Shown here: positions 1 to 48,926 of the stretch, piece by piece
Layout: every line of letters starts with the position of its first letter
How positions within the stretch are numbered: position 1 is the stretch's first letter
From: Chloroflexota bacterium
Lineage (GTDB): Bacteria > Chloroflexota > Dehalococcoidia > Bin125
Assembly (NCBI GenBank): GCA_028875225.1
Contig: JAPPFB010000023.1
Span: 39,975 to 88,900 of the forward strand
Length of the DNA: 48,926 nucleotides
Direction: 5' to 3'
The notes under the pieces: model-generated
Told to the model about the DNA's origin: nothing
The model's input: only the letters and a program-made list of their open reading frames with translations
Databases searched by the model: none
Position numbers and translations under genes: made by a program

Positions 1-271
1 GGGCGGCGCGGGGGGACGAACTTTTTTTTTTGCTTGCGCACACACTCTCTGGCCGTTCGCCCTGAGCACCCCCACCCCCGCCCCCGCGGGGGGGGGGGGG
101 GGGCCCGCGACACAGGCAACTGGAGGGTGGCCAGTCGGAGAGACAACCGATGTCTCACATGCGGACATCGGCGGGCGGGCGGGGTGACAGTTTCTACCGT
201 CTGACCTCACTGACCCTCCGATAGATCAGACGACGGCCAGGCTGCAAAAGTTCCCGAGGGTCCGAATGCTC
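1..271. other. Gene-free left edge with low-complexity runs
   Basis: No convincing gene is visible. The stretch holds a T run near positions 22-32 and a 16-base G run at 88-103 flanked by C-rich sequence. These runs are unlike the rest of the window and look like a contig edge or assembly artefact. The 3' end of the permease gene at 272 lies next to it, and no clear terminator hairpin with a T-tract is seen. Confidence 0.5.
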
Positions 272-1228
272 TTACGCGCCGGCGCCCGTTCCGCGCAGCC
301 GCGGGTCGAGGATGTCGCGAATCGCGTCGCCGAACACGTTGAAGGCGAAGACGACCAGTGTGATCGCAGCTCCCGGAGTGAGGGCGAGCCACGGCCAGCG
401 AGTGAGGTTTCCTCGTTGCGTCGCCTCATAGAGCACGAATCCCCAGGTTGGGTTCTCTGCCGAGTTCGCGCCGAGCGCGAGGAACGAGAGCGCCGCTTCA
501 GCGAGGATGGTGCCGCCAATGGTGATCGTGGCCAGGACCATGATCGGCGCCACGATGTTGGGCACAATGTGGCGCAGCACGATTCTGGGCGCGGTCGCGC
601 CGACTGAACGCGCTGCCTCGATGTAGGTGAACTCCTTGATCGATAACACCGTGCCGCGAATGACACGTTGAGTCCCCGGGACCAGGAAGATCACAATGAC
701 AAACACCACCGTCCCAATGCCCGGAGACATCATTGTCACGAGCACCATCATCAAGACCAATGGCGGTAGTGCCTGCATCGAATCGGAGACGCGCTGAATG
801 AACAGGTCGACAAACCCGCCGCCGTAGGCGGATACCGTGCCGATCAGCGTGCCGATGGCGATCCCGATGCCGGTCGCGGCGATGCCGATGATCATCGCAG
901 TGCGAGCGCCGAAAATGATCCGGCTGAACAGGTCGCGGCCGATGACGTCGGTCCCCGCGATGTGGTCGGGCCAGGTGGGACCCTGCAGTTTGTTGATTGG
1001 GTCTGCTTGCTCTGCAGGATGCGGGGCGAACCCGGGAACGATCGTGTTGCCGTATGCGGAGATGTCCTGGCCGAAGAGCGCGGCGACAATCAGGATGAAG
1101 ATGATAACCGCGCCGAGCGCGCCCAACGGCCGCTGACGCGCCAAATGCCCGAGCCGGCGGAGTCGATCTCTGCCGCGGCTGGGCAGAGCTTCGACGATCT
1201 CGTCCGCGGTGCCAACAGCTGAAGCCAT
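272..1228 (-). CDS. ABC transporter permease, DppC/OppC type
   Basis: This 318-residue protein is an inner-membrane permease of the peptide/nickel (Dpp/Opp) ABC importer family. About six hydrophobic segments are visible, starting with one at roughly residues 35-50. The region GTDVIGRDLFSRIIFGARTA is the usual OppC N-terminal domain signature. The ATPase-contacting EAA loop is EAARSVGATAPRIVLRHIVP. The order binding protein, DppB-type permease, DppC-type permease on one strand is the classic operon order. The gap to the upstream permease is 12 bases. No ATPase genes follow within the window. The substrate cannot be read from sequence; an oligopeptide or similar solute is likely. Confidence 0.93.
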   Translation of the reverse strand: MASAVGTADEIVEALPSRGRDRLRRLGHLARQRPLGALGAVIIFILIVAALFGQDISAYGNTIVPGFAPHPAEQADPINKLQGPTWPDHIAGTDVIGRDLFSRIIFGARTAMIIGIAATGIGIAIGTLIGTVSAYGGGFVDLFIQRVSDSMQALPPLVLMMVLVTMMSPGIGTVVFVIVIFLVPGTQRVIRGTVLSIKEFTYIEAARSVGATAPRIVLRHIVPNIVAPIMVLATITIGGTILAEAALSFLALGANSAENPTWGFVLYEATQRGNLTRWPWLALTPGAAITLVVFAFNVFGDAIRDILDPRLRGTGAGA

Positions 1229-1240
1229 GGTGCGTTACTC

Positions 1241-2203
1241 CTAGCCGTACCGAATCCGCGGGTCGATCCACGCGTAGCTCAGATCAGTGATCAGGTTGAT
1301 CAGGACCACACCGAAGCCAATCACGACGACGACACCCACGACAAGCGGGAAGTCCGCCCGCCGGATCGAGGTGACCAGCAGTGCGCCGACGCCATTGATC
1401 CTGAAGATGTACTCGACGATCACGGCTCCGGAGATGAGGAAGGCAAACTGGTTCGCGAAAATGGTCAGCACCGGGATGAACGAATTGCGCAGGGCGTGGC
1501 GCATCACCACGACGCGTTCGGACAGACCCTTGGCGCGCGCCGTGCGGACATAGTCCTCGTGGACGACTTCCAATAGCTGCGAACGCTGCATCCGCATCAG
1601 CGTCGCCATCAGGGACGCGGCCAGCACCAGCGAGGGCGCGATGAACGCCTCCAGATTGGTGATCGGATCATCCCAGATGTACGGCGAGGGTAAGGTCGCG
1701 AGGGACACACCGATCCACTTGGCGACGAATGACACCACCAGGATGCCGAGCAGGAAGTTGGGGATGGCCAGTCCCAGAATGGTGAAGATGCGTCCACCGT
1801 AGTCGGCCGGTGAATTCTGCTTGACGGCCGAGATGATGCCGACCGGAATGGCAATGATGAACGAGAGCAAGCTGGCGATAATCACCAGCTCGATACTGCG
1901 AGGTAAGCGGATCTTCAACTCCCGCAGCACCGGCTCGGATGTCGCGAAGGACGTGCCGAGGTCTCCCTGCAAGGCGTTCCAGAGCCAGTCGCCGTAGCGT
2001 TCGATCACCGGGCGGTCGAGCCCCAACTCGCGGTTGAAGCGATCAATCAACTCCTGCGTGAGCGCGCCGCCCTGTGGGCTTTCGGACAACAGCCGCTCGG
2101 CGGTGCTCCCGGGAAACGCGTTGACCAGCATGAACGAGATAATCGAAAGCAGGAATACAACGATGACCACGCCAATCAATCGGCGAACGATGTAGCCGGT
2201 CAT
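1241..2203 (-). CDS. ABC transporter permease, DppB/OppB type
   Basis: This 320-residue protein is the partner permease of the same importer. It begins MTGYIVRRLIGVVIVVFLLS, the typical DppB amphipathic start plus first membrane segment. It has the periplasmic loop after TM1 and the EAA-like motif TARAKGLSERVVVMRHALRN. It ends with DLSYAWIDPRIRYG, typical of the family. Length and architecture match full-length DppB proteins. It lies between the binding protein gene (upstream, separated by an intercistronic hairpin) and the DppC-type gene. Confidence 0.94.
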   Translation of the reverse strand: MTGYIVRRLIGVVIVVFLLSIISFMLVNAFPGSTAERLLSESPQGGALTQELIDRFNRELGLDRPVIERYGDWLWNALQGDLGTSFATSEPVLRELKIRLPRSIELVIIASLLSFIIAIPVGIISAVKQNSPADYGGRIFTILGLAIPNFLLGILVVSFVAKWIGVSLATLPSPYIWDDPITNLEAFIAPSLVLAASLMATLMRMQRSQLLEVVHEDYVRTARAKGLSERVVVMRHALRNSFIPVLTIFANQFAFLISGAVIVEYIFRINGVGALLVTSIRRADFPLVVGVVVVIGFGVVLINLITDLSYAWIDPRIRYG

Positions 2204-2245
2204 GCAGCACTACCTCTCGCTAACGCTCTCGCACCGGTCACAGAA

Positions 2246-2280
2246 CCCGACGACCTGACAACGAGTGTCAGGCCGTCGGG
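2246..2280 (-). promoter_or_regulatory. Intercistronic hairpin between binding-protein and permease genes
   Basis: A 15-position stem with one mismatch (CCCGACG, mismatch, CCTGACA paired with TGTCAGG, mismatch, CGTCGGG) closes a 5-base ACGAG loop. It sits in the 89-base gap after the binding-protein gene. No T-tract follows on the transcribed strand. It is therefore more likely an mRNA-stabilising element or partial terminator that keeps the binding protein more abundant than the permeases. That function is inferred from similar importer operons. Confidence 0.6.
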
Positions 2281-2292
2281 CTGGTACTGCGT

Positions 2293-4332
2293 CTAGGCTC
2301 GCGGGAAGTCGGGGTTGTTTTCCCAGATGCGCTCGGTGTTGGTGGCGCCCCAGCCCGGATTCCAGGCGTTGTAGGTGTCCATCTCGTTGAACAGGTAGCC
2401 ACGTCGCCCGGCGATGCGGTACGGGTTGACGGCAAAGATGCGCCACATGTTCTCGAGCTCTCGGATGCGAATCTTCTCGAGAATCTCTGAGCGCTTGTCG
2501 ACGTCGAGTTCCTGGCGCTGCTGAATGCACCAGTCGTCAACGTCGGGCTCCGAGATGCCGTAGAAGTTTCCGGGGCTCTCGCTGTGCAGCTTGCCGTAGG
2601 CCAATCCGTCGGCGTCCATCTCCGCGCCAATCAGCCAGGTGAACAGCGAGTCCTTGAAGTCGCGGGTGATGAGCCGGCCGAGCCAGGTCTCGAGGTCGAC
2701 CTGGAAGTGGTTGACCTGGATGCCCAGGTTGGTGATCCACTGCTGGCGGCAGAGCTCGAACAGGTTCAGATAGACGCCGGCAACGGCGTGGAAGGTCGCT
2801 TCGAACTCGAGCGGGTTGTCCTCGTTGTAGCCGGCGGCGTCAAGCAGCTGTCGACCCTTGGTGGCGTCGAAGTCGCCGAACTCACCCAACTCGGCGGGCG
2901 TCCAGGGCCACTCGCGGAAGCCCCAGGGCGATTCGTCGTCGCGGAAGAAGGTCCAGTTCTGACCGTAGCCGGCAGCGGCGAGGCCGTCGTAAACGCCGAT
3001 CTTCTGCTCTTCGCGGTTCAAGCCCAGCGCAAGCGCCTGGCGGACGCGAACGTCGTTGAATGGCTCGACGTCGAGGTCGTGGAAGGACAGGTACGGCTGC
3101 CAGCCGGGAGGCGGCGCCGTGACCTGGACAACGGTGTCGGGCTGCGTGTCGAGCGCGCGCTCGTAGTCGGCGATGTCCTGGATGGTCAGACGGTCGATGA
3201 CGCCAGATTCCCAGGCCGCCCACTCCGATTCGCGCTGGTTGACGAAGTCGGGTCCGTGCAGCGCGTCCAGGTACGGCAGCTGTTTGCCGTTGCGCGGGTC
3301 CAGCTTGAAGTAGTTGGGGTTCCTTGACGCCTTCCATTCCGCGCCCTGCTCGACGAAGTCGAGAATGAACGGCCCGGTGCCCACGGTGTTGCGCCAGTCG
3401 TCGAGCACCGTGTAGTCCGAGGTAATGAACTCCGGCGCCGCGATCTGGTGGAAGGGGTTCATCATGTTGTTGAGCAGGTATGCCGCCGGCTCCAACAGGT
3501 TGAAGCGGACCGTGTTCGACGCGTTGTCGAAGTCGATGTCCTTGACTGCGGTGTACGACGACGCCTGAACGGGGACGGGGTCAACCTCGCCCTCGTGGGC
3601 CAGGAAGGATCCATCGCGCAAGGCGTCATAGGCGATCTTGACGTCTTCCGCGGTCAGCGTGCGGCCGTTCAGCGGCGGCTTGTCCTGCCACTGCACACCG
3701 TCGTGAATCGTAAAGACGATGGTTGTGTCGTCGGGAATTTCCCATCCCTTCGCCACATCGCCTTCCAGCTCGTAGTAGTGGGCGTTGGCCCAGTCGTCCA
3801 TGGGGAACACGACGAGCTGGTTGTAGAACATGGGCGCGAACGCGGCCATGATGTTGGCTTGCGGGCCGAGCACGTTCCAGTTGGCCACCGGCAGGTGAGC
3901 CAGCGTCCAGCTGCCGCCGTAGCGGGGACCGTCGGCCTGCCCGGGCAGGTTCTGCAGCTTGGTCCAGTGGAAACGGAGCCGCCACTCTTCCTCGGCGGTC
4001 AGCGACATGGCTTCTTCTTCGGCGGTCAACTGACCGGGAAGCAGCGCCACTGCCTCTTCTTCCTGCGCCTCTTGAGTTGTTGCAGCCTGTTGTGCGGCCA
4101 CTTGCTGCGCCTGCTGCTGTGCCTGCTGCTGTTGAGCGGGCTGAGGTTGCGCCTGCTGCTGTTGCTGCTGCACCTGGGCCGCCGCTTGCTGCTGGCCATC
4201 ATCGTCATCGTCGCCACAACCAACCAGGGCAATTCCCGCGGCGCCCACGCCGGCTCGCGCGGAAGCGCTCATCAACGTACGGCGGCTCAACCGCTTTCGC
4301 TGCATCCTCTTCCAGTAATTGCGCTCTCTCAT
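2293..4332 (-). CDS. ABC importer substrate-binding lipoprotein (SBP_bac_5 family), Tat-type signal
   Basis: This 679-residue protein is an extracytoplasmic solute-binding protein of the DppA/OppA family. The start at 4332 is chosen because GGAG lies about 8 bases upstream; the frame is open further upstream but without family features. The N-terminus has a twin-arginine motif (SRRTLM, residues 16-21) and a lipobox LVGC with Cys39. It should thus be Tat-exported and lipid-anchored. Residues 40-95 form an unusual linker: five Asp, then a Gln/Ala-rich run, then an acidic patch. The binding domain starts near residue 130 and includes GRTLTAEDVKIAYDAL, typical of the family. It heads the importer operon. 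Confidence 0.93.
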   Translation of the reverse strand: MRERNYWKRMQRKRLSRRTLMSASARAGVGAAGIALVGCGDDDDDGQQQAAAQVQQQQQQAQPQPAQQQQAQQQAQQVAAQQAATTQEAQEEEAVALLPGQLTAEEEAMSLTAEEEWRLRFHWTKLQNLPGQADGPRYGGSWTLAHLPVANWNVLGPQANIMAAFAPMFYNQLVVFPMDDWANAHYYELEGDVAKGWEIPDDTTIVFTIHDGVQWQDKPPLNGRTLTAEDVKIAYDALRDGSFLAHEGEVDPVPVQASSYTAVKDIDFDNASNTVRFNLLEPAAYLLNNMMNPFHQIAAPEFITSDYTVLDDWRNTVGTGPFILDFVEQGAEWKASRNPNYFKLDPRNGKQLPYLDALHGPDFVNQRESEWAAWESGVIDRLTIQDIADYERALDTQPDTVVQVTAPPPGWQPYLSFHDLDVEPFNDVRVRQALALGLNREEQKIGVYDGLAAAGYGQNWTFFRDDESPWGFREWPWTPAELGEFGDFDATKGRQLLDAAGYNEDNPLEFEATFHAVAGVYLNLFELCRQQWITNLGIQVNHFQVDLETWLGRLITRDFKDSLFTWLIGAEMDADGLAYGKLHSESPGNFYGISEPDVDDWCIQQRQELDVDKRSEILEKIRIRELENMWRIFAVNPYRIAGRRGYLFNEMDTYNAWNPGWGATNTERIWENNPDFPRA

Positions 4333-4446
4333 TGCTTGCTCCTTGCATCCTGGCGTCGTTCGGGCCACGCGCGTCCGCGCCGCGTCGAACATTCGGGTGC
4401 GCGTAATATAACCCCTCAACAGCGAACTTGCACACATGGATGTCAA
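4333..4446. promoter_or_regulatory. Divergent promoter region, importer operon and deacylase gene
   Basis: This 114-base region separates two divergent start codons. On the minus strand a TATATT -10-like hexamer lies at 4405-4410, about 72 bases before the binding-protein start. No good -35 box is seen at standard spacing. No operator symmetry was recognised. The assignment is weak and rests mainly on position. Confidence 0.3.
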
Positions 4447-4938
4447 ATGACGGAATCCGAAGCGATCGAGGCGCGCGTGCGGGGATTCCTGGCTCAGCGA
4501 GAAATCGCGTACGAGACCATCGTCTGCCGGCCGGATCAGGCCGATACCGCTGTCTTCTGCGAAGTGTTCGGCATCGCGCCCGAGGCGTCGGTCAACACGA
4601 TTCTGGTCGCCTCGAAGAAGGAGCCGAAGCGCTATGCCGCGTGCCTGGTGCTGGCAAACTATCGACTGGACGTGAACCGCAGCGTGCGCAAAGAGATGGG
4701 CGTGCGCAAATGCTCGTTCGCGTCTTTCGAAGAGACCGAGCGAGTGACCGGGATGCTCTCGGGAGGTGTGACCCCGTTCGACTTGCCGCCGGAGATTCCG
4801 ATTCTGATTGATTCCAGGATCAGCGGTGAGGAGATCATGTGGCTGGGCGGCGGCAGCCGTTCCCTCAAAGTCGGGGTCAGGGCGGACGATCTTGCCCGCC
4901 TGCCGAACGCCCGCGTGGTTGAGGGCCTCGCCGGCTAG
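4447..4938 (+). CDS. YbaK/EbsC-type aminoacyl-tRNA deacylase
   Basis: This 163-residue protein belongs to the YbaK/prolyl-tRNA synthetase-associated domain family. These enzymes hydrolyse mischarged aminoacyl-tRNAs (often Cys-tRNA(Pro)) in the cytoplasm. Family features are the early C-rich segment, the KEMGVRKCSFAS region, the SGGVTPFDLP motif and the terminal glycine-rich MWLGGGSRSLKV segment. The ATG at 4447 is chosen because it starts the domain; the much longer open frame upstream is antisense to the binding-protein gene. It is transcribed divergently from that gene, with a 114-base shared upstream region. The exact tRNA substrate is not determined. Confidence 0.85.
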   Translation: MTESEAIEARVRGFLAQREIAYETIVCRPDQADTAVFCEVFGIAPEASVNTILVASKKEPKRYAACLVLANYRLDVNRSVRKEMGVRKCSFASFEETERVTGMLSGGVTPFDLPPEIPILIDSRISGEEIMWLGGGSRSLKVGVRADDLARLPNARVVEGLAG

Positions 4939-4944
4939 CGATCG

Positions 4945-4974
4945 TCGCCTAGTAATCCGTCGCCTAGTAATCGC
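4945..4974 (+). repeat. Short tandem repeat after the deacylase gene
   Basis: Just downstream of the deacylase stop codon the unit GTCGCCTAGTAATC is present twice in tandem (15-base period). A further degenerate relative, CAGTGATCGACGG, follows. It is non-coding, and no function is suggested. Confidence 0.5.
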
Positions 4975-5003
4975 CGGCCCAGTGATCGACGGTTCACGTT
5001 CGG

Positions 5004-6002
5004 CTAGCCCGCGGCCAGCTGCTCCTCAAGCGCGACGATCGCTTCGATCGGCACCGAGCCCACACTCGATCCGTCCCTCAGCGCGCGTTTCGCCATCAAT
5101 TGCAATGCTCGGTTCGCCGGCGTGGGGACATCGTGCTCCAGCCCCAGCAGGACGATTTCGCCGTTGAGCCAATCGGTTTCGATTGCCGGAAGCCCGCGGC
5201 GGAAGGATTGCCAGGTAGAACTTCCGCCTCGTTCGACGCCCGCGATCTCGCCGGATGTGAACGTCGCCGCCCGACGCTCTCCGACTTCAGACCGCGGCGC
5301 ATACTCGATCCGCGCTGCGTTATAGCAGGCGATCGCCTCGTCACGCATTCGACGCATGAACGCTCGGACGTCGTCGCCGGATCGACGCAGGGCCTCTTCG
5401 CCGCACAGCGCGCCGACGGCGTTGCCCAGGTTGTCGAGCAGTTTGCCGTACTTCAGCCTCATCACATCCGGGTCGGCCTGGGCGTTGAAACCGGCGGAAC
5501 TGAGATCGGCGCACAACTGCGTGACGGTCGCGTCAACGCCGCGAGGGTAACGTCCACTGTCCAGCAGTCCTGCCCTGGGTTCTCCGAACAGCGCGATCTC
5601 GCCGGGCACGAGGAAGGTCGCCGGCATCACCACGAGCATGCCGTACACGTTGAGGAATCGGCGAGCGACGCTGCGCTCGTTGCCGACGCCGTTCTGTCCG
5701 CAGACAATGGGGATTTCTGGTCCGACGCATCGTTCGAGGTCGTCCAGCGCGTCGGAGGTGTCTTGACCCTTCATGGTGAAGATGACGACGTCTCCGTCGG
5801 CGAAAGTCAGCTCCGATGGATGTCCGACTGCGGAGACCGGGACCCGCTGCTCGCCGCTCGGTCGCCGGACCAGGAGCCCGTGTTGCTGCATCGCCTGCAG
5901 GTGAGCTCCGCGCGCGATAAGCACGACATCGCAACCGGCGAGTTGGAGCAACACGCCGATGCCGCCCCCAATGCCTCCGGCGCCGTAGATGATGTATCTC
6001 AT
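5004..6002 (-). CDS. Ketopantoate reductase family protein (ApbA/PanE-like)
   Basis: This 332-residue NADP-dependent 2-hydroxyacid-type dehydrogenase would act in the cytoplasm. It has the N-terminal Rossmann motif YGAGGIGG (residues 6-13). The conserved NGVGNE segment is at 104-109. The catalytic-lysine region RLKYGKLLDNLGNA (Lys184 or Lys187, Asn191, Asn194) follows. The C-terminal helical domain holds SSTWQSFRRG, matching the family's substrate-binding segment. GAGGAAG precedes the ATG by about 8 bases. PanE makes pantoate for CoA synthesis. However, many ApbA_C paralogues in such genomes act on other 2-oxoacids, so the pantoate role is likely but unproven. Confidence 0.85.
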   Translation of the reverse strand: MRYIIYGAGGIGGGIGVLLQLAGCDVVLIARGAHLQAMQQHGLLVRRPSGEQRVPVSAVGHPSELTFADGDVVIFTMKGQDTSDALDDLERCVGPEIPIVCGQNGVGNERSVARRFLNVYGMLVVMPATFLVPGEIALFGEPRAGLLDSGRYPRGVDATVTQLCADLSSAGFNAQADPDVMRLKYGKLLDNLGNAVGALCGEEALRRSGDDVRAFMRRMRDEAIACYNAARIEYAPRSEVGERRAATFTSGEIAGVERGGSSTWQSFRRGLPAIETDWLNGEIVLLGLEHDVPTPANRALQLMAKRALRDGSSVGSVPIEAIVALEEQLAAG

Positions 6003-6075
6003 TTCGACTTCCTCGCGACCGGATCATGCTGCTGACCGGCTCACTGGCGTCTGCAGTTTGCCCAGTCTGAAATGC

Positions 6076-6110
6076 GAAGCGCGACCGATCAAGCTGATCG
6101 GCCGCGCTTC
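6076..6110 (-). terminator. Hairpin downstream of the first binding-like protein gene
   Basis: A 16-position stem with one mismatch (GAAGCGCG, mismatch, CCGATCA paired with TGATCGG, mismatch, CGCGCTTC) closes a 3-base loop. It lies between the minus-strand gene ending at 6171 and the next minus-strand gene starting at 6002. There is no long T-tract. It could terminate transcription or protect the 3' end. Confidence 0.55.
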
Positions 6111-6124
6111 AGTGTTAGCGCAGA

Positions 6125-6150
6125 CGGCCGGCCAGGTTCCTGGCCGGCCG
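6125..6150 (-). terminator. Perfect GC hairpin downstream of the first binding-like protein gene
   Basis: CGGCCGGCCAGG and CCTGGCCGGCCG form a perfect 12-bp stem with only TT between them. It lies 21 bases beyond the stop codon at 6171. With the hairpin at 6076-6110 it forms a tandem pair typical of strong operon ends in high-GC genomes. Confidence 0.6.
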
Positions 6151-6170
6151 AGATTGCCTGATGTGGGCTG

Positions 6171-7424
6171 TTACTCGTCATCCTCCGTCTGCGGTGTCGG
6201 CGGCGGTCCGGCGAACATGGATTTCAGGTTCTCGGCTCGCTCCTGGTCGGCCAGTGTCGGCTCGATCAGGATTTCCGCGCCGTTGAGGAAGACCTCAGCA
6301 TTGAGATCGCTCAACTCGAGCGTGAATGCCAGCGCCATTGCCGAGACCGCCAGGTAGCCTTGTGCGACCGGGTGGTCCCAGACCAGGAAGAGCATCTCGC
6401 CGTCGCGGACGGCGTCGGCCAGCTCGTCGCTGAAGCCGAAGCTGCCCAGCGCGATATCCGCGCCAGATTCCTGAACCGCGCCGATCGCCGCGATCCCGGT
6501 GTCATGGTTCAGAGTCAGGATGCCGCCCACGCCACCAGCGGCGATCCGCTCGGTGAGCAGGTCCTGAACGTGCTCGGGCGTCCTGTGTCCCCCGTAGGCC
6601 TCATCGTCAGGCGAGACACGAGTCAGGTCGACCCAGATTCGTTCGACGTGTCCAGCGCCGTAGCTGCTTTCCAGACCGTTGCACCTGTCCTCGAGCCCGA
6701 CGTTGTCGGTCTCATGGATGACGCAGAGCATCGTTCCCGTGACCTCGGCTGCGACGAACTGTTCGCCAGCCTTGACGCCACCCGCGAAGTCATCCAGGCC
6801 GATGTGCATCAAGGATCCCACGCTGTCGGCGTCTTCGGCGCCGGAGTTGAAGGTCACGACCTGGATGCCGGCCGCCTGGGCCTCCGCGAGCGGTTCGCGC
6901 AGATCATCGGCATAGGGCAGCGACGTCGCGATCGTGATGGGACCGCGGCTAATGCAGTCGCGCAGGTCGGCTGCGTGTTCTTCGCTATCGATCGCGCCGT
7001 AGCGGACAATCTGCACGCCGTACTGGTACGCCGCCACGCCGGCGCCGGCAAGGGTCCAACGCCAGAATCGGTCATCCTCGGGATACGCGTGACCAAGCAC
7101 ACACATCAGCGGCGGCTCGCGCAGGATGATGACTTCAGCCTCTTCTTCGGCGACCGAGACGGGGATCGGGTTCGTGTAACGCCAGGCGTCGACGGGCACA
7201 TTCAGTTCGAGGAATCTGGCCGGGGGAAGTTCAAGATCCTGCCACGCCTGCTCGTCGTCGAGTTGTTGAACTTTGACCTCAACTCTGCCATCGGCGAGCC
7301 TCTTGACCCCAACGCGGACATCGGTGGTCGAGTGCATTGCCGCCTGGATGGCGCCCAGGGCGACCGCACCGATCACTAAGCCAATAAGCAACATCAGCAG
7401 ATGAGATTTACCCAAGCGGTTCAT
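6171..7424 (-). CDS. Membrane-anchored periplasmic-binding-like protein with N-terminal DGRVE module (paralogue 1)
   Basis: This 417-residue protein has an N-terminal signal anchor (about residues 8-29). It is followed by a ~55-residue module (35-90: RVGVKRLADGRVEVKVQQ, then LPPARFLEL and WRYTNPIPV). From about residue 105 to the end comes a type-1 periplasmic-binding fold (Peripla_BP_4-like), with the segment VVTFNSGAEDADSVGS typical of sugar-type binding proteins. The start at 7424 is chosen for the strong AAAGGAGG site just upstream. It is a clear paralogue of the protein at 15673-16977. No permease or ATPase lies nearby, so it may be a sensor or an orphan binding protein; the ligand is unknown. 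Confidence 0.8.
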   Translation of the reverse strand: MNRLGKSHLLMLLIGLVIGAVALGAIQAAMHSTTDVRVGVKRLADGRVEVKVQQLDDEQAWQDLELPPARFLELNVPVDAWRYTNPIPVSVAEEEAEVIILREPPLMCVLGHAYPEDDRFWRWTLAGAGVAAYQYGVQIVRYGAIDSEEHAADLRDCISRGPITIATSLPYADDLREPLAEAQAAGIQVVTFNSGAEDADSVGSLMHIGLDDFAGGVKAGEQFVAAEVTGTMLCVIHETDNVGLEDRCNGLESSYGAGHVERIWVDLTRVSPDDEAYGGHRTPEHVQDLLTERIAAGGVGGILTLNHDTGIAAIGAVQESGADIALGSFGFSDELADAVRDGEMLFLVWDHPVAQGYLAVSAMALAFTLELSDLNAEVFLNGAEILIEPTLADQERAENLKSMFAGPPPTPQTEDDE

Positions 7425-7449
7425 GCCGCCTCCTTTCGATCTTTTCAAT

Positions 7450-7483
7450 TGATGGGATTCCCACTAATGATGGGATTCCCACT
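7450..7483 (-). promoter_or_regulatory. Tandem palindromic operator candidate
   Basis: The 16-mer TGATGGGATTCCCACT occurs twice (7450-7465 and 7468-7483), separated by two bases. Each copy contains the 9-base symmetrical core GGGATTCCC. The 18-base period places the cores nearly two helical turns apart. The pair lies 26-60 bases before the start at 7424. It is directly downstream of a TATGCT -10-like hexamer (7485-7490, minus strand; weak -35). Binding here would overlap the transcription start, so repression is the simplest reading. Confidence 0.6.
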
Positions 7484-7632
7484 GAGCATAACGGCGAGTG
7501 CTTGTTACACATAAGTGAAAATCGAAAGCCTGTGCGGAACTGAAACCCTCGTGGACGGTCTTGGGCCGCGATCCCACCGTGCAGGTCTACCATGCCCGAC
7601 GACGACCAACTCTGGATAATGGAGCATGAGCG

Positions 7633-9894
7633 ATGACCGAACAAGCAGTACTCCCCCGGATTGATGGCGAACTGCGGACGGAAGGTCTTGGGGCTCCCGT
7701 TCGCATTGTTCGCGACCGCTGGGGCGTGCCCCACGTCGAGGCGCAATCGGCGCGCGACGCGTTCTTCGCGCAAGGTTTCTGTCTCGGCCAGGACCGGGGC
7801 TGGCAACTTGAGCTCTATCGGCACATGGCCCACGGGCGCGCCGCGTCGCTGTTGAACAAGGGGTTGTTGCGGATCGACAGGATGAATCGCACGCTTGGGT
7901 TCGGTCGTGATGCGGCTCGCGAGTGGGAAGAACAGTCGGACGAGGCGCGAATGATCCTGCAGGCGTACGCGGACGGGATCAATGCGGCGATCGCGGCTGG
8001 ACCGGCCCCGGTCGAATTCGGTCTGCTGGGCCACGAGATGCAACCCTGGTCGCCGGTCGATTCGCTGGCGATTCTGAAGATGGTCTCGGCCAACGTGCAC
8101 TGGGCGACCAAGATCGGCAATGGCGAGGTCGCCGCTCGTCTGGGCATCGACGCGCTGCAGGCGCTGATTCCCGACGTTCCCGCCGACGCTGCCTTGATCG
8201 CGCCGGCCGGCGCATCCTGGACGAACGGGGCGCACGCATTCGCCGGCGCGCTCGCCGACCTTGAGTCGGAGCCCGGCACGCGTCGCGGAGGACTCGACGG
8301 CTCAAACTGCTGGGTGATCGACGGCGCGCACACCTCCAGTGGCAAACCGCTTGTCGTGGGCGACCCGCACCTCGCATTCAGCGTGCCGCCGCAGTGGTAT
8401 GTGATGCACCTGCAGTGTCCGGAGTTCACCGTTGCCGGTCCCTGCAGCCCCGGCTATCCGGGACCGGTCTACTACGGACATAACACCCAGATCGGTTGGA
8501 CGATGACCCACGCCCAGGGCGATCGCTGGGACGTCTATCGGGAGCGGATCGTCCGCAATGGTTCGGGTCCGGAGGCCGAATGGCTCGGCGGGAGCGAACC
8601 GTTGCAACAACGCGAAGAAGTGATCGAGATCCGCGATGAAGACTCCGTCACCCAGACCGTTTGGTCGACGCGGCACGGACCGGTTGTCCACGGCGATCCG
8701 GAAACCGATGATGAGGTGCTGACGGCTCGGTTCGGACTGGCTGACCCTTGCCACGACTTCGACGGGATGATGACCATCTTCACGGCCGACAACATCCACG
8801 ACGCCCGTCAGGGATTCCGCCGCTACGACTCAATCTCCGGCAATTTCTGCTTCGCCGACCAGCAGGGAGACATCGGCTACCAGTACACCGGCCGGATTCC
8901 GATTCGTGAGGTGAAGCTCACACCCGTCAGCGGTTGGGACGGCGAGCATGAGTGGGACGGCGACATCCCGGCCGACGAACTGCCGCAGGATCTGAACCCA
9001 GCCAATGGCGTGATCATCACCGCCAACAACAGGACGACAACAGACGACTACCCGTACTACCTGAGCTTCAGCCAGACTCCGTATCGCGCGGATCGGTTGC
9101 GTGAGCTGCTGCAGGGCAGAGACGACTGGTCGCCGGAAGACATGCCGGAGGTGCAGTCCGATCAGACCAGCCTCCACGCCCGCTTCATGGTCGAGCGCGT
9201 GGGCCGGGCAACCGTCACCGCGAACGGAGCCAGCGAACTTCACTCGATGATCTCGGGTTGGGACGGACATATGGCTGTCGACTCGGCCGCCGCGCTGGCG
9301 TACTACGAGTTCTGTGAGCAGCTGATCTCCTTGACCGTCCGTCCGTACTTCGATTCACCATCGCGGTTGGCGGCGAGCTCCTACGAAGAGATGCGCATCC
9401 TGCACGAGCAGCTCCAGGCGGACAGCGCGCTCACCTTGCCCGACGGCAAGACCTGGGATGGCGTCATCGGCGAGGCGCTGGCGACGACCGCGAGCGTGCT
9501 GACCGAGCGTCATGGCGACGACCGCAGCCAGTGGCGATACGGCGATGCCCATCCGGTGACCTGGCGCCACAACCTGGGCCGCGATCCGGAGCGCGCCGCT
9601 CGCTTCAATGTCGGCGACTTTCCCAAGGGTGGCGACGGCAACACGCCGAACAACGCGACCGGCCTGATCAATCAGCCGGCCGACCACGGAGTGAGTTATC
9701 GGCAGATCTTCGATCTGTCCAATCTCAACGGAGCGCGGATCGTGCTGCCGCCGGGCAACTCGGGCCGGCCCGATAGCCCGCACTACAGCGACCACATCCA
9801 CAAGTGGCTCGAGATGGAGTACTTCCCGCTCTACATCGAGTGGAACGACATCGAGGCCAACAGCGAAGGCAGCCTCACACTCACGCCGGCCTAG
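7633..9894 (+). CDS. Penicillin acylase family amidase (Ntn hydrolase)
   Basis: This 753-residue protein is of the penicillin G/acyl-homoserine-lactone acylase family, which hydrolyses amide bonds after autocatalytic processing. The alpha-chain region opens with VRIVRDRWGVPHVEAQSARD, typical of the family. The Ntn nucleophile is predicted as Ser224 in GLDGSNCWVIDG; cleavage before it would create the beta chain. Downstream GDPHLAFSVPPQWY and YGHNTQIGWTMTHAQGD are conserved beta-chain segments. No signal peptide is visible, unlike most periplasmic members, so it may work in the cytoplasm. GGAG lies 8 bases upstream of the ATG. The substrate is unknown; neighbours suggest amides of amines. Confidence 0.92.
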   Translation: MTEQAVLPRIDGELRTEGLGAPVRIVRDRWGVPHVEAQSARDAFFAQGFCLGQDRGWQLELYRHMAHGRAASLLNKGLLRIDRMNRTLGFGRDAAREWEEQSDEARMILQAYADGINAAIAAGPAPVEFGLLGHEMQPWSPVDSLAILKMVSANVHWATKIGNGEVAARLGIDALQALIPDVPADAALIAPAGASWTNGAHAFAGALADLESEPGTRRGGLDGSNCWVIDGAHTSSGKPLVVGDPHLAFSVPPQWYVMHLQCPEFTVAGPCSPGYPGPVYYGHNTQIGWTMTHAQGDRWDVYRERIVRNGSGPEAEWLGGSEPLQQREEVIEIRDEDSVTQTVWSTRHGPVVHGDPETDDEVLTARFGLADPCHDFDGMMTIFTADNIHDARQGFRRYDSISGNFCFADQQGDIGYQYTGRIPIREVKLTPVSGWDGEHEWDGDIPADELPQDLNPANGVIITANNRTTTDDYPYYLSFSQTPYRADRLRELLQGRDDWSPEDMPEVQSDQTSLHARFMVERVGRATVTANGASELHSMISGWDGHMAVDSAAALAYYEFCEQLISLTVRPYFDSPSRLAASSYEEMRILHEQLQADSALTLPDGKTWDGVIGEALATTASVLTERHGDDRSQWRYGDAHPVTWRHNLGRDPERAARFNVGDFPKGGDGNTPNNATGLINQPADHGVSYRQIFDLSNLNGARIVLPPGNSGRPDSPHYSDHIHKWLEMEYFPLYIEWNDIEANSEGSLTLTPA

Positions 9895-11162
9895 GGGACG
9901 GCAGCCTCGACGCTGGCGCGGAGGATGGCCAGGCCGTTCTCGAGTTGCGTGTCTTTGATCGTGAGCGGCGGCATCAGCTTGACGACGTCGGAGGCAGCGC
10001 CTCCCGACGTTTCCATCAAGAGGCCGCGTTCGAAGGCTGCCGCGCAAATTTGAGACGCCAGGCCGGCGATCGGCGTGTGAAGCCCCTGCAGGAATCCACG
10101 TCCGCGAACGGCGGCTCGCATCGATTCGTGCTCTGTCGCGATTGACTCCAGCTCTGCCCGAATCATCTCGGACTTGCGATGTACTTCGTTCGAGAGGGAG
10201 TCATCGACCCACCAGTTCAGCGCCTCGGTGGCGGTGACGAACGCCGCGTTGTTGCCGCGGAACGTTCCGTTGTGTTCGCCGGGCGACCAGATGTCAAGTT
10301 CGGGGCGGATCAGTGTCAGCGACATCGGCAGGCCGCTGCCGGAGATCGACTTGGACAGGCAGACGATATCGGGGTTGATTCCGGCGGGCTCGAAGGAAAA
10401 AAACGTGCCGGTGCGGCCGCAGCCGGCCTGGATGTCGTCGACGATCAACAGCACGTCGTGGCGGTTGCAGCATTCCGACAAACGCCGCAGCCAGGCGAAA
10501 TCGGCGGTGTACAGACCGCCTTCACCCTGGACCGACTCCACGATCACCCCGGCGACTGAGGTGCTGTCGTCGGCCAGCATCCCGTCCAGCACGGATACGG
10601 TGTCGACATCATCGCCGAGTTCGCCGTCGTATGGCGCGGTCAGCTGGTGCTCCAGCGGGATCCCGGCCGATTCGCGCTTGACCACATTGCCGCTCAGCGC
10701 CAGCGCGCCCAGCGTCATCCCGTGAAACGCATTCGTGAATGAGACGATGTCTCGGCGCCCGGTCACCTTGCGCGCCAGTTTGAGCGCCGCTTCGACCGCG
10801 TTGGTGCCGGTCGGGCCGGGAAACATCACCTTGTAGGACATGCCGCGCGGTTTGAGGATGACGTCGTTGAATCGCTGCAGGAAGTCGCGTTTGGCCGTGG
10901 TCGCCATGTCGAGCGAGTGGATGATCCCTTGCAACTGGAGATACTGAGTCAGGGCGGCTATCATCTCGTCCGGATTGTGTCCGTAGTTGAGGCCGCCCGC
11001 GCCGGAAAAAAAGTCGAGGTATTCGCGTCCGCGTTCGTCCCACAGCGACGCGCCGTGCGCGCGCGACCAGACGGTGGGCCAGCTCCGGACGTAGGACCGG
11101 ACATCGGATTCCAGTTCCTCGAACGCCTCAAGTCCGCTCATCGCCGAGACACCGGAGACCAT
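9891..11162 (-). CDS. Diaminobutyrate-2-oxoglutarate aminotransferase-like (EctB/class III)
   Basis: This 423-residue PLP enzyme is of class III aminotransferase type, closest in pattern to EctB. It has FEELESDVRSYVRSWP near the N-terminus, MFPGPTGTNAVEAALKLARK (residues 113-132), VDDIQAGCGRTG and the PLP lysine Lys271 in CLSKSISGSG. EctB moves an amino group between glutamate and aspartate semialdehyde/diaminobutyrate. No ectA, ectC or doe genes are nearby, so an amine-catabolic role fits the neighbourhood equally well. The start is uncertain: ATG at 11162 has a weak GAGGGTGG site and ATG at 11141 has none. Its stop codon shares the palindrome CTAG with the convergent amidase gene. Confidence 0.82.
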   Translation of the reverse strand: MVSGVSAMSGLEAFEELESDVRSYVRSWPTVWSRAHGASLWDERGREYLDFFSGAGGLNYGHNPDEMIAALTQYLQLQGIIHSLDMATTAKRDFLQRFNDVILKPRGMSYKVMFPGPTGTNAVEAALKLARKVTGRRDIVSFTNAFHGMTLGALALSGNVVKRESAGIPLEHQLTAPYDGELGDDVDTVSVLDGMLADDSTSVAGVIVESVQGEGGLYTADFAWLRRLSECCNRHDVLLIVDDIQAGCGRTGTFFSFEPAGINPDIVCLSKSISGSGLPMSLTLIRPELDIWSPGEHNGTFRGNNAAFVTATEALNWWVDDSLSNEVHRKSEMIRAELESIATEHESMRAAVRGRGFLQGLHTPIAGLASQICAAAFERGLLMETSGGAASDVVKLMPPLTIKDTQLENGLAILRASVEAAVP

Positions 11163-11257
11163 CCACCACCCTCACAATCAGGCGCCCCGCCAGAGGCCAC
11201 TGCCTCCACTATGCCCGATTTCCAGGTCGAAGTCTCGTCTGAGCTGGTCATTGATGC

Positions 11258-13216
11258 CTAGCTGTGACTGTTGTGCGAGTGATGCGCGTGACGGTCCTGT
11301 CCGTGCTCGGCGTCGGGCTCGCAGTGATCAGGTGGCGGTACGTCGAGGCCGGGATTGCGGTCGAAGAATCCCCACGGCTTCAGGCTGAAACTGGCCCGTT
11401 GGACCGGCATCACGGGCCAGTCTTCCGGACGCACGAGATGATTCATTCCCACGGTGTACCAGAGCACGACATCGGCCTGTTGCAGGGGACGCTTGGCATC
11501 GATCCATTCTGGTAGTCCCAGTCCGGGCTCGCTCTGCGCCGGATAGTCGCCAGCCGGATAGCGCTGCATGGGATCGTATGAGGTGACCCAGAGCTGCTTG
11601 CGCGCGAACGCAGCGCGCTGCGCAATCATCGACCGCTCGTCGGCCATCATCGAGACCGTCGCGCCCGGCATCAGGACGTAGGCCGGCGGCTCGCCGATCG
11701 GGTTGCTGACCCCGTCATTCGCGATCCGCCAATGTCTCGCCGCAGACGAGTTGACCTCTCGTCCGCTTGATGACTCGTCGGCAATAGGCGTCGCCAATGC
11801 AGTGAACGTGTTGTGGTAGGGATTCTCCGGTCCGAGCGGGAGCGGCACCGTGTCGATTTCGTAGACCGTGTTCTCGGGACCGTCGACCTCCATGTCCAGC
11901 CGAAAGCTGAGGAAGTGCTGGTGATGCACGCCAGCCAGCCGCGAACCGATCTTGTGCCTCGTGACCTGTGGATCATCGTCCTCGATCGCCATCGTCTGTA
12001 CGATCCCTGTCGCCTTCACCTCGTGCTCCCACGAGCCGTCCTGGTAGAAGTACCAGTAGAAGCCGTAGTCGTAGTTGTCGACGGTCGCGATCGTCGAGAT
12101 GACCAGACGCCGAGAACGCCGCAACCAGGATTGTGTGCCCCGCTGGTCGGGATGCCGATAGGTGTGCTTCCAAAGCAGCCCGGCGTCCTCCTCGTGAATG
12201 CAGATCGCGTTCTCGATGGTCCGGGCTCCACCGCGCTCATCCGTGACGACCCCGTCGAGATAGACAATCTCGCCGAGACAGTCGCAGCCCAGTTCCAACG
12301 AGTTGACCAGCCGCCCGATTCCGCACTCACCCGAATCGAACGCGTTCTTGAAGTAGTGTCCCACCGACGCGTCGCCGTAGGGCACGACCATCTCTGCCAG
12401 CGACGCGCGATAGCAGATGGGACGCAGCTGTCCGTTGTCCTCATAGCCAATCTGGTGCAGTACCAGGCCTTCGCGCGGATGCAGCGAGACCCGCATCTGC
12501 CATTTCTGCCAGCGCAGCAGATGGCCCTCGAGGCTGAATGACGTTCCTTCCGGCTGGACGATATCGAGCGGTCTCAGATCTTCGCGGTGCGGCCCGCCGT
12601 GATCGTGGTCGAAGCGCAGCGACGAGGTTGGCGGCAAAGGTGAGGGTTCGTCGATGACTTCCAGGACTCGGTCTTCCGCGAGATCGACGATCGCGATCAA
12701 TCCCTCGACCGGCCGTCCGTAGGCGTTGTCGTCCGGTTCATCCCGTAGGTAGACAATGCCCTTGAGGATGCGGTGTTCCGTCTCCCAGGTGGAGCCGAAG
12801 TTGCCGGTCGGCCAGAGGTGAATGAAGGACAGGTCGATCTGGTCGTCGCTGAGTCCGCGGCCGCGCATCGCCGAACGCCAACCCACATCGGTGCGGATTG
12901 TTGCTTCGGCTCGTTCGTACTCCTCGAACAGCGCCGGAGGCTGGACGCCAGGACGCTCGGTGACCGATGTGACCATGCCGGCATCGAGGTCCACGATGAC
13001 TTCGGTCGTCAGGCCCGCATCGATGTCAATGCAGACCGCCTCCGCGCAGCGCGGCGGATTCGCGGCGCCTTTCGGCGGCTCGAGCGCGGCGACCAGCAGG
13101 AAGCGCAAGGAATCGGGCGAGCCGAATCGCCCGCTGATGATCGTTGATGCGCGAACGATCTCGTCCGCCGACAGCGGGTCGAGCGGATGAGTCCGCGTTG
13201 CAGCTTCCGTGACCAC
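11258..13216 (-). CDS. Copper-containing primary-amine oxidase, copy 1
   Basis: This 652-residue topaquinone (TPQ) amine oxidase converts primary amines to aldehydes, ammonia and hydrogen peroxide. The TPQ precursor is Tyr382 in ATVDNYDYGFYW and the catalytic base is Asp294 in KNAFDSGE. Copper ligands include the HQH pair in GVHHQHFLSFRLDME and a later His near TVGMNHLVRPEDWPV. The start is GTG with AGGAG 5 bases upstream; this aligns exactly with the ATG of the neighbouring paralogue. No signal peptide is seen. The C-terminus is a His-rich tail after PDHC. It follows the second copy by 20 bases, clearly in one operon. Confidence 0.95.
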   Translation of the reverse strand: MVTEAATRTHPLDPLSADEIVRASTIISGRFGSPDSLRFLLVAALEPPKGAANPPRCAEAVCIDIDAGLTTEVIVDLDAGMVTSVTERPGVQPPALFEEYERAEATIRTDVGWRSAMRGRGLSDDQIDLSFIHLWPTGNFGSTWETEHRILKGIVYLRDEPDDNAYGRPVEGLIAIVDLAEDRVLEVIDEPSPLPPTSSLRFDHDHGGPHREDLRPLDIVQPEGTSFSLEGHLLRWQKWQMRVSLHPREGLVLHQIGYEDNGQLRPICYRASLAEMVVPYGDASVGHYFKNAFDSGECGIGRLVNSLELGCDCLGEIVYLDGVVTDERGGARTIENAICIHEEDAGLLWKHTYRHPDQRGTQSWLRRSRRLVISTIATVDNYDYGFYWYFYQDGSWEHEVKATGIVQTMAIEDDDPQVTRHKIGSRLAGVHHQHFLSFRLDMEVDGPENTVYEIDTVPLPLGPENPYHNTFTALATPIADESSSGREVNSSAARHWRIANDGVSNPIGEPPAYVLMPGATVSMMADERSMIAQRAAFARKQLWVTSYDPMQRYPAGDYPAQSEPGLGLPEWIDAKRPLQQADVVLWYTVGMNHLVRPEDWPVMPVQRASFSLKPWGFFDRNPGLDVPPPDHCEPDAEHGQDRHAHHSHNSHS

Positions 13217-13236
13217 CGACGCTCCTCGCTGCGCGC

Positions 13237-15225
13237 CTAGCTGTGACCGTTGTGGCCGACGTGGTTGGAGTGGTCGTGGCTCTCGTGATCCATGTCGTGA
13301 GCACAGTGGTCGGGGGCCGGCAGGTCGAGCGCCGGGTTGTGGCTGAAGAAGCCGGCGGGCCGCAGTTTGAATCCGCTGCGATGCACCGGCGCGACGGGCC
13401 AGTCCTCGGGCACGACGATGTGGTTCATCCCGACCGTGTACCAGAGCACCACGTCCTCATCGGCGATCTCGCGATCGGCAGCGGTCCAGGCCGGGATGCC
13501 CTGGCCGGGCAGACTCTGGTTGGGGTAGTCGCCGGCCGGGTAGAACTCGGAATCGTCGTACGGCGTCACCCAGAGCTGCTTGTGCGTGAATCCGGCGCGA
13601 CCGCGGACCGCCGCGTCGGCGCCGGCCATCAGGGCGACCGTCTCGCCGGGAACCAGCAGGTAGGCCGGCGCGTGGCCGACGTGGTTGACCTTGTTGGTGT
13701 TGGCGATCCGCCAGTGCCGCGCCGAGGCGGCGTTGACCACGCCCTCGCCGTCGGTCTCGCTGAGCAGCGGTTTCGCGACCGCGGTAAACGCGTTGTTGTG
13801 GGGATTCTCGGGACCCGCCGGCAACGGCTGGGTGTCGACCTGGTAGACCGTGTTGGTGCCGCCGTCGACTTCCATGTCCATGCGGAAGCAGAGGAAGTGC
13901 TGGTGAATCGGCGCGGCCAGGCCGGGCGCGATCATGTGGCGGGTGATCTGCGGGTCGTTTGGGTCGGCGGCGATCGTCTGCACGATGCCGGTCGCCTTGA
14001 CCTCCTGCTCCCAGGAGCCGTCCGGGTAGAACATCCAATAGAAGCCGTAATCGTAGTTGCCGACCGTGGCGATCGCCGAAACGACCAGCCGCCGCGTGCG
14101 CCGCACCTCGGAGACCGGGATGTCGTTCTCGGTTCGGGTGTGCTTCCAGTTGATGCCGAAATCTTCTTCGTGGATACAGATCGCGTTCTTGATCGTGCGG
14201 GAGCCGCCGAACTCGTTGGTCACGTGCCCGTCGAGGTAGACGATCTCGCCCAGGCAGTCGCAGCCCAGCTCGAGCGAGTTGCTCAGCCGGCCGAGGCCGC
14301 CGACCTCGCCGGAGTCGAACGCGTTCTTGAAGTACTGCGTCGGTGACGGGTCGCCGTAGGGCACGACCATCTCGGTCATCGAGGCGCGATAGCAGATCGG
14401 CCGCAACTCGCCATCGTCGTTGTAGGCGATCTGGTGCAGGACCAGACCCTCGCGCGGGTGCAGCGAGACGCGCATCTGCCACTTCTGCCAGGAGAGCAGA
14501 TGGCCGTCGAGCGTGAATGAGACGCCGTCGGGCTGAACGATATCGAGCGCCTTGAGATCTTCGCGTGGGGTGATGTCGTTGTAGCGGTAGTCGAGCGACG
14601 TCTCAGGCGGTGGCGGACCGGGCTCGTCAACCACGTCGAGCACCCGGTTTTCGACCAGGTCGACGACGGCCATCACGTGCTCGATCGGCCGTCCGTAACC
14701 GTTCGACTCCTCCGAGTCGCGCAGGTAGGAGATCGCCTTGAGCGTGCGGTGCTCGTTCTCCCAGGCCGTGCCGAAGTTGCCGCCCGGCCAGGGGTCGATC
14801 TGGATCAGCTCGATCTGTTCGTCCGAGTAGCCGCGCTTCTTCATCGCCGCGAGCCAGCGGTCGTCCGACTTGACGGCCTCGATGGCGCGGCCAAACTCCT
14901 CCATCAGCGGAAACGGCTGTTGCCCCTCCAGCGGAGTCCAGCGAACCACCGACTCCGAGCCGAGGTCGACCACGCACTCGACGGAGTCGCCGGTCGTGAT
15001 GTCATGCAGCAGGACCAGCGCCAGCCGCTCGATCGCGTCGCCGTCGGAGAATCCGCGGACGACGTCCTTGGCAGGCTCGTCCAGCGCGACGAGCGGGAAT
15101 CGCCAGCCATCGCGAGGTTCGTGCGCCGTCGCAATCTGAGAAGCCGCCGAAATCTCGTCGGCGGTCAAAGGGTCAAGCGGGTGCGTCACGCCAACCGGCG
15201 TGGTGGGTCGTGTCTCGGTGACCAT
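13237..15225 (-). CDS. Copper-containing primary-amine oxidase, copy 2
   Basis: This 662-residue TPQ amine oxidase is a close paralogue of the downstream gene and has the same domain order. The TPQ precursor is Tyr391 in ATVGNYDYGFYW and the catalytic base is Asp304 in KNAFDSGE. The copper site HxH lies in IHQHFLCFRMDME. The ATG at 15225 is preferred over the longer open frame (to 15420) because AGGAG lies 10 bases upstream and because the paralogue starts with the same MVTE. It also ends in a His-rich tail, with PDHC followed by about ten His/Asp-rich residues. It heads the two-gene operon. Confidence 0.95.
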   Translation of the reverse strand: MVTETRPTTPVGVTHPLDPLTADEISAASQIATAHEPRDGWRFPLVALDEPAKDVVRGFSDGDAIERLALVLLHDITTGDSVECVVDLGSESVVRWTPLEGQQPFPLMEEFGRAIEAVKSDDRWLAAMKKRGYSDEQIELIQIDPWPGGNFGTAWENEHRTLKAISYLRDSEESNGYGRPIEHVMAVVDLVENRVLDVVDEPGPPPPETSLDYRYNDITPREDLKALDIVQPDGVSFTLDGHLLSWQKWQMRVSLHPREGLVLHQIAYNDDGELRPICYRASMTEMVVPYGDPSPTQYFKNAFDSGEVGGLGRLSNSLELGCDCLGEIVYLDGHVTNEFGGSRTIKNAICIHEEDFGINWKHTRTENDIPVSEVRRTRRLVVSAIATVGNYDYGFYWMFYPDGSWEQEVKATGIVQTIAADPNDPQITRHMIAPGLAAPIHQHFLCFRMDMEVDGGTNTVYQVDTQPLPAGPENPHNNAFTAVAKPLLSETDGEGVVNAASARHWRIANTNKVNHVGHAPAYLLVPGETVALMAGADAAVRGRAGFTHKQLWVTPYDDSEFYPAGDYPNQSLPGQGIPAWTAADREIADEDVVLWYTVGMNHIVVPEDWPVAPVHRSGFKLRPAGFFSHNPALDLPAPDHCAHDMDHESHDHSNHVGHNGHS

Positions 15226-15621
15226 GTCGTTGTGTCTCCTGTTACTCGGTCTTGAATGGAGGGTATCCGAAGCTGGATGGACTGTTGAAGCGGAGAAATC
15301 TCGGTCGATTGGACAGGAATTGCTGATTTTGGCTGGGAATTGTGGCGTGAGGTGTGCAGGTTTGTCCAGATCTGTCCAGATTGTTCTCGATTTCATGATG
15401 ATTCGTCTGCGTGGCTCCACGAGCGTGCAGGAGATTCTGGGAGGTAGTCGGTTGTCGTCATGGGTCCTTCATTGTGATTCGCCTGGCCGTTCATCGTGGT
15501 CTCTGGTAATGATATGCGGACAGATGTTCGGTGAGGATGTGTGGGTTACCAATGCGTAGGACTCGCCTTGCCTCAGCTCGTCTCGGATGAGCGCGCCAGC
15601 TGGACCGATGACGGCAATGCA
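15226..15621. other. Gene-free region upstream of the amine oxidase operon
   Basis: No convincing gene is visible. A short direct repeat, TGTCCAGAT twice with a 10-base period, lies at 15363-15381, about 140-160 bases before the oxidase start. This spacing puts both copies on the same face of the helix, so it may be a regulator site. The rest shows no recognisable structure until the terminator hairpin at 15622. Confidence 0.45.
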
Positions 15622-15649
15622 AGAGGGCGGGCCAATCGGCCCGCCCTCT
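15622..15649 (-). terminator. Strong hairpin after the second binding-like protein gene
   Basis: AGAGGGCGGGCC and GGCCCGCCCTCT form a perfect 12-bp stem around an AATC loop. It lies 23 bases beyond the stop codon at 15673 on the minus strand. The sequence after the hairpin is not a strong T-tract. Position and stem strength support a terminator. Confidence 0.65.
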
Positions 15650-15672
15650 GGGGTTGATTTGCCGGTTGTTGG

Positions 15673-16977
15673 TTACTCGGGGCAGAACTCTGAGACCAGT
15701 TGGGCGGCGAACTGTTGGGCCAGGGCGCAGGCCTGGTCCCTCCAGCCGGGCGGGAAGTTGCTGATGTAGGCCTGGTTGAGGACCACCGGCCGAATCAGCA
15801 TGGTCGTCGTCGCCTGGGCCTGACTCGCCGACAGGGCCAGCAGCGCGCGGGCGGCGGGGTTTGCATCCACGTTCTTCAGCGCCAGCAGCACATGCGTCGC
15901 CTGCTCCTGGGAGCCGTCGGCGATGGCGAACAGCAGGGCGCCGTCGTCCACGAGGAACGGCGCTGCCACCGAAGCGCCGATGACTCCGACCCTGGCGTCG
16001 CTGCCGATGAAGGCCACAGTGCCAGTCGCCGTTTGGGCCAGCGCGCCGTTGAGAACCAGGACGCCGGCGGCCTGGTTTGCTCCGATGGCGGTGGCAATCG
16101 CCGTACCTGCTGTGACCTGATACGCCTGATCGGTCAAATCGCCGTCGGGAAGATGAATGCGCTCCACGGCGCCGGCGTAGCTGTCCTCAAGACCATCGCA
16201 GCGGTCGCTGAGCCCGATGTTGATCGGCTCGTGCAGTACGCAGAGGACGGTGCCGGTCACTCCGGCAGCATTGAACTCGGCGCCGGCCGACGAACCGGCG
16301 GCTCGGTCATTCAGACCGTAGTGGACCGTGGAGCCGACCAGTCCGGCGACTTCCGCGCCGGAGTTGAAGGTGATCAGGAAGGCGCTGCTGCGCGCCGCCA
16401 TCAGCGAACCCTGCAAACCGTCCAGGTCAGGAATCGTCGAGGCGATGCCCAGCGCGCCGCGCTCGACGCAGTCGTCGATCGCGGCCGCGTGCGCGGCGAC
16501 GTCCGGCTCGCCCTTCACCTCGACGTTGGTCAGTCCGAGCGCTGCGGCGCTGCCGACCGCCGCCTGATTGAACGCGAACCAGAATGGATCGGTATCGGCG
16601 CCGTGGTGGATGACGCAGTAGAGCTCGGCCGGAGCGTCCGGCATGGACACGTCAGGCATCGAGTCATCCTGCATGGCGTCGTCTTGCATGGCGTCGTCGG
16701 CCATGGCCGTGGCGACAGCGACGCCGACCGGCGATGACACTCGCCACTCGCCGACTACCCCGGGCTCCAGGTAGCGCGCTGCGGGAAGTTGACGCTCTCC
16801 CCAGCTGCCGTCGGCGTCGCGTTGTTGGACGGCGACTTCGACGCTGCCGTCGCTGTGGCGCATCGTCGCGACGCGGACTTCGGCGTCGCCGTGGTGAGCG
16901 GCGTAGACCGCTCCGGCGATGACGCCGATGATGGCGATCAGGGCCAGCGTGGCCAGTTTCCATCTGTGTTGGGACAT
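15673..16977 (-). CDS. Membrane-anchored periplasmic-binding-like protein with N-terminal DGRVE module (paralogue 2)
   Basis: This 434-residue protein has a signal anchor (residues 6-27) and the same small module as paralogue 1 (33-86: VRVATMRHSDGSVEVAVQQ, LPAARYLEP, WRVSSPVGV). A Met/Asp-rich repeated linker (92-115, DDAMQ/DDSMP units) follows. The rest is a type-1 periplasmic-binding-like domain (119-434). The segment LITFNSGAEVAGLVGS and the region GTVLCVLHEPINIGLSDRCD align with paralogue 1, including two Cys. No transporter genes accompany it. The ligand is unknown; a sensory or scavenging role outside the membrane is likely. Confidence 0.8.
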   Translation of the reverse strand: MSQHRWKLATLALIAIIGVIAGAVYAAHHGDAEVRVATMRHSDGSVEVAVQQRDADGSWGERQLPAARYLEPGVVGEWRVSSPVGVAVATAMADDAMQDDAMQDDSMPDVSMPDAPAELYCVIHHGADTDPFWFAFNQAAVGSAAALGLTNVEVKGEPDVAAHAAAIDDCVERGALGIASTIPDLDGLQGSLMAARSSAFLITFNSGAEVAGLVGSTVHYGLNDRAAGSSAGAEFNAAGVTGTVLCVLHEPINIGLSDRCDGLEDSYAGAVERIHLPDGDLTDQAYQVTAGTAIATAIGANQAAGVLVLNGALAQTATGTVAFIGSDARVGVIGASVAAPFLVDDGALLFAIADGSQEQATHVLLALKNVDANPAARALLALSASQAQATTTMLIRPVVLNQAYISNFPPGWRDQACALAQQFAAQLVSEFCPE

Positions 16978-17065
16978 GTCGGCTCCTTCGGATGATTGCC
17001 GTCAATAGTTGCAGTTTGCAATCGCAAACAGATTATGTTCCAGCGAACGGAAGTGCAAAGACGAA

Positions 17066-17099
17066 ACGGGGGATACGGATTGCGGTCCGTATCCCCCGT
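17066..17099 (-). terminator. Hairpin after the thiolase gene
   Basis: ACGGGGGATACGGA and TCCGTATCCCCCGT form a perfect 14-bp stem with a 6-base loop. It lies 38 bases beyond the thiolase stop codon and before the start of the next minus-strand gene. It probably separates the two transcription units. Confidence 0.7.
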
Positions 17100-17136
17100 C
17101 GGGTCGGCTGAGGAGGTCAGTCGGGTCGAAGAACCC

Positions 17137-18441
17137 CTAGACGGCCTCGATGATCGTGCTGATGCCCATGCCGGCGCCGATGCACTGGGTGGCCAGACCG
17201 TACTGGCCGCCGGAGCGCTTGAGCTCGCGGGCGACGGTGGTGACCAGGCGGGTGCCGGTGGCGCCCAGCGGGTGACCGATGGCCAGCGATCCGCCGTTGA
17301 CGTTCACGTTCTCCATCGGGATGCCCAGTTCCTGGACCGACGGAATCACCTGAGCGGCGAAGGCTTCGTTGAACTCGACGCGGTCGATCTGGGAGGCGTC
17401 GACGCCTGCGTGGGCGAGCGCCTTGCGGGTCGCGGGGATCGGACCGAGGCCCATGACCTGCGGCTTGACGCCGCCGACGCCGAAGCCGGCGATGCGGGCG
17501 AGCGGTTCGAGACCGAGCTCGTCGGCCTTGCGCTCGCTCATCAGCAGCGCGGCGGTGAAGCCGTCGTTGGTCGGGCAGCTGTTGCCGGCCGTGATGCGGA
17601 TCTCGCTCTGCGTGTGCGAGACGGTGCCGCGCACGGTGCGCAGGCCGCTGAGGCCCTCAAAGTTCGTGCCCGGACGGTAGCCCTCGTCAACGGTCACAGT
17701 GACGGTTTCGCCCTCTTCGTCGAGCAGCAGGTTGCCCTCTTCGTCGAAGACCGGTCGCTGGACCTCGATCGGGACGATTTCGCCGTCGTAGAAGCCGTTG
17801 GCCAGCGCTTCGCCGTACTTGCGGTGCGACTCGACCGCGAACTCGTCCAGCGTCTCGCGCGAGATGTCGTACATCTCGGCGACGTTCTGGGCGGTCTGCA
17901 GCATGGAGCAGACGGGCGAGGAGTCGAGGATCTCGTCGGGAATCGGCACCGAGAAGTCGAGGCCGTGGTCGGGCGCGAGGTTGCGCTGCGACTCGGTCAT
18001 CTGGTGGCGGTCCTGGTTGAACTCGGTGATCCGGTTCGGTTCCGCGCCGCCGCCGCCGCCGAGCTGTCGGCCCATGCGCTCGACGCCGAGCGCCACGCCG
18101 ACGTCAATCGCGCCGACCATGATCTCCTGCGCCACGCGGTGCATGGTCTCCATCGAGGAGCCGCACTGGCGGTTGGAGTCGAAGGTGCAGACTGACTCGG
18201 GCAGGCCGGCCAGTCGGACGATGTGGTTGGCGCCGATGCCGGCGAGTTCGGCCACGCCGCCGACACAGCCCATGCCGACGTCCTCGATGTCGTGCGGGGA
18301 GAGCTGCGGGTAACGGCCAAGCAGTTCCTGCAGCACCTGGACGCCAATCGTGTCCAGTCGGGTCGCCGTGAAGGCGCCGCGTCCGCCGCGAGTGAAGGCG
18401 GAACGCGCGCCGTCAACGATGACGACATTCTGCATTTCCAT
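17137..18441 (-). CDS. Acetyl-CoA C-acyltransferase (thiolase)
   Basis: This 434-residue thiolase catalyses reversible Claisen condensation or cleavage of acyl-CoAs in the cytoplasm. The acyl-accepting Cys93 is in DSNRQCGSSMET, a variant of the usual NRxCSSG. Other active-site motifs are EFNEAFAAQ, NVNGGSLAIGHPLGATG (His390) and TQCIGAGMG (Cys420). Length is somewhat above the 390-400 typical of the family because of insertions in the middle, seen in degradative FadI-like members. An AGAGG site lies about 10 bases before the start. Whether it is biosynthetic or beta-oxidation type cannot be settled. Confidence 0.93.
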   Translation of the reverse strand: MEMQNVVIVDGARSAFTRGGRGAFTATRLDTIGVQVLQELLGRYPQLSPHDIEDVGMGCVGGVAELAGIGANHIVRLAGLPESVCTFDSNRQCGSSMETMHRVAQEIMVGAIDVGVALGVERMGRQLGGGGGAEPNRITEFNQDRHQMTESQRNLAPDHGLDFSVPIPDEILDSSPVCSMLQTAQNVAEMYDISRETLDEFAVESHRKYGEALANGFYDGEIVPIEVQRPVFDEEGNLLLDEEGETVTVTVDEGYRPGTNFEGLSGLRTVRGTVSHTQSEIRITAGNSCPTNDGFTAALLMSERKADELGLEPLARIAGFGVGGVKPQVMGLGPIPATRKALAHAGVDASQIDRVEFNEAFAAQVIPSVQELGIPMENVNVNGGSLAIGHPLGATGTRLVTTVARELKRSGGQYGLATQCIGAGMGISTIIEAV

Positions 18442-18715
18442 CGTTCAATTTCCTCTCTGTGAGGCGCCCATCCTTGGCGGGCGACCTGTCGTCTTGGTCA
18501 CCCCGCATCGCGTGCGGGGCAGGCGTTCGCAGTGTAGCGGTTGGGTTGAGGACGGAAGAGCCCTTTGAGGAGTCGCTGCGGAGGCGTCGTTGCGGCGCTT
18601 CAGGGAACAAGTGGTTCGAGCGCCTCGTCAGTGAGAGAGCGTCGTCGAAGCAGGAAGACAGTTCATTGGTCGCAGTAATCTGGCGTCTGTCTTTCACATT
18701 CTCTGGCGAGCGGCG

Positions 18716-20755
18716 ATGGCTATTGGACAAGCGGGCCGTGGTTTGGGACGTTCGGTAGCCGTTGCATTGGCTGCGGCGCTGATCGCTGGTGTGTGCCTGT
18801 TGTTGTTGAGCTCCAACGCCGTTCGGGCCGACGATGGATTGGTCCGATTTACTGAGATCAGCGCAGGGTCGTCCCATACCTGTGGACTGACTGACACGGG
18901 AACGATCGAGTGCTGGGGCGCGAATGATTACGGGCAGTCGCTCCCGCCAGCTGGTCGGTTCCTGCAAGTCAGCGCCGGCGGCGCATTCAACTGCGCCCTC
19001 ACCGACGCCGGAGAAATCGAGTGCTGGGGGTTTGACGTTGATGGGGAGACCGAGCCTCCCGCCGGAACGTTCCAACAGGTCAGCGTCGGTTCGAGGCATG
19101 CTTGTGGGCTGAACGAAGACGGTGGCGTCGTCTGTTGGGGTTCGAACGAAGACGGACGAGCCGATCCTCCAGATGGTCGGTTCCTGGCGGTCAGCGCGGC
19201 GGAGCGTCACAGTTGCGGGTTGACCGAGTCGCAATCGATTGAATGCTGGGGACTCCGCCGATACGGGCCAACGGGACCGTCCGTCGGGCGCTTCATGCAG
19301 ATCGAAGTCGGTTCGGTGCACAGCTGTGCTCTGACAACCGACAACCAGATCGCATGCTGGGGTTGGGACGAGGAGGGAATCACCGATCCGCCGAGTACTC
19401 ATTACGACCAGATCAGCGCGGGCGCTGCCTTCACGTGCGGATTGACGAGCGACGGCGTCGCCGAGTGCTGGGGAAGTGAGTGGTCTGGCCGACTCGATCC
19501 ACCCGACATTGCATTCGCTTCGCTGAGCGCCGGATCCTGGCATGGCTGTGGATTGACGGCTGACGGGGCGGTGCAGTGCTGGGGATATGACCGGTACGGG
19601 CAAGCGAGTCCACCCGGCGGACGGTACATCGAGGTCAGCAGCGACTGGGGCCATAGCTGCGGGCTGACCAATGCGGGATTGATTGAGTGCTGGGGCGAAG
19701 CCGGCGGCGATCGTGCGAATCCACCGCCCGGAATCTATGCGATGGTCAGCTCCGGAGAGGAGCACGGCTGCGCAATCAGACCAGATGAATCCGTTGTGTG
19801 CTGGGGTTCGAACGATGGCGGCCGCGCCGCTGCTCCAGAGGGCCGGTTCACACAGGTGAGCGCCGGCGGAAGCCATAGCTGCGGCCTCGACCTGTTCGGT
19901 ACGGCGGTGTGCTGGGGGTTTGACGAGGCGGGCCAGTCCAGTCCGCCGGGTGGTCGCTTCGTTCAGGTCAGCGCCGGCGTCTGGCACAGCTGCGGACTGC
20001 GTGAGAGCGGCGCCGCGGAGTGTTGGGGCGAGAACGAGGATGGTCGCGCCGCTCCGCCGGGCGACCGATTCACGCAAGTGAGCGCCGGCCTGTTCCATAG
20101 CTGCGGCTTGACCGGGGCGGGCGAGATTCGCTGCTGGGGGAGCGACTATGCCGGCGTTGAAGAAACGCCTCCGGGTCTGTTCCGGCAGATTTCCGCCGGC
20201 TGGAGTCACGGTTGCGGACTGCGAATCGACGGGACGATCGATTGTTGGGGCCGGAACGATTCAGGCCAGTCAAACCATCCGGACGGAACGTTCATTCACG
20301 TCAGTGCCGGTCGGTTCAGTAGCTGCGGACTGCGCTCATCCGGCGCGGTCGAATGCTGGAGCAACCATCAGGCGGTCCGCTTGAGCGCAGCACAGGTGTA
20401 TGAGCCGGCCGCGTTCCTCGCTCCGGAGCCAATCAGGGCCAGGCTGGCGGTTCGCCGCCACCCCGATGGACGGGTGGAGTTTGCTCTCCGGGCCGACGGA
20501 TTCGCCCGGGTACTGCCGGCATCCCGGCTGATTCCCGCCGAACCGACAATCGATCGCTGGCTGCAGTCGTCAATCGTCATCCTCGACGGCGAGGTGCTGG
20601 GCCGGATCTCAGCTCGACGGCTGGCCGACGAGCGCACCGAGCTCAGCTTTCTACCCGCGGATGGCAGCGAGCGCATCCTACCGACCGAACGTTTCCTGCT
20701 TCCTGGCGGGAGAACAGGCTGGAGTGTGAGCAGCACGTTCCAGATCGCCCGATAA
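18716..20755 (+). CDS. Secreted RCC1-repeat protein with two C-terminal DGRVE modules
   Basis: This 679-residue protein has a signal peptide or anchor (residues 12-38, ending SSNAVRADD). It then has 14 consecutive ~37-residue RCC1_2-type repeats (about residues 44-562), each with the pattern VSAG..HSCGLT..G.IECWG....G..PPG. Almost every repeat carries two Cys (CGL and CWG), suggesting a disulfide-stabilised propeller outside the cell. Residues 574-623 and 627-676 are two copies of the small module also present in both binding-like proteins nearby. No sortase or PEP-CTERM anchor is visible. Upstream there is no strong ribosome site. The function is unknown; extracellular binding is plausible. 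Confidence 0.88.
   Translation: MAIGQAGRGLGRSVAVALAAALIAGVCLLLLSSNAVRADDGLVRFTEISAGSSHTCGLTDTGTIECWGANDYGQSLPPAGRFLQVSAGGAFNCALTDAGEIECWGFDVDGETEPPAGTFQQVSVGSRHACGLNEDGGVVCWGSNEDGRADPPDGRFLAVSAAERHSCGLTESQSIECWGLRRYGPTGPSVGRFMQIEVGSVHSCALTTDNQIACWGWDEEGITDPPSTHYDQISAGAAFTCGLTSDGVAECWGSEWSGRLDPPDIAFASLSAGSWHGCGLTADGAVQCWGYDRYGQASPPGGRYIEVSSDWGHSCGLTNAGLIECWGEAGGDRANPPPGIYAMVSSGEEHGCAIRPDESVVCWGSNDGGRAAAPEGRFTQVSAGGSHSCGLDLFGTAVCWGFDEAGQSSPPGGRFVQVSAGVWHSCGLRESGAAECWGENEDGRAAPPGDRFTQVSAGLFHSCGLTGAGEIRCWGSDYAGVEETPPGLFRQISAGWSHGCGLRIDGTIDCWGRNDSGQSNHPDGTFIHVSAGRFSSCGLRSSGAVECWSNHQAVRLSAAQVYEPAAFLAPEPIRARLAVRRHPDGRVEFALRADGFARVLPASRLIPAEPTIDRWLQSSIVILDGEVLGRISARRLADERTELSFLPADGSERILPTERFLLPGGRTGWSVSSTFQIAR
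18845..20402 (+). repeat. 14-unit tandem ~111-bp coding repeat
   Basis: The DNA encoding the RCC1-type repeats is itself a degenerate tandem array of 14 units of about 111 bases. Units differ enough that the array is old, not a recent expansion. The array creates a long but spurious antisense open frame. Confidence 0.8.
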
Positions 20756-20859
20756 GGGGGGCAGTCACTTGGCGATCTGGCTGGATGCTCAGCGACGCAC
20801 GACGCCCAGCGGAGACCGGGCCGGAGAGGCCTCGCGGTGAGATGCAGGGATGCCGGAGT

Positions 20860-21411
20860 TCAGGAGTTGAATATTGAGGCTACGGGGCAACTGTAGCCTG
20901 GCAGGATGTCTTGGCCGCTCAGATCATCGTCTTCTGAGACTGTCTCGACGAGAGAATCGCCTCGATGAACGTCAACGGTCCGAGCATCGGGATGAACCAC
21001 CCAGACCAGTTGAACTCCGTAGCTGAGCCACATCCGGGCCTTGTTGTAGAGATCGTGGTGATCATCTGACGGAGACTCAATCTCGACGACCAAGTCAGGA
21101 ACAATCTCCGAGTAGCCCGTTTCCCTTTGCCGTCCAACTCGCTCGGACGCGAAGTACGCGACATCCGCTTCGCGCACAGTGTCGGGATCTCTCTGAAGCC
21201 GAACCCCGGAGTCGGACGTGGTAACGATCCCAAGTCTTGACGGCTTGACGAAGGACAGAAGCTCAAAGGACATTTTGGCGGCAATCTCGCCCTGCTCACG
21301 ACCGGTTGGCATCGTCCTGTGCAGCACCCCTAATGTCAGCTCGCCGCGAACGCCCTTGCTGTGCAAGCGCAACAGATCTTCAGCGGTCAGGAGCCTGGTC
21401 TCAGTGGTCAT
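20860..21411 (-). CDS. Uma2 family (DUF820) putative endonuclease
   Basis: This 183-residue protein belongs to the Uma2/DUF820 family, which has a PD-(D/E)XK nuclease fold. Motifs seen are the N-terminal LTAEDLLRL, the conserved VREADVAYF, PDLVVEIESPSD (metal-binding Asp/Glu) and the YGVQLVWVVHPDARTVDV strand. Full length for the family. It stands alone between a convergent RCC1-type gene and the amidohydrolase gene. Such genes often occur as scattered multicopy families. The biological role is not established. Confidence 0.88.
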   Translation of the reverse strand: MTTETRLLTAEDLLRLHSKGVRGELTLGVLHRTMPTGREQGEIAAKMSFELLSFVKPSRLGIVTTSDSGVRLQRDPDTVREADVAYFASERVGRQRETGYSEIVPDLVVEIESPSDDHHDLYNKARMWLSYGVQLVWVVHPDARTVDVHRGDSLVETVSEDDDLSGQDILPGYSCPVASIFNS

Positions 21412-21470
21412 CGCTGTCGCGTACTCTCCACGGTCAGACTATCTCTCGGCGTGAGTCGCCGCACGCAACC

Positions 21471-21497
21471 GCGCCGGACCCCTCAGGGATCCGGCGC
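21471..21497 (-). terminator. Hairpin downstream of the amidohydrolase gene
   Basis: GCGCCGGA pairs with TCCGGCGC, and an inner CCC/GGG closes a TCA loop with one mismatch. It lies 48 bases beyond the stop codon at 21545 on the minus strand. No T-tract is present. Confidence 0.45.
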
Positions 21498-21506
21498 GGT
21501 GGTTGG

Positions 21507-21530
21507 TTCCTGCCTGCGCAGGAATGACGG
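21507..21530. repeat. REP-like palindrome (TTCCTGC..GCAGGAATGACGG)
   Basis: TTCCTGC and GCAGGAA pair around CTGC, followed by TGACGG. Read on the minus strand it starts CCGTCATTCC, the same outline as the palindromes at 35013 and 36441. It looks like a dispersed intergenic palindromic repeat. Confidence 0.5.
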
Positions 21531-21544
21531 CTTGTGCTGGCGGT

Positions 21545-22726
21545 CTACACCTCGAAGTTGTAGACCTTGGCGGCGTTGCGCTGGAGGACGTTGAGGAGGT
21601 CTTCCTCGGGCAGGACGCTGAGGACTTCCTCGACGTGCTGCTTGGGGTTGCGGGCGATGCTGTTCGGTCCCGGCGACATCGAGGTCGGGTGCGGGAAGTC
21701 GGTCTCGAACATGAAGTTCTCGGAGCCGAACTGTTCGATCGCCTTGACGACCGAGTCCTCTTCGAACCAGAAGCAGCCGTAGCACTGGCGGCGGAAGTAC
21801 TCGGAGGGCAGCATGTCCATCTCCGGGTGCTCTTCGCGACAACCGGAGTTGAGCCACTGCCAGTCCATCGCTTCGAGCAGGTAGGGGATCCAGCCGACGC
21901 CCGACTCGACCGAGACGAACTTGAGGTCGGGGAAGCGGTGGCACATACCCCCGAGGATGATGTCGAGGATCGCGTTGGAGTTGTCAAGGAAGAGCTTGAC
22001 CGTGATCTTGGCGTAGGCGGCCTGGCGTCCGTTGTCGACGTCGGCGTTGCGGACCTGGGTGAGGTCGCCGGAGCCGATGTGGAAGTTGATCGACAGGCCC
22101 ATGTCCTGCGCCTGGTTCCAGAGCGGGTCCCAGTGCCGGTCGGTGATCCGCGGCAGGCCGAAGGTGTCGGGCTGGTTGGTCATCAGCACGCCCTTGTGGC
22201 CGCGGTCGTAGGCGCGCTGCATCTCGTCGACGCAGGCCTGCACGTCCCAGAACGGCATCGCCATGATCGGGATGAAGCGCTTGGGATCGACCGAGGTCCA
22301 CTCGACGAGGAAGTCGTTGTAGGCGCGGACGCAGTCGAGTCGCAGATCGTCATCGGTGAGCTGGAGGAAGTTGCCCGAGCCGAAGCCACCGACGTTGGGG
22401 TAGACGACCTGGGCGTACATGCCGTACTCGTCCATGCGCTGCAGGCGCTCGCGGATCTCCCAGGAGCCGTGGTCGGCTTCCTTGAGGCTGGGCGGGTGGT
22501 TCGGCGGCGGCGACTTCCAGCCGGCCATCGCCGCGCCGGCGGTGGGCATGAACTTTTTGCCGCCCATGACCCAGCGGTCCTCGTTGATCTCCGGGTCGAA
22601 GATCACGTGGGGAACGAGATCACCCCACTTCTTCGTGGAGATTCGATCGGTCCACAGCGTCTCCGGTTCAGAGACGTGGGTGTCGGAGTCGATCACCTTG
22701 ATTCGATCGCAGATCATCTCGGCCAT
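21545..22726 (-). CDS. Amidohydrolase family protein (ACMSD-like TIM barrel)
   Basis: This 393-residue metal-dependent hydrolase or decarboxylase is of the Amidohydro_2 family. The metal-binding DSDTH motif is at residues 13-17. The middle His lies in INFHIGSGD, and the catalytic Asp region is FETDFPHPTS. Length and motif spacing fit the ACMSD/2-amino-3-carboxymuconate decarboxylase-like group common in aromatic degradation. AAGGAACC precedes the ATG at good distance. It is divergent from the drug-exporter gene. The substrate is unknown. Confidence 0.9.
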   Translation of the reverse strand: MAEMICDRIKVIDSDTHVSEPETLWTDRISTKKWGDLVPHVIFDPEINEDRWVMGGKKFMPTAGAAMAGWKSPPPNHPPSLKEADHGSWEIRERLQRMDEYGMYAQVVYPNVGGFGSGNFLQLTDDDLRLDCVRAYNDFLVEWTSVDPKRFIPIMAMPFWDVQACVDEMQRAYDRGHKGVLMTNQPDTFGLPRITDRHWDPLWNQAQDMGLSINFHIGSGDLTQVRNADVDNGRQAAYAKITVKLFLDNSNAILDIILGGMCHRFPDLKFVSVESGVGWIPYLLEAMDWQWLNSGCREEHPEMDMLPSEYFRRQCYGCFWFEEDSVVKAIEQFGSENFMFETDFPHPTSMSPGPNSIARNPKQHVEEVLSVLPEEDLLNVLQRNAAKVYNFEV

Positions 22727-22883
22727 GGCGGTTCCTTCCTGCCGGCGAGCACGTGTGAGATGTAATCAGGTTAGCAGTCGATCCGGACACGTTACAGCGT
22801 TGAGCCAGGTTGGCGGCGAACCTACATTGACGCTTAGTTCGAGCATCCGAACCATATCGACGACCATGTAGACGTGGGTAGAC

Positions 22884-24752
22884 GTGGCCCATCGAACAAC
22901 CTCCACCGAAGCCGACGCGGCGCTCGACGAACAGCGTCCGCTGGGCATTGACCTGCCCAAACGCACCAAACGGCTGATCATCTTCGGCGCGCTGCTGGGT
23001 ATGTTCCTGGCCGCGCTCGAACAGAGCGTGGTCAGCCCGGCGATGCCGCAGATCGTGTCCGATCTGGGCGGCCTCGAGCTGTACCCGTGGTTGGTGCAGT
23101 CGTTCATCATGGCCCAGGTCGTGACGATCCCGATTGCGGGCACGCTCGGCGACATGTTCGGGCGCAAGCCGCTGTTGCTGATCGGTATGACCACGTTCCT
23201 GATTGGCTCTGCGCTGTGCGGGTTCGCGCCCGGCATCTATGAGTTGATCGCCTTCCGCGCCGTCCAGGGCGTCGGCGCGGCGATCCTGATGACCTCTTCG
23301 TTCTCGGTTGTCGGCGACCTCTATGCGCCGGCCGAGCGGGGACGGTTCATCGGGCTGTTCGGCGGTGTCTTCGCGCTCTCCAGCCTGATCGGCGCGCCGA
23401 TCGGCGGGGTGCTGACCGAGACGCTCTCCTGGCGCTGGGTCTTCTGGATCATGCTGATCCTGGGACCGGTCGTGATCGCCGTGGTCGCGCTCCGAGTGCC
23501 GTGGCTGCGACCGCCGAAGCGCGAGTTCAACATCGACGTGGCCGGTGTGTTGACGCTCTCGGTCACCTTAATCCCCGCGTTGATCGCGCTCAGCCTGGCT
23601 TCCCAGTGGGGCTGGCTGGCGCCGCAGACGCTGACGTTGTTCCTGATCTCGGCGTTGGCCCTGTTCCTCTTCATCAGGGTCGAGCGACGCGCCGACCAGC
23701 CAATCGTTCCCTTGCAACTGTTCCGCATCCACACGATCGCGACGGCAGCCGTCGTCAACTTCTTCATCGGCGTGGGGATGATGGGCGTGTTCGTCTATCT
23801 GCAGTTCTATCTGCAGGTGGGGATCGGCGTCGACGCGGCGACAGCGGGTCTGGTCATGGGGCCGATGATCCTCGTCTCGGTCGCGGCATCGATCGCCTCC
23901 GGGCAGGTCATGTCCCGCACCGGTCGCTACAAGATCCTGGCGGCAAGCGGGTCGTTGATGATGTTCGGCTCAATGCTGTTGCTGTCGACGATGACGCGGG
24001 AGACCACGATTCTCGGCGTCCTGGGGCGCATGTTCCTGTTCGGCGCGGGTATGGGTCTGATGATGCCCGTCATGTCGATCGCGTCGCAGAATGCGGCGCC
24101 GCAGAAGTTCCTCGGCATCGTCTCGGCCTTCAACCAGTTCTTCCAGCAAGTCGGCGGCGTGATCGGGATCGGCGTGATCGGCGCGCTGTTCAACGCTCGC
24201 CTGGCGAGCGGACTAATGGAGCGTCTGAGCCCCGACCTGGTCGAGAGGATCCAGCCGGAGAAGCTGGTCGATCCGCTGTTCCGGGACGGACTGGTGGAGG
24301 ATCTCGGACCCGAGATCTGGGCCGTCGCCGAGCCGCAAGTGCAGACGGCGGTGGCCACGGCGATCACGGATAACTTCCTGCTCGCGGCGGGCATCGTGCT
24401 GATCTCCGTCCTGGCGATTCTGAGAATGAAGGAGATTCGCCTGCGCAGCGCCGAGTTACCGCCCGCAGTGAACGTCGAACGCCCGGATCCCGAACCGGCC
24501 GCATCGCCAGTGGAGCGCGTGATTGAGTTTCCCATCCTGGAACCGAGACCGGTGAGGCCACTCAACGGTCTGACAGACATCATCGGAATCAGGATGAGGG
24601 AGCAGTATGTTCCTCAGTCGCCGCCGGGCAGACCGCCTCCTGGGGGCGACCACCCAGGATCGCTGAGGCGTTCCGTGGTTGCCGCCGCGATGATCGGCGC
24701 CGGCGTGGACCTCGCGCTGTCGTTGCTCTATCCGCGAACCCGAGCCCGCTAG
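22884..24752 (+). CDS. MFS exporter, DHA2 (EmrB/QacA) family
   Basis: This 622-residue protein is a proton-driven inner-membrane exporter with about 14 transmembrane segments. Family motifs are ALEQSVVSPAMPQIVSDLGG in TM1, GDMFGRKPLLLIG (motif A) and QGVGAAILMTSSFSVVGD. The start is GTG without a strong ribosome site. The C-terminal 90 residues form an unusual Pro/Arg-rich cytoplasmic tail, ending with one more hydrophobic stretch. The stop codon shares CTAG with the convergent aminotransferase gene. Substrate unknown; such exporters remove hydrophobic or amphiphilic compounds. Confidence 0.92.
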   Translation: MAHRTTSTEADAALDEQRPLGIDLPKRTKRLIIFGALLGMFLAALEQSVVSPAMPQIVSDLGGLELYPWLVQSFIMAQVVTIPIAGTLGDMFGRKPLLLIGMTTFLIGSALCGFAPGIYELIAFRAVQGVGAAILMTSSFSVVGDLYAPAERGRFIGLFGGVFALSSLIGAPIGGVLTETLSWRWVFWIMLILGPVVIAVVALRVPWLRPPKREFNIDVAGVLTLSVTLIPALIALSLASQWGWLAPQTLTLFLISALALFLFIRVERRADQPIVPLQLFRIHTIATAAVVNFFIGVGMMGVFVYLQFYLQVGIGVDAATAGLVMGPMILVSVAASIASGQVMSRTGRYKILAASGSLMMFGSMLLLSTMTRETTILGVLGRMFLFGAGMGLMMPVMSIASQNAAPQKFLGIVSAFNQFFQQVGGVIGIGVIGALFNARLASGLMERLSPDLVERIQPEKLVDPLFRDGLVEDLGPEIWAVAEPQVQTAVATAITDNFLLAAGIVLISVLAILRMKEIRLRSAELPPAVNVERPDPEPAASPVERVIEFPILEPRPVRPLNGLTDIIGIRMREQYVPQSPPGRPPPGGDHPGSLRRSVVAAAMIGAGVDLALSLLYPRTRAR

Positions 24753-25993
24753 TCGCCGAACTCGCTGGCGACCACTGCGAACGCTTCGTCCGAGGCTTCG
24801 AGCGTGTGTGCGATGTCATCCTCGCTGAGCGCGGTCGAGAGGAAGCCGTTGTGGACCGGATGCAGGTAGACGCCACGGTCGGCAAGTTCAGCCGAGAATC
24901 GGTACGCGCGCGGCACTTCACGGTTCGAGAAATCGTCGCCGTCGAACAGCATCAATGGGATCGTGACCGGACCGGTCTGGCGGATGCCGACGCCGTGACC
25001 GTCGGCCGCCTGCTGCCAGCCGGTGCGCAATGTGTTGCCGACCTGCTCAAGGCGAGCAATGCCGTCGGTTTCCTGCATCGTGGTGATCGTCGTGTAGGCG
25101 GCAGCCATCGGAGCGCCCGTGAACCAGTAGGAACCGGTGGCGAAGGTCGCCGCGACCGCCTCGGCCAGGCTCTCGCGTCCCATCACGGCTGAGATGGGCT
25201 GGCCGTTGCCGATCGCCTTGCAGTAGATGCTCAGATCCGGGTCCACGCCCAGCGGCGCCCAGCTCCCGGCCATGTCGATCCGGAAGCCGCCGCGCACGTC
25301 ATCGAGGATCAACGGGATGCCGTTGGCGTCGCAGAGGTCGCGGACGCCTTGCGCGAACTCGACTGTCGGCAGTTCCTGGTCGTATCCGACGTCGTGGCGG
25401 AAGGCGGAGACGATGATCGCGGCAGCGTCGCCTTCCGCCTCGTCGAGCGCCGTTCGGACCGAGGCGAGATCGTTGAACTCGTACTCCACGGTGCCGTCGG
25501 CCTGTTTGGTCATGTCGCCGCCGCTGATCCACGTTGGAGCGGCCCCGTGGTACGCGCCGCGAGCACGGAGAATCGTGCCCTTGCCGGTCGCGGTGCGCGC
25601 GACCGACGCGGCGTAGACCGTGGCGTCGGTCCCGTTCTTGGCGAACCAGGCCCAGTCGGCCCAGGGCGTGATGTCGACGAGCAACTCCGCCAGCTCAACC
25701 ATCTTCTCGGAGGGTCCGTTCATGCAGTCGCCAGAGTCCTGAACCTCGGCGACCGCGCGGTCGACGGCGGAGTGGCGGTAGCCAAGCAGGATCGGACCGT
25801 AGGCGCACATGTAGTCGATGTACTCGTTGCCATCAACGTCCCACAGGTGAGATCCTTCGCCGCGCGCGAAGAACTGGGGGAAGTTCTTGGGCAGGATCGC
25901 GGCGTTCTGATGCCCGTACATGCCGTTGGGAATCACGGATCGCGCTCGCTCGCGCAGTGCCATGTCGTTCGATCGCCGGCGCTCGGTGGTCAT
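24749..25993 (-). CDS. Class III aminotransferase (glutamate-1-semialdehyde aminomutase-like)
   Basis: This 414-residue PLP enzyme has the fold and motifs of GSA aminomutases and related transaminases. These include LWDVDGNEYIDYMCAYGPIL, KNGTDATVYAASVART, LILDDVRGGFRI (Asp231/Asp232) and the PLP lysine Lys259 in YCKAIGNGQPI. ATG at 25993 is chosen for the GAGGG site 6 bases upstream; ATG codons at 26005 and 25963 are alternatives. No other haem genes are near, so it is unlikely to be the true hemL and more likely a catabolic transaminase. It diverges from the acyl-CoA-dehydrogenase-like gene. Confidence 0.85.
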   Translation of the reverse strand: MTTERRRSNDMALRERARSVIPNGMYGHQNAAILPKNFPQFFARGEGSHLWDVDGNEYIDYMCAYGPILLGYRHSAVDRAVAEVQDSGDCMNGPSEKMVELAELLVDITPWADWAWFAKNGTDATVYAASVARTATGKGTILRARGAYHGAAPTWISGGDMTKQADGTVEYEFNDLASVRTALDEAEGDAAAIIVSAFRHDVGYDQELPTVEFAQGVRDLCDANGIPLILDDVRGGFRIDMAGSWAPLGVDPDLSIYCKAIGNGQPISAVMGRESLAEAVAATFATGSYWFTGAPMAAAYTTITTMQETDGIARLEQVGNTLRTGWQQAADGHGVGIRQTGPVTIPLMLFDGDDFSNREVPRAYRFSAELADRGVYLHPVHNGFLSTALSEDDIAHTLEASDEAFAVVASEFGD

Positions 25994-26057
25994 GCGGTCC
26001 CTCAATCCCTCGGTCCTGTCCTCCGGCTCAGTCTAGGCCCGCCCTTACCCTGCATTC

Positions 26058-27218
26058 ATGTCCATTCCCGCCCATCCGTTTTCCGAGTACGAGTCGCATC
26101 CGCTGGTCGAGGCGGCGCGGGAACTGGAGCCGTCGATTCGCGCGTGCGCAGACGAAATCGAGCGTCTGGGCAACGTGCCCGCCGAGCTAATCGACGCAGT
26201 TACCGACCGCGGACTGTTTCGCATGAATATTCCCGCTCGCAGCTATGGCGAGCAGGCCCATCCATTGGTGGTATTCCACGCGATCGAAGCGCTGGCCCAC
26301 GCCGACGCCTCGACCGCGTGGGTCGTGATGATCGCCAGTGAGGTTTCATTGCTCGCCGCCTGGCTGCCCAATGCGGTGCTCAGCCAGATGATCGGTGGCG
26401 AGGAGCCCGGCGGGCCGAGATGTCGCATTGTGGGCTCGTCGCGGGTGATGACGACGGCGGAACCCGATGTGTCCGGTTTCCGGCTCAGCGGCCGGCTCAA
26501 CTTCGTCAGCGGCGTTGAACATGCCACTCATGTGGTGGCGACGTTCATTGACTTTGAGGACCAAGTGCGTTTCGCGCTCCTGCCTCGCCGTGCCGGCACA
26601 GTCATCGACACCTGGGACGCGATGGGTCTGCAGGGCACCGGCAGCCACGACTGGGAGTTGGATGATGCGTTCGTCCAACGGGGACACACCTGGGCGGCGC
26701 TCGATCCTCCGGCCGCCGAAGGTCCGCACTGGCGCGTTCCCGATCGGTCGCTCGTCGCCTGGATCGCCAACGCCGGGCACGCCGTCGGCACGGCCCAGGG
26801 CGCGTTGGATGATCTTGCCGTGGCCGCATCCGAGGCGACGACGGGCGACAGCTCGGCCTTGCGTGACCGGGAGCCATTCCGGCTTGAGTTCGCCCGTGCC
26901 CAGGCGGAAGTGGCCGCGGCCCGCGCGTTTGTCCAGGAAGCCTGGACACGCGCCTGGCCGACCGTGGAATCGGGCGAACCTGATCCGAGCCTGCTGGCCA
27001 GGTGCCGCTTGGCCAACGTTCACGCGGTGCACGCCTGCGCCGCCGCGGTCGAGCGTCTGTTCCGCGCCAGCGGCACGAACGCCGCGCGCAGAAGCTGGAC
27101 CCTGGAGCGGCGCTGGCGCGACCTGCAGACGGCGCGGCAGCATGGCGCGGCGCTGGATTGGAACTTCGACGCCGGCATTCGTCCGACGCTCGGATTGCCT
27201 GCCCGGCGCGCCCGCTAG
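26058..27218 (+). CDS. Acyl-CoA dehydrogenase-fold flavoprotein (HsaA/group D monooxygenase-like)
   Basis: This 386-residue protein has the all-alpha N-terminal, beta middle and alpha C-terminal layout of the acyl-CoA dehydrogenase superfamily. The N-terminal part (residues 30-65) is of the AcylCoA_dh_N type. SGRLNFVSGVEHATHVVATF in the middle is the family's flavin-contact strand. The C-terminal helices resemble the two-component flavin monooxygenase branch (HsaA, DszC-like), with YGEQAHPLVVFHAIEALAHADASTAW. It lacks an obvious catalytic Glu of true dehydrogenases. The substrate is unknown, possibly aromatic or sulfur-containing. Confidence 0.78.
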   Translation: MSIPAHPFSEYESHPLVEAARELEPSIRACADEIERLGNVPAELIDAVTDRGLFRMNIPARSYGEQAHPLVVFHAIEALAHADASTAWVVMIASEVSLLAAWLPNAVLSQMIGGEEPGGPRCRIVGSSRVMTTAEPDVSGFRLSGRLNFVSGVEHATHVVATFIDFEDQVRFALLPRRAGTVIDTWDAMGLQGTGSHDWELDDAFVQRGHTWAALDPPAAEGPHWRVPDRSLVAWIANAGHAVGTAQGALDDLAVAASEATTGDSSALRDREPFRLEFARAQAEVAAARAFVQEAWTRAWPTVESGEPDPSLLARCRLANVHAVHACAAAVERLFRASGTNAARRSWTLERRWRDLQTARQHGAALDWNFDAGIRPTLGLPARRAR

Positions 27219-27347
27219 GTCGACGGTCCGGCAGGATCCGTGCAGGATTCGTACAAATTTGGTGTTGTGGCTTAGCATGGCCCCATCAGAGCGGCTGGAC
27301 GGGTGCGCATGCTCGTTTGAGTTCCAGCCGATTCGCGTGGGAGACGT

Positions 27348-29945
27348 ATGGCCGGTCCGTTGGAGGGAATCACTGTTCTGGATCTGACCAGCGGCACCGC
27401 TGGTCCCTACGCGACGAAGCTGCTCGCCGACTACGGAGCGAGAGTGATCAAGGCCGAGCCCCGTGGCGGCGACCCGTCGCGCGGCTCCGGCCCGTTCCCA
27501 GACAACAAATCGAATCCCGAGGCCTCCGGCCTCTTCATGCACCTCAACACCAACAAGCAGTCAATCGTGCTCGATCCGCATACGGACGACGGCGCGGCCA
27601 CGGTTCGTCGGCTGGCCCAGATGGTCGACGTCGTGGTCGAGGCCTTGCCCCCCGGTGAGGCCGAAGCGGCCGGCTGGGGCTGGCAGACTCTCCACTCGAT
27701 CAATCCAAAGCTGGTTCTCTGCTCGATCACGCCGTTCGGGCAGACAGGTCCATACCGCAACTACCGCGGCTCTGAAATCACGATGCAGGCAATCGGCGGA
27801 CCCTTGCACGCCACCGGCGCGGCCGATCGAGAGCCAATCAAGGTGGCCGGCCACTACGCTGGCTATCACGCCGGCGCAACCGCCGCCTTCGCAATCCTGC
27901 TGGCGCTGAAGCGCGTCAATAGCGATGAGCTCGCCGGCGACTGGATCGATATCTCGGTCTACCGCTGTCAGGCCGGGTGCCGAGATCGGCGAACCATTCA
28001 ATTGGTTGCAGCTGAGTACAGCGGCGTATCGCCGGGTCGCGCAATGCCCGCCAGGCGACTGGTCGGCTTCGGGATGTATCCCTGCGCCGACGGATTCGTC
28101 AACATCGTTGGTTCGGGTAACCGGATGCCTCGGCTGCTGCGCTGGATCGGGCGAGAAGACCTGCTTGAGGACGAGGATTTCCTGGCCGGGCCGCGCTCGG
28201 GATCGGGATTTGGCGCCAAAGTCGACGAAGCTGTGGGGGCGCACCTGTCGGAACTCGGCAAGGTCGAGGCGGTCGCCTCGGCGCAGGCGGCCGGTCTGCT
28301 GGCCGGAGCCGTGATGACTGTCCGCGACGTGCTCAGCGATCCGCAGCTGGAATCTCGAGACTGGTGGCATCAGATCACCCATTGGCATGGCTCGCCGCTG
28401 CCCTATCCCGGTTTCCCGTTCCGGATGAGTGAATCGCATCCGCCTCGCCCGAAGCGTTCGCCCAGGCTTGGAGAACATTCCCGGGTCGTGCTCGACCTGA
28501 CCCCGCCCGATCCGCTTGAAGATCAACGACATCCCCTGCCCGAAGGGCCGTCGAGTTCATTGCACTTGCCCCTGGAAGGGATTCGGGTCGCGGCGATCAC
28601 CGTCGTCTGGGCTGGGCCGCACGTCGCTCAGTTGCTCGGCGAGTGGGGCGCGGACGTGATCAACGTCGAACCGGTCAACCGGATCCAGCCGTACACGCGT
28701 GGCGCGGACAACGTCCAGTCTCGCGAGACCTTGCTGCGCGGCGCGGAGATTGGCGTTCAGCCTCAGTATCCGGACGCCGATCCGGGAGACGATCCCTGGA
28801 ACCGGTTTGCATCCTTCAACTCGCATGCCCGTAACAAGCGTTCGATGACCTGCGACATCATGTCGCCGGAGGGCCGTGAGGCGCTCTTCAAACTGATCAG
28901 GCATTGCGATGTGCTGGTCGAAAACAACGTGCCGACCACCATGGACAAGGCGGGCATCTCCTGGGATGTGCTCCGCGAGATCAATCCCCGGCTGATCATG
29001 CTGCGCATGCCGGCGTTCGGGCTGGAGGGTCCATATTCCTCCTACCGCGCATTCGGCCTGCACGTCGAGGCGATGGTTGGACACACGCACTTGCGCGGAT
29101 ATCCCGATCGCGGACCTGAAGGAATCGGCGAGACCCTGGCCAGCGACGGACTCTCAGGCGTGCAGGGCGCTGTCGCCGTGCTCATGGCGCTACGGCACCG
29201 AGAGCAGACGGGTCTCGGACAACAGATCGAGATGCCGCTCAACGAAGGGTTCATCCCAACGCTCGCCGAGTATCTCTTCGAGTACTCGATGAACGGCGTC
29301 AATCCGCCGCCGCAGGGCAACAGCCACCCCATCCGTGCTCCCTACGGCGTGTACCCCTGCCGCGGCGACGATCAGTGGATCGCGATTGACGTCGGTTCCG
29401 ACGCCGAGTTCGTGACCCTTTGCGATTCTCTCGCCGCTGGTCCGGGGGAATCCTCAGTGCAATCCGAACTGGCCCACGCGCCGCTGGACACCCGATTCGC
29501 ACACGCGAATGCGCGGCTGGCCAACTCTGACGCGCTGGATGAACTGATCGCGCAGGAGACGAAGGTCTGGAACAAGGAGGACCTGTTCCACAAACTTCAG
29601 GCCGCCGGCATCTGTGCGGGGCCGTTGAACGACCCGTTCGACGCGCTCTCGGATCGGCACCTGCGCGAAGTGGGCTTCTTCGAACAGATGACGATCGACG
29701 GCGTCGGCACGCATCGCTACCCCGGTCTGACCTTCACCATGAACCGCACGCCGAATCAATTGCGCACGCCGCCGCCAAAGCTGGGCGAGCACAACCGAGA
29801 GATCTATTGCGACCTGTTGGGCTACTCAGACGACGAGGTCGCAGAGTTAGAGGCGAAGGGCCTCGTCGGAACCGCATATCCCGACGAACTTCTGCCCGCA
29901 CAGTTTCGAGCCGATACCGCAAGCACCGACCATCCGAAGGAGTGA
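27348..29945 (+). CDS. Tandem-domain CaiB/BaiF (type III) CoA-transferase
   Basis: This 865-residue protein holds two type III CoA-transferase domains (about residues 5-380 and 405-845). The N-domain opens LEGITVLDLTSGTAGPYATK and the C-domain LEGIRVAAITVVWAGPHVAQ. At the position of the catalytic Asp, the C-domain has Asp600 in ASDGLSGVQGA. The N-domain has Gly172 in HYAGYHAGATAA instead. Only the second half is thus expected to form the aspartyl-CoA intermediate, judged by my own alignment. GGGAG precedes the ATG. The next gene starts 2 bases after the stop, so this is an operon for CoA activation of an organic acid. Confidence 0.92.
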   Translation: MAGPLEGITVLDLTSGTAGPYATKLLADYGARVIKAEPRGGDPSRGSGPFPDNKSNPEASGLFMHLNTNKQSIVLDPHTDDGAATVRRLAQMVDVVVEALPPGEAEAAGWGWQTLHSINPKLVLCSITPFGQTGPYRNYRGSEITMQAIGGPLHATGAADREPIKVAGHYAGYHAGATAAFAILLALKRVNSDELAGDWIDISVYRCQAGCRDRRTIQLVAAEYSGVSPGRAMPARRLVGFGMYPCADGFVNIVGSGNRMPRLLRWIGREDLLEDEDFLAGPRSGSGFGAKVDEAVGAHLSELGKVEAVASAQAAGLLAGAVMTVRDVLSDPQLESRDWWHQITHWHGSPLPYPGFPFRMSESHPPRPKRSPRLGEHSRVVLDLTPPDPLEDQRHPLPEGPSSSLHLPLEGIRVAAITVVWAGPHVAQLLGEWGADVINVEPVNRIQPYTRGADNVQSRETLLRGAEIGVQPQYPDADPGDDPWNRFASFNSHARNKRSMTCDIMSPEGREALFKLIRHCDVLVENNVPTTMDKAGISWDVLREINPRLIMLRMPAFGLEGPYSSYRAFGLHVEAMVGHTHLRGYPDRGPEGIGETLASDGLSGVQGAVAVLMALRHREQTGLGQQIEMPLNEGFIPTLAEYLFEYSMNGVNPPPQGNSHPIRAPYGVYPCRGDDQWIAIDVGSDAEFVTLCDSLAAGPGESSVQSELAHAPLDTRFAHANARLANSDALDELIAQETKVWNKEDLFHKLQAAGICAGPLNDPFDALSDRHLREVGFFEQMTIDGVGTHRYPGLTFTMNRTPNQLRTPPPKLGEHNREIYCDLLGYSDDEVAELEAKGLVGTAYPDELLPAQFRADTASTDHPKE

Positions 29946-29947
29946 TC

Positions 29948-30541
29948 ATGCCCCGACTCGGACCACAGACATTCGACACGCTCGACGACGCTCAGCGAGT
30001 GCTCTGGGAGAACATCACCACCGGACCTCGAGGCAATCCGGAACGCGAGCACGGCGGTCTGGCCGGAGCGGACGGCGCGCTGATTGGGCCATTCAATGCG
30101 CTCTTCCTCTCGCCCGGGCTCGGCGACGCGATCCAGAAGCTGGGCGCGGCGATCAGATACCAGACCTCGCTGCCGCCCGATCTGCTCGAGGTCGCGATCT
30201 GCACGATGGGCGGGCACTGGCGGGCCAACTTCGAGTTCTGGGCCCACGCGCGCCTGGCCAAGAACGCGGGCGTGTCCGAAGGAGCGATTGACGCCATCCG
30301 TGACGGCGAGCGACCGTTCTTCGGCGACGATCGTCAGCAGGCCGTCTACCAGTTCGGCCGCGAGTTGATCGAGAGTCAGCGCGTCTCGGATGAGACCTAC
30401 GAGGCGCTCAAGGGCATGATCGGGGAGAGCGGCGTCTTCGAGGTCGCCTCTGTGATGGGTTACTACGCCCTGGTCTCGATTGGCCTGAACAGCTTCAACG
30501 TGGCCATGCCGCCGGGCGTCGATGCGCCCTTCGCGGACTGA
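29948..30541 (+). CDS. Carboxymuconolactone decarboxylase (CMD) family protein
   Basis: This 197-residue protein is of the CMD/AhpD-like superfamily. The family core is DLLEVAICTMGGHWRANFEFWAHARLAKNAGVS, with the conserved His at residue 100 and Glu81. The CxxC pair of peroxiredoxin-type AhpD proteins is missing, so a redox role is unlikely. The start at 29948 is chosen for AAGGAG five bases upstream; a longer open frame upstream overlaps the CoA-transferase. It sits between a CoA-transferase gene and a PhyH dioxygenase gene in one operon. It probably acts on a lactone or small acid in the same pathway. Confidence 0.85.
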   Translation: MPRLGPQTFDTLDDAQRVLWENITTGPRGNPEREHGGLAGADGALIGPFNALFLSPGLGDAIQKLGAAIRYQTSLPPDLLEVAICTMGGHWRANFEFWAHARLAKNAGVSEGAIDAIRDGERPFFGDDRQQAVYQFGRELIESQRVSDETYEALKGMIGESGVFEVASVMGYYALVSIGLNSFNVAMPPGVDAPFAD

Positions 30542-30546
30542 CCAAC

Positions 30547-31407
30547 ATGTCGCCAATCCTCACCGACGCCGATCGCGCGTTCTTCGATCAGAACGGCTAT
30601 CTCGTTGTCAGGAACCTGATTCCTGCCGAGCAAGTGGACGCAGTCGTCGACTCAATTTGGAACTTCCTCGAGTTCGACCGCGACGATCCGTCGGACTGGT
30701 ACCGCGACCCGCACCGCGCCAACGGGATGGTCGAGATGTATCACGACCAGGCGCTCTGGGATGTGCGTCAGAATCCGGCGGTACACGAGCTGTTTCGGGA
30801 ACTGTTCGGCCGCGACGATCTGTGGGTCTTCATCGACCGCGCCAATCTGAAACCACCTCCGAACGAGGAACGTCCCGAGTACGACCATCACGGCATGGTC
30901 CACTGGGACATCGATGTCCGCGAGACGCCGACGCCGTTCCTGGTCCAGGGTGTGCTGTATCTCGTCGACACGAAGCAGGGCGAGGGCGGCTTTCAGTGCG
31001 TGCCCGGGCTACATCGTCGTGCGGCCCAGGTGTCGGCCGGCATCTCCGACGAGGATCTGCGTCACCAGCAACTGCACGAACGATTTCCCGAGCAGATCGG
31101 GCCGCCGATCGAGGTGGAGGCTGAGGCCGGCGACTTCATCATCTGGCACTCGGCCCTGCCCCACGGCAACAGCCGCAACTTCTCGGACAGGCCGCGTCTG
31201 GCCCAGTACGTTCGCATGTTCCCGGCCGATCCTGCCGACGAAGAGTTGCGCGAGGCGCGAATCGTCTCCTGGCGCGAGAGCGCGCATCCGGCGTTCCAGA
31301 ACCCGCGCGCATTCCCGGGTGATCCTCGCCGCAAAGAATCGCAGTCGCCGCCGGCCGAGTTGACGCCGCTCGGACGCAAGCTGCTCGGTTTGGACGACTG
31401 GAGCTAG
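30547..31407 (+). CDS. Phytanoyl-CoA dioxygenase (PhyH) family protein
   Basis: This 286-residue Fe(II)/2-oxoglutarate-dependent oxygenase hydroxylates a small or CoA-linked substrate in the cytoplasm. The iron-binding triad is His119 and Asp121 (HWD) with distal His206 (LPHGNSRN). The 2-oxoglutarate-binding Arg lies in DRPRLAQYVRM. It starts 5 bases after the CMD gene and ends the operon. The CoA-transferase, CMD and PhyH set suggests activation, then oxidative attack on a branched or cyclic acid, which is inference. Confidence 0.9.
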   Translation: MSPILTDADRAFFDQNGYLVVRNLIPAEQVDAVVDSIWNFLEFDRDDPSDWYRDPHRANGMVEMYHDQALWDVRQNPAVHELFRELFGRDDLWVFIDRANLKPPPNEERPEYDHHGMVHWDIDVRETPTPFLVQGVLYLVDTKQGEGGFQCVPGLHRRAAQVSAGISDEDLRHQQLHERFPEQIGPPIEVEAEAGDFIIWHSALPHGNSRNFSDRPRLAQYVRMFPADPADEELREARIVSWRESAHPAFQNPRAFPGDPRRKESQSPPAELTPLGRKLLGLDDWS

Positions 31408-31421
31408 TTCTCCCGCCTCCG

Positions 31422-31447
31422 ATGCCCCGCACTTGATGCGGGGCCCA
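31422..31447. repeat. REP-like palindrome, TGCCCCGC type
   Basis: GCCCCGC and GCGGGGC pair around ACTTGAT, followed by CCAG. The same element recurs at 36551, 36831 and, with an insert, at 37091 and (inverted) 48685. It lies just after the PhyH stop codon. A related half-element (CTGCGTCAGGCGCGGGGCATC) is at about 31568-31590. Confidence 0.65.
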
Positions 31448-31607
31448 GGGCAGTTCGCGGACTAAGGAAGTCGCAGTCCGCTTCGATACGTCCATAACGA
31501 GTTCTCCTGCGATCAGACATCGACTCGGGTGTTTCCGCCATGCCTCGCTCGACGATCGAGGTCTGGACCCTGCGTCAGGCGCGGGGCATCAAAGGGTTAC
31601 CAATGCT

Positions 31608-32570
31608 TCACTCTGCGAACTCGACAGCCGGCTGCCGCCGCAGCTGCACGAACGAACTGCCAATCACCAGCAGCACGACACCGACCAGCACCTCGTAGCC
31701 GAGCGACTCGCCCAGAATGGCCCAGCTGAAAATCACCCCGAAGATCGGCGCGAACAGCATCGTCGCCGACACCTGCGAGGGGAAGTAGCGCTTGACCAGC
31801 CAGGTGTTGCCGATGAATCCGAACCCGCCAATCACGACCCCTTGGTAAAGCAGCGCGATGATGAACTCGTTCGTCCAGGCAATGCCGCCCGACTCGATGA
31901 ACAGGCCGGCCAGGCCGAAGATCAGTACCGCCGCGACCGACTGCGTCATCAGCAGCCGGGCCGGGTGAATGCTCTGCGAAAAGTGCGACAGATAGACCTG
32001 CCGCGCCGCCAGCAACGCCGCTGAGCCGACCGTCATCAAGTCGCCCCAGACGCTCGCGCCCGGCGCGCTGAATCCTCCAACAAACACAACGACCACCCCC
32101 GCATACGCGACCAGCAAGCCGCCCGTGCGCCGAGTCGACATCCGGTCGCCCGGAACGAACAGGTGTCCCAGCACCGCCGTCCAGAGCGGGAAGGAGAAGA
32201 TCAGCACCGAGGCGTGACCCGAACTGGTGTTGTCGGCGCCGACGTACATCAGCATCGTCTGCACGACAAACAACACGCCCAGCCCGTACAGCGGTCTTAA
32301 CTCGCTGCGCGTCGGCCTCAGCGGGGTCCTGGTGACGATCGCGTAGCCGATCACGACGACGCCGCCCAGCGCCATCCGGATGGCGCTCAGCCGCAGCGGT
32401 CCCACGCCCTCTTCCAGACCGGCCTTGATCGCCGCCGGCTGGCCGCCCCAGAGCAGGACCAGCAGCATCGCCAGCGCACCGGCGCGCAGCGTCAGCGGGC
32501 GTCGAACTTCCAGCGGAGCCGCGACGCCTCTCGGCGCTTCATCCTGAGGAACCGACGGCTGTGTGGACAC
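31608..32570 (-). CDS. EamA/DMT family transporter
   Basis: This 320-residue protein has about ten transmembrane segments arranged as two EamA halves. Halves start at LTLRAGALAMLLVLLWGGQP and GDLMTVGSAALLAARQVYLS. It is a cytoplasmic-membrane exporter or importer of small metabolites. The start used is GTG; GGAG is too close to act as a normal ribosome site, so the true start may differ. It follows the BNR gene by 26 bases on the same strand and may be part of the MoaD-BNR operon. Substrate unknown. Confidence 0.88.
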   Translation of the reverse strand: MSTQPSVPQDEAPRGVAAPLEVRRPLTLRAGALAMLLVLLWGGQPAAIKAGLEEGVGPLRLSAIRMALGGVVVIGYAIVTRTPLRPTRSELRPLYGLGVLFVVQTMLMYVGADNTSSGHASVLIFSFPLWTAVLGHLFVPGDRMSTRRTGGLLVAYAGVVVVFVGGFSAPGASVWGDLMTVGSAALLAARQVYLSHFSQSIHPARLLMTQSVAAVLIFGLAGLFIESGGIAWTNEFIIALLYQGVVIGGFGFIGNTWLVKRYFPSQVSATMLFAPIFGVIFSWAILGESLGYEVLVGVVLLVIGSSFVQLRRQPAVEFAE

Positions 32571-32596
32571 GCTCCGAAGATACGCGCAGGGTTGCG

Positions 32597-33676
32597 TCAG
32601 TCGCTGTTGTCGAGTTGCCAGGCTCGCACGGCGGTGATCGGAGCCAGGTGCTCTCTCAGCAGCGACCAGCTGTCGCCGCCATCGATCGAGCCGTACAACT
32701 CACCGCCGCTCGATCCGAAGTACAGCCCCAGCGGATCGCAGGAGTCCTGTCCCAGCGCGTGCCGGTAGACCGTGTGGAAGAAGTCGGATTGCGGGAGTCC
32801 CTGGTCCAGGCGCTCCCAGTGCTCACCGGCGTCTCGGGTGCGAAACACGGCGAGTTCGCCGCCATACGGCATCCGCGCCTGATCGGAATCGTGCGGGATG
32901 AAGTAGCAGACGTCGGGATCGGTCGGGTCGATCGCGGTGGGAAAGCCAAACTCGCCGGGCAGGCCGTCGCTGACCTTGATCCAGTTCCGGCCGTCGTCAT
33001 CCGATCGGTACTGGCCGAAATGATTCTGCTGCCAGAGCCGTCCCTGCTGCATCGGATGGGCGAACAGCGAATGCACGCAGGGCGCGGTGTCCTGCATGTC
33101 GGGTGGCAGATGGTCCGACACGATTCCGCTGTTTCGCGCCTCCCAGGTTTGTCCGCCGTCGTATGAGGCGTAGATCCCGGTCGCCGAACCGCCCACGATG
33201 ACCCGGTCGGGATTGTCGGCGTCAACCGCGATGTGGTGAATCACCAGTCCCGCCGCGCCCGGCTCCCAGTACTTGCGGTAGGGATGTTGGCTGAGGGACG
33301 TCATTTCCTGCCAGGATTCGCCGTCGTCCTCCGACCTGAACATGGCGCCGGGCATGATCCCGGCGTAGAGCAGCCCGTCGCGACCGCCCGGTTCGATCAT
33401 CCAGATCGCTTCCACCGAGCGTTCCCCGTCGTCGAATGCGGGCGTCCCCGCCTCGACCCAGCTCTCACCCCAGTCGGTTGAGTAATGCAGTCGCGGTCCC
33501 CATTGCCAGTGACTCGCCGAGCACCAGATCTTGCCGCTCCGCGCGTCGAGCATCGTGTAGTCGACGATCCAACCGGCGCGCTGCAGCTCGGACCACTCCC
33601 AGCTCGTGCGATCGGCGGAACTTCTGCCGATCAGAAGTCCTTTGCGCGTGCTGACCAACAGCCCTGCTTCACTCAT
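32597..33676 (-). CDS. BNR/Asp-box repeat beta-propeller protein (sialidase-like)
   Basis: This 359-residue protein carries six Asp-box motifs of type SxDxGxxW: STDWGESW, SEDDGESW, SYDGGQTW, SDDDGRNW, TRDAGEHW and SIDGGDSW. They fit a six-bladed propeller. It has no signal peptide and no clear sialidase catalytic triad, so it is probably an intracellular propeller, not a glycosidase. Its ATG overlaps the stop codon of the MoaD-like gene (ATGA, 33673-33676), so the two are translationally coupled. That pairing suggests a joint role; the reaction is unknown. Confidence 0.85.
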   Translation of the reverse strand: MSEAGLLVSTRKGLLIGRSSADRTSWEWSELQRAGWIVDYTMLDARSGKIWCSASHWQWGPRLHYSTDWGESWVEAGTPAFDDGERSVEAIWMIEPGGRDGLLYAGIMPGAMFRSEDDGESWQEMTSLSQHPYRKYWEPGAAGLVIHHIAVDADNPDRVIVGGSATGIYASYDGGQTWEARNSGIVSDHLPPDMQDTAPCVHSLFAHPMQQGRLWQQNHFGQYRSDDDGRNWIKVSDGLPGEFGFPTAIDPTDPDVCYFIPHDSDQARMPYGGELAVFRTRDAGEHWERLDQGLPQSDFFHTVYRHALGQDSCDPLGLYFGSSGGELYGSIDGGDSWSLLREHLAPITAVRAWQLDNSD

Positions 33677-33984
33677 GAGTTCACCTTCGACCGTTCCGGT
33701 TCTGTTCCCGCTCCGCCGGATACGGCCGGCAGGATGTAGAGCTTGTCGCCTGCCTTGACCGCATCGGAGAGTTCCTGGCGATCGACAATCAGTTCGTCGT
33801 TGATGTAGATGTTGACGTGCTCTCGCAGCCGATGAGCGTCGTCGAGGACGAATCGACGCAACGGCGGATGGATCGCAATCAGGTCATCGAGCGCCTCGCG
33901 AGCCGTTCCACCGTCCACGTTGACCCGTTCGGGTACGTCGACATGCACCCGGAGTCCGCGGGCCATGCGAATCTCAACGCTCAT
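33673..33984 (-). CDS. MoaD/ThiS-like ubiquitin-fold protein with extended C-terminus
   Basis: This 103-residue protein has a ubiquitin-like fold with the usual VNIYINDELIVDRQ and DKLYILPAVSGG motifs. In MoaD and ThiS the diglycine is the last residue pair. Here Gly90-Gly91 is followed by 12 more residues (AGTEPERSKVNS). Processing would be needed before adenylation, or the protein is not activated at all. The start at 33984 is chosen for AGGAGG just upstream; 33999 is an alternative. It is coupled to the BNR protein gene by a 4-base overlap. Confidence 0.85.
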   Translation of the reverse strand: MSVEIRMARGLRVHVDVPERVNVDGGTAREALDDLIAIHPPLRRFVLDDAHRLREHVNIYINDELIVDRQELSDAVKAGDKLYILPAVSGGAGTEPERSKVNS

Positions 33985-34030
33985 CGCTCCTCCTGCCAAC
34001 CGTGTCAGCGTAGCACGAGTGTTTGAGATT

Positions 34031-34036
34031 TATACT
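34031..34036 (+). promoter_or_regulatory. Candidate -10 box for the VOC gene
   Basis: TATACT lies 60 bases before the VOC start codon, in the 111-base gap between divergent genes. A matching -35 at normal spacing is poor. Low-confidence call based on the near-consensus hexamer in GC-rich surroundings. Confidence 0.3.
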
Positions 34037-34095
34037 GCGAGTCGAACAATCCGAAGCGCGAACGCCACGCTCGACGTAATGGAAGTAGGCCAAAC

Positions 34096-34485
34096 ATGAT
34101 TCAGGTCACGGCGATGGACCACATCGTGCTCCGCGTCTCCGATGTCGAGCGCTCACTTGCCTGGTACACCTCCAGGCTTGGCCTCGAGCCGGTCCGCGAA
34201 GCGGAATGGCGCGCAGGTGATTGTCCGTTCCCCTCAGTCCGGATCTCCGCCGACACGATCATCGACCTCATCGACGGCGACGTCGATCACGACAGACGCA
34301 ACCTCGATCACTTCTGCATGGTCGTCAGCGCGGACAGCATGGACGAGATCCGCCGCTCCGGAGACTTCGATATCGTCCGAGACCCCGACTTCGACCTCTT
34401 CGGCGCGCGCGGCATGGCCGACGGCCTCTATATCCGCGATCCGGACGGCAACGAGATTGAGTTGCGAGCCTATCCCGGCGAATAG
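34096..34485 (+). CDS. VOC (glyoxalase/bleomycin-resistance/dioxygenase) family protein
   Basis: This 129-residue protein has the beta-alpha-beta-beta-beta layout of the vicinal oxygen chelate fold. Metal ligands likely include His9 (MDHIVLRVSDVERS), His in NLDHFCMVV and Glu in DPDGNEIELRAY. A glyoxalase, dioxygenase or thiol-dependent resistance role is possible; sequence alone does not separate them. It is followed by a RidA gene 51 bases downstream, both on the plus strand. Confidence 0.88.
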   Translation: MIQVTAMDHIVLRVSDVERSLAWYTSRLGLEPVREAEWRAGDCPFPSVRISADTIIDLIDGDVDHDRRNLDHFCMVVSADSMDEIRRSGDFDIVRDPDFDLFGARGMADGLYIRDPDGNEIELRAYPGE

Positions 34486-34536
34486 CCGATGCTGCGATAG
34501 CCTGAGATTCGATCTGCGAAGCGCTAGGAGCGTGCG

Positions 34537-34998
34537 ATGTCAGCACACAACGCCGACGCCAAAGCCCAGGAGATGGGGCTCGATCTCTCCACCAACCCGC
34601 CGCTGGCCAACTATGTGCCGGCGGTCCGCACGGGCAACCTCGTCTACCTGTCCGGACATGGACCCTTCCAGGACGGCGAGTTAATCCGCGGCAAACTCGG
34701 CGCCGACCTCGATGTCGACGCCGGCTACCAGGCCGCCCGCGCGGTCATGGTCCAACTGCTCGGCTCGCTCCGAGCCGAAATCGGCTCGCTCGACCGCGTT
34801 TCGCGGATCGTCAAGCTGCTCTGCATGGTCAACTGCACGCCCGACTTCGGTAACCATCCCGGCGTCGCCAACGGAGCCTCCGACCTCCTCGTCGAACTCT
34901 TCGGCGAAAGCGGCCGCCACGCCCGCTCCGCCGTCGGCATGCAATCTCTCCCCATGGGCATGTCCGTCGAGATCGAAATGATCGTCGAAATCGAGTAA
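34537..34998 (+). CDS. RidA family (YjgF/YER057c/UK114) protein
   Basis: This 153-residue protein is of the RidA family, which hydrolyses reactive enamine/imine intermediates formed by PLP enzymes. Motifs are NLVYLSGHGPFQDGELIRGKLG and the C-terminal GMSVEIEMIVEIE strand. The LLGSLRAEIGSLDRVSRIVKL helix is typical. It lies in a run of small plus-strand genes after the VOC gene. The two aminotransferases in the window could make the reactive intermediates, which is inference. The length is a little above the ~130 usual for RidA, with extra residues at the N-terminus. Confidence 0.88.
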   Translation: MSAHNADAKAQEMGLDLSTNPPLANYVPAVRTGNLVYLSGHGPFQDGELIRGKLGADLDVDAGYQAARAVMVQLLGSLRAEIGSLDRVSRIVKLLCMVNCTPDFGNHPGVANGASDLLVELFGESGRHARSAVGMQSLPMGMSVEIEMIVEIE

Positions 34999-35012
34999 CC
35001 AAGGAGTTCGTC

Positions 35013-35035
35013 ATACCCGCGCTTGCCGCGGGTAT
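35013..35035. repeat. REP-like palindrome (GTCATACCCGCG type)
   Basis: ATACCCGCG and CGCGGGTAT pair around CTTGC. The flank GTC before and CTCG after match the element at 36441-36463 (ATTCCCGCG/CGCGGGAAT) and, more loosely, that at 21507. It lies between RidA and LLM genes. Confidence 0.6.
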
Positions 35036-35079
35036 CTCGACGATTCGAGCACAGACCGACCACGCGAAAGGCACTCCCC

Positions 35080-36078
35080 ATGCGACTCGGCATCCTGGCC
35101 GGATTCGACGCCAACTGGCGAGACACCCTCGAGAAAGTCAAGATCGCCGAAGACCTCGGCTACGAAATGATCTCCACCGGCGAAGCCTGGGGACACTCCG
35201 TCCTCCCCTGGCTCACTGTGATCGCCGCCAACACCGAGAAGATGCAGATCGGCACCGGCATCCTCAACACCTTCTCCCGTTCGCCCGCCGCAATCGCCCA
35301 GGAGTTCGCCACGCTCGAGACGATCTCCGGCGGCCGCATGGTCTGCGGACTCGGATCGTCCGGCAACCTCGTCATCGAAGGCTTCCACGGCGTCGACTTC
35401 GACCGCCCGCTGCGCCGGATCCGCGAGTACACCGAGATCATCAAGATGCTGCTCAGCGGCCAGCGTCTCCAGTACGAAGGCGAGATCTACACGCTCCAGC
35501 GCGGATTCCGCCTGCTCGGCTACGAGCCCGTGCGCGAGGACATGCCCGTCTGGATCGCCGCCATTACGCCGCGTTCGATCCAGCAGACCGGCGAGATCGC
35601 CGACGGCATCTACCCCATCCACTGGCCCCGGCGGGGCTTTGAGCCGCTCAAGCGCCAGCTCGCCGGCGCCTCGCGCGACGCCAACCGGCCCGAGGACTCG
35701 GTCACCGTCGCCCCCTTCACCAACGTCTTTGTCACCGGCGAGGGCGACGACGAGCAGGTCTGGCGCAACGCCCGACAGCCGCTCTTCCACTACACCAACC
35801 GGATGGGCTCCTTCTACTGGCAGATGCTCTCCCGTTCCGGCTTCGAGTCCGAAATCAAGGACTCCCGCGCCGCCTGGGCCGACCGCGACTCGGAAGGCGC
35901 GCTGATGGCCTTCTCCGAGAGCATGGTCCGCGAGATCCAGGTGATCGGCCCCATCGAATCGGTCCCCGAGCAACTCCAGGCCCGCTCCGACGCCGGCGCC
36001 GACCTGCAGATGATCCCCTTGCCGTCCGGCGACACCATGGACGTCGGCCGCCGCCTCGAGCAATACCTCGGCAGCTAG
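35080..36078 (+). CDS. LLM class F420/flavin-dependent oxidoreductase (1)
   Basis: This 332-residue TIM-barrel protein belongs to the bacterial luciferase-like superfamily (often coenzyme F420-dependent). It begins RLGILAGFDANWRDTLEKVK, with the family's sheet-one motif and the KIAEDLGYEMISTGEAWG helix. Later LETISGGRMVCGLGSSGNLV matches the flavin/F420 phosphate site. The ATG at 35080 has AAAGG 9 bases upstream; the longer open frame upstream covers the palindrome and is not coding-like. Substrate unknown. Similar expanded families are typical of marine and soil Chloroflexota and Actinobacteria. Confidence 0.9.
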   Translation: MRLGILAGFDANWRDTLEKVKIAEDLGYEMISTGEAWGHSVLPWLTVIAANTEKMQIGTGILNTFSRSPAAIAQEFATLETISGGRMVCGLGSSGNLVIEGFHGVDFDRPLRRIREYTEIIKMLLSGQRLQYEGEIYTLQRGFRLLGYEPVREDMPVWIAAITPRSIQQTGEIADGIYPIHWPRRGFEPLKRQLAGASRDANRPEDSVTVAPFTNVFVTGEGDDEQVWRNARQPLFHYTNRMGSFYWQMLSRSGFESEIKDSRAAWADRDSEGALMAFSESMVREIQVIGPIESVPEQLQARSDAGADLQMIPLPSGDTMDVGRRLEQYLGS

Positions 36079-36130
36079 CCCCCTCTCCCTTCCGGTTCCC
36101 TCTCCCCAAGGGAGAGGGCTAGGGTGAGGG
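36079..36130. repeat. CCCTCTCCC/GGGAGAGGG palindromic repeat
   Basis: CCCTCTCCC (36098-36106) pairs with GGGAGAGGG (36110-36118), then CTAGGGTGAGGG. The same outline recurs as a double element at 47289-47388. It fills the gap between the LLM gene and the SelW-like gene. Confidence 0.6.
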
Positions 36131-36151
36131 CCACTCCCTGAGGGTCCGACC

Positions 36152-36403
36152 ATGTCCGACAAGCAGATCACCATCGAAGTCGTCTACTGCGCCGACTGCG
36201 GCTACTGGCCGCGCACATCCTGGATGCTCGGTGAGCTGATGACCGACATCCAGCACCTCGTCTCCGACGTCAAACTCATCCCCGACACCAGGGGCCTCTT
36301 TGAATGGTCCGTCAACGGAGACCTCGTCTTCAGCAAAGCCGCCATGGGCCGCTTCCCCGACATGGACGAACTCCGAGAACTCGTCTACGCCCACCTCGAC
36401 TGA
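36152..36403 (+). CDS. Rdx family (SelW/SelT-like) thioredoxin-fold protein, Cys form
   Basis: This 83-residue protein is of the Rdx/SelW family, with a thioredoxin-like fold. The redox motif is Cys13-Ala-Asp-Cys16 in VVYCADCGYWPR. In selenoprotein W the second position is selenocysteine; here it is a TGC Cys codon. The rest (LIPDTRGLFEWSVNGDLVFS, FPDMDELRELVYAHLD) matches the family. Probably a small thiol oxidoreductase. It lies under 2 kb from the UGSC selenoprotein gene. Confidence 0.88.
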   Translation: MSDKQITIEVVYCADCGYWPRTSWMLGELMTDIQHLVSDVKLIPDTRGLFEWSVNGDLVFSKAAMGRFPDMDELRELVYAHLD

Positions 36404-36440
36404 CCCCCCCAGATTCCGTCATTCCCGCCCCACCCCCGTC

Positions 36441-36463
36441 ATTCCCGCGCTCGCCGCGGGAAT
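36441..36463. repeat. REP-like palindrome (GTCATTCCCGCG type)
   Basis: ATTCCCGCG and CGCGGGAAT pair around CTCGC, with GTC before and CTCG after. It belongs to the same family as 35013-35035. A degenerate half-copy precedes it at 36418-36430. Confidence 0.6.
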
Positions 36464-36540
36464 CTCGCTCCGTCCGGCACGACCTTCGCCACCGGCACAC
36501 CACCTCCGATGCCCCGCACTCCTCTTCCCGACACCCCGCA

Positions 36541-37100
36541 CTCTCCTCCGATGCCCCGAACTTGATGCGGGGCCCAGACCTCCCAACCCCGCACACGAGT
36601 AGAAGCCCCTCTCGCCAAAGCCGCCGCCAGCGGATCCCCAATCCACAACCGAGCTCAGCTCCACCAACCCACCGCACTCAACGATCGAGCCCTGGCCCCC
36701 GCGTCAAGCGCGGGGGATCGGACAAATGGCATTTGAACCCGCACCTCCGTCTGCTGCCTCCCTTTCCGATGAACCCCTATTCCCTTCCAATGCCCCAAAC
36801 TCCCTTCCCGATGCCCCGCACTCTCCTCCGATGCCCCGAACTTGATGCGGGGCCCAGACCTCCCAACCCCGCACACGAGTAGAAGCCCCTCTCGCCAAAG
36901 CCGCCGCCAGCGGATCCCCAATCCACAACCGAGCTCAGCTCCACCAACCCACCGCACTCAACGATCGAGCCCTGGCCCCCGCGTCAAGCGCGGGGGATCG
37001 GACAAATGGCATTTGAACCCGCACCTCCTTCTGCTGCCTCCCCTTCCGATGAACCCCTATTCCCTTCCAATGCCCCAACCTCCCTTCCCGATGCCCCGCA
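36541..37100 (+). repeat. 280-bp tandem direct duplication
   Basis: Copy 1 (36541-36820) and copy 2 (36821-37100) match with only about three differences that I could find. Each copy contains a TGCCCCG-AACTTGATG-CGGGGC palindrome and a second palindrome CCCCCGCG-TCAAG-CGCGGGGG. Homology is weaker but detectable just upstream of copy 1. High identity points to a recent duplication or an assembly effect. Confidence 0.85.
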
Positions 37101-37141
37101 CTTGCCTGCCCCTGGCTTGAACAGGGGATGCGGGGCCCAGA
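37091..37141. repeat. Palindrome of TGCCCCGC type with nested hairpin
   Basis: GCCCCGCA (37093-37100) pairs with TGCGGGGC (37129-37136). Inside lies CCCCTG...CAGGGG. The same composite, in inverted orientation, lies at 48685-48734. It marks the end of the duplicated block. Confidence 0.6.
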
Positions 37142-37275
37142 CCTCCGCCCCCATCCACGACCACACCCTGATCCCCACCTCAACCTCCTCCGACAACCCC
37201 AACACATCCCCACCGCCCAACACAGAACAGATGTACCTACCATGAATCCCCTACTGCACCCGAAAGGCCACAACC

Positions 37276-37646
37276 ATGCACGCCGCCGCTCAGACCATCA
37301 AGCCCCCCGTCCCCTACACCGACGCCGCCATCAAAGCCGGCATCGCCCACGAAGCCGCCAACGGACCCTCCCACGTCCGCATCAAAGCGCTCGGCATGAT
37401 GGCCCGCATCACCGGCCTCTTCGAACAGGGCAAGCAGCTCGGCAAACAACTCGCTCGCGACGCGGCACAGGCCGTCCACCAGACCACCGACCAGACCTCT
37501 CTGACAAGCTCGCCGCCGGCTACCGGCGCGTCGCCGAGCTCATGAACGGCGCCGAGCCCACCGCCGAAGAACTCGCCTATTGCAAGACCGAACAGCCGCT
37601 CGACGACGAACCACACGAAACGGAGCCGGACGATGAACCTCCCTAA
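37276..37646 (+). pseudogene. Unknown small protein gene with a -1 frameshift
   Basis: The first part (37276 to about 37491) encodes a coding-like helical segment with KALGMMARITGLFEQGKQ. The second part (about 37491-37646) continues in another frame with DLSDKLAAGYRRVAELMNGA and an acidic C-terminus ending DDEPP. Both parts have the strong GC bias at third codon positions seen in real genes here. A one-base loss near 37491 would join them into a ~120-residue protein. It could be a true pseudogene or a sequencing error. No family is recognised. AAAGG lies 9 bases before the ATG. Its end overlaps the next ORF by 14 bases. Confidence 0.55.
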
Positions 37647-37953
37647 TCCCCAGGATGCCTCGGTGCGCGCCGCGCTCGCGACGCTGCACCCGCTGCGCGG
37701 TTTTTCCCCCACCGACCGCCAGCAAGAGCTCTATGACGCGCTCCTGAGCGCCCCCTGTCCGCCCGACGACGATGATTCCGGCGCTGACCGCATCAACCTG
37801 CCCACCGGCAAGAAGCGCGCCATCGCCGAACTCGTCATCGACGCCGCACAGAGAAACAAGCAAACCGGCTCAGCCTCCCAAATTGCGCGAGCGGATACCC
37901 TGTCGCCAGCTAAACGTCCTGAAACCGAGCACTGGAGACTCAACCATGGCTGA
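37633..37953 (+). CDS. Hypothetical protein, unrecognised
   Basis: This 106-residue open frame overlaps the end of the frameshifted gene by 14 bases and the start of the selenoprotein gene by 8 bases, which suggests an operon. Residues 5-75 look coding (LRGFSPTDRQQELYDALLSA, then LPTGKKRAIAELVIDAAQR). The last 25 residues look degenerate. No known domain is recognised. It may be an intact small gene or a remnant. Confidence 0.4.
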   Translation: MNLPNPQDASVRAALATLHPLRGFSPTDRQQELYDALLSAPCPPDDDDSGADRINLPTGKKRAIAELVIDAAQRNKQTGSASQIARADTLSPAKRPETEHWRLNHG

Positions 37954-38488
37954 AACCATCGAAGTCCTCAGCCCACTGGCCCACGTCGCTGTCCACGAGG
38001 CGACCGCCGCCCCCCGACCGCTCTCCCTCGACGGCCTCCGACCAGGCATCCTCGAGAACCGCAAGGCCAACGCTCGCCTGCTGATGGAGACCATGGTCGA
38101 GCGCCTCGGCGAACGTCACGACCTCGGCGACCTCGTTGTCGGCAGCAAACCCGTCGGCGGCCCGCCCTCCGACTCCACCATCGACGCCCTACGCAACGGC
38201 GCCGACTTCCTCCTGATCGGCAGCTGTGATTGAGGCAGCTGCACGACGTGGAGTGTCCACGCCTCGGTCCTCTTCGAAGACATGGGAATCCCCACCGTCA
38301 CGGTCGGCACCTCCGCCTTCACCGACCTGCTCCAGCTCGAAGCCGAGCAGCGCGGCCTGCCCGAGCTCGACCGCCTGATCGTCCCGCATCCGCTGGGCGG
38401 CCTGCGCCCCGAGCGCGTCCGCGCCCGCGTCGACGACGGCGTCCTCGACCGTCTCGAAGCGGCGTTGCTCGGCCAGGAGAACTCGTGA
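37946..38488 (+). CDS. UGSC-motif selenoprotein (in-frame TGA = Sec96)
   Basis: Reading through the TGA at 38231-38233 gives a 180-residue protein. The stretch GSCD-U-GSC-TTWSVH matches the UGSC family, named after its Sec/Thr/Cys-Gly-Ser-Cys motif. Coding continues smoothly to 38488 (GIPTVTVGTSAFTDLLQLEA, VPHPLGGLRPERVRARV). GGAG lies 8 bases before the ATG. The Sec-Gly-Ser-Cys pair and following GIPTV resemble the UxxC region of glycine reductase GrdB, which is my inference. Ordinary gene callers would split it in two at 38233. A hairpin right after the TGA could be its SECIS. It is coupled to the next gene by a GTGA overlap. Confidence 0.85.
38231..38267 (+). promoter_or_regulatory. Candidate bacterial SECIS element
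   Basis: Right after the Sec TGA, CGTGGA (38247-38252) pairs with TCCACG (38256-38261) around the loop GTG. An outer GAGG (38232-38235) pairs with CCTC (38262-38265). The loop starts with G about 20 bases after the TGA, inside the 16-37 base window known for bacterial SECIS elements bound by SelB. This supports Sec insertion, but the structure was drawn by eye, not folded. Confidence 0.6.
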
Positions 38489-39543
38489 CCGCAGCGAGCG
38501 GCCGGGCGGCCGACCGATTCAGCCTGCCGTCCGATCCCTTCGACTTCTCCCAGGAGTGCCAGCGCCGCGGCTGGTCCGACGGATTGCCGCTGATCCCGCC
38601 AACGCCTGAGCGGGTCGAAGCAATGCTGGAATCTTCGGGCCGCGATCCTCTGGAAGTGCTCGGCGTTCTGTCTCCGCGCCAGGGCGAGGCGACGGTCGAG
38701 GCCATCGCCATCAACGCAGTCATGGCCGGTTGCCGGCCGCAGCAGTTCCCGGTCGTCCTCGCAGCCGTCGAGGCGATCGCCCAGCCGCCCTTCAACCTCG
38801 ACGGCATCAACGCCACCACGCATCCCTGCGCCGTCTTCATCCTCGCCTCCGGTCCCGCTGCGCGAGCGGCCGGCATCCACGGCGGATCCGGCTGCTTCGG
38901 TCCGACCTTTCCCTCAAATGCGACGATCGGCCGCGCCGTCCGACTAGTCCAGCTCAACGTCGCCGGCGCGACCCCCGGCCGCGGCGACCGAGCCACCCAG
39001 GGCACGCCGGCCAAGTTCGCCTTCTGCGCCACCGAGCGCGAGGACGCCTCGCCCTGGCCGCCCTTCCAGACCACGCGCGGACTCAACGCCGAGGACAGCT
39101 GCGTCACGACCTGGGCCTGCGAGGGCCCGCACAACATCCAGGATCACGGCAGCAACACCGCCGCCGGCATCCTCCAGACCGTCGCCGGCGCGATGGGTCA
39201 GGCCGGCTCCAACAACATCCTGGGCAAAGGCGAGCCCGTCCTCGCCTTCGGACCCGAGCACGCCGAAACGGTCGCCGCCGAAGGCTGGACCCGCGAGTCG
39301 GTGCAGGAGTACCTCTGGGAGCATGCCCGCTACCCGGCGAGCAAGCTAAGCGAGGAATTCCTCGAGTCGGTCAACATCCGCATGGCCGGCGGAGTGCTCG
39401 ATCCGCACGACCCCGACGAGTGGCTGCCGATCACGGACAAGCCCGATGAAATCCACATCATCGTCGCCGGAGGCCCCGGCAAGCACTCCTGCTGGATGCC
39501 CACCTTCGGCGGCATGACCCGACCGGTGACGGTACCGCTCTGA
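38485..39543 (+). CDS. Conserved partner of UGSC protein, function unknown
   Basis: This 352-residue protein starts with GTG overlapping the selenoprotein stop (GTGA), with AGGAG 5 bases upstream. The much longer open frame upstream is the shadow of the selenoprotein gene. Conserved-looking segments are INAVMAGCRPQQFPVVLAAV, HGGSGCFGPTFPSNATIGRA and SCVTTWACEGPHNIQDHGSN. It has eight Cys (25, 83, 115, 137, 181, 206, 212, 336). I have seen similar unnamed proteins beside UGSC proteins, but give no function. Tight coupling suggests the two act together, perhaps in a thiol/selenol reaction. Confidence 0.75.
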   Translation: MTAASGRAADRFSLPSDPFDFSQECQRRGWSDGLPLIPPTPERVEAMLESSGRDPLEVLGVLSPRQGEATVEAIAINAVMAGCRPQQFPVVLAAVEAIAQPPFNLDGINATTHPCAVFILASGPAARAAGIHGGSGCFGPTFPSNATIGRAVRLVQLNVAGATPGRGDRATQGTPAKFAFCATEREDASPWPPFQTTRGLNAEDSCVTTWACEGPHNIQDHGSNTAAGILQTVAGAMGQAGSNNILGKGEPVLAFGPEHAETVAAEGWTRESVQEYLWEHARYPASKLSEEFLESVNIRMAGGVLDPHDPDEWLPITDKPDEIHIIVAGGPGKHSCWMPTFGGMTRPVTVPL

Positions 39544-39548
39544 AGTTG

Positions 39549-40481
39549 CTAGTCGGCGAATCCGGCCAGCCGCTCACCGGCATGAAACTCAGCCAGCTTG
39601 GTGAACAGGTCGTGGAAGATTGGATCTCGCTGGACATAATGCGCTTCGGCGAACGCAGCCAGCGGCGCGTCGTCCGGAGACGCAACCCACCTCATCGCCT
39701 GCGAGAGCATCGGCCGTGCCACGCTGCGCGTCGGCACCCACGAGTGACTGACCACGTAGCCGGTCGCCGACAGATCCCAGATCTCCTTCGAGCGCCCCGG
39801 ATACTGCTCGCTGTGATCGCGGAAGATGTCGCTCAGATACTCGCCGATCGCCCCTTGCGGCCGGACATACGCGTCAAGTTCCGCTGTGCTGGTCAGCAGG
39901 TGGGATGCCGCCCCATAACAGGGGATGTGGACCAACGGCGCGCCGCTGGCGAAGACGGTTCGCGCCGCCACCGGGTCCTGGTACAGATTGAACTCCCGGG
40001 CGTCCTCGCGATGCTGCGGCTGCCCGCCTAGCCAGACGATCACGATCCGGCTGCCAATCTGCGGCGCCGCATTGAGCGCCGACGCGATGTTGGTCAGCGC
40101 CCCAATCGCCACCACCCAGAGCGGACCATCCCTCGGTTCCATCGCCCGGCGAATCAGATCGTCCGAAGCCGCATTGCCAACGGAGCTCACGTCGTCCGAA
40201 AGGAATCGATCCGCGCCGCGATGCACCCGACCGCCGCCGTCAACACCCAGCCGGTCCAGCAGCCGATGAATCTCCGCCTCGGACTCATCCAGCCCTCGTG
40301 CAGGCGAGTCACCCTGGCGCAGGAACAGCGTGGCGTAGATCGCCTCCAGCCGCAGCCGGTCCCGCGACAGCAGGGCATGCACGACCGCAAACTGGTCGTC
40401 GATCTCGTTGGCCGTGTCGGTGTCCAGCACCATCGGCACACGATTCGGAGGAGTTGGAGGAGTAAGGATGTCGTGTTGCAT
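39549..40481 (-). CDS. Nucleoside hydrolase family protein
   Basis: This 310-residue enzyme is of the inosine/uridine-preferring nucleoside hydrolase family. The calcium-binding N-terminal motif is DTDTANEIDDQFA (Asp20, Asp22, Asp28, Asp29), a variant with a longer spacer than DxDPGxDD. Later VAIGALTNIASAL and the EFNLYQDPVAA segment match the fold. It probably cleaves N-glycosidic bonds of nucleosides in the cytoplasm. It diverges from the second LLM gene, with 74 bases between starts. Confidence 0.88.
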   Translation of the reverse strand: MQHDILTPPTPPNRVPMVLDTDTANEIDDQFAVVHALLSRDRLRLEAIYATLFLRQGDSPARGLDESEAEIHRLLDRLGVDGGGRVHRGADRFLSDDVSSVGNAASDDLIRRAMEPRDGPLWVVAIGALTNIASALNAAPQIGSRIVIVWLGGQPQHREDAREFNLYQDPVAARTVFASGAPLVHIPCYGAASHLLTSTAELDAYVRPQGAIGEYLSDIFRDHSEQYPGRSKEIWDLSATGYVVSHSWVPTRSVARPMLSQAMRWVASPDDAPLAAFAEAHYVQRDPIFHDLFTKLAEFHAGERLAGFAD

Positions 40482-40555
40482 GCTGGCAGCCTAGTTGTGC
40501 TCTTGAGGTCGTAACCTGTGGGCGATTGAGCGACCACATTCGAAAGGAACTCTCG

Positions 40556-41392
40556 ATGAAGTACGGCGTGATGATCTTTGCGACCGATCAAGCGATGGAT
40601 CCCGGGGCGTTGGCGGCCGCAGCGGAGGAGCGGGGATTTGAGTCGTTCTGGGTGCCGGAGCATGTTCACATGCCCGCCGACCGTGAGACTCAGTTCCCTC
40701 GCTCGGAGGATGGCTCGCTCCCCGAGCAGTACTACCGACTGCACGACCCGTTCGTGGCGCTGGGCGCGGCGGCCGGAGCGACCTCTGAGATTCGGCTCGG
40801 CACCAGCATCTGCTTGGTCACGGAGCATGAACCGATCGCGCTGGCCAAGCAGGTCGCCTCGCTCGACTTCATCTCCGGCGGCCGCTTCGAGTTCGGTATC
40901 GGCGCCGGCTGGCTGGCCGAGGAAATGGAGCCGCTCGGCGTCGCCTTCAAGGATCGTTGGAAGGTAACCCAGCAGCGGATCGAAGCGATGAAAGTGATGT
41001 GGACGGAGGAGATCGCCGAGTATCACTCCGAATTCGTCGATATCCCGCGCACGCATGTGATCCCAAAGCCGGTGCAGAACCCGCATCCACCGATCCTGAT
41101 GGGCGCCGGAAGCAAGTGGGCGCGTCAGCGCGTGGTCGACTGGTGCGACGGCTGGCTGCCGAACATTCCCGCGCCCGGCTTCGTCGAGCGCGCAATGCAG
41201 GACATCAAATCGCGCGCCGAACTGGCCGGACGCGACTTCGATTCGATCTCGATCAACGTCTTCCCGGCGATCGAGGACGCGCTGCCCGAGTACGAGCGAC
41301 TCGGCGTCGACCGCGTGGTCTTCGGCCTGCCCCACGCCGGCGCCGACGAGGTCGTGCCGGAGCTGGATCGATTGGCGAAGCTGATCGCGTAG
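40556..41392 (+). CDS. LLM class F420-dependent oxidoreductase (2)
   Basis: This 278-residue luciferase-like protein begins KYGVMIFATDQAMDPGALAA, followed by RGFESFWVPEHVHMP. The F420/flavin site is LDFISGGRFEFGIGAGWLAE, and NPHPPILMGAG is a further family motif. This pattern matches the TIGR03619-type F420-dependent group. AAAGGAA precedes the ATG by about 8 bases. Its substrate is unknown. It is only distantly related to the LLM protein at 35080. Confidence 0.9.
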   Translation: MKYGVMIFATDQAMDPGALAAAAEERGFESFWVPEHVHMPADRETQFPRSEDGSLPEQYYRLHDPFVALGAAAGATSEIRLGTSICLVTEHEPIALAKQVASLDFISGGRFEFGIGAGWLAEEMEPLGVAFKDRWKVTQQRIEAMKVMWTEEIAEYHSEFVDIPRTHVIPKPVQNPHPPILMGAGSKWARQRVVDWCDGWLPNIPAPGFVERAMQDIKSRAELAGRDFDSISINVFPAIEDALPEYERLGVDRVVFGLPHAGADEVVPELDRLAKLIA

Positions 41393-41402
41393 TGATCGTT
41401 AG

Positions 41403-41518
41403 AGCTCACCCTCCGGGGGAGCTGTCGCAGAGCGACTGAGGGGGCTCTCGGGACAGCGGCGTGAGTTCGCAGCCCCCTCCGCCCCTTCGGGGCACCTCCC
41501 CCAGCGGGGGAGGTCTGC
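41403..41518. repeat. Mosaic of inverted GC-rich repeats
   Basis: The gap between the LLM gene and the PPOX gene holds several inverted short blocks, including CACCTCCCCCAGCGGGGGAGG and GCCCCTTCGGGGC. The outline resembles the dispersed intergenic palindromes elsewhere in the window. It may also serve as a two-way terminator for the convergent genes. Confidence 0.55.
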
Positions 41519-41520
41519 TC

Positions 41521-42015
41521 CTACTTGTACCGGCGGCCGCGCTCCTCCTGAGATCGCTCGCCCTGGTACTCGTAGAGCGGCACCCCGTAGCCGCATGAGG
41601 TCTGGGTGCAGTCGACGCTGATCTCGATCACCTGCCGTTCAGGCGTCGGCATCTCGACCGCGCGCAGCGCCTCTGCCTGCTCGGCCAGCACCGACTCCTC
41701 CAGCGGCTTCGCGACCGCGTGGCCGTAGAGCCGCACAATCGCGGCGTCCTCGTCGAACGAGGTCACCATCACGGTGATCGGACCGCCAGCCGCGGTGTGC
41801 CGGGCCGTCTCATTGCCGCTGCCGCGATAGTCGAAGTAGGCGATGGTGTGCGAGTCGATGACCTGCAGGTCGGCCGCGCCCTTGGGCGACAGGTTGACCG
41901 GACCCTCGCCATTTGGACCGTCGCCGAACGTGGGATCGGCCGAGGCGACAAAGAAGACCTTGGCGTTGCGGATCAGGTCGGCTTGCTCGTCGGTGATGTG
42001 ATCGATCATCGGCAT
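41521..42015 (-). CDS. Pyridoxamine 5'-phosphate oxidase family protein
   Basis: This 164-residue protein has the split-barrel flavin-binding fold. Motifs are KVFFVASADP, GPVNLSPKGAADLQVIDS and YFDYRGSGNETARH (the flavin-contact strand). It is not a true PdxH: the PLP-binding residues are not apparent. It may use FMN or F420 in the cytoplasm. The ribosome site is weak. It lies 5 bases after a hypothetical gene on the same strand. Confidence 0.85.
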   Translation of the reverse strand: MPMIDHITDEQADLIRNAKVFFVASADPTFGDGPNGEGPVNLSPKGAADLQVIDSHTIAYFDYRGSGNETARHTAAGGPITVMVTSFDEDAAIVRLYGHAVAKPLEESVLAEQAEALRAVEMPTPERQVIEISVDCTQTSCGYGVPLYEYQGERSQEERGRRYK

Positions 42016-42020
42016 CGTGG

Positions 42021-42503
42021 TTATCGCTTTCGGTTGCGTCGTTCCTGTTGGGTCTGGCTGGTCTTGCGGTAGGTGCGGCCGAGGAACCGGGCCGCGCCTC
42101 TGAAGGTGGATTCGGCCTCCTTCGAGGCCTGCTTCATCAACTGCTGCGTGTCCGGCTGCTTCGGCTGCATGGCGGCAATCAGCTCGTCGAAATGCTGCTG
42201 GTCCGATTCCGCCAGCTGAGTAAACCAGGCTGCCAACGCGCTGGGGCCCGCCGACTGAAGTTCGAGGAAAACCCCCGTCAGCGCGTTGATCGTCTGATCG
42301 TTGCCGCTCAACCGAGGCCAGAGTCGCTCATACGCCTCGGGCTGAGTCAGCTTGAACGGCCCGGCCAACCAGATCAGAAAGCGGCGGCGGTCCTCGTCTC
42401 GCGTCTGCTGCGCGGTCAGCCGTTGTGCCAGTTGAGAAGCAACCTGCGGCGCAGCCGAGCCGGCAATCACCCGCGCGGCTTGCCGGATCAGAAAGTGGGA
42501 CAT
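42021..42503 (-). CDS. Hypothetical helical protein
   Basis: This 160-residue protein is mainly alpha-helical and Gln-rich, ending with a basic tail (TYRKTSQTQQERRNRKR). No family is recognised. LIWLAGPFKLTQPEAYERLW and FTQLAESDQQHFDELIAAMQ look like packed helices. It is in the same operon as the PPOX gene. Confidence 0.6.
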   Translation of the reverse strand: MSHFLIRQAARVIAGSAAPQVASQLAQRLTAQQTRDEDRRRFLIWLAGPFKLTQPEAYERLWPRLSGNDQTINALTGVFLELQSAGPSALAAWFTQLAESDQQHFDELIAAMQPKQPDTQQLMKQASKEAESTFRGAARFLGRTYRKTSQTQQERRNRKR

Positions 42504-42598
42504 GGTGCAACGATATCGTCTCGAAGGTGCCGATCCTCTCAGACCGTTTCAGCAGGACGCACATCGCGCGGAGCCCGGCGGATACACGAATCAATGTC

Positions 42599-42618
42599 GG
42601 CCCCGCGCAGGCGGGGCC
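42599..42618. repeat. Perfect GGCCCCGC/GCGGGGCC palindrome
   Basis: GGCCCCGC and GCGGGGCC pair around GCAG. A related half, GCCTGCGCGGGCGC, follows near 42666-42680. It lies in the ~220-base gap between two minus-strand genes and may be a terminator or a REP-like repeat. Confidence 0.55.
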
Positions 42619-42724
42619 GGGTTGCGCCCAACGGGCCAGGTCGCTCAAGGCTGCGTGGCCCCCAGCCTGCGCGGGCGCGACTCAATTGAAGTGAGGGGAA
42701 AGTCTCGCCGGCAAGAGGACGCGT

Positions 42725-43477
42725 TCAGGCGCGCGCATTCCATGACGTCCAGGTCGCCCGCGTCAGTTTGCGCACGTTGCCATGCTCAAGCGAGGCGGTG
42801 ACGATGTCCCAGTTCCCACCGTCGTGAAGCTGATAGGCGACGGTGTCGATCTCCAGCGGATGCGGCGCCGGCGCGCCGGCCGGCGATGGGTGATAGGAGA
42901 TATCGGTCATGGCGCCATCCGGGTGGATGATCATGAGTTGCGCGTTGCGAATAAAGACGATGTCGCCGTCGAACTGGATGCAGGGCGCCTCATCCGTCGG
43001 ATTCTGCGTTCGCTGCCTGAGCCTGCCGCTGTCGACGTCCAACTCCCAGATCCCGCGCCTCGCAAAGACAATGGTTTTCCCATCCGCCGACCAATGAGGC
43101 TGATCGGCATCTCGCAAGATGGGGCGCTCCGTGCCGTCTACCTCCAGAACGTACAGGTCCCGATCGCGCACAAAGGCAAGCTGTTGGTTTGGCGACCATG
43201 TCGGCTGACTGGCATCCTCGACCAGCACCCGGCGTTCGCTGCCGTCCGGCGAGATCGCCTCGATCCCATGATTGCGCTCGACGGCGATCCAGCGACCGTC
43301 CGGCGACCAGGCGGGGCTGTCTGCCGTGGCCCCGCTCGTCAATCGGGTCGCCTCGCCTCCGGACGCGGGCATCGTGTACAGATCCCAGCCTTCGGCGCGA
43401 TTGCTGAGGAAGGCGATCTGTTCGCCGTCGGGCGACCAGGTCGGCGACATGCCGTTCGCGGCGGAGATCAGTTCCAT
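42725..43477 (-). CDS. TolB-like (PD40) beta-propeller protein
   Basis: This 250-residue protein has several PD40 motifs: SPTWSPDGEQIAFLSNRAEG, SPAWSPDGRWIAVERN, PTWSPNQQLAFVRDRDLYVL and PHWSADGKTIVFARRG. It lacks a signal peptide, so it is a cytoplasmic propeller, not a periplasmic TolB. Start at 43477 is chosen because it begins the repeat domain; the open frame upstream is antisense to the Nudix gene. No ribosome site is seen, so translation may be leaderless. Its start codon overlaps that of the divergent Nudix gene. Confidence 0.82.
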   Translation of the reverse strand: MELISAANGMSPTWSPDGEQIAFLSNRAEGWDLYTMPASGGEATRLTSGATADSPAWSPDGRWIAVERNHGIEAISPDGSERRVLVEDASQPTWSPNQQLAFVRDRDLYVLEVDGTERPILRDADQPHWSADGKTIVFARRGIWELDVDSGRLRQRTQNPTDEAPCIQFDGDIVFIRNAQLMIIHPDGAMTDISYHPSPAGAPAPHPLEIDTVAYQLHDGGNWDIVTASLEHGNVRKLTRATWTSWNARA

Positions 43478-43997
43478 GTGCGATACGGTACGTGCCGTGG
43501 ACGGTATCCGACACTTCACGGTGACGACGTTTGTGTCGATGGATGGCGCGACCTTGCTGCACTGGCATCGTAAAGTTGGCCTATGGCTGCCGCCCGGCGG
43601 CCATATCGAACCGAACGAAGATCCAATGCAGGCCGCCTCTCGCGAGGCGTTGGAAGAGACCGGGTTTTCGGTGCAGATCCTCCCGACCTCAACGCGGTTC
43701 GCATATGACGATCCACCACAGTTGTCGCCGCCGGCGACGATCATGGTCGAGCCGATCCGGTCCTTCGGCGGCGAAGACGCCCACCACCACATCGACATGA
43801 TCTACTTCACTCGACCGATGACCCGCGAACGACCCACGCCGCTAGGCGAGACCTGGCGATGGGTCAGCCGCCAACAACTTGAGGATGACGCGCCGATGAC
43901 GCTCGACGGCGTCTCGGCGCGCATCTCGGAGGACGTGCGGATTCTGGGGATGGCGGCAATCGACCATGTAGCAACATTCGAGGAGACCGAAGCGTGA
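43476..43997 (+). CDS. Nudix hydrolase
   Basis: This 173-residue protein has a complete Nudix box (GHIEPNEDPMQAASREALEE, then TGF) and is likely a nucleotide diphosphate derivative hydrolase. ATG at 43476 is chosen for GGAG 9 bases upstream; GTG at 43497 is a possible start. Its first codon overlaps the divergent propeller gene's start (CATG). Its stop overlaps the serS start (GTGA), so it is coupled to serS, perhaps as a housecleaning enzyme. Confidence 0.88.
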   Translation: MCDTVRAVDGIRHFTVTTFVSMDGATLLHWHRKVGLWLPPGGHIEPNEDPMQAASREALEETGFSVQILPTSTRFAYDDPPQLSPPATIMVEPIRSFGGEDAHHHIDMIYFTRPMTRERPTPLGETWRWVSRQQLEDDAPMTLDGVSARISEDVRILGMAAIDHVATFEETEA

Positions 43998-45256
43998 TCT
44001 CAGCGCAAATGATTCGGGAGGGAGCGGAAGCAATTCGCCGCTCGTTGGCCCGTCGCCGGGCGGAGGCTCCGCTCGACGAGGCAATCGAGGCCGACGAGCG
44101 GCGCCGCGGCGTGCTGGTCGAACTGGAAGAGCTTCGGGCCGAACGCAACAACGCCGGCCGAGCCATCGGCAAAGCGAAAGACAACGATGAGCGCCAGCGA
44201 TTGATTGCCGCTCAGCGAGACTCCGCGGCGCGGATCGACGAGCTTGAAGAACAGCTTCGAGCAACTGAATCGTCGATGAATGCCCTCCTCTCCGAGATTC
44301 CCAACCTGGTCGGCGAAGAAACCCCGGACGGCGACGATGAGGAATCAAATGTCGTGGTACGCGAGTGGGGCGAACGTCGGGCGTTCGACTTCGAGCCGAA
44401 GCCGCACTGGGAGATCGGCGAACACCTCGGCATCATCGACATTGAGCGCGCCGCCGCGATGTCCGGATCCCGCATGTACGCGCTGCGGGGCGCGGGCGCG
44501 CGCCTGCAGCGCGCGCTGATCGGCTGGTTCCTCGATTGCCACGGCGAGTCCGGCTACGAAGAGTGCTACGTCCCCGCGATGGTGCGCGAGGACGCCATGC
44601 GCGCTTCGGGCCAGTTGCCCAAGTTCCGCGACAACCTCTACCGCGACGAAGAAGAGGACTACTACTTCGTCCCGACGGCCGAGGTGCCGCTGACCAACAT
44701 GCACGCCGACGAGATCCTCGCGGAAAGTCAGCTACCGATTCGCTATGCGGCGCACACCCCATGTTTCCGGCGAGAGAAGACGAGCGCCGGAAGAGACGTA
44801 CGTGGGATCAAACGAGTGCATCAGTTTGAGAAAGTTGAGATGTATCAGTTCACGACGCCGGAAGACTCAGCGTCGGCGTTGGACGAGATGCTCGCCTCCG
44901 CGGAGGCGTTGTTGCAGGGCCTGGAATTGGAGTATCGGGTCCTACAGATTTGCAGCGGCGATATTGGATTCAGCGCCTCGGTCAGCTACGACCTCGAAAT
45001 CTGGGCGCCCGGAGCGCAGGAGTGGTTGGAAGTGTCCAGCGTCTCGAATTGCACCGACTTCCAGGCTCGGCGAGCGAACATTCGCTTTCGACCGGACGAG
45101 AAGAAGGGCACGCGGTTCGTTCACACGTTGAACGGCTCTGGATTGGCCTTGCCCAGGACGATCGCCGCCCTGCTTGAGAACGGTCAGCAGTCCGACGGCT
45201 CCGTCATCCTCCCTGAAGTACTGGCCTCGCGGATGGGTTCTCGTGTCATCGCTTGA
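43994..45256 (+). CDS. serS: Seryl-tRNA synthetase
   Basis: This 420-residue class II synthetase charges tRNA-Ser and, where present, tRNA-Sec. The N-terminal coiled coil runs about residues 30-100 (EELRAERNNAGRAIGKAK). Motif 2 is FRREKTSAGRDVRGIKRVHQ. Motif 3 is LNGSGLALPRTIAALLENGQ. The start is GTG with GAGGAG 8 bases upstream, overlapping the Nudix stop. Full-length for the family. A tRNA-Ser(UGA) gene lies about 2 kb downstream. It is the best phylogenetic marker in the window. Confidence 0.97.
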   Translation: MISAQMIREGAEAIRRSLARRRAEAPLDEAIEADERRRGVLVELEELRAERNNAGRAIGKAKDNDERQRLIAAQRDSAARIDELEEQLRATESSMNALLSEIPNLVGEETPDGDDEESNVVVREWGERRAFDFEPKPHWEIGEHLGIIDIERAAAMSGSRMYALRGAGARLQRALIGWFLDCHGESGYEECYVPAMVREDAMRASGQLPKFRDNLYRDEEEDYYFVPTAEVPLTNMHADEILAESQLPIRYAAHTPCFRREKTSAGRDVRGIKRVHQFEKVEMYQFTTPEDSASALDEMLASAEALLQGLELEYRVLQICSGDIGFSASVSYDLEIWAPGAQEWLEVSSVSNCTDFQARRANIRFRPDEKKGTRFVHTLNGSGLALPRTIAALLENGQQSDGSVILPEVLASRMGSRVIA

Positions 45257-46118
45257 TCCGTACCGAGCAGCGAATCGCGCTCGCTGGGACGAGTCGGTTG
45301 CAGTTCACGCTGCCTCCGACTTCTACGGGGTCGACCGGTTCCTGGCGGGTGAATCGACGCTTCTGCCACTTGACCTGAATGAAGTCGGCGACGTTGCAGG
45401 AAAGTCGCTGCTGCATCTGCAGTGCCATTTTGGGTTGGACACGCTGTCGTGGGCTCGAGCAGGGGCCGAGGTCGTCGGCGTCGACTTCGCTCCGTCAGCG
45501 GTCGATACTGCCCGCGAGATTGCCGATCGGGCAGGTTTGAACGCCGAATTTGTTGAATCGGAGTTGTACGCATCGCCAGAAGTCCTGGCTGACCGGCTGG
45601 GGACGTTCGATCTGGTCTACGTGAACATTGGTGCGTTGTGCTGGTTGCCGGACATCGCCGGTTGGGCGAACGTCTGCGCCGGATTCCTGAAGGACGGCGG
45701 CCAGTTGTACGTCCGGGACGTACATCCAATCACGTTTTCGGTCGACGACGACGCGCCCGTAGGTGAGTTGCCTCTGCGTTATCCCTACTTCGAGACCGAG
45801 CAACCGCTGCACTGGAGCGGCGACGGCGATTACACCGATTCGACAGCCACGTTCGAGCACCAGGAATCGTACGAGTGGAATCACGGCCTGGGCCAGATTG
45901 TGACCGCCGTGCTGGCGGCAGGATTGCAGATCGATTTCCTGCACGAGCAGGATTGGACCGTCTATCCGGCGCTTCCCTGGCTGGTTGAGACCGAGCGGGG
46001 CGTCTGGCGTCTGCCCGATGTTGAAGGCAAGCCGGACCAGCGGTTGCCGTTGATGTTTTCGCTCCGCGCGACCAGGGACGCTACTCGACGCTCCCCATCG
46101 GCTCTTCCTTCCAGGTGA
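45243..46118 (+). CDS. Class I SAM-dependent methyltransferase
   Basis: This 291-residue protein has the SAM-binding motif LLHLQCHFGLDTLSWARAGA, then VVGVDFAPSAVDTAREIADR. The later FDLVYVNIGALCWLPDIAGW is motif II-like. GTG at 45243 is chosen because it opens the domain (SSLDPYRAANRARWDESV), and it overlaps serS by 14 bases. The C-terminus overlaps the convergent minus-strand gene by 38 bases. The substrate is unknown. Confidence 0.85.
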   Translation: MSSLDPYRAANRARWDESVAVHAASDFYGVDRFLAGESTLLPLDLNEVGDVAGKSLLHLQCHFGLDTLSWARAGAEVVGVDFAPSAVDTAREIADRAGLNAEFVESELYASPEVLADRLGTFDLVYVNIGALCWLPDIAGWANVCAGFLKDGGQLYVRDVHPITFSVDDDAPVGELPLRYPYFETEQPLHWSGDGDYTDSTATFEHQESYEWNHGLGQIVTAVLAAGLQIDFLHEQDWTVYPALPWLVETERGVWRLPDVEGKPDQRLPLMFSLRATRDATRRSPSALPSR

Positions 46119-46482
46119 AGAAGGGGCCGCCGATCTTCACGTGAACCGGCTCGGTGAAGGTGGGATGTGTGGCCAGAGTGAGCTCGTGCCGGGCGCGACC
46201 GCCCTGAGCGAGTCTGGCTCGTACATCATCGGGTCCGCGCCAGGTGTCCTGGCGAGCGCGAGTAGCGTGCCAGTGATCGCGATCGGTGTACTGCGTCAGC
46301 AGGATGACCATGTCGCAGGGTTCCGTGACTTCATCGTTCGGATGGGGCTCCTCGGCCCGGAACATGCCCAGGATGCGGGCGCCGGCGGCTTCGATCGGCG
46401 GCCAGATCTCTTCACGGCTGAGTCGTTCGAACTCGTCGAACGAGCCTTTCTGAATCCAGAACCTGCGCATGACGACAAGCAT
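46081..46482 (-). CDS. NIPSNAP-like small protein
   Basis: This 133-residue protein looks like a dimeric alpha/beta-barrel of the NIPSNAP/DUF-type group: MRRFWIQKGSFDEFERLSRE, then GARILGMFRAEEPHPNDEV and ILLTQYTDRDHWHATR. The assignment is tentative. A strong AGGAGG lies 8 bases before the ATG. It overlaps the convergent methyltransferase gene by 38 bases at its 3' end. Confidence 0.6.
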   Translation of the reverse strand: MLVVMRRFWIQKGSFDEFERLSREEIWPPIEAAGARILGMFRAEEPHPNDEVTEPCDMVILLTQYTDRDHWHATRARQDTWRGPDDVRARLAQGGRARHELTLATHPTFTEPVHVKIGGPFFTWKEEPMGSVE

Positions 46483-46535
46483 GTGTGTGCCTCCTGGAGA
46501 GATACCCTTGTGCGCGAGAGTGATCGGCAGGGTAC

Positions 46536-47144
46536 GTGAGCATCTTCAGGCGACTGCTCCGTCGGGGTCCCGACACGGCGTCGACGGACGCGTTGATCGA
46601 GATGCTGGCCGCGCGACGTGTGGTCGGTCGAGCGGCCGAGGATGCGGAGGCCGTGGCGAGGGCACTGCGCCTGCCTCGCGGCACGCGCGCGATCGCCGTC
46701 GTGGCGCTGGATTCCGAGGCCGCTCCGTTGCGCCATGTCGTGGCGTCCAGGATCGGCGGCGACGCCGCCGGCCACATGGGCAAGATTGTGGTGACCGGCA
46801 TCCACGTGACGCTGGATCGGTCGGCGTTGCCGGCGGAGTGGCCTTCCGATTGGTCGTCGGTGTTGCTGGCGCAACCCGAAGACCGCGGCTCGTTTGCATG
46901 GCGGCCGCTGGATGCGACATCGGCCGGCGCATCAGATGCGGTGGCCATGTTGTCGGCGAGTGATCGGATCGCGCGATTGGTCAGCGTGATACTGAACGAG
47001 CCGCAGACGCTGCAGGTGGAGATTGCGCCGTCTGACTCGATCGTGCGGGTGGCGGCGCATCACACGGGGGGCGAATTGCCGCCGCCGACGATGCTGGAAG
47101 CAGTGCTTGGGATTGCCCGCGCGGTCGCCGGCGTTGAGGTCTGA
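46536..47144 (+). CDS. Hypothetical protein
   Basis: This 202-residue protein starts with GTG, has a basic N-terminus (MSIFRRLLRRG) and no recognised domain. The segment PRGTRAIAVVALDSEAAPLR looks like an alpha/beta core. No signal peptide or membrane segment is seen. It lies next to the tRNA-Ser gene. Function unknown. Confidence 0.6.
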   Translation: MSIFRRLLRRGPDTASTDALIEMLAARRVVGRAAEDAEAVARALRLPRGTRAIAVVALDSEAAPLRHVVASRIGGDAAGHMGKIVVTGIHVTLDRSALPAEWPSDWSSVLLAQPEDRGSFAWRPLDATSAGASDAVAMLSASDRIARLVSVILNEPQTLQVEIAPSDSIVRVAAHHTGGELPPPTMLEAVLGIARAVAGVEV

Positions 47145-47158
47145 CCTGATCAGATTGC

Positions 47159-47248
47159 TGGCGGAGGGGGAGGGATTCGAACCCCCGAGACGCTTGCACG
47201 CCTAACGGTTTTCAAGACCGCCGCCTTCGTCCGCTCGGCCACCCCTCC
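47159..47248 (-). tRNA. tRNA-Ser (anticodon UGA)
   Basis: On the minus strand GGAGGGG (5' acceptor) pairs with CCCCTCC before the discriminator G and an encoded CCA. The anticodon arm has CTTGAAA, giving UGA. A long variable arm is present, as expected for class II tRNAs, and the T arm reads GGTTCGAATCC. Length is 90 bases with CCA. Confidence 0.95.
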
Positions 47249-47288
47249 GCAGGAGTTGAGCTTATCAACGTTGCGCCACGGCGGGGTG

Positions 47289-47388
47289 CCCTCACCCCCG
47301 CCCTCTCCCAGAGGGAGAGGGAGTTTCCCGTCCCCTCTCCCCGAGGGAGAGGGTTAGAGCCTGCTCCCGCGAAGGCGGGGGGTGAGGG
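47289..47388. repeat. Composite inverted repeat near the ADH 3' end
   Basis: CCCTCACCCCCGCC (47289-47302) pairs with GGCGGGGGGTGAGGG (47374-47388, one extra G). Inside are two CCCTCTCCC/GAGGGAGAGGG hairpins. The same hairpin type lies at 36079-36130. It lies just beyond the alcohol dehydrogenase stop codon and could also act as terminator. Confidence 0.65.
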
Positions 47389-47398
47389 CCTTCGTCGA

Positions 47399-48484
47399 CT
47401 AGAAGCTGGTCAGGACGGTGCGGGCGACTTCGCCGGCTTTCATGGCGCGGAAGGCTTCGTTGATGTCCTCGAGCGGCGCGGTCACGGTGACCATCTCGTC
47501 GAGCATCAGGCGGCCCTGGCGGTAGTAGTCGACCAGGTTCGGCATGTCGGTGCGGAAGCGGTTGCTGCCCATGCTCGATCCCTGCAGGACCTTCTCGGAG
47601 AGCAGTTCGTGGGCCGGAATCTCCAGCGTCTGTCCGAGCGGGACCATGCCGATGATCGTGGCGACGCCGCCGCGCTTGATCGCCGCGAAGCATTGCTCGG
47701 CGACGGACTTAAGCCCGATTGCCTCGAAGCTGAAGTCGACGCCCTCGCCGTCGGTCATGTCCTGGATCTGGGCGACCGGGTCGCCGCTGGAGGCGTCGAC
47801 CGAGTGGGTGGCGCCGAGCTCACGGGCCAGGGCCAGCTTGTGCTCGTGCAGGTCAACGGCGATGATCTGCTTCGCCCCGGCGATCCGCGCGCCCTGGATC
47901 GCCGACAGTCCCACGCCGCCGGCGCCAAAGACGGCCACGGTGCTGCCGTGATGCACCTTGGCGGTATTCATCGCCGCGCCGGCGCCGGTCATCACGCCGC
48001 AACCGATCAAGGCGGCCTTGTCCAACGGCATGTCGTCGTCGACGTAGACCAGCGCGTTTTCGTGGACCAGGGTGTACTCGGCGTAGGTCGAGAGGTTGGC
48101 GAACTGCGCGACCGGGTTGCCGTTCCAGGAGAGGCGCGGGTCCTCGTCCGGACGCCGCTGGGTTTCCGGGCTGCGGCAGAGGTTGGGCCGGCCGCTGAGG
48201 CAGTAGGAGCAGTTGCCGCAGAAGACCGAGAGGCACATGATCACGTGGTCGCCGGACTTGAACTGTTGGACCAGTTCTCCAACTTCCTCGACGACGCCGG
48301 CTGCTTCGTGTCCCAGGATGCCGGGCGCCTGGAAGGGGTAGAGACCTTCGACGAAGTGGAGGTCGGAGTGGCAGACGCCCGAGGCGGCCGTCTTGACCAG
48401 TACCTCACGCGGGCCGGGCCTGGAAACGTCAACGTCTTCGATTGTCAGATCCTGATGGGGGCCGTGGAAGACGGCGGCTTTCAT
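47399..48484 (-). CDS. Zinc-dependent alcohol dehydrogenase
   Basis: This 361-residue MDR-superfamily enzyme oxidises alcohols or reduces aldehydes with NAD(H). Catalytic zinc ligands are in GVCHSDLH and GHEAAGVVEE; the structural zinc Cys cluster is CGNCSYCLSGRPNLC. The Rossmann motif is VFGAGGVGLSAIQGARIAGA. ATG at 48484 is chosen for AAAGGA 7 bases upstream; the longer frame is not supported. Pattern resembles class III-type (formaldehyde/NDMA) alcohol dehydrogenases. It could handle aldehydes from the amine oxidases, but that is inference. Confidence 0.93.
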   Translation of the reverse strand: MKAAVFHGPHQDLTIEDVDVSRPGPREVLVKTAASGVCHSDLHFVEGLYPFQAPGILGHEAAGVVEEVGELVQQFKSGDHVIMCLSVFCGNCSYCLSGRPNLCRSPETQRRPDEDPRLSWNGNPVAQFANLSTYAEYTLVHENALVYVDDDMPLDKAALIGCGVMTGAGAAMNTAKVHHGSTVAVFGAGGVGLSAIQGARIAGAKQIIAVDLHEHKLALARELGATHSVDASSGDPVAQIQDMTDGEGVDFSFEAIGLKSVAEQCFAAIKRGGVATIIGMVPLGQTLEIPAHELLSEKVLQGSSMGSNRFRTDMPNLVDYYRQGRLMLDEMVTVTAPLEDINEAFRAMKAGEVARTVLTSF

Positions 48485-48810
48485 CGCGACATCCTTTCTG
48501 GGCAACGCACGCCGATGTGTCGTTGCGCTGGGCAGTCTAAGGGATGCAACGAGGCGCTTCGCGGCCACGCATTCTCGAGGATTGATTCTCTCCGCCGCTG
48601 TCGCGTTTTCGGGATTCTCGGTGGTCGGACGGGTCCGATGCGTTCGGCTCTGTTCGGTCCTGTTCGGGAGTGGTCTGGTGGAGTGGGCCCCGCAACCGCT
48701 GGTCGAGCCGGGGGCAGGCAAGTGCCGGGCATCGGTGTTGGTGGGCACGGCGGGGCAGGAGGGGGATGGTCCTCTGGGAAAAAGAAAAAACGGGGCCAGG
48801 TTGGGGGTGG
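48485..48810. other. Gene-free region upstream of the alcohol dehydrogenase
   Basis: No gene is recognised. It holds an inverted copy of the TGCCCCGC composite palindrome (48685-48734) and an A-rich run (48778-48790) which, on the minus strand, forms a T-rich tract after the partial gene at the right edge. No promoter is clear for the alcohol dehydrogenase gene. Confidence 0.5.
48685..48734. repeat. Inverted copy of the TGCCCCGC composite palindrome
   Basis: GCCCCGCA (48687-48694) and TGCCGGGC (48723-48730) face each other, with CGAGCCGGGGGCAGGCA inside. Read on the minus strand it closely follows the element at 37091-37141. It is a dispersed intergenic repeat. Confidence 0.55.
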
Positions 48811-48926
48811 TTACAACGGGTCATCGTCTTCGTCGGAGGATTCGTCATCTAGCGGCGCGGCCCCCGCCTGCGGAGACCTTTGCGTAACGCCGTGAAGTTG
48901 TCCCTTTTGGCTGTGGCGACTTGGGA
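48811..48926 (-). CDS. Possible 3' end of a gene entering from the right (acidic C-terminus)
   Basis: One minus-strand frame is open from the right edge to a TAA at 48811-48813. It ends with APLDDESSDEDDDPL, an acidic tail that recalls SSB-type C-termini (DDDIPF) without matching them. A T-rich tract follows the stop. Only about 38 residues are visible, so this is a weak call. Confidence 0.3.
   Translation of the reverse strand, partial: PSRHSQKGQLHGVTQRSPQAGAAPLDDESSDEDDDPL

What the first reader, a model, noticed from the sequence alone, without database searches (positions are those of the whole stretch)
32597..33984. MoaD-like protein with a masked diglycine, coupled to a BNR propeller
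The PAVSGG end of a MoaD/ThiS-type protein is covered by 12 extra residues, and its gene overlaps (ATGA) that of a cytoplasmic six-Asp-box propeller. Ubiquitin-like proteins with tails need a protease to expose the diglycine. No JAB protease, E1-like MoeB or molybdenum cofactor gene is near. A dedicated ubiquitin-like or sulfur-carrier pair with the propeller as partner or substrate is possible.
Basis: partly seen in the sequence, partly recalled or inferred. Interest (0 to 1): 0.65.

Follow-up and report, generated by a model that had tools for sequence, protein, structure and literature searches.

The report
Tailed sulfur carrier paired with propeller
A small ubiquitin-like sulfur-carrier protein that recurs in many bacteria beside one uncharacterised ring-shaped (propeller) protein carries, in this lineage, a disposable tail over its active end, which the cell's single tail-cutting protease probably removes; the tail is ordinary, but the conserved partnership has no known function.

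Summary
A 103-residue MoaD/ThiS-type protein (33673-33984, minus) ends ILPAVSGG plus 12 residues, and its gene overlaps by ATGA a 359-residue Asp-box propeller (32597-33676). The gene pair is real: present in 15 of 20 genomes of the family, in 11 other Dehalococcoidia genomes, and in Pseudomonadota and Actinomycetota, in either gene order. Solved relative 3b7f has no known function. The tail is not a dedicated device. Outside this family nearly all paired MoaDs end exactly at GG. Inside it, tails are 2-17 residues, change as fast as third codon positions, are predicted disordered, and translate the spacer carrying the propeller's ribosome-binding site, while SGG never changes. CysO and other carriers of these genomes vary in the same way. 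'No JAB or E1' is true only of the window: the genome has exactly one of each, in a CysO/CysM cluster, plus a MoaD-MoaE fusion that must also be cut after GG. Best reading: a shared JAMM protease trims the tail, the shared E1 loads sulfur, and the propeller is the carrier's dedicated partner, probably the sulfur acceptor (inferred; complex prediction inconclusive). Masked carriers are known (QbsE, PtmS2, MoaX); the propeller partner appears undescribed in the papers searched.

The parts
33673..33984 (-). MoaD/ThiS-type sulfur-carrier (SAMP1/CysO-like) protein, 103 aa plus stop
   Evidence: PF02597 E 8e-10; nearest solved relatives 4n6e_B ThiS/MoaD family protein, SAMP1, CysO; AF2 beta-grasp fold with pLDDT mostly over 90 for residues 1-88
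33712..33717 (-). codons of the diglycine (Gly90-Gly91), invariant in every family member
33676..33711 (-). 12-codon tail AGTEPERSKVNS; its DNA carries the Shine-Dalgarno-like AAGGTG of the propeller gene
   Evidence: sequence; residues 89-103 predicted disordered; not conserved
32597..33676 (-). Asp-box (BNR) beta-propeller, 359 aa, ATGA overlap with the carrier gene
   Evidence: PF02012 and PF15902; 3b7f E 3e-55 by sequence and top structural match with TM 0.90 (target-normalised) for its G140 relative
31608..32570 (-). EamA-type transporter downstream on the same strand, 26 bp after the propeller; kept in this family only, so not counted as part of the conserved unit

Best explanation
The two genes encode a sulfur carrier and its dedicated partner. 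The carrier is made as a precursor with a disordered C-terminal tail. The genome's single JAMM/Prok-JAB metalloprotease, encoded on another contig beside CysO, CysM and the E1, cuts after Gly-Gly whatever follows. The single MoaD-fused E1 (ThiF/MoeZ type), with a rhodanese as sulfur source, then turns Gly91 into a thiocarboxylate. The mature carrier docks on the propeller, which uses its conserved Lys/His/Gln/Arg/Asp set to accept the sulfur, as MoaE, ThiG, CysM or BexX do for their own carriers. The tail has no function of its own: after the ancestral stop at GG was lost, the reading frame ran through the spacer that holds the propeller's ribosome-binding site to the next stop, at or before the ATGA overlap, and the protease made this harmless. 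Shown here: the gene pair, its conservation, the invariant GG, the unconstrained tail, and the presence of one E1 and one JAMM. Inferred: cleavage by that JAMM, thiocarboxylation, docking and sulfur transfer to the propeller.
For: Pair adjacent and co-oriented in all 15 family members that hold it, absent together from 4 others; in 11 further Dehalococcoidia genomes of 8 families with the order reversed; in 10 of the 13 plasmid records hit by the carrier alone. Chance of such adjacency is about 0.2% per genome. The window-family carriers and the proteobacterial paired carriers form one clade, SH-aLRT 97. SGG is invariant in the family's 15 paired carriers; in the five members sharing the 35-nt spacer, tail codon positions are 47/44/37% identical against 79/88/53% in the core. 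Spacer from GG to the propeller ATG is 34-35, 44-47 or 17 nt in the genus, and the tail ends at or within it. Prok-JAB in 20 of 20 family genomes, with JAMM motif HSHVASEARPSPTD in the window's genome; one ThiF; the only MoaE is fused behind a MoaD at PPVSGG|SDD, the arrangement shown to be cut Gly82|Ser83 in MoaX (PMC4326299). Tails of 2 or more residues in 22/67 carriers of JAB+ genomes against 1/21 of JAB- genomes (p 0.010). Capped carriers needing a protease: QbsD precedent, PtmS2 with JAMM PtmS1 (PMC6006322). A JAMM protease removing a 9-residue tail exactly after GG: CsUb/CsRpn11; promiscuous JAMM-1 (PMC6043591). Propeller residues K12, H147, H202, Q217, H219, R305, D311 at 93% or more in 73 relatives.
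Against: No predicted interface: the read-through MoaD-propeller model has pTM 0.77, about what two independently placed domains would give. No natural MoaD-propeller fusion was found. More than half of the propeller relatives sampled have no MoaD in the few kilobases examined. One actinobacterial paired MoaD lacks GG altogether. The JAB-tail association is not corrected for phylogeny and vanishes when one-residue tails are counted. Exact-GG carriers also occur in many JAB+ genomes.
Confidence: 0.6

Rival explanations
1. The tail is a functional cap: it blocks premature activation or conjugation, or recruits the propeller, and its removal is a regulated switch.
For: All 15 family members are capped, most by 11-14 residues; capped carriers with clustered proteases exist (PMC6006322).
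Against: Tails range from 2 to 17 residues with no shared sequence, evolve like third codon positions, are absent from paired carriers outside the family, and equally random tails sit on CysO of the same genomes.
Confidence: 0.12
2. The carrier is a ubiquitin-like modifier that is conjugated to proteins (SAMP-like), with the propeller as substrate or as substrate-recognition adaptor.
For: Nearest curated family is SAMP1 (57.6 bits against a cut-off of 60); E1 and JAMM are present; propellers are common adaptors in ubiquitin systems (general knowledge).
Against: The E1 and JAMM lie in a cysteine-synthesis cluster with CysK, CysM and a rhodanese, pointing to sulfur transfer; SAMP1 cut-off not met. 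E2 and E3 genes were not searched for.
Confidence: 0.15
3. The pair no longer does sulfur chemistry: the MoaD-like protein is a structural subunit or assembly factor of the propeller and its GG is a leftover.
For: Nonomuraea's paired MoaD ends LPALA without GG; the tail would block activation if not removed.
Against: SGG is invariant in all family members although the residues right after it are free to change, and GG ends nearly all other paired carriers.
Confidence: 0.13

Closest known systems
CysO-CysM-Mec+-MoeZ cysteine pathway (Mycobacterium; PMC3227635)
   Same: MoaD-type carrier, E1, JAMM protease; the window's genome has a full set with CysK/CysM and rhodanese on contig C2
   Different: The window's carrier pairs with a propeller, not a cysteine synthase, and lies on another contig; Mec+ in Mycobacterium releases cysteine from CysO, while here tail removal is proposed
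Capped sulfur carriers QbsE/QbsD and PtmS2-PtmS3/PtmS1 (PMC6006322)
   Same: GG covered by extra residues, protease needed to expose it
   Different: Caps on PtmS2 and PtmS3 are 2 and 1 residues and ptmS1 is clustered with ptmS2; here caps are 2-17 residues and the protease gene is unlinked
MoaX, fused MoaD-MoaE (PMC4326299)
   Same: GG inside a longer chain must be cut; the window's own genome also has such a fusion
   Different: The part after GG is a working domain there, a disposable tail here
3b7f / YP_299179.1, Ralstonia eutropha Asp-box propeller of unknown function (PMC2716378)
   Same: Same propeller family, E 3e-55, single uninterrupted propeller
   Different: Deposited as a putative glycosyl hydrolase, function listed as not known; no MoaD link was reported in that paper
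Thiosugar-type sulfur carrier in complex with its acceptor (4n6e; Amycolatopsis CysO-BexX, organism and partner recalled, not tested)
   Same: Best-scoring solved carrier (41.5 bits); a carrier serving a non-canonical acceptor enzyme
   Different: Acceptor is a thiosugar synthase; that carrier ends at GG

Membership tests
MoaD/ThiS sulfur-carrier superfamily (PF02597) | beta-grasp domain scoring above the Pfam cut-off | tested here: met
   39.5 bits against 22.5; AF2 beta-grasp model
MoaD/ThiS sulfur-carrier superfamily (PF02597) | Gly-Gly at the end of the domain | tested here: met
   PAVSGG, invariant in 15 family members
MoaD/ThiS sulfur-carrier superfamily (PF02597) | Free C-terminal glycine in the mature protein, thiocarboxylated by an E1 | not testable with these tools
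   Gene product has 12 further residues; one E1 in the genome
SAMP1 (NF041918) | Score above the curated cut-off | tested here: not met
   57.6 bits against 60
Molybdopterin synthase small subunit MoaD (TIGR01682) | Score above the curated cut-off | tested here: not met
   17.9 bits against 66.15; the genome's only MoaE already carries its own fused MoaD
Capped carriers matured by a JAMM protease (QbsE type) | Residues after GG | tested here: met
   12 residues
Capped carriers matured by a JAMM protease (QbsE type) | JAMM protease with a complete motif in the genome | tested here: met
   Prok-JAB 71 bits with E and HSH-x7-SxxD
Capped carriers matured by a JAMM protease (QbsE type) | Demonstrated cleavage after GG | not testable with these tools
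   needs protein chemistry
3b7f-type Asp-box propellers | Full-length homology to 3b7f | tested here: met
   Residues 6-352, E 3e-55; TM 0.90 for the G140 relative
Sialidase / glycoside hydrolase (annotation of relatives) | Catalytic residues of GH33 or GH74 | not tested
   Only fold-level matches to GH74 seen; the conserved set is Lys/His/Gln/Arg/Asp

The most novel reading that the evidence does not exclude
A widespread, undescribed sulfur-transfer (or ubiquitin-like) pathway in which a dedicated MoaD-type carrier delivers sulfur to, or is attached to, a soluble seven-bladed Asp-box propeller enzyme now annotated as exo-alpha-sialidase; a propeller would be a new type of thiocarboxylate acceptor.
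Probability: 0.4. Interest if true: 0.7.

Novelty: new variant of a known kind. Interest (0 to 1): 0.45.

Why it matters
Genes of this propeller family are annotated 'exo-alpha-sialidase' in public records; the MoaD neighbour says that many of them probably belong to sulfur chemistry instead. The free drift of stop codons after GG is also a simple sequence sign that a lineage may mature its carriers with a tail-blind JAMM protease, which can be tested on any genome.

Tried and rejected
Sequence error at the stop: rejected, 15 genomes have tails. Tail as conserved targeting or binding peptide: rejected by its variability. Molybdopterin MoaD: rejected by score, and the only MoaE carries its own MoaD. 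Larger conserved operon: the whole neighbourhood is syntenic inside the genus, but outside the family none of the window's other neighbour genes tested stays with the pair (two loci held only a distant CoA-transferase match). Natural fusions: none in the loci examined. Complex prediction on a read-through of the G140 pair (TGA read as Trp) gave no confident interface. Literature searches for the pair found nothing; the 2006 survey of prokaryotic ubiquitin-like neighbourhoods does not mention propellers.

Full report
What is there. On the minus strand, 33984->33673 encodes a 103-residue ThiS-family protein whose beta-grasp domain ends ILPAVSGG, followed by AGTEPERSKVNS. The stop TGA overlaps the ATG of a 359-residue Asp-box propeller running to 32597. 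The propeller's best solved relative is 3b7f (E 3e-55), a seven-bladed Ralstonia eutropha protein whose function is listed as not known (PMC2716378). An EamA transporter follows 26 bp further on. The window belongs to a 3.2 Mb assembly, 96% complete, whose named relatives are Dehalococcoidia/Chloroflexota genomes.

Is the pair real? Yes. In the GTDB family, 15 of 20 genomes hold the carrier gene directly before the propeller; four hold neither, and one (G223) has a propeller cut by a contig end. In 294 genomes of the class, 83 have a propeller relative. Eleven genomes outside the family, from eight families, have a MoaD-type gene directly behind the propeller, i.e. in the opposite order. In plasmid records the carrier alone finds 13 records; in ten of them the match lies next to the propeller, for instance Mitsuaria, Pseudomonas aeruginosa, Cupriavidus and Burkholderia, where annotators wrote 'MoaD/ThiS family protein' and 'exo-alpha-sialidase'. 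Arthrobacter and Nonomuraea show the reversed order. The chance of a random gene having one of about seven carrier genes as same-strand neighbour is about 0.2%. The propeller tree needs 7 changes of the pairing label, against about 28 when shuffled. The paired carriers of this family and of the Pseudomonadota form one clade (SH-aLRT 97); those in the reversed order fall elsewhere (89 columns only, many forks unresolved).

Is the tail real, and is it special? It is real in all 15 family members that have the gene, but it is not special. The tails are 12, 12, 12, 13, 12, 14, 14, 13, 12, 13, 2, 2, 5, 17 and 11 residues long, with no shared sequence, after an invariant SGG. In the five genomes with the same 35-nt spacer, tail codon positions 1/2/3 are 47/44/37% identical against 79/88/53% in the core, so the tail is as free as synonymous sites; a second, closer group of four shows less contrast (74/83/62%). 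The distance from GG to the propeller ATG clusters at 34-35, 44-47 or 17 nt within the genus, and that stretch carries a ribosome-binding site (CAGGAG, AAGGTG). At 64.6% GC a 12-codon run stays open by chance 73% of the time. Hence the common length of 12-14 residues is explained by the DNA spacing. Outside the family all paired carriers examined end exactly at GG except Nonomuraea's, which ends LPALA. AlphaFold2 gives the domain high confidence and residues 89-103 below 50.

Other carriers in the same genomes behave alike. CysO, beside the E1, ends GGAS in the window's genome and GGAR, GGSR, GGDG, GGDYRVVGGHR, GGAHRRAAGVHRRAGGAR and so on in relatives, once with no tail; other free-standing carriers have 0-9 residues. 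Over the class, 22 of 67 carriers in JAB-positive genomes have tails of two or more residues, against 1 of 21 in JAB-negative genomes (p 0.010; not corrected for relatedness, and not significant for tails of one or more).

The machinery. This resembles operon type 4c of Iyer et al. 2006 (PMC1779556). Prok-JAB is in 20 of 20 family genomes. The genome's only MoaE is fused behind a MoaD with PPVSGG|SDD at the joint; the like-built MoaX of M. tuberculosis is cut between Gly82 and Ser83 and needs this for activity, by a protease not yet identified (PMC4326299). So this cell very probably has an enzyme cutting after GG irrespective of what follows. Capped carriers are matured in this way (QbsD; the JAMM PtmS1 proposed for PtmS2; PMC6006322), and a JAMM enzyme removes a nine-residue tail from an archaeal ubiquitin (PMC6043591).

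How it most likely works. Precursor, tail removal by the shared JAMM, thiocarboxylation by the shared E1 and rhodanese, then delivery to the propeller. The last step is inference from the habit of carriers to sit beside their acceptors (ThiS-ThiG, MoaD-MoaE, CysO-CysM; general knowledge) and from the propeller's conserved K12, H147, H202, Q217, H219, R305 and D311, several of which seem to lie on the first strand of successive blades, which in propellers line the central channel (inferred from sequence; no coordinates were available). A model of the G140 pair read through its stops gave pLDDT 89.5 and pTM 0.77 with a disordered linker: both domains are sound, their contact is not predicted. 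Foldseek confirms 3b7f as nearest fold (TM 0.90 on the target), then DAIP, GH74 enzymes and Ycf48.

Verdict. Confirmed observation, interpretation half right: an ordinary capped carrier, joined to an unexplained but conserved partner. The interest lies in the partner, not in the tail.

Noticed in passing
L279 (G000:C27:166448-166780 region), locus ORF from 1222: The window genome's only MoaE is a MoaD-MoaE fusion (MoaX type) with an internal SGG before SDD.
   Followed up: yes
L177 (G000:C2:346500-354500): Complete CysO-type sulfur cluster: Rrf2 regulator, CysK, MoaD:ThiF fusion, CysO ending GGAS, CysM, rhodanese, and a JAMM protease next to a FolP-like gene and an MT-A70-type methyltransferase.
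   Followed up: yes
L091 4083-4395: Nonomuraea MoaD-like gene behind the propeller ends LPALA with no diglycine.
   Followed up: partly
L164 / L193 (G140:C5:402123): A MoaD-like domain fused in front of about 430 residues of another protein, next to an aldehyde-ferredoxin-oxidoreductase-like gene.
   Followed up: no
L185 (G241:C3:104295): A carrier whose tail is 51 residues of AGGAG-type repeats, with several new GG motifs in it.
   Followed up: no
L210 (G259:C92:10965): A MoaD-like domain continuing without a stop after AVAGG into an AhpD/CMD-like sequence (RASPGAYQALKQLQ; resemblance recalled, not tested).
   Followed up: no
L068 (G191:C29): Three tandem copies of the propeller gene without a MoaD neighbour.
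   Followed up: no
window 36152-36403 +: Small Rdx/SelT-family protein (PF10262) in the genus-conserved neighbourhood of the pair.
   Followed up: no

Follow-up and report, generated by a model that had tools for sequence, protein, structure and literature searches.

UGSC-family selenoproteins have been in print since 2008; according to the sections of PMC2398784 at hand, they were counted with the selenoprotein families of highest abundance in the GOS samples (255 Sec forms), a likely thioredoxin-like fold was stated for them, and a fusion of UGSC with a domain named Unknown_1 was reported. In the part of a 2026 review consulted here (PMC13188914), the functions of such selenoproteins are still described as largely uncharacterised. 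The other system to be compared is selenoprotein B of glycine reductase and of D-proline reductase (GrdB and PrdB, respectively), two enzymes that consume dithiol, as stated in the consulted portion of PMC10298544. The gene described here is an additional member of the UGSC family, and what is added to the earlier work is the association of the family with a partner protein, the fusions of the two, and a probable ancestry of the Sec domain in common with GrdB/PrdB.

The window, i.e., the whole stretch of DNA that was analysed, comprises 48,926 nucleotides (bases 39975-88900 of contig C26) of a Chloroflexota genome, G000, which is 3.22 Mb in size and 96% complete; the features of the locus are collected in Table 1. 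A preliminary description of the window had joined the open segments 37946-38233 and 38234-38488 into one frame split by one TGA, had placed the product in the UGSC family, and had noted a GTGA overlap with the downstream gene. Translation agreed with the joining, the TGA being the sole internal stop of the frame; the residues around it read ...FLLIGSCD-TGA-GSCTTWSVHASVLFE..., with the motif context SCD-TGA-GSCTTWSVH. The family placement was also sustained, as the read-through protein, searched against the family as had been advised, matched Pfam PF24696 (UGSC) with 140.5 bits, against a cut-off of 25, over profile positions 1-162 of 172; it passed in Pfam and fell below the cut-off of NF041046, the UGSC equivalog of NCBIfam (105.8 vs 125). 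The UGSC gene itself terminates in a TGA (38486-38488), and the overlap was indeed found, the GTG of the next gene at 38485 sharing four bases (GTGA) with it. Four UGSC copies were found in genome G000, with one TGA inside each. Elsewhere in the window (12320-12416, minus strand), a tRNA-Arg was called by ARAGORN that the Rfam gathering-threshold scan did not list.

Table 1. Positions of the UGSC locus features within the window.
Feature	Position	Strand	Remarks
VOC-like protein	34096-34485	+	named by eye
RidA-type protein	34537-34998	+	Pfam match
Luciferase-like oxidoreductase	35023-36078	+	Pfam match
SelW/Rdx-like gene with CxxC	36152..36403	+	PF10262, 65 bits; candidate electron donor; upstream in 12/13 related loci
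UGSC-family selenoprotein gene	37946..38488	+	180 aa with predicted Sec96; PF24696 match; AlphaFold2 pLDDT 87.7
In-frame TGA, predicted Sec codon	38231..38233	+	in 13/13 relatives; replaced by Cys or another residue where TGA is absent; 13 TGA-containing single-frame fusions
Predicted bacterial SECIS hairpin	38247..38261	+	stem 38247-38252 with 38256-38261; apical loop GUG 38253-38255
Partner gene	38485..39543	+	352 aa; 4-base GTGA overlap with UGSC; beside or fused to UGSC in 60/67

Conservation of the TGA was examined in relatives, in the phylum and on plasmids. It was found at codon 96 in all 13 relatives of the window gene, with a DNA identity of 66-91%; 12 of the 13 named relatives are metagenome assemblies labelled Chloroflexota, Chloroflexi or Dehalococcoidia. 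A survey of 400 genomes of the phylum returned at least 88 UGSC matches in at least 41 genomes, these counts being lower bounds, and part of the 88 matches were retrieved as loci. Exactly one internal TGA was present in 83 of the 88 matches listed and none in five, two of which are fragments in which the Pfam match does not span the Sec site; in fragment L071, the Sec site is unreadable. An alignment (A1) was built of 42 of the 71 distinct UGSC domains, in which Sec or Cys occupied the site in 40 of 42 proteins and Cys99 was kept in 39, another residue standing in its place in the other three, two of which have Thr or Met for Sec. The three TGA-less Chloroflexota copies in A1 carry Cys (L068), Thr (L069:6391) and Met (L070). 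Among ten plasmid loci from other organisms, Cys stood at the site in seven (Natrinema zhouii, Halalkalicoccus, Roseovarius, Arthrobacter, Embleya and two of Variovorax), TGA in two (Acidovorax p2-T1 and Paracoccus pBEN) and Met in one, a divergent fusion of Sporomusa.

These residues bear on several expectations of the preliminary description. Homologues with Cys aligned to the TGA, for which it had recommended a search, do exist, both on seven of the ten plasmids and in L068. It had named Sec, Thr or Cys as the occupants of the site, and all three were found in the family; Met, which also occurs, had not been foreseen. It had also warned that standard annotation would truncate such a protein, and the annotated CDS on Acidovorax plasmid p2-T1 in fact stops exactly at the TGA. 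The two TGA-bearing plasmid genes (L146 7857-8402 of Acidovorax sp. T1 plasmid p2-T1, and L145 7776-8441 of Paracoccus versutus plasmid pBEN) belong to Pseudomonadota, and in both the TGA is followed by nearly the same hairpin sequence.

The hairpin downstream of the TGA has a 6-bp stem and starts 13 nt after the UGA, with a spacing of 19 nt from the TGA to the GUG loop, in agreement with the bacterial SECIS rules as quoted in the consulted part of PMC13188914; its minimum free energy was -13.5 to -15.4. In the window gene and its relatives (14 genes), 72 codons were both degenerate and invariant in the encoded amino acid, and the seven of these that never vary in codon were +3, +4, +5, +7, +8, +9 and +10 after the TGA (hypergeometric P 7e-10); the stretch from +3 to +10 was chosen after inspection, yet it sits where a bacterial SECIS must be. 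The mean synonymous difference was 0.15 over codons +1 to +13 versus 0.45 over all codons. On the scale of the family, 60 of 66 TGA regions were aligned without gaps, leaving out five near orthologues of the window gene and one near relative of L075, and the 57 distinct rows were counted. In the hairpin of columns 14-22 with 26-34, 75.8% of the cells were paired, changes on both sides occurred in 58 cells versus 21.7 expected, and the covariation score was 0.348; none of 500 shuffles matched the paired fraction, the both-side changes or the covariation score, and all three fell when the pairing strand was slid by 1 to 3 columns. Two other measures were not discriminating: the number of pairs with a double change (8) was also attained in 98 of the 500 shuffles and in three of the slides, and the pair types in one slide outnumbered those of the hairpin by one. 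The outer pairs 14-34, 15-33 and 16-32 were broken in 23 to 36 of the 57 sequences, and the conserved part is therefore made up of the inner six pairs. The clearest covariation was seen in pair 21-27 (30 CG, 22 GC), in which a change of codon +6 (TGG to TGC among others) is accompanied by a third-base change, mostly synonymous, in the Val codon +8. As regards energy, the window hairpin was unremarkable in comparison with shuffles (z of -0.37 and -0.20); z was below -1 in 30 of the 66 regions against codon-shuffled controls, with a mean of -0.87, and the computed minimum pairs otherwise for the window at 40 nt and for five of the 13 relatives at 48 nt. Judging from these sequence comparisons, in which covariation was informative and energy was not, the hairpin after the TGA is the predicted bacterial SECIS of the gene.

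The machinery for Sec decoding (selA, selB, selD and tRNA-Sec), which was to be looked for in the same genome, is present there in full: selB lies on the window's own contig, selA and selD are also found in G000, and the tRNA-Sec scored 68.2 bits and was called SeC, with anticodon TCA, by ARAGORN. The selD gene of this genome (C23:272746-273687, L019) has its own in-frame TGA in CGG-TGA-GSK, which we take to be the active-site position, and the selenophosphate synthetase of G000 is thus probably a selenoprotein itself. By reading of the listed rows, strong selA was found in 38 of the 41 UGSC genomes of the phylum, the exceptions being G344, G217 and G329; this co-occurrence is weak evidence, because selA scores above the cut-off in 321 of the 400 genomes anyway. 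In G329, tRNA-Sec is present and selA is not strong. In G344 (98% complete) and G217 (86% complete), neither selA over the cut-off nor tRNA-Sec was found, the best tRNA-Sec matches being tRNA-Ser; this may reflect loss in assembly, faulty binning, or Sec having been lost recently. The TGA-bearing UGSC genes of the two genomes are located at C35:28845-29375 (L052) and C447:6189-6692 (L038), respectively.

The protein encoded by the overlapping downstream gene, here called the partner, gave no convincing sequence match in Pfam, NCBIfam or PDB, and no match in a search of viral contigs. Its association with UGSC was tallied for 67 of the 71 UGSC domains, namely those longer than 120 aa. The partner was located on the same strand within 350 bp of UGSC, or fused to it, in 60 of them, and farther away in three; a same-strand partner was absent from the retrieved stretch in four, of which two are near the edge of the locus, and one of the latter, L036, has an opposite-strand partner 190 bp away. 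Plasmids of haloarchaea, Actinomycetota and Pseudomonadota likewise carry UGSC and partner together. In plasmid 2 of Halalkalicoccus jeotgali (L143 6849-9584), a Cys-form UGSC gene is flanked on both sides by copies of the partner.

Moreover, 15 distinct proteins contain UGSC and the partner in one open frame, a count that remains of 18 rows once two duplicates are removed together with L043, where a TGA separates the domains. In 13 of the 15, no TGA lies between the domain ends other than the one at the UGSC motif, and if it is decoded, the partner follows in the same frame; translation from an internal start downstream of it is also possible in these 13. Of the remaining two, one has Thr at the site (L069:6391) and the other Met (L070). 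UGSC-partner fusions with Met at the site, from which the second Cys of the motif is absent, were seen in L070 460-933 (genome G177) and L151 7266-9020 (Sporomusa termitida plasmid pSPTER), and these may possibly represent a branch with a different function. Going by gene order and fusion, UGSC and its 352-residue partner very probably form one unit, which is encoded by an overlapping pair here and by a single chain in other genomes, and the Unknown_1 domain of PMC2398784 is presumably the partner family. An alignment of 31 partner proteins (A2) contained no invariant Cys, which suggests a binding or activating role for the partner rather than a redox role. The structure model of the partner was poor (pLDDT 45.7), too low for use, and profile comparison of the partner with UGSC, and of the partner with GrdB/PrdB, produced no match.

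A resemblance of UGSC to GrdB had been presumed ahead of the profile comparison. Matches of single proteins to the models were weak; among 42 UGSC proteins, 19 matched TIGR01917 (GrdB; best 2.1e-4), 13 NF040794 (GrdF; 1e-4), seven TIGR04483 (PrdB; 8.1e-4) and three NF040795 (GrdH; 5.6e-5), and the window protein alone matched no GrdB/PrdB model. In the reverse search, two of seven GrdB/PrdB-like proteins matched NF041046, at 1.6e-5 and 0.0041. When the profile of the 42 UGSC proteins was compared with that of 21 GrdB/PrdB-type Sec domains (A3, taken from 31 candidates), the match was 95.9% (E 6e-9) and spanned 63 columns, in which the Sec positions of the two coincided. Masking of the four motif columns left a score of 47.0; the highest score among 100 column permutations was 19.3, and the reversed profile scored 21.1. 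A Pfam scan of the UGSC proteins returned no GRDB match, probably because PF07355 matches stop one residue before Sec. The pyruvoyl subunit GrdE/PrdA (PF09338) had no match in genome G000 and was found in eight of eight genomes chosen for a GrdB-like gene; the partner is not similar to GrdE/PrdA. Five more genes of G000 are GrdB/PrdB-like, with an in-frame TGA at U-P-x-C, namely L108 (C29:373-765), L109, L110, L111 (C27) and L112 (C17); their PF07355 matches break off immediately ahead of Sec, so that the hits look like short ORFs. Overall, we consider it probable that UGSC and GrdB/PrdB inherited their Sec-containing halves from a common ancestor, and that Sec96, at the start of a helix, is the nucleophile. 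In those portions of the literature that were searched, there was no prior statement of a link between UGSC and GrdB/PrdB.

The AlphaFold2 model of UGSC, computed with 14 sequences, had a pTM of 0.84 and showed five strands alternating with helices, with Sec96 at the start of helix 97-112. Its best matches among solved structures were CheY-like receiver and small-GTPase-type domains, tied within 1 Z, the top match being 4mld (Z 9.8, rmsd 3.1, 123 aligned). Thioredoxins were absent among the best 50 matches listed in each of two structural searches, which does not prove that they would not match, and a PDB sequence search with the UGSC protein gave no credible match. The predicted model and its structural matches do not favour the thioredoxin-like fold proposed in 2008.

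The gene neighbourhood was then inspected for thiol donors and for likely substrates. The SelW/Rdx-like gene, the position of which is conserved as listed in Table 1, lies 14-27 bp from UGSC in five of the related loci; in the window, the two are parted by about 1.5 kb (36404-37945) in which ORF translations are repeated. The order of the VOC-like, RidA-type and luciferase-like genes (34096..36078) is conserved in ten of the 13 related loci, and a further locus, L059, is cut by its contig. Genes similar to trxB were found next to or near UGSC or the partner in L149 (the source of the query), L147, L150, L089, L079 and L077 (E of 1.2e-40 or lower), with weaker or more distant matches in L145 and L148, and trxA-like matches in L083 and L098, besides L149. 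The enrichment of trxB was not significant, with seven matches (the query's own aside) in 76 UGSC loci versus none in a small control of 55 loci (187 kb). A redoxin-like domain is fused in front of the partner in eight proteins, with no TGA between the two; three of these were subjected to Pfam, of which one scored above the cut-off (AhpC-TSA, 3e-11), one just below, and one had no match. Other neighbours include CoA transferase, CoA lyase, RraA, RidA, amidohydrolase and luciferase-like oxidoreductases, along with transporters of the organic-acid, TRAP or tricarboxylate types. These neighbours point weakly to a small organic acid, or to a substrate derived from an amine or imine.

Considering all of the above, it is virtually certain, in our judgement, that the TGA at 38231 is the Sec codon of a UGSC-family protein; its decoding by SelB and tRNA-Sec, aided by the hairpin, is deduced from the presence of the machinery. 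Were it a true stop, or an error of sequencing or assembly, the product would be a truncated protein or the gene a pseudogene, and it is to be noted that the UGSC gene also ends in TGA and that two genomes have a TGA-bearing UGSC gene and neither selA over the cut-off nor a tRNA-Sec that could be found. However, the same codon recurs in 13 of 13 relatives, TGA is present in 83 of the 88 phylum matches listed, a conserved partner lies behind the TGA in 13 single-frame fusions (an internal start there being possible), and the SECIS region is both invariant and covarying, all of which makes a stop or an error exceedingly improbable. A pseudogene, a sequencing error and recoding of TGA throughout the genome were rejected, as the UGSC gene uses TGA as its own stop and relatives, fusions and hairpin all keep the read-through.

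As to function, the best overall explanation, to which we assign a probability of about 0.57, is a thiol-driven, two-protein selenol reductase that would resemble glycine/proline reductase without the pyruvoyl subunit. Sec96 would attack a substrate held by the partner, which would supply the substrate site, or at the partner interface; the resulting C-Se or selenenyl-sulfide intermediate would be resolved by Cys99 of the UGSC motif, and the enzyme would be reset by a thiol protein of the thioredoxin fold, here perhaps the SelW-like neighbour. The chances of this sequence of attack at the partner, resolution by Cys99 and thioredoxin-fold reset are put at even, and both estimates were lowered to these values because some members lack Cys99, and some of these have Thr or Met at the site. 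Such members cannot use the proposed selenol/thiol chemistry, and the UGSC family may therefore have more than one function. They would likewise be accommodated if UGSC and partner were not a reductase at all and instead a transferase, lyase or hydrolase of a CoA ester or dicarboxylate, with the thioredoxin-type proteins only protecting or resetting the selenol; the genes for CoA transferase, CoA lyase, RraA, amidohydrolase and organic-acid transporters that recur nearby also agree with such an enzyme. Nonetheless, we hold this to be rather unlikely, given that 39 of the 42 aligned proteins have retained Cys99 and 40 have either Sec or Cys at the site, and that glycine and D-proline reductase, the enzymes carrying a related Sec domain that have been characterised, use dithiol, according to the consulted portion of PMC10298544. 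Of still lower probability is a thioredoxin-like general redox protein, as suggested for UGSC in PMC2398784, with the partner as an accessory domain; the UxxC motif, the thioredoxin-type neighbours and the likely thioredoxin-like fold stated in the sections of that paper at hand are in its favour, whereas the UGSC model (pLDDT 87.7) best matches receiver and small-GTPase-type domains, and the profile match is to GrdB/PrdB.

Extending the reading of UGSC and partner as a two-protein selenol reductase, we tentatively suggest, at somewhat less than even odds, that they constitute a widespread new two-component class, in which a pared-down GrdB/PrdB Sec domain would be combined with an unrelated substrate-binding protein in place of the pyruvoyl subunit and with varied donors of the thioredoxin fold, would serve the catabolism of organic acids or amines in bacteria and archaea, and would use Sec or Cys depending on the host. 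Chemistry of the glycine/proline reductase type is known from strict anaerobes, and if the suggestion is true, it would extend beyond them to other hosts. The partner family, the likely GrdB/PrdB ancestry and the Cys forms in isolates (Arthrobacter, Roseovarius and haloarchaea) make the orphan UGSC family experimentally tractable.

In comparison with known systems, the locus is closest to the UGSC family (PF24696, PMC2398784), with which it has in common a profile match over nearly the whole domain, the D-U-G-S-C motif, Sec or Cys at the site and the predicted bacterial SECIS, as well as, going by the sections of PMC2398784 at hand, the fusion to a second domain, there called Unknown_1. The window gene differs from the family in that it scores below the NF041046 cut-off, has an overlapping two-gene layout, and is preceded by a SelW-like gene. 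Proteins of the SelW/Rdx, thioredoxin and AhpC/TSA types are neighbours or fused donor candidates, in which no homology to UGSC was seen. In contrast to GrdB/PrdB (selenoprotein B of glycine and D-proline reductase; PF07355, TIGR01917/01918/04483), UGSC is without the N-terminal GRDB region, scores far below the family cut-offs, and has a partner unrelated to GrdE/PrdA; because of the missing GRDB region, and because PF09338 has no match in the genome, UGSC is not filed under that family. What UGSC and GrdB/PrdB do have in common is a probably homologous Sec segment, consisting of a hydrophobic strand, U-x-x-C at the start of a helix, and an E..G(I/L)P strand.
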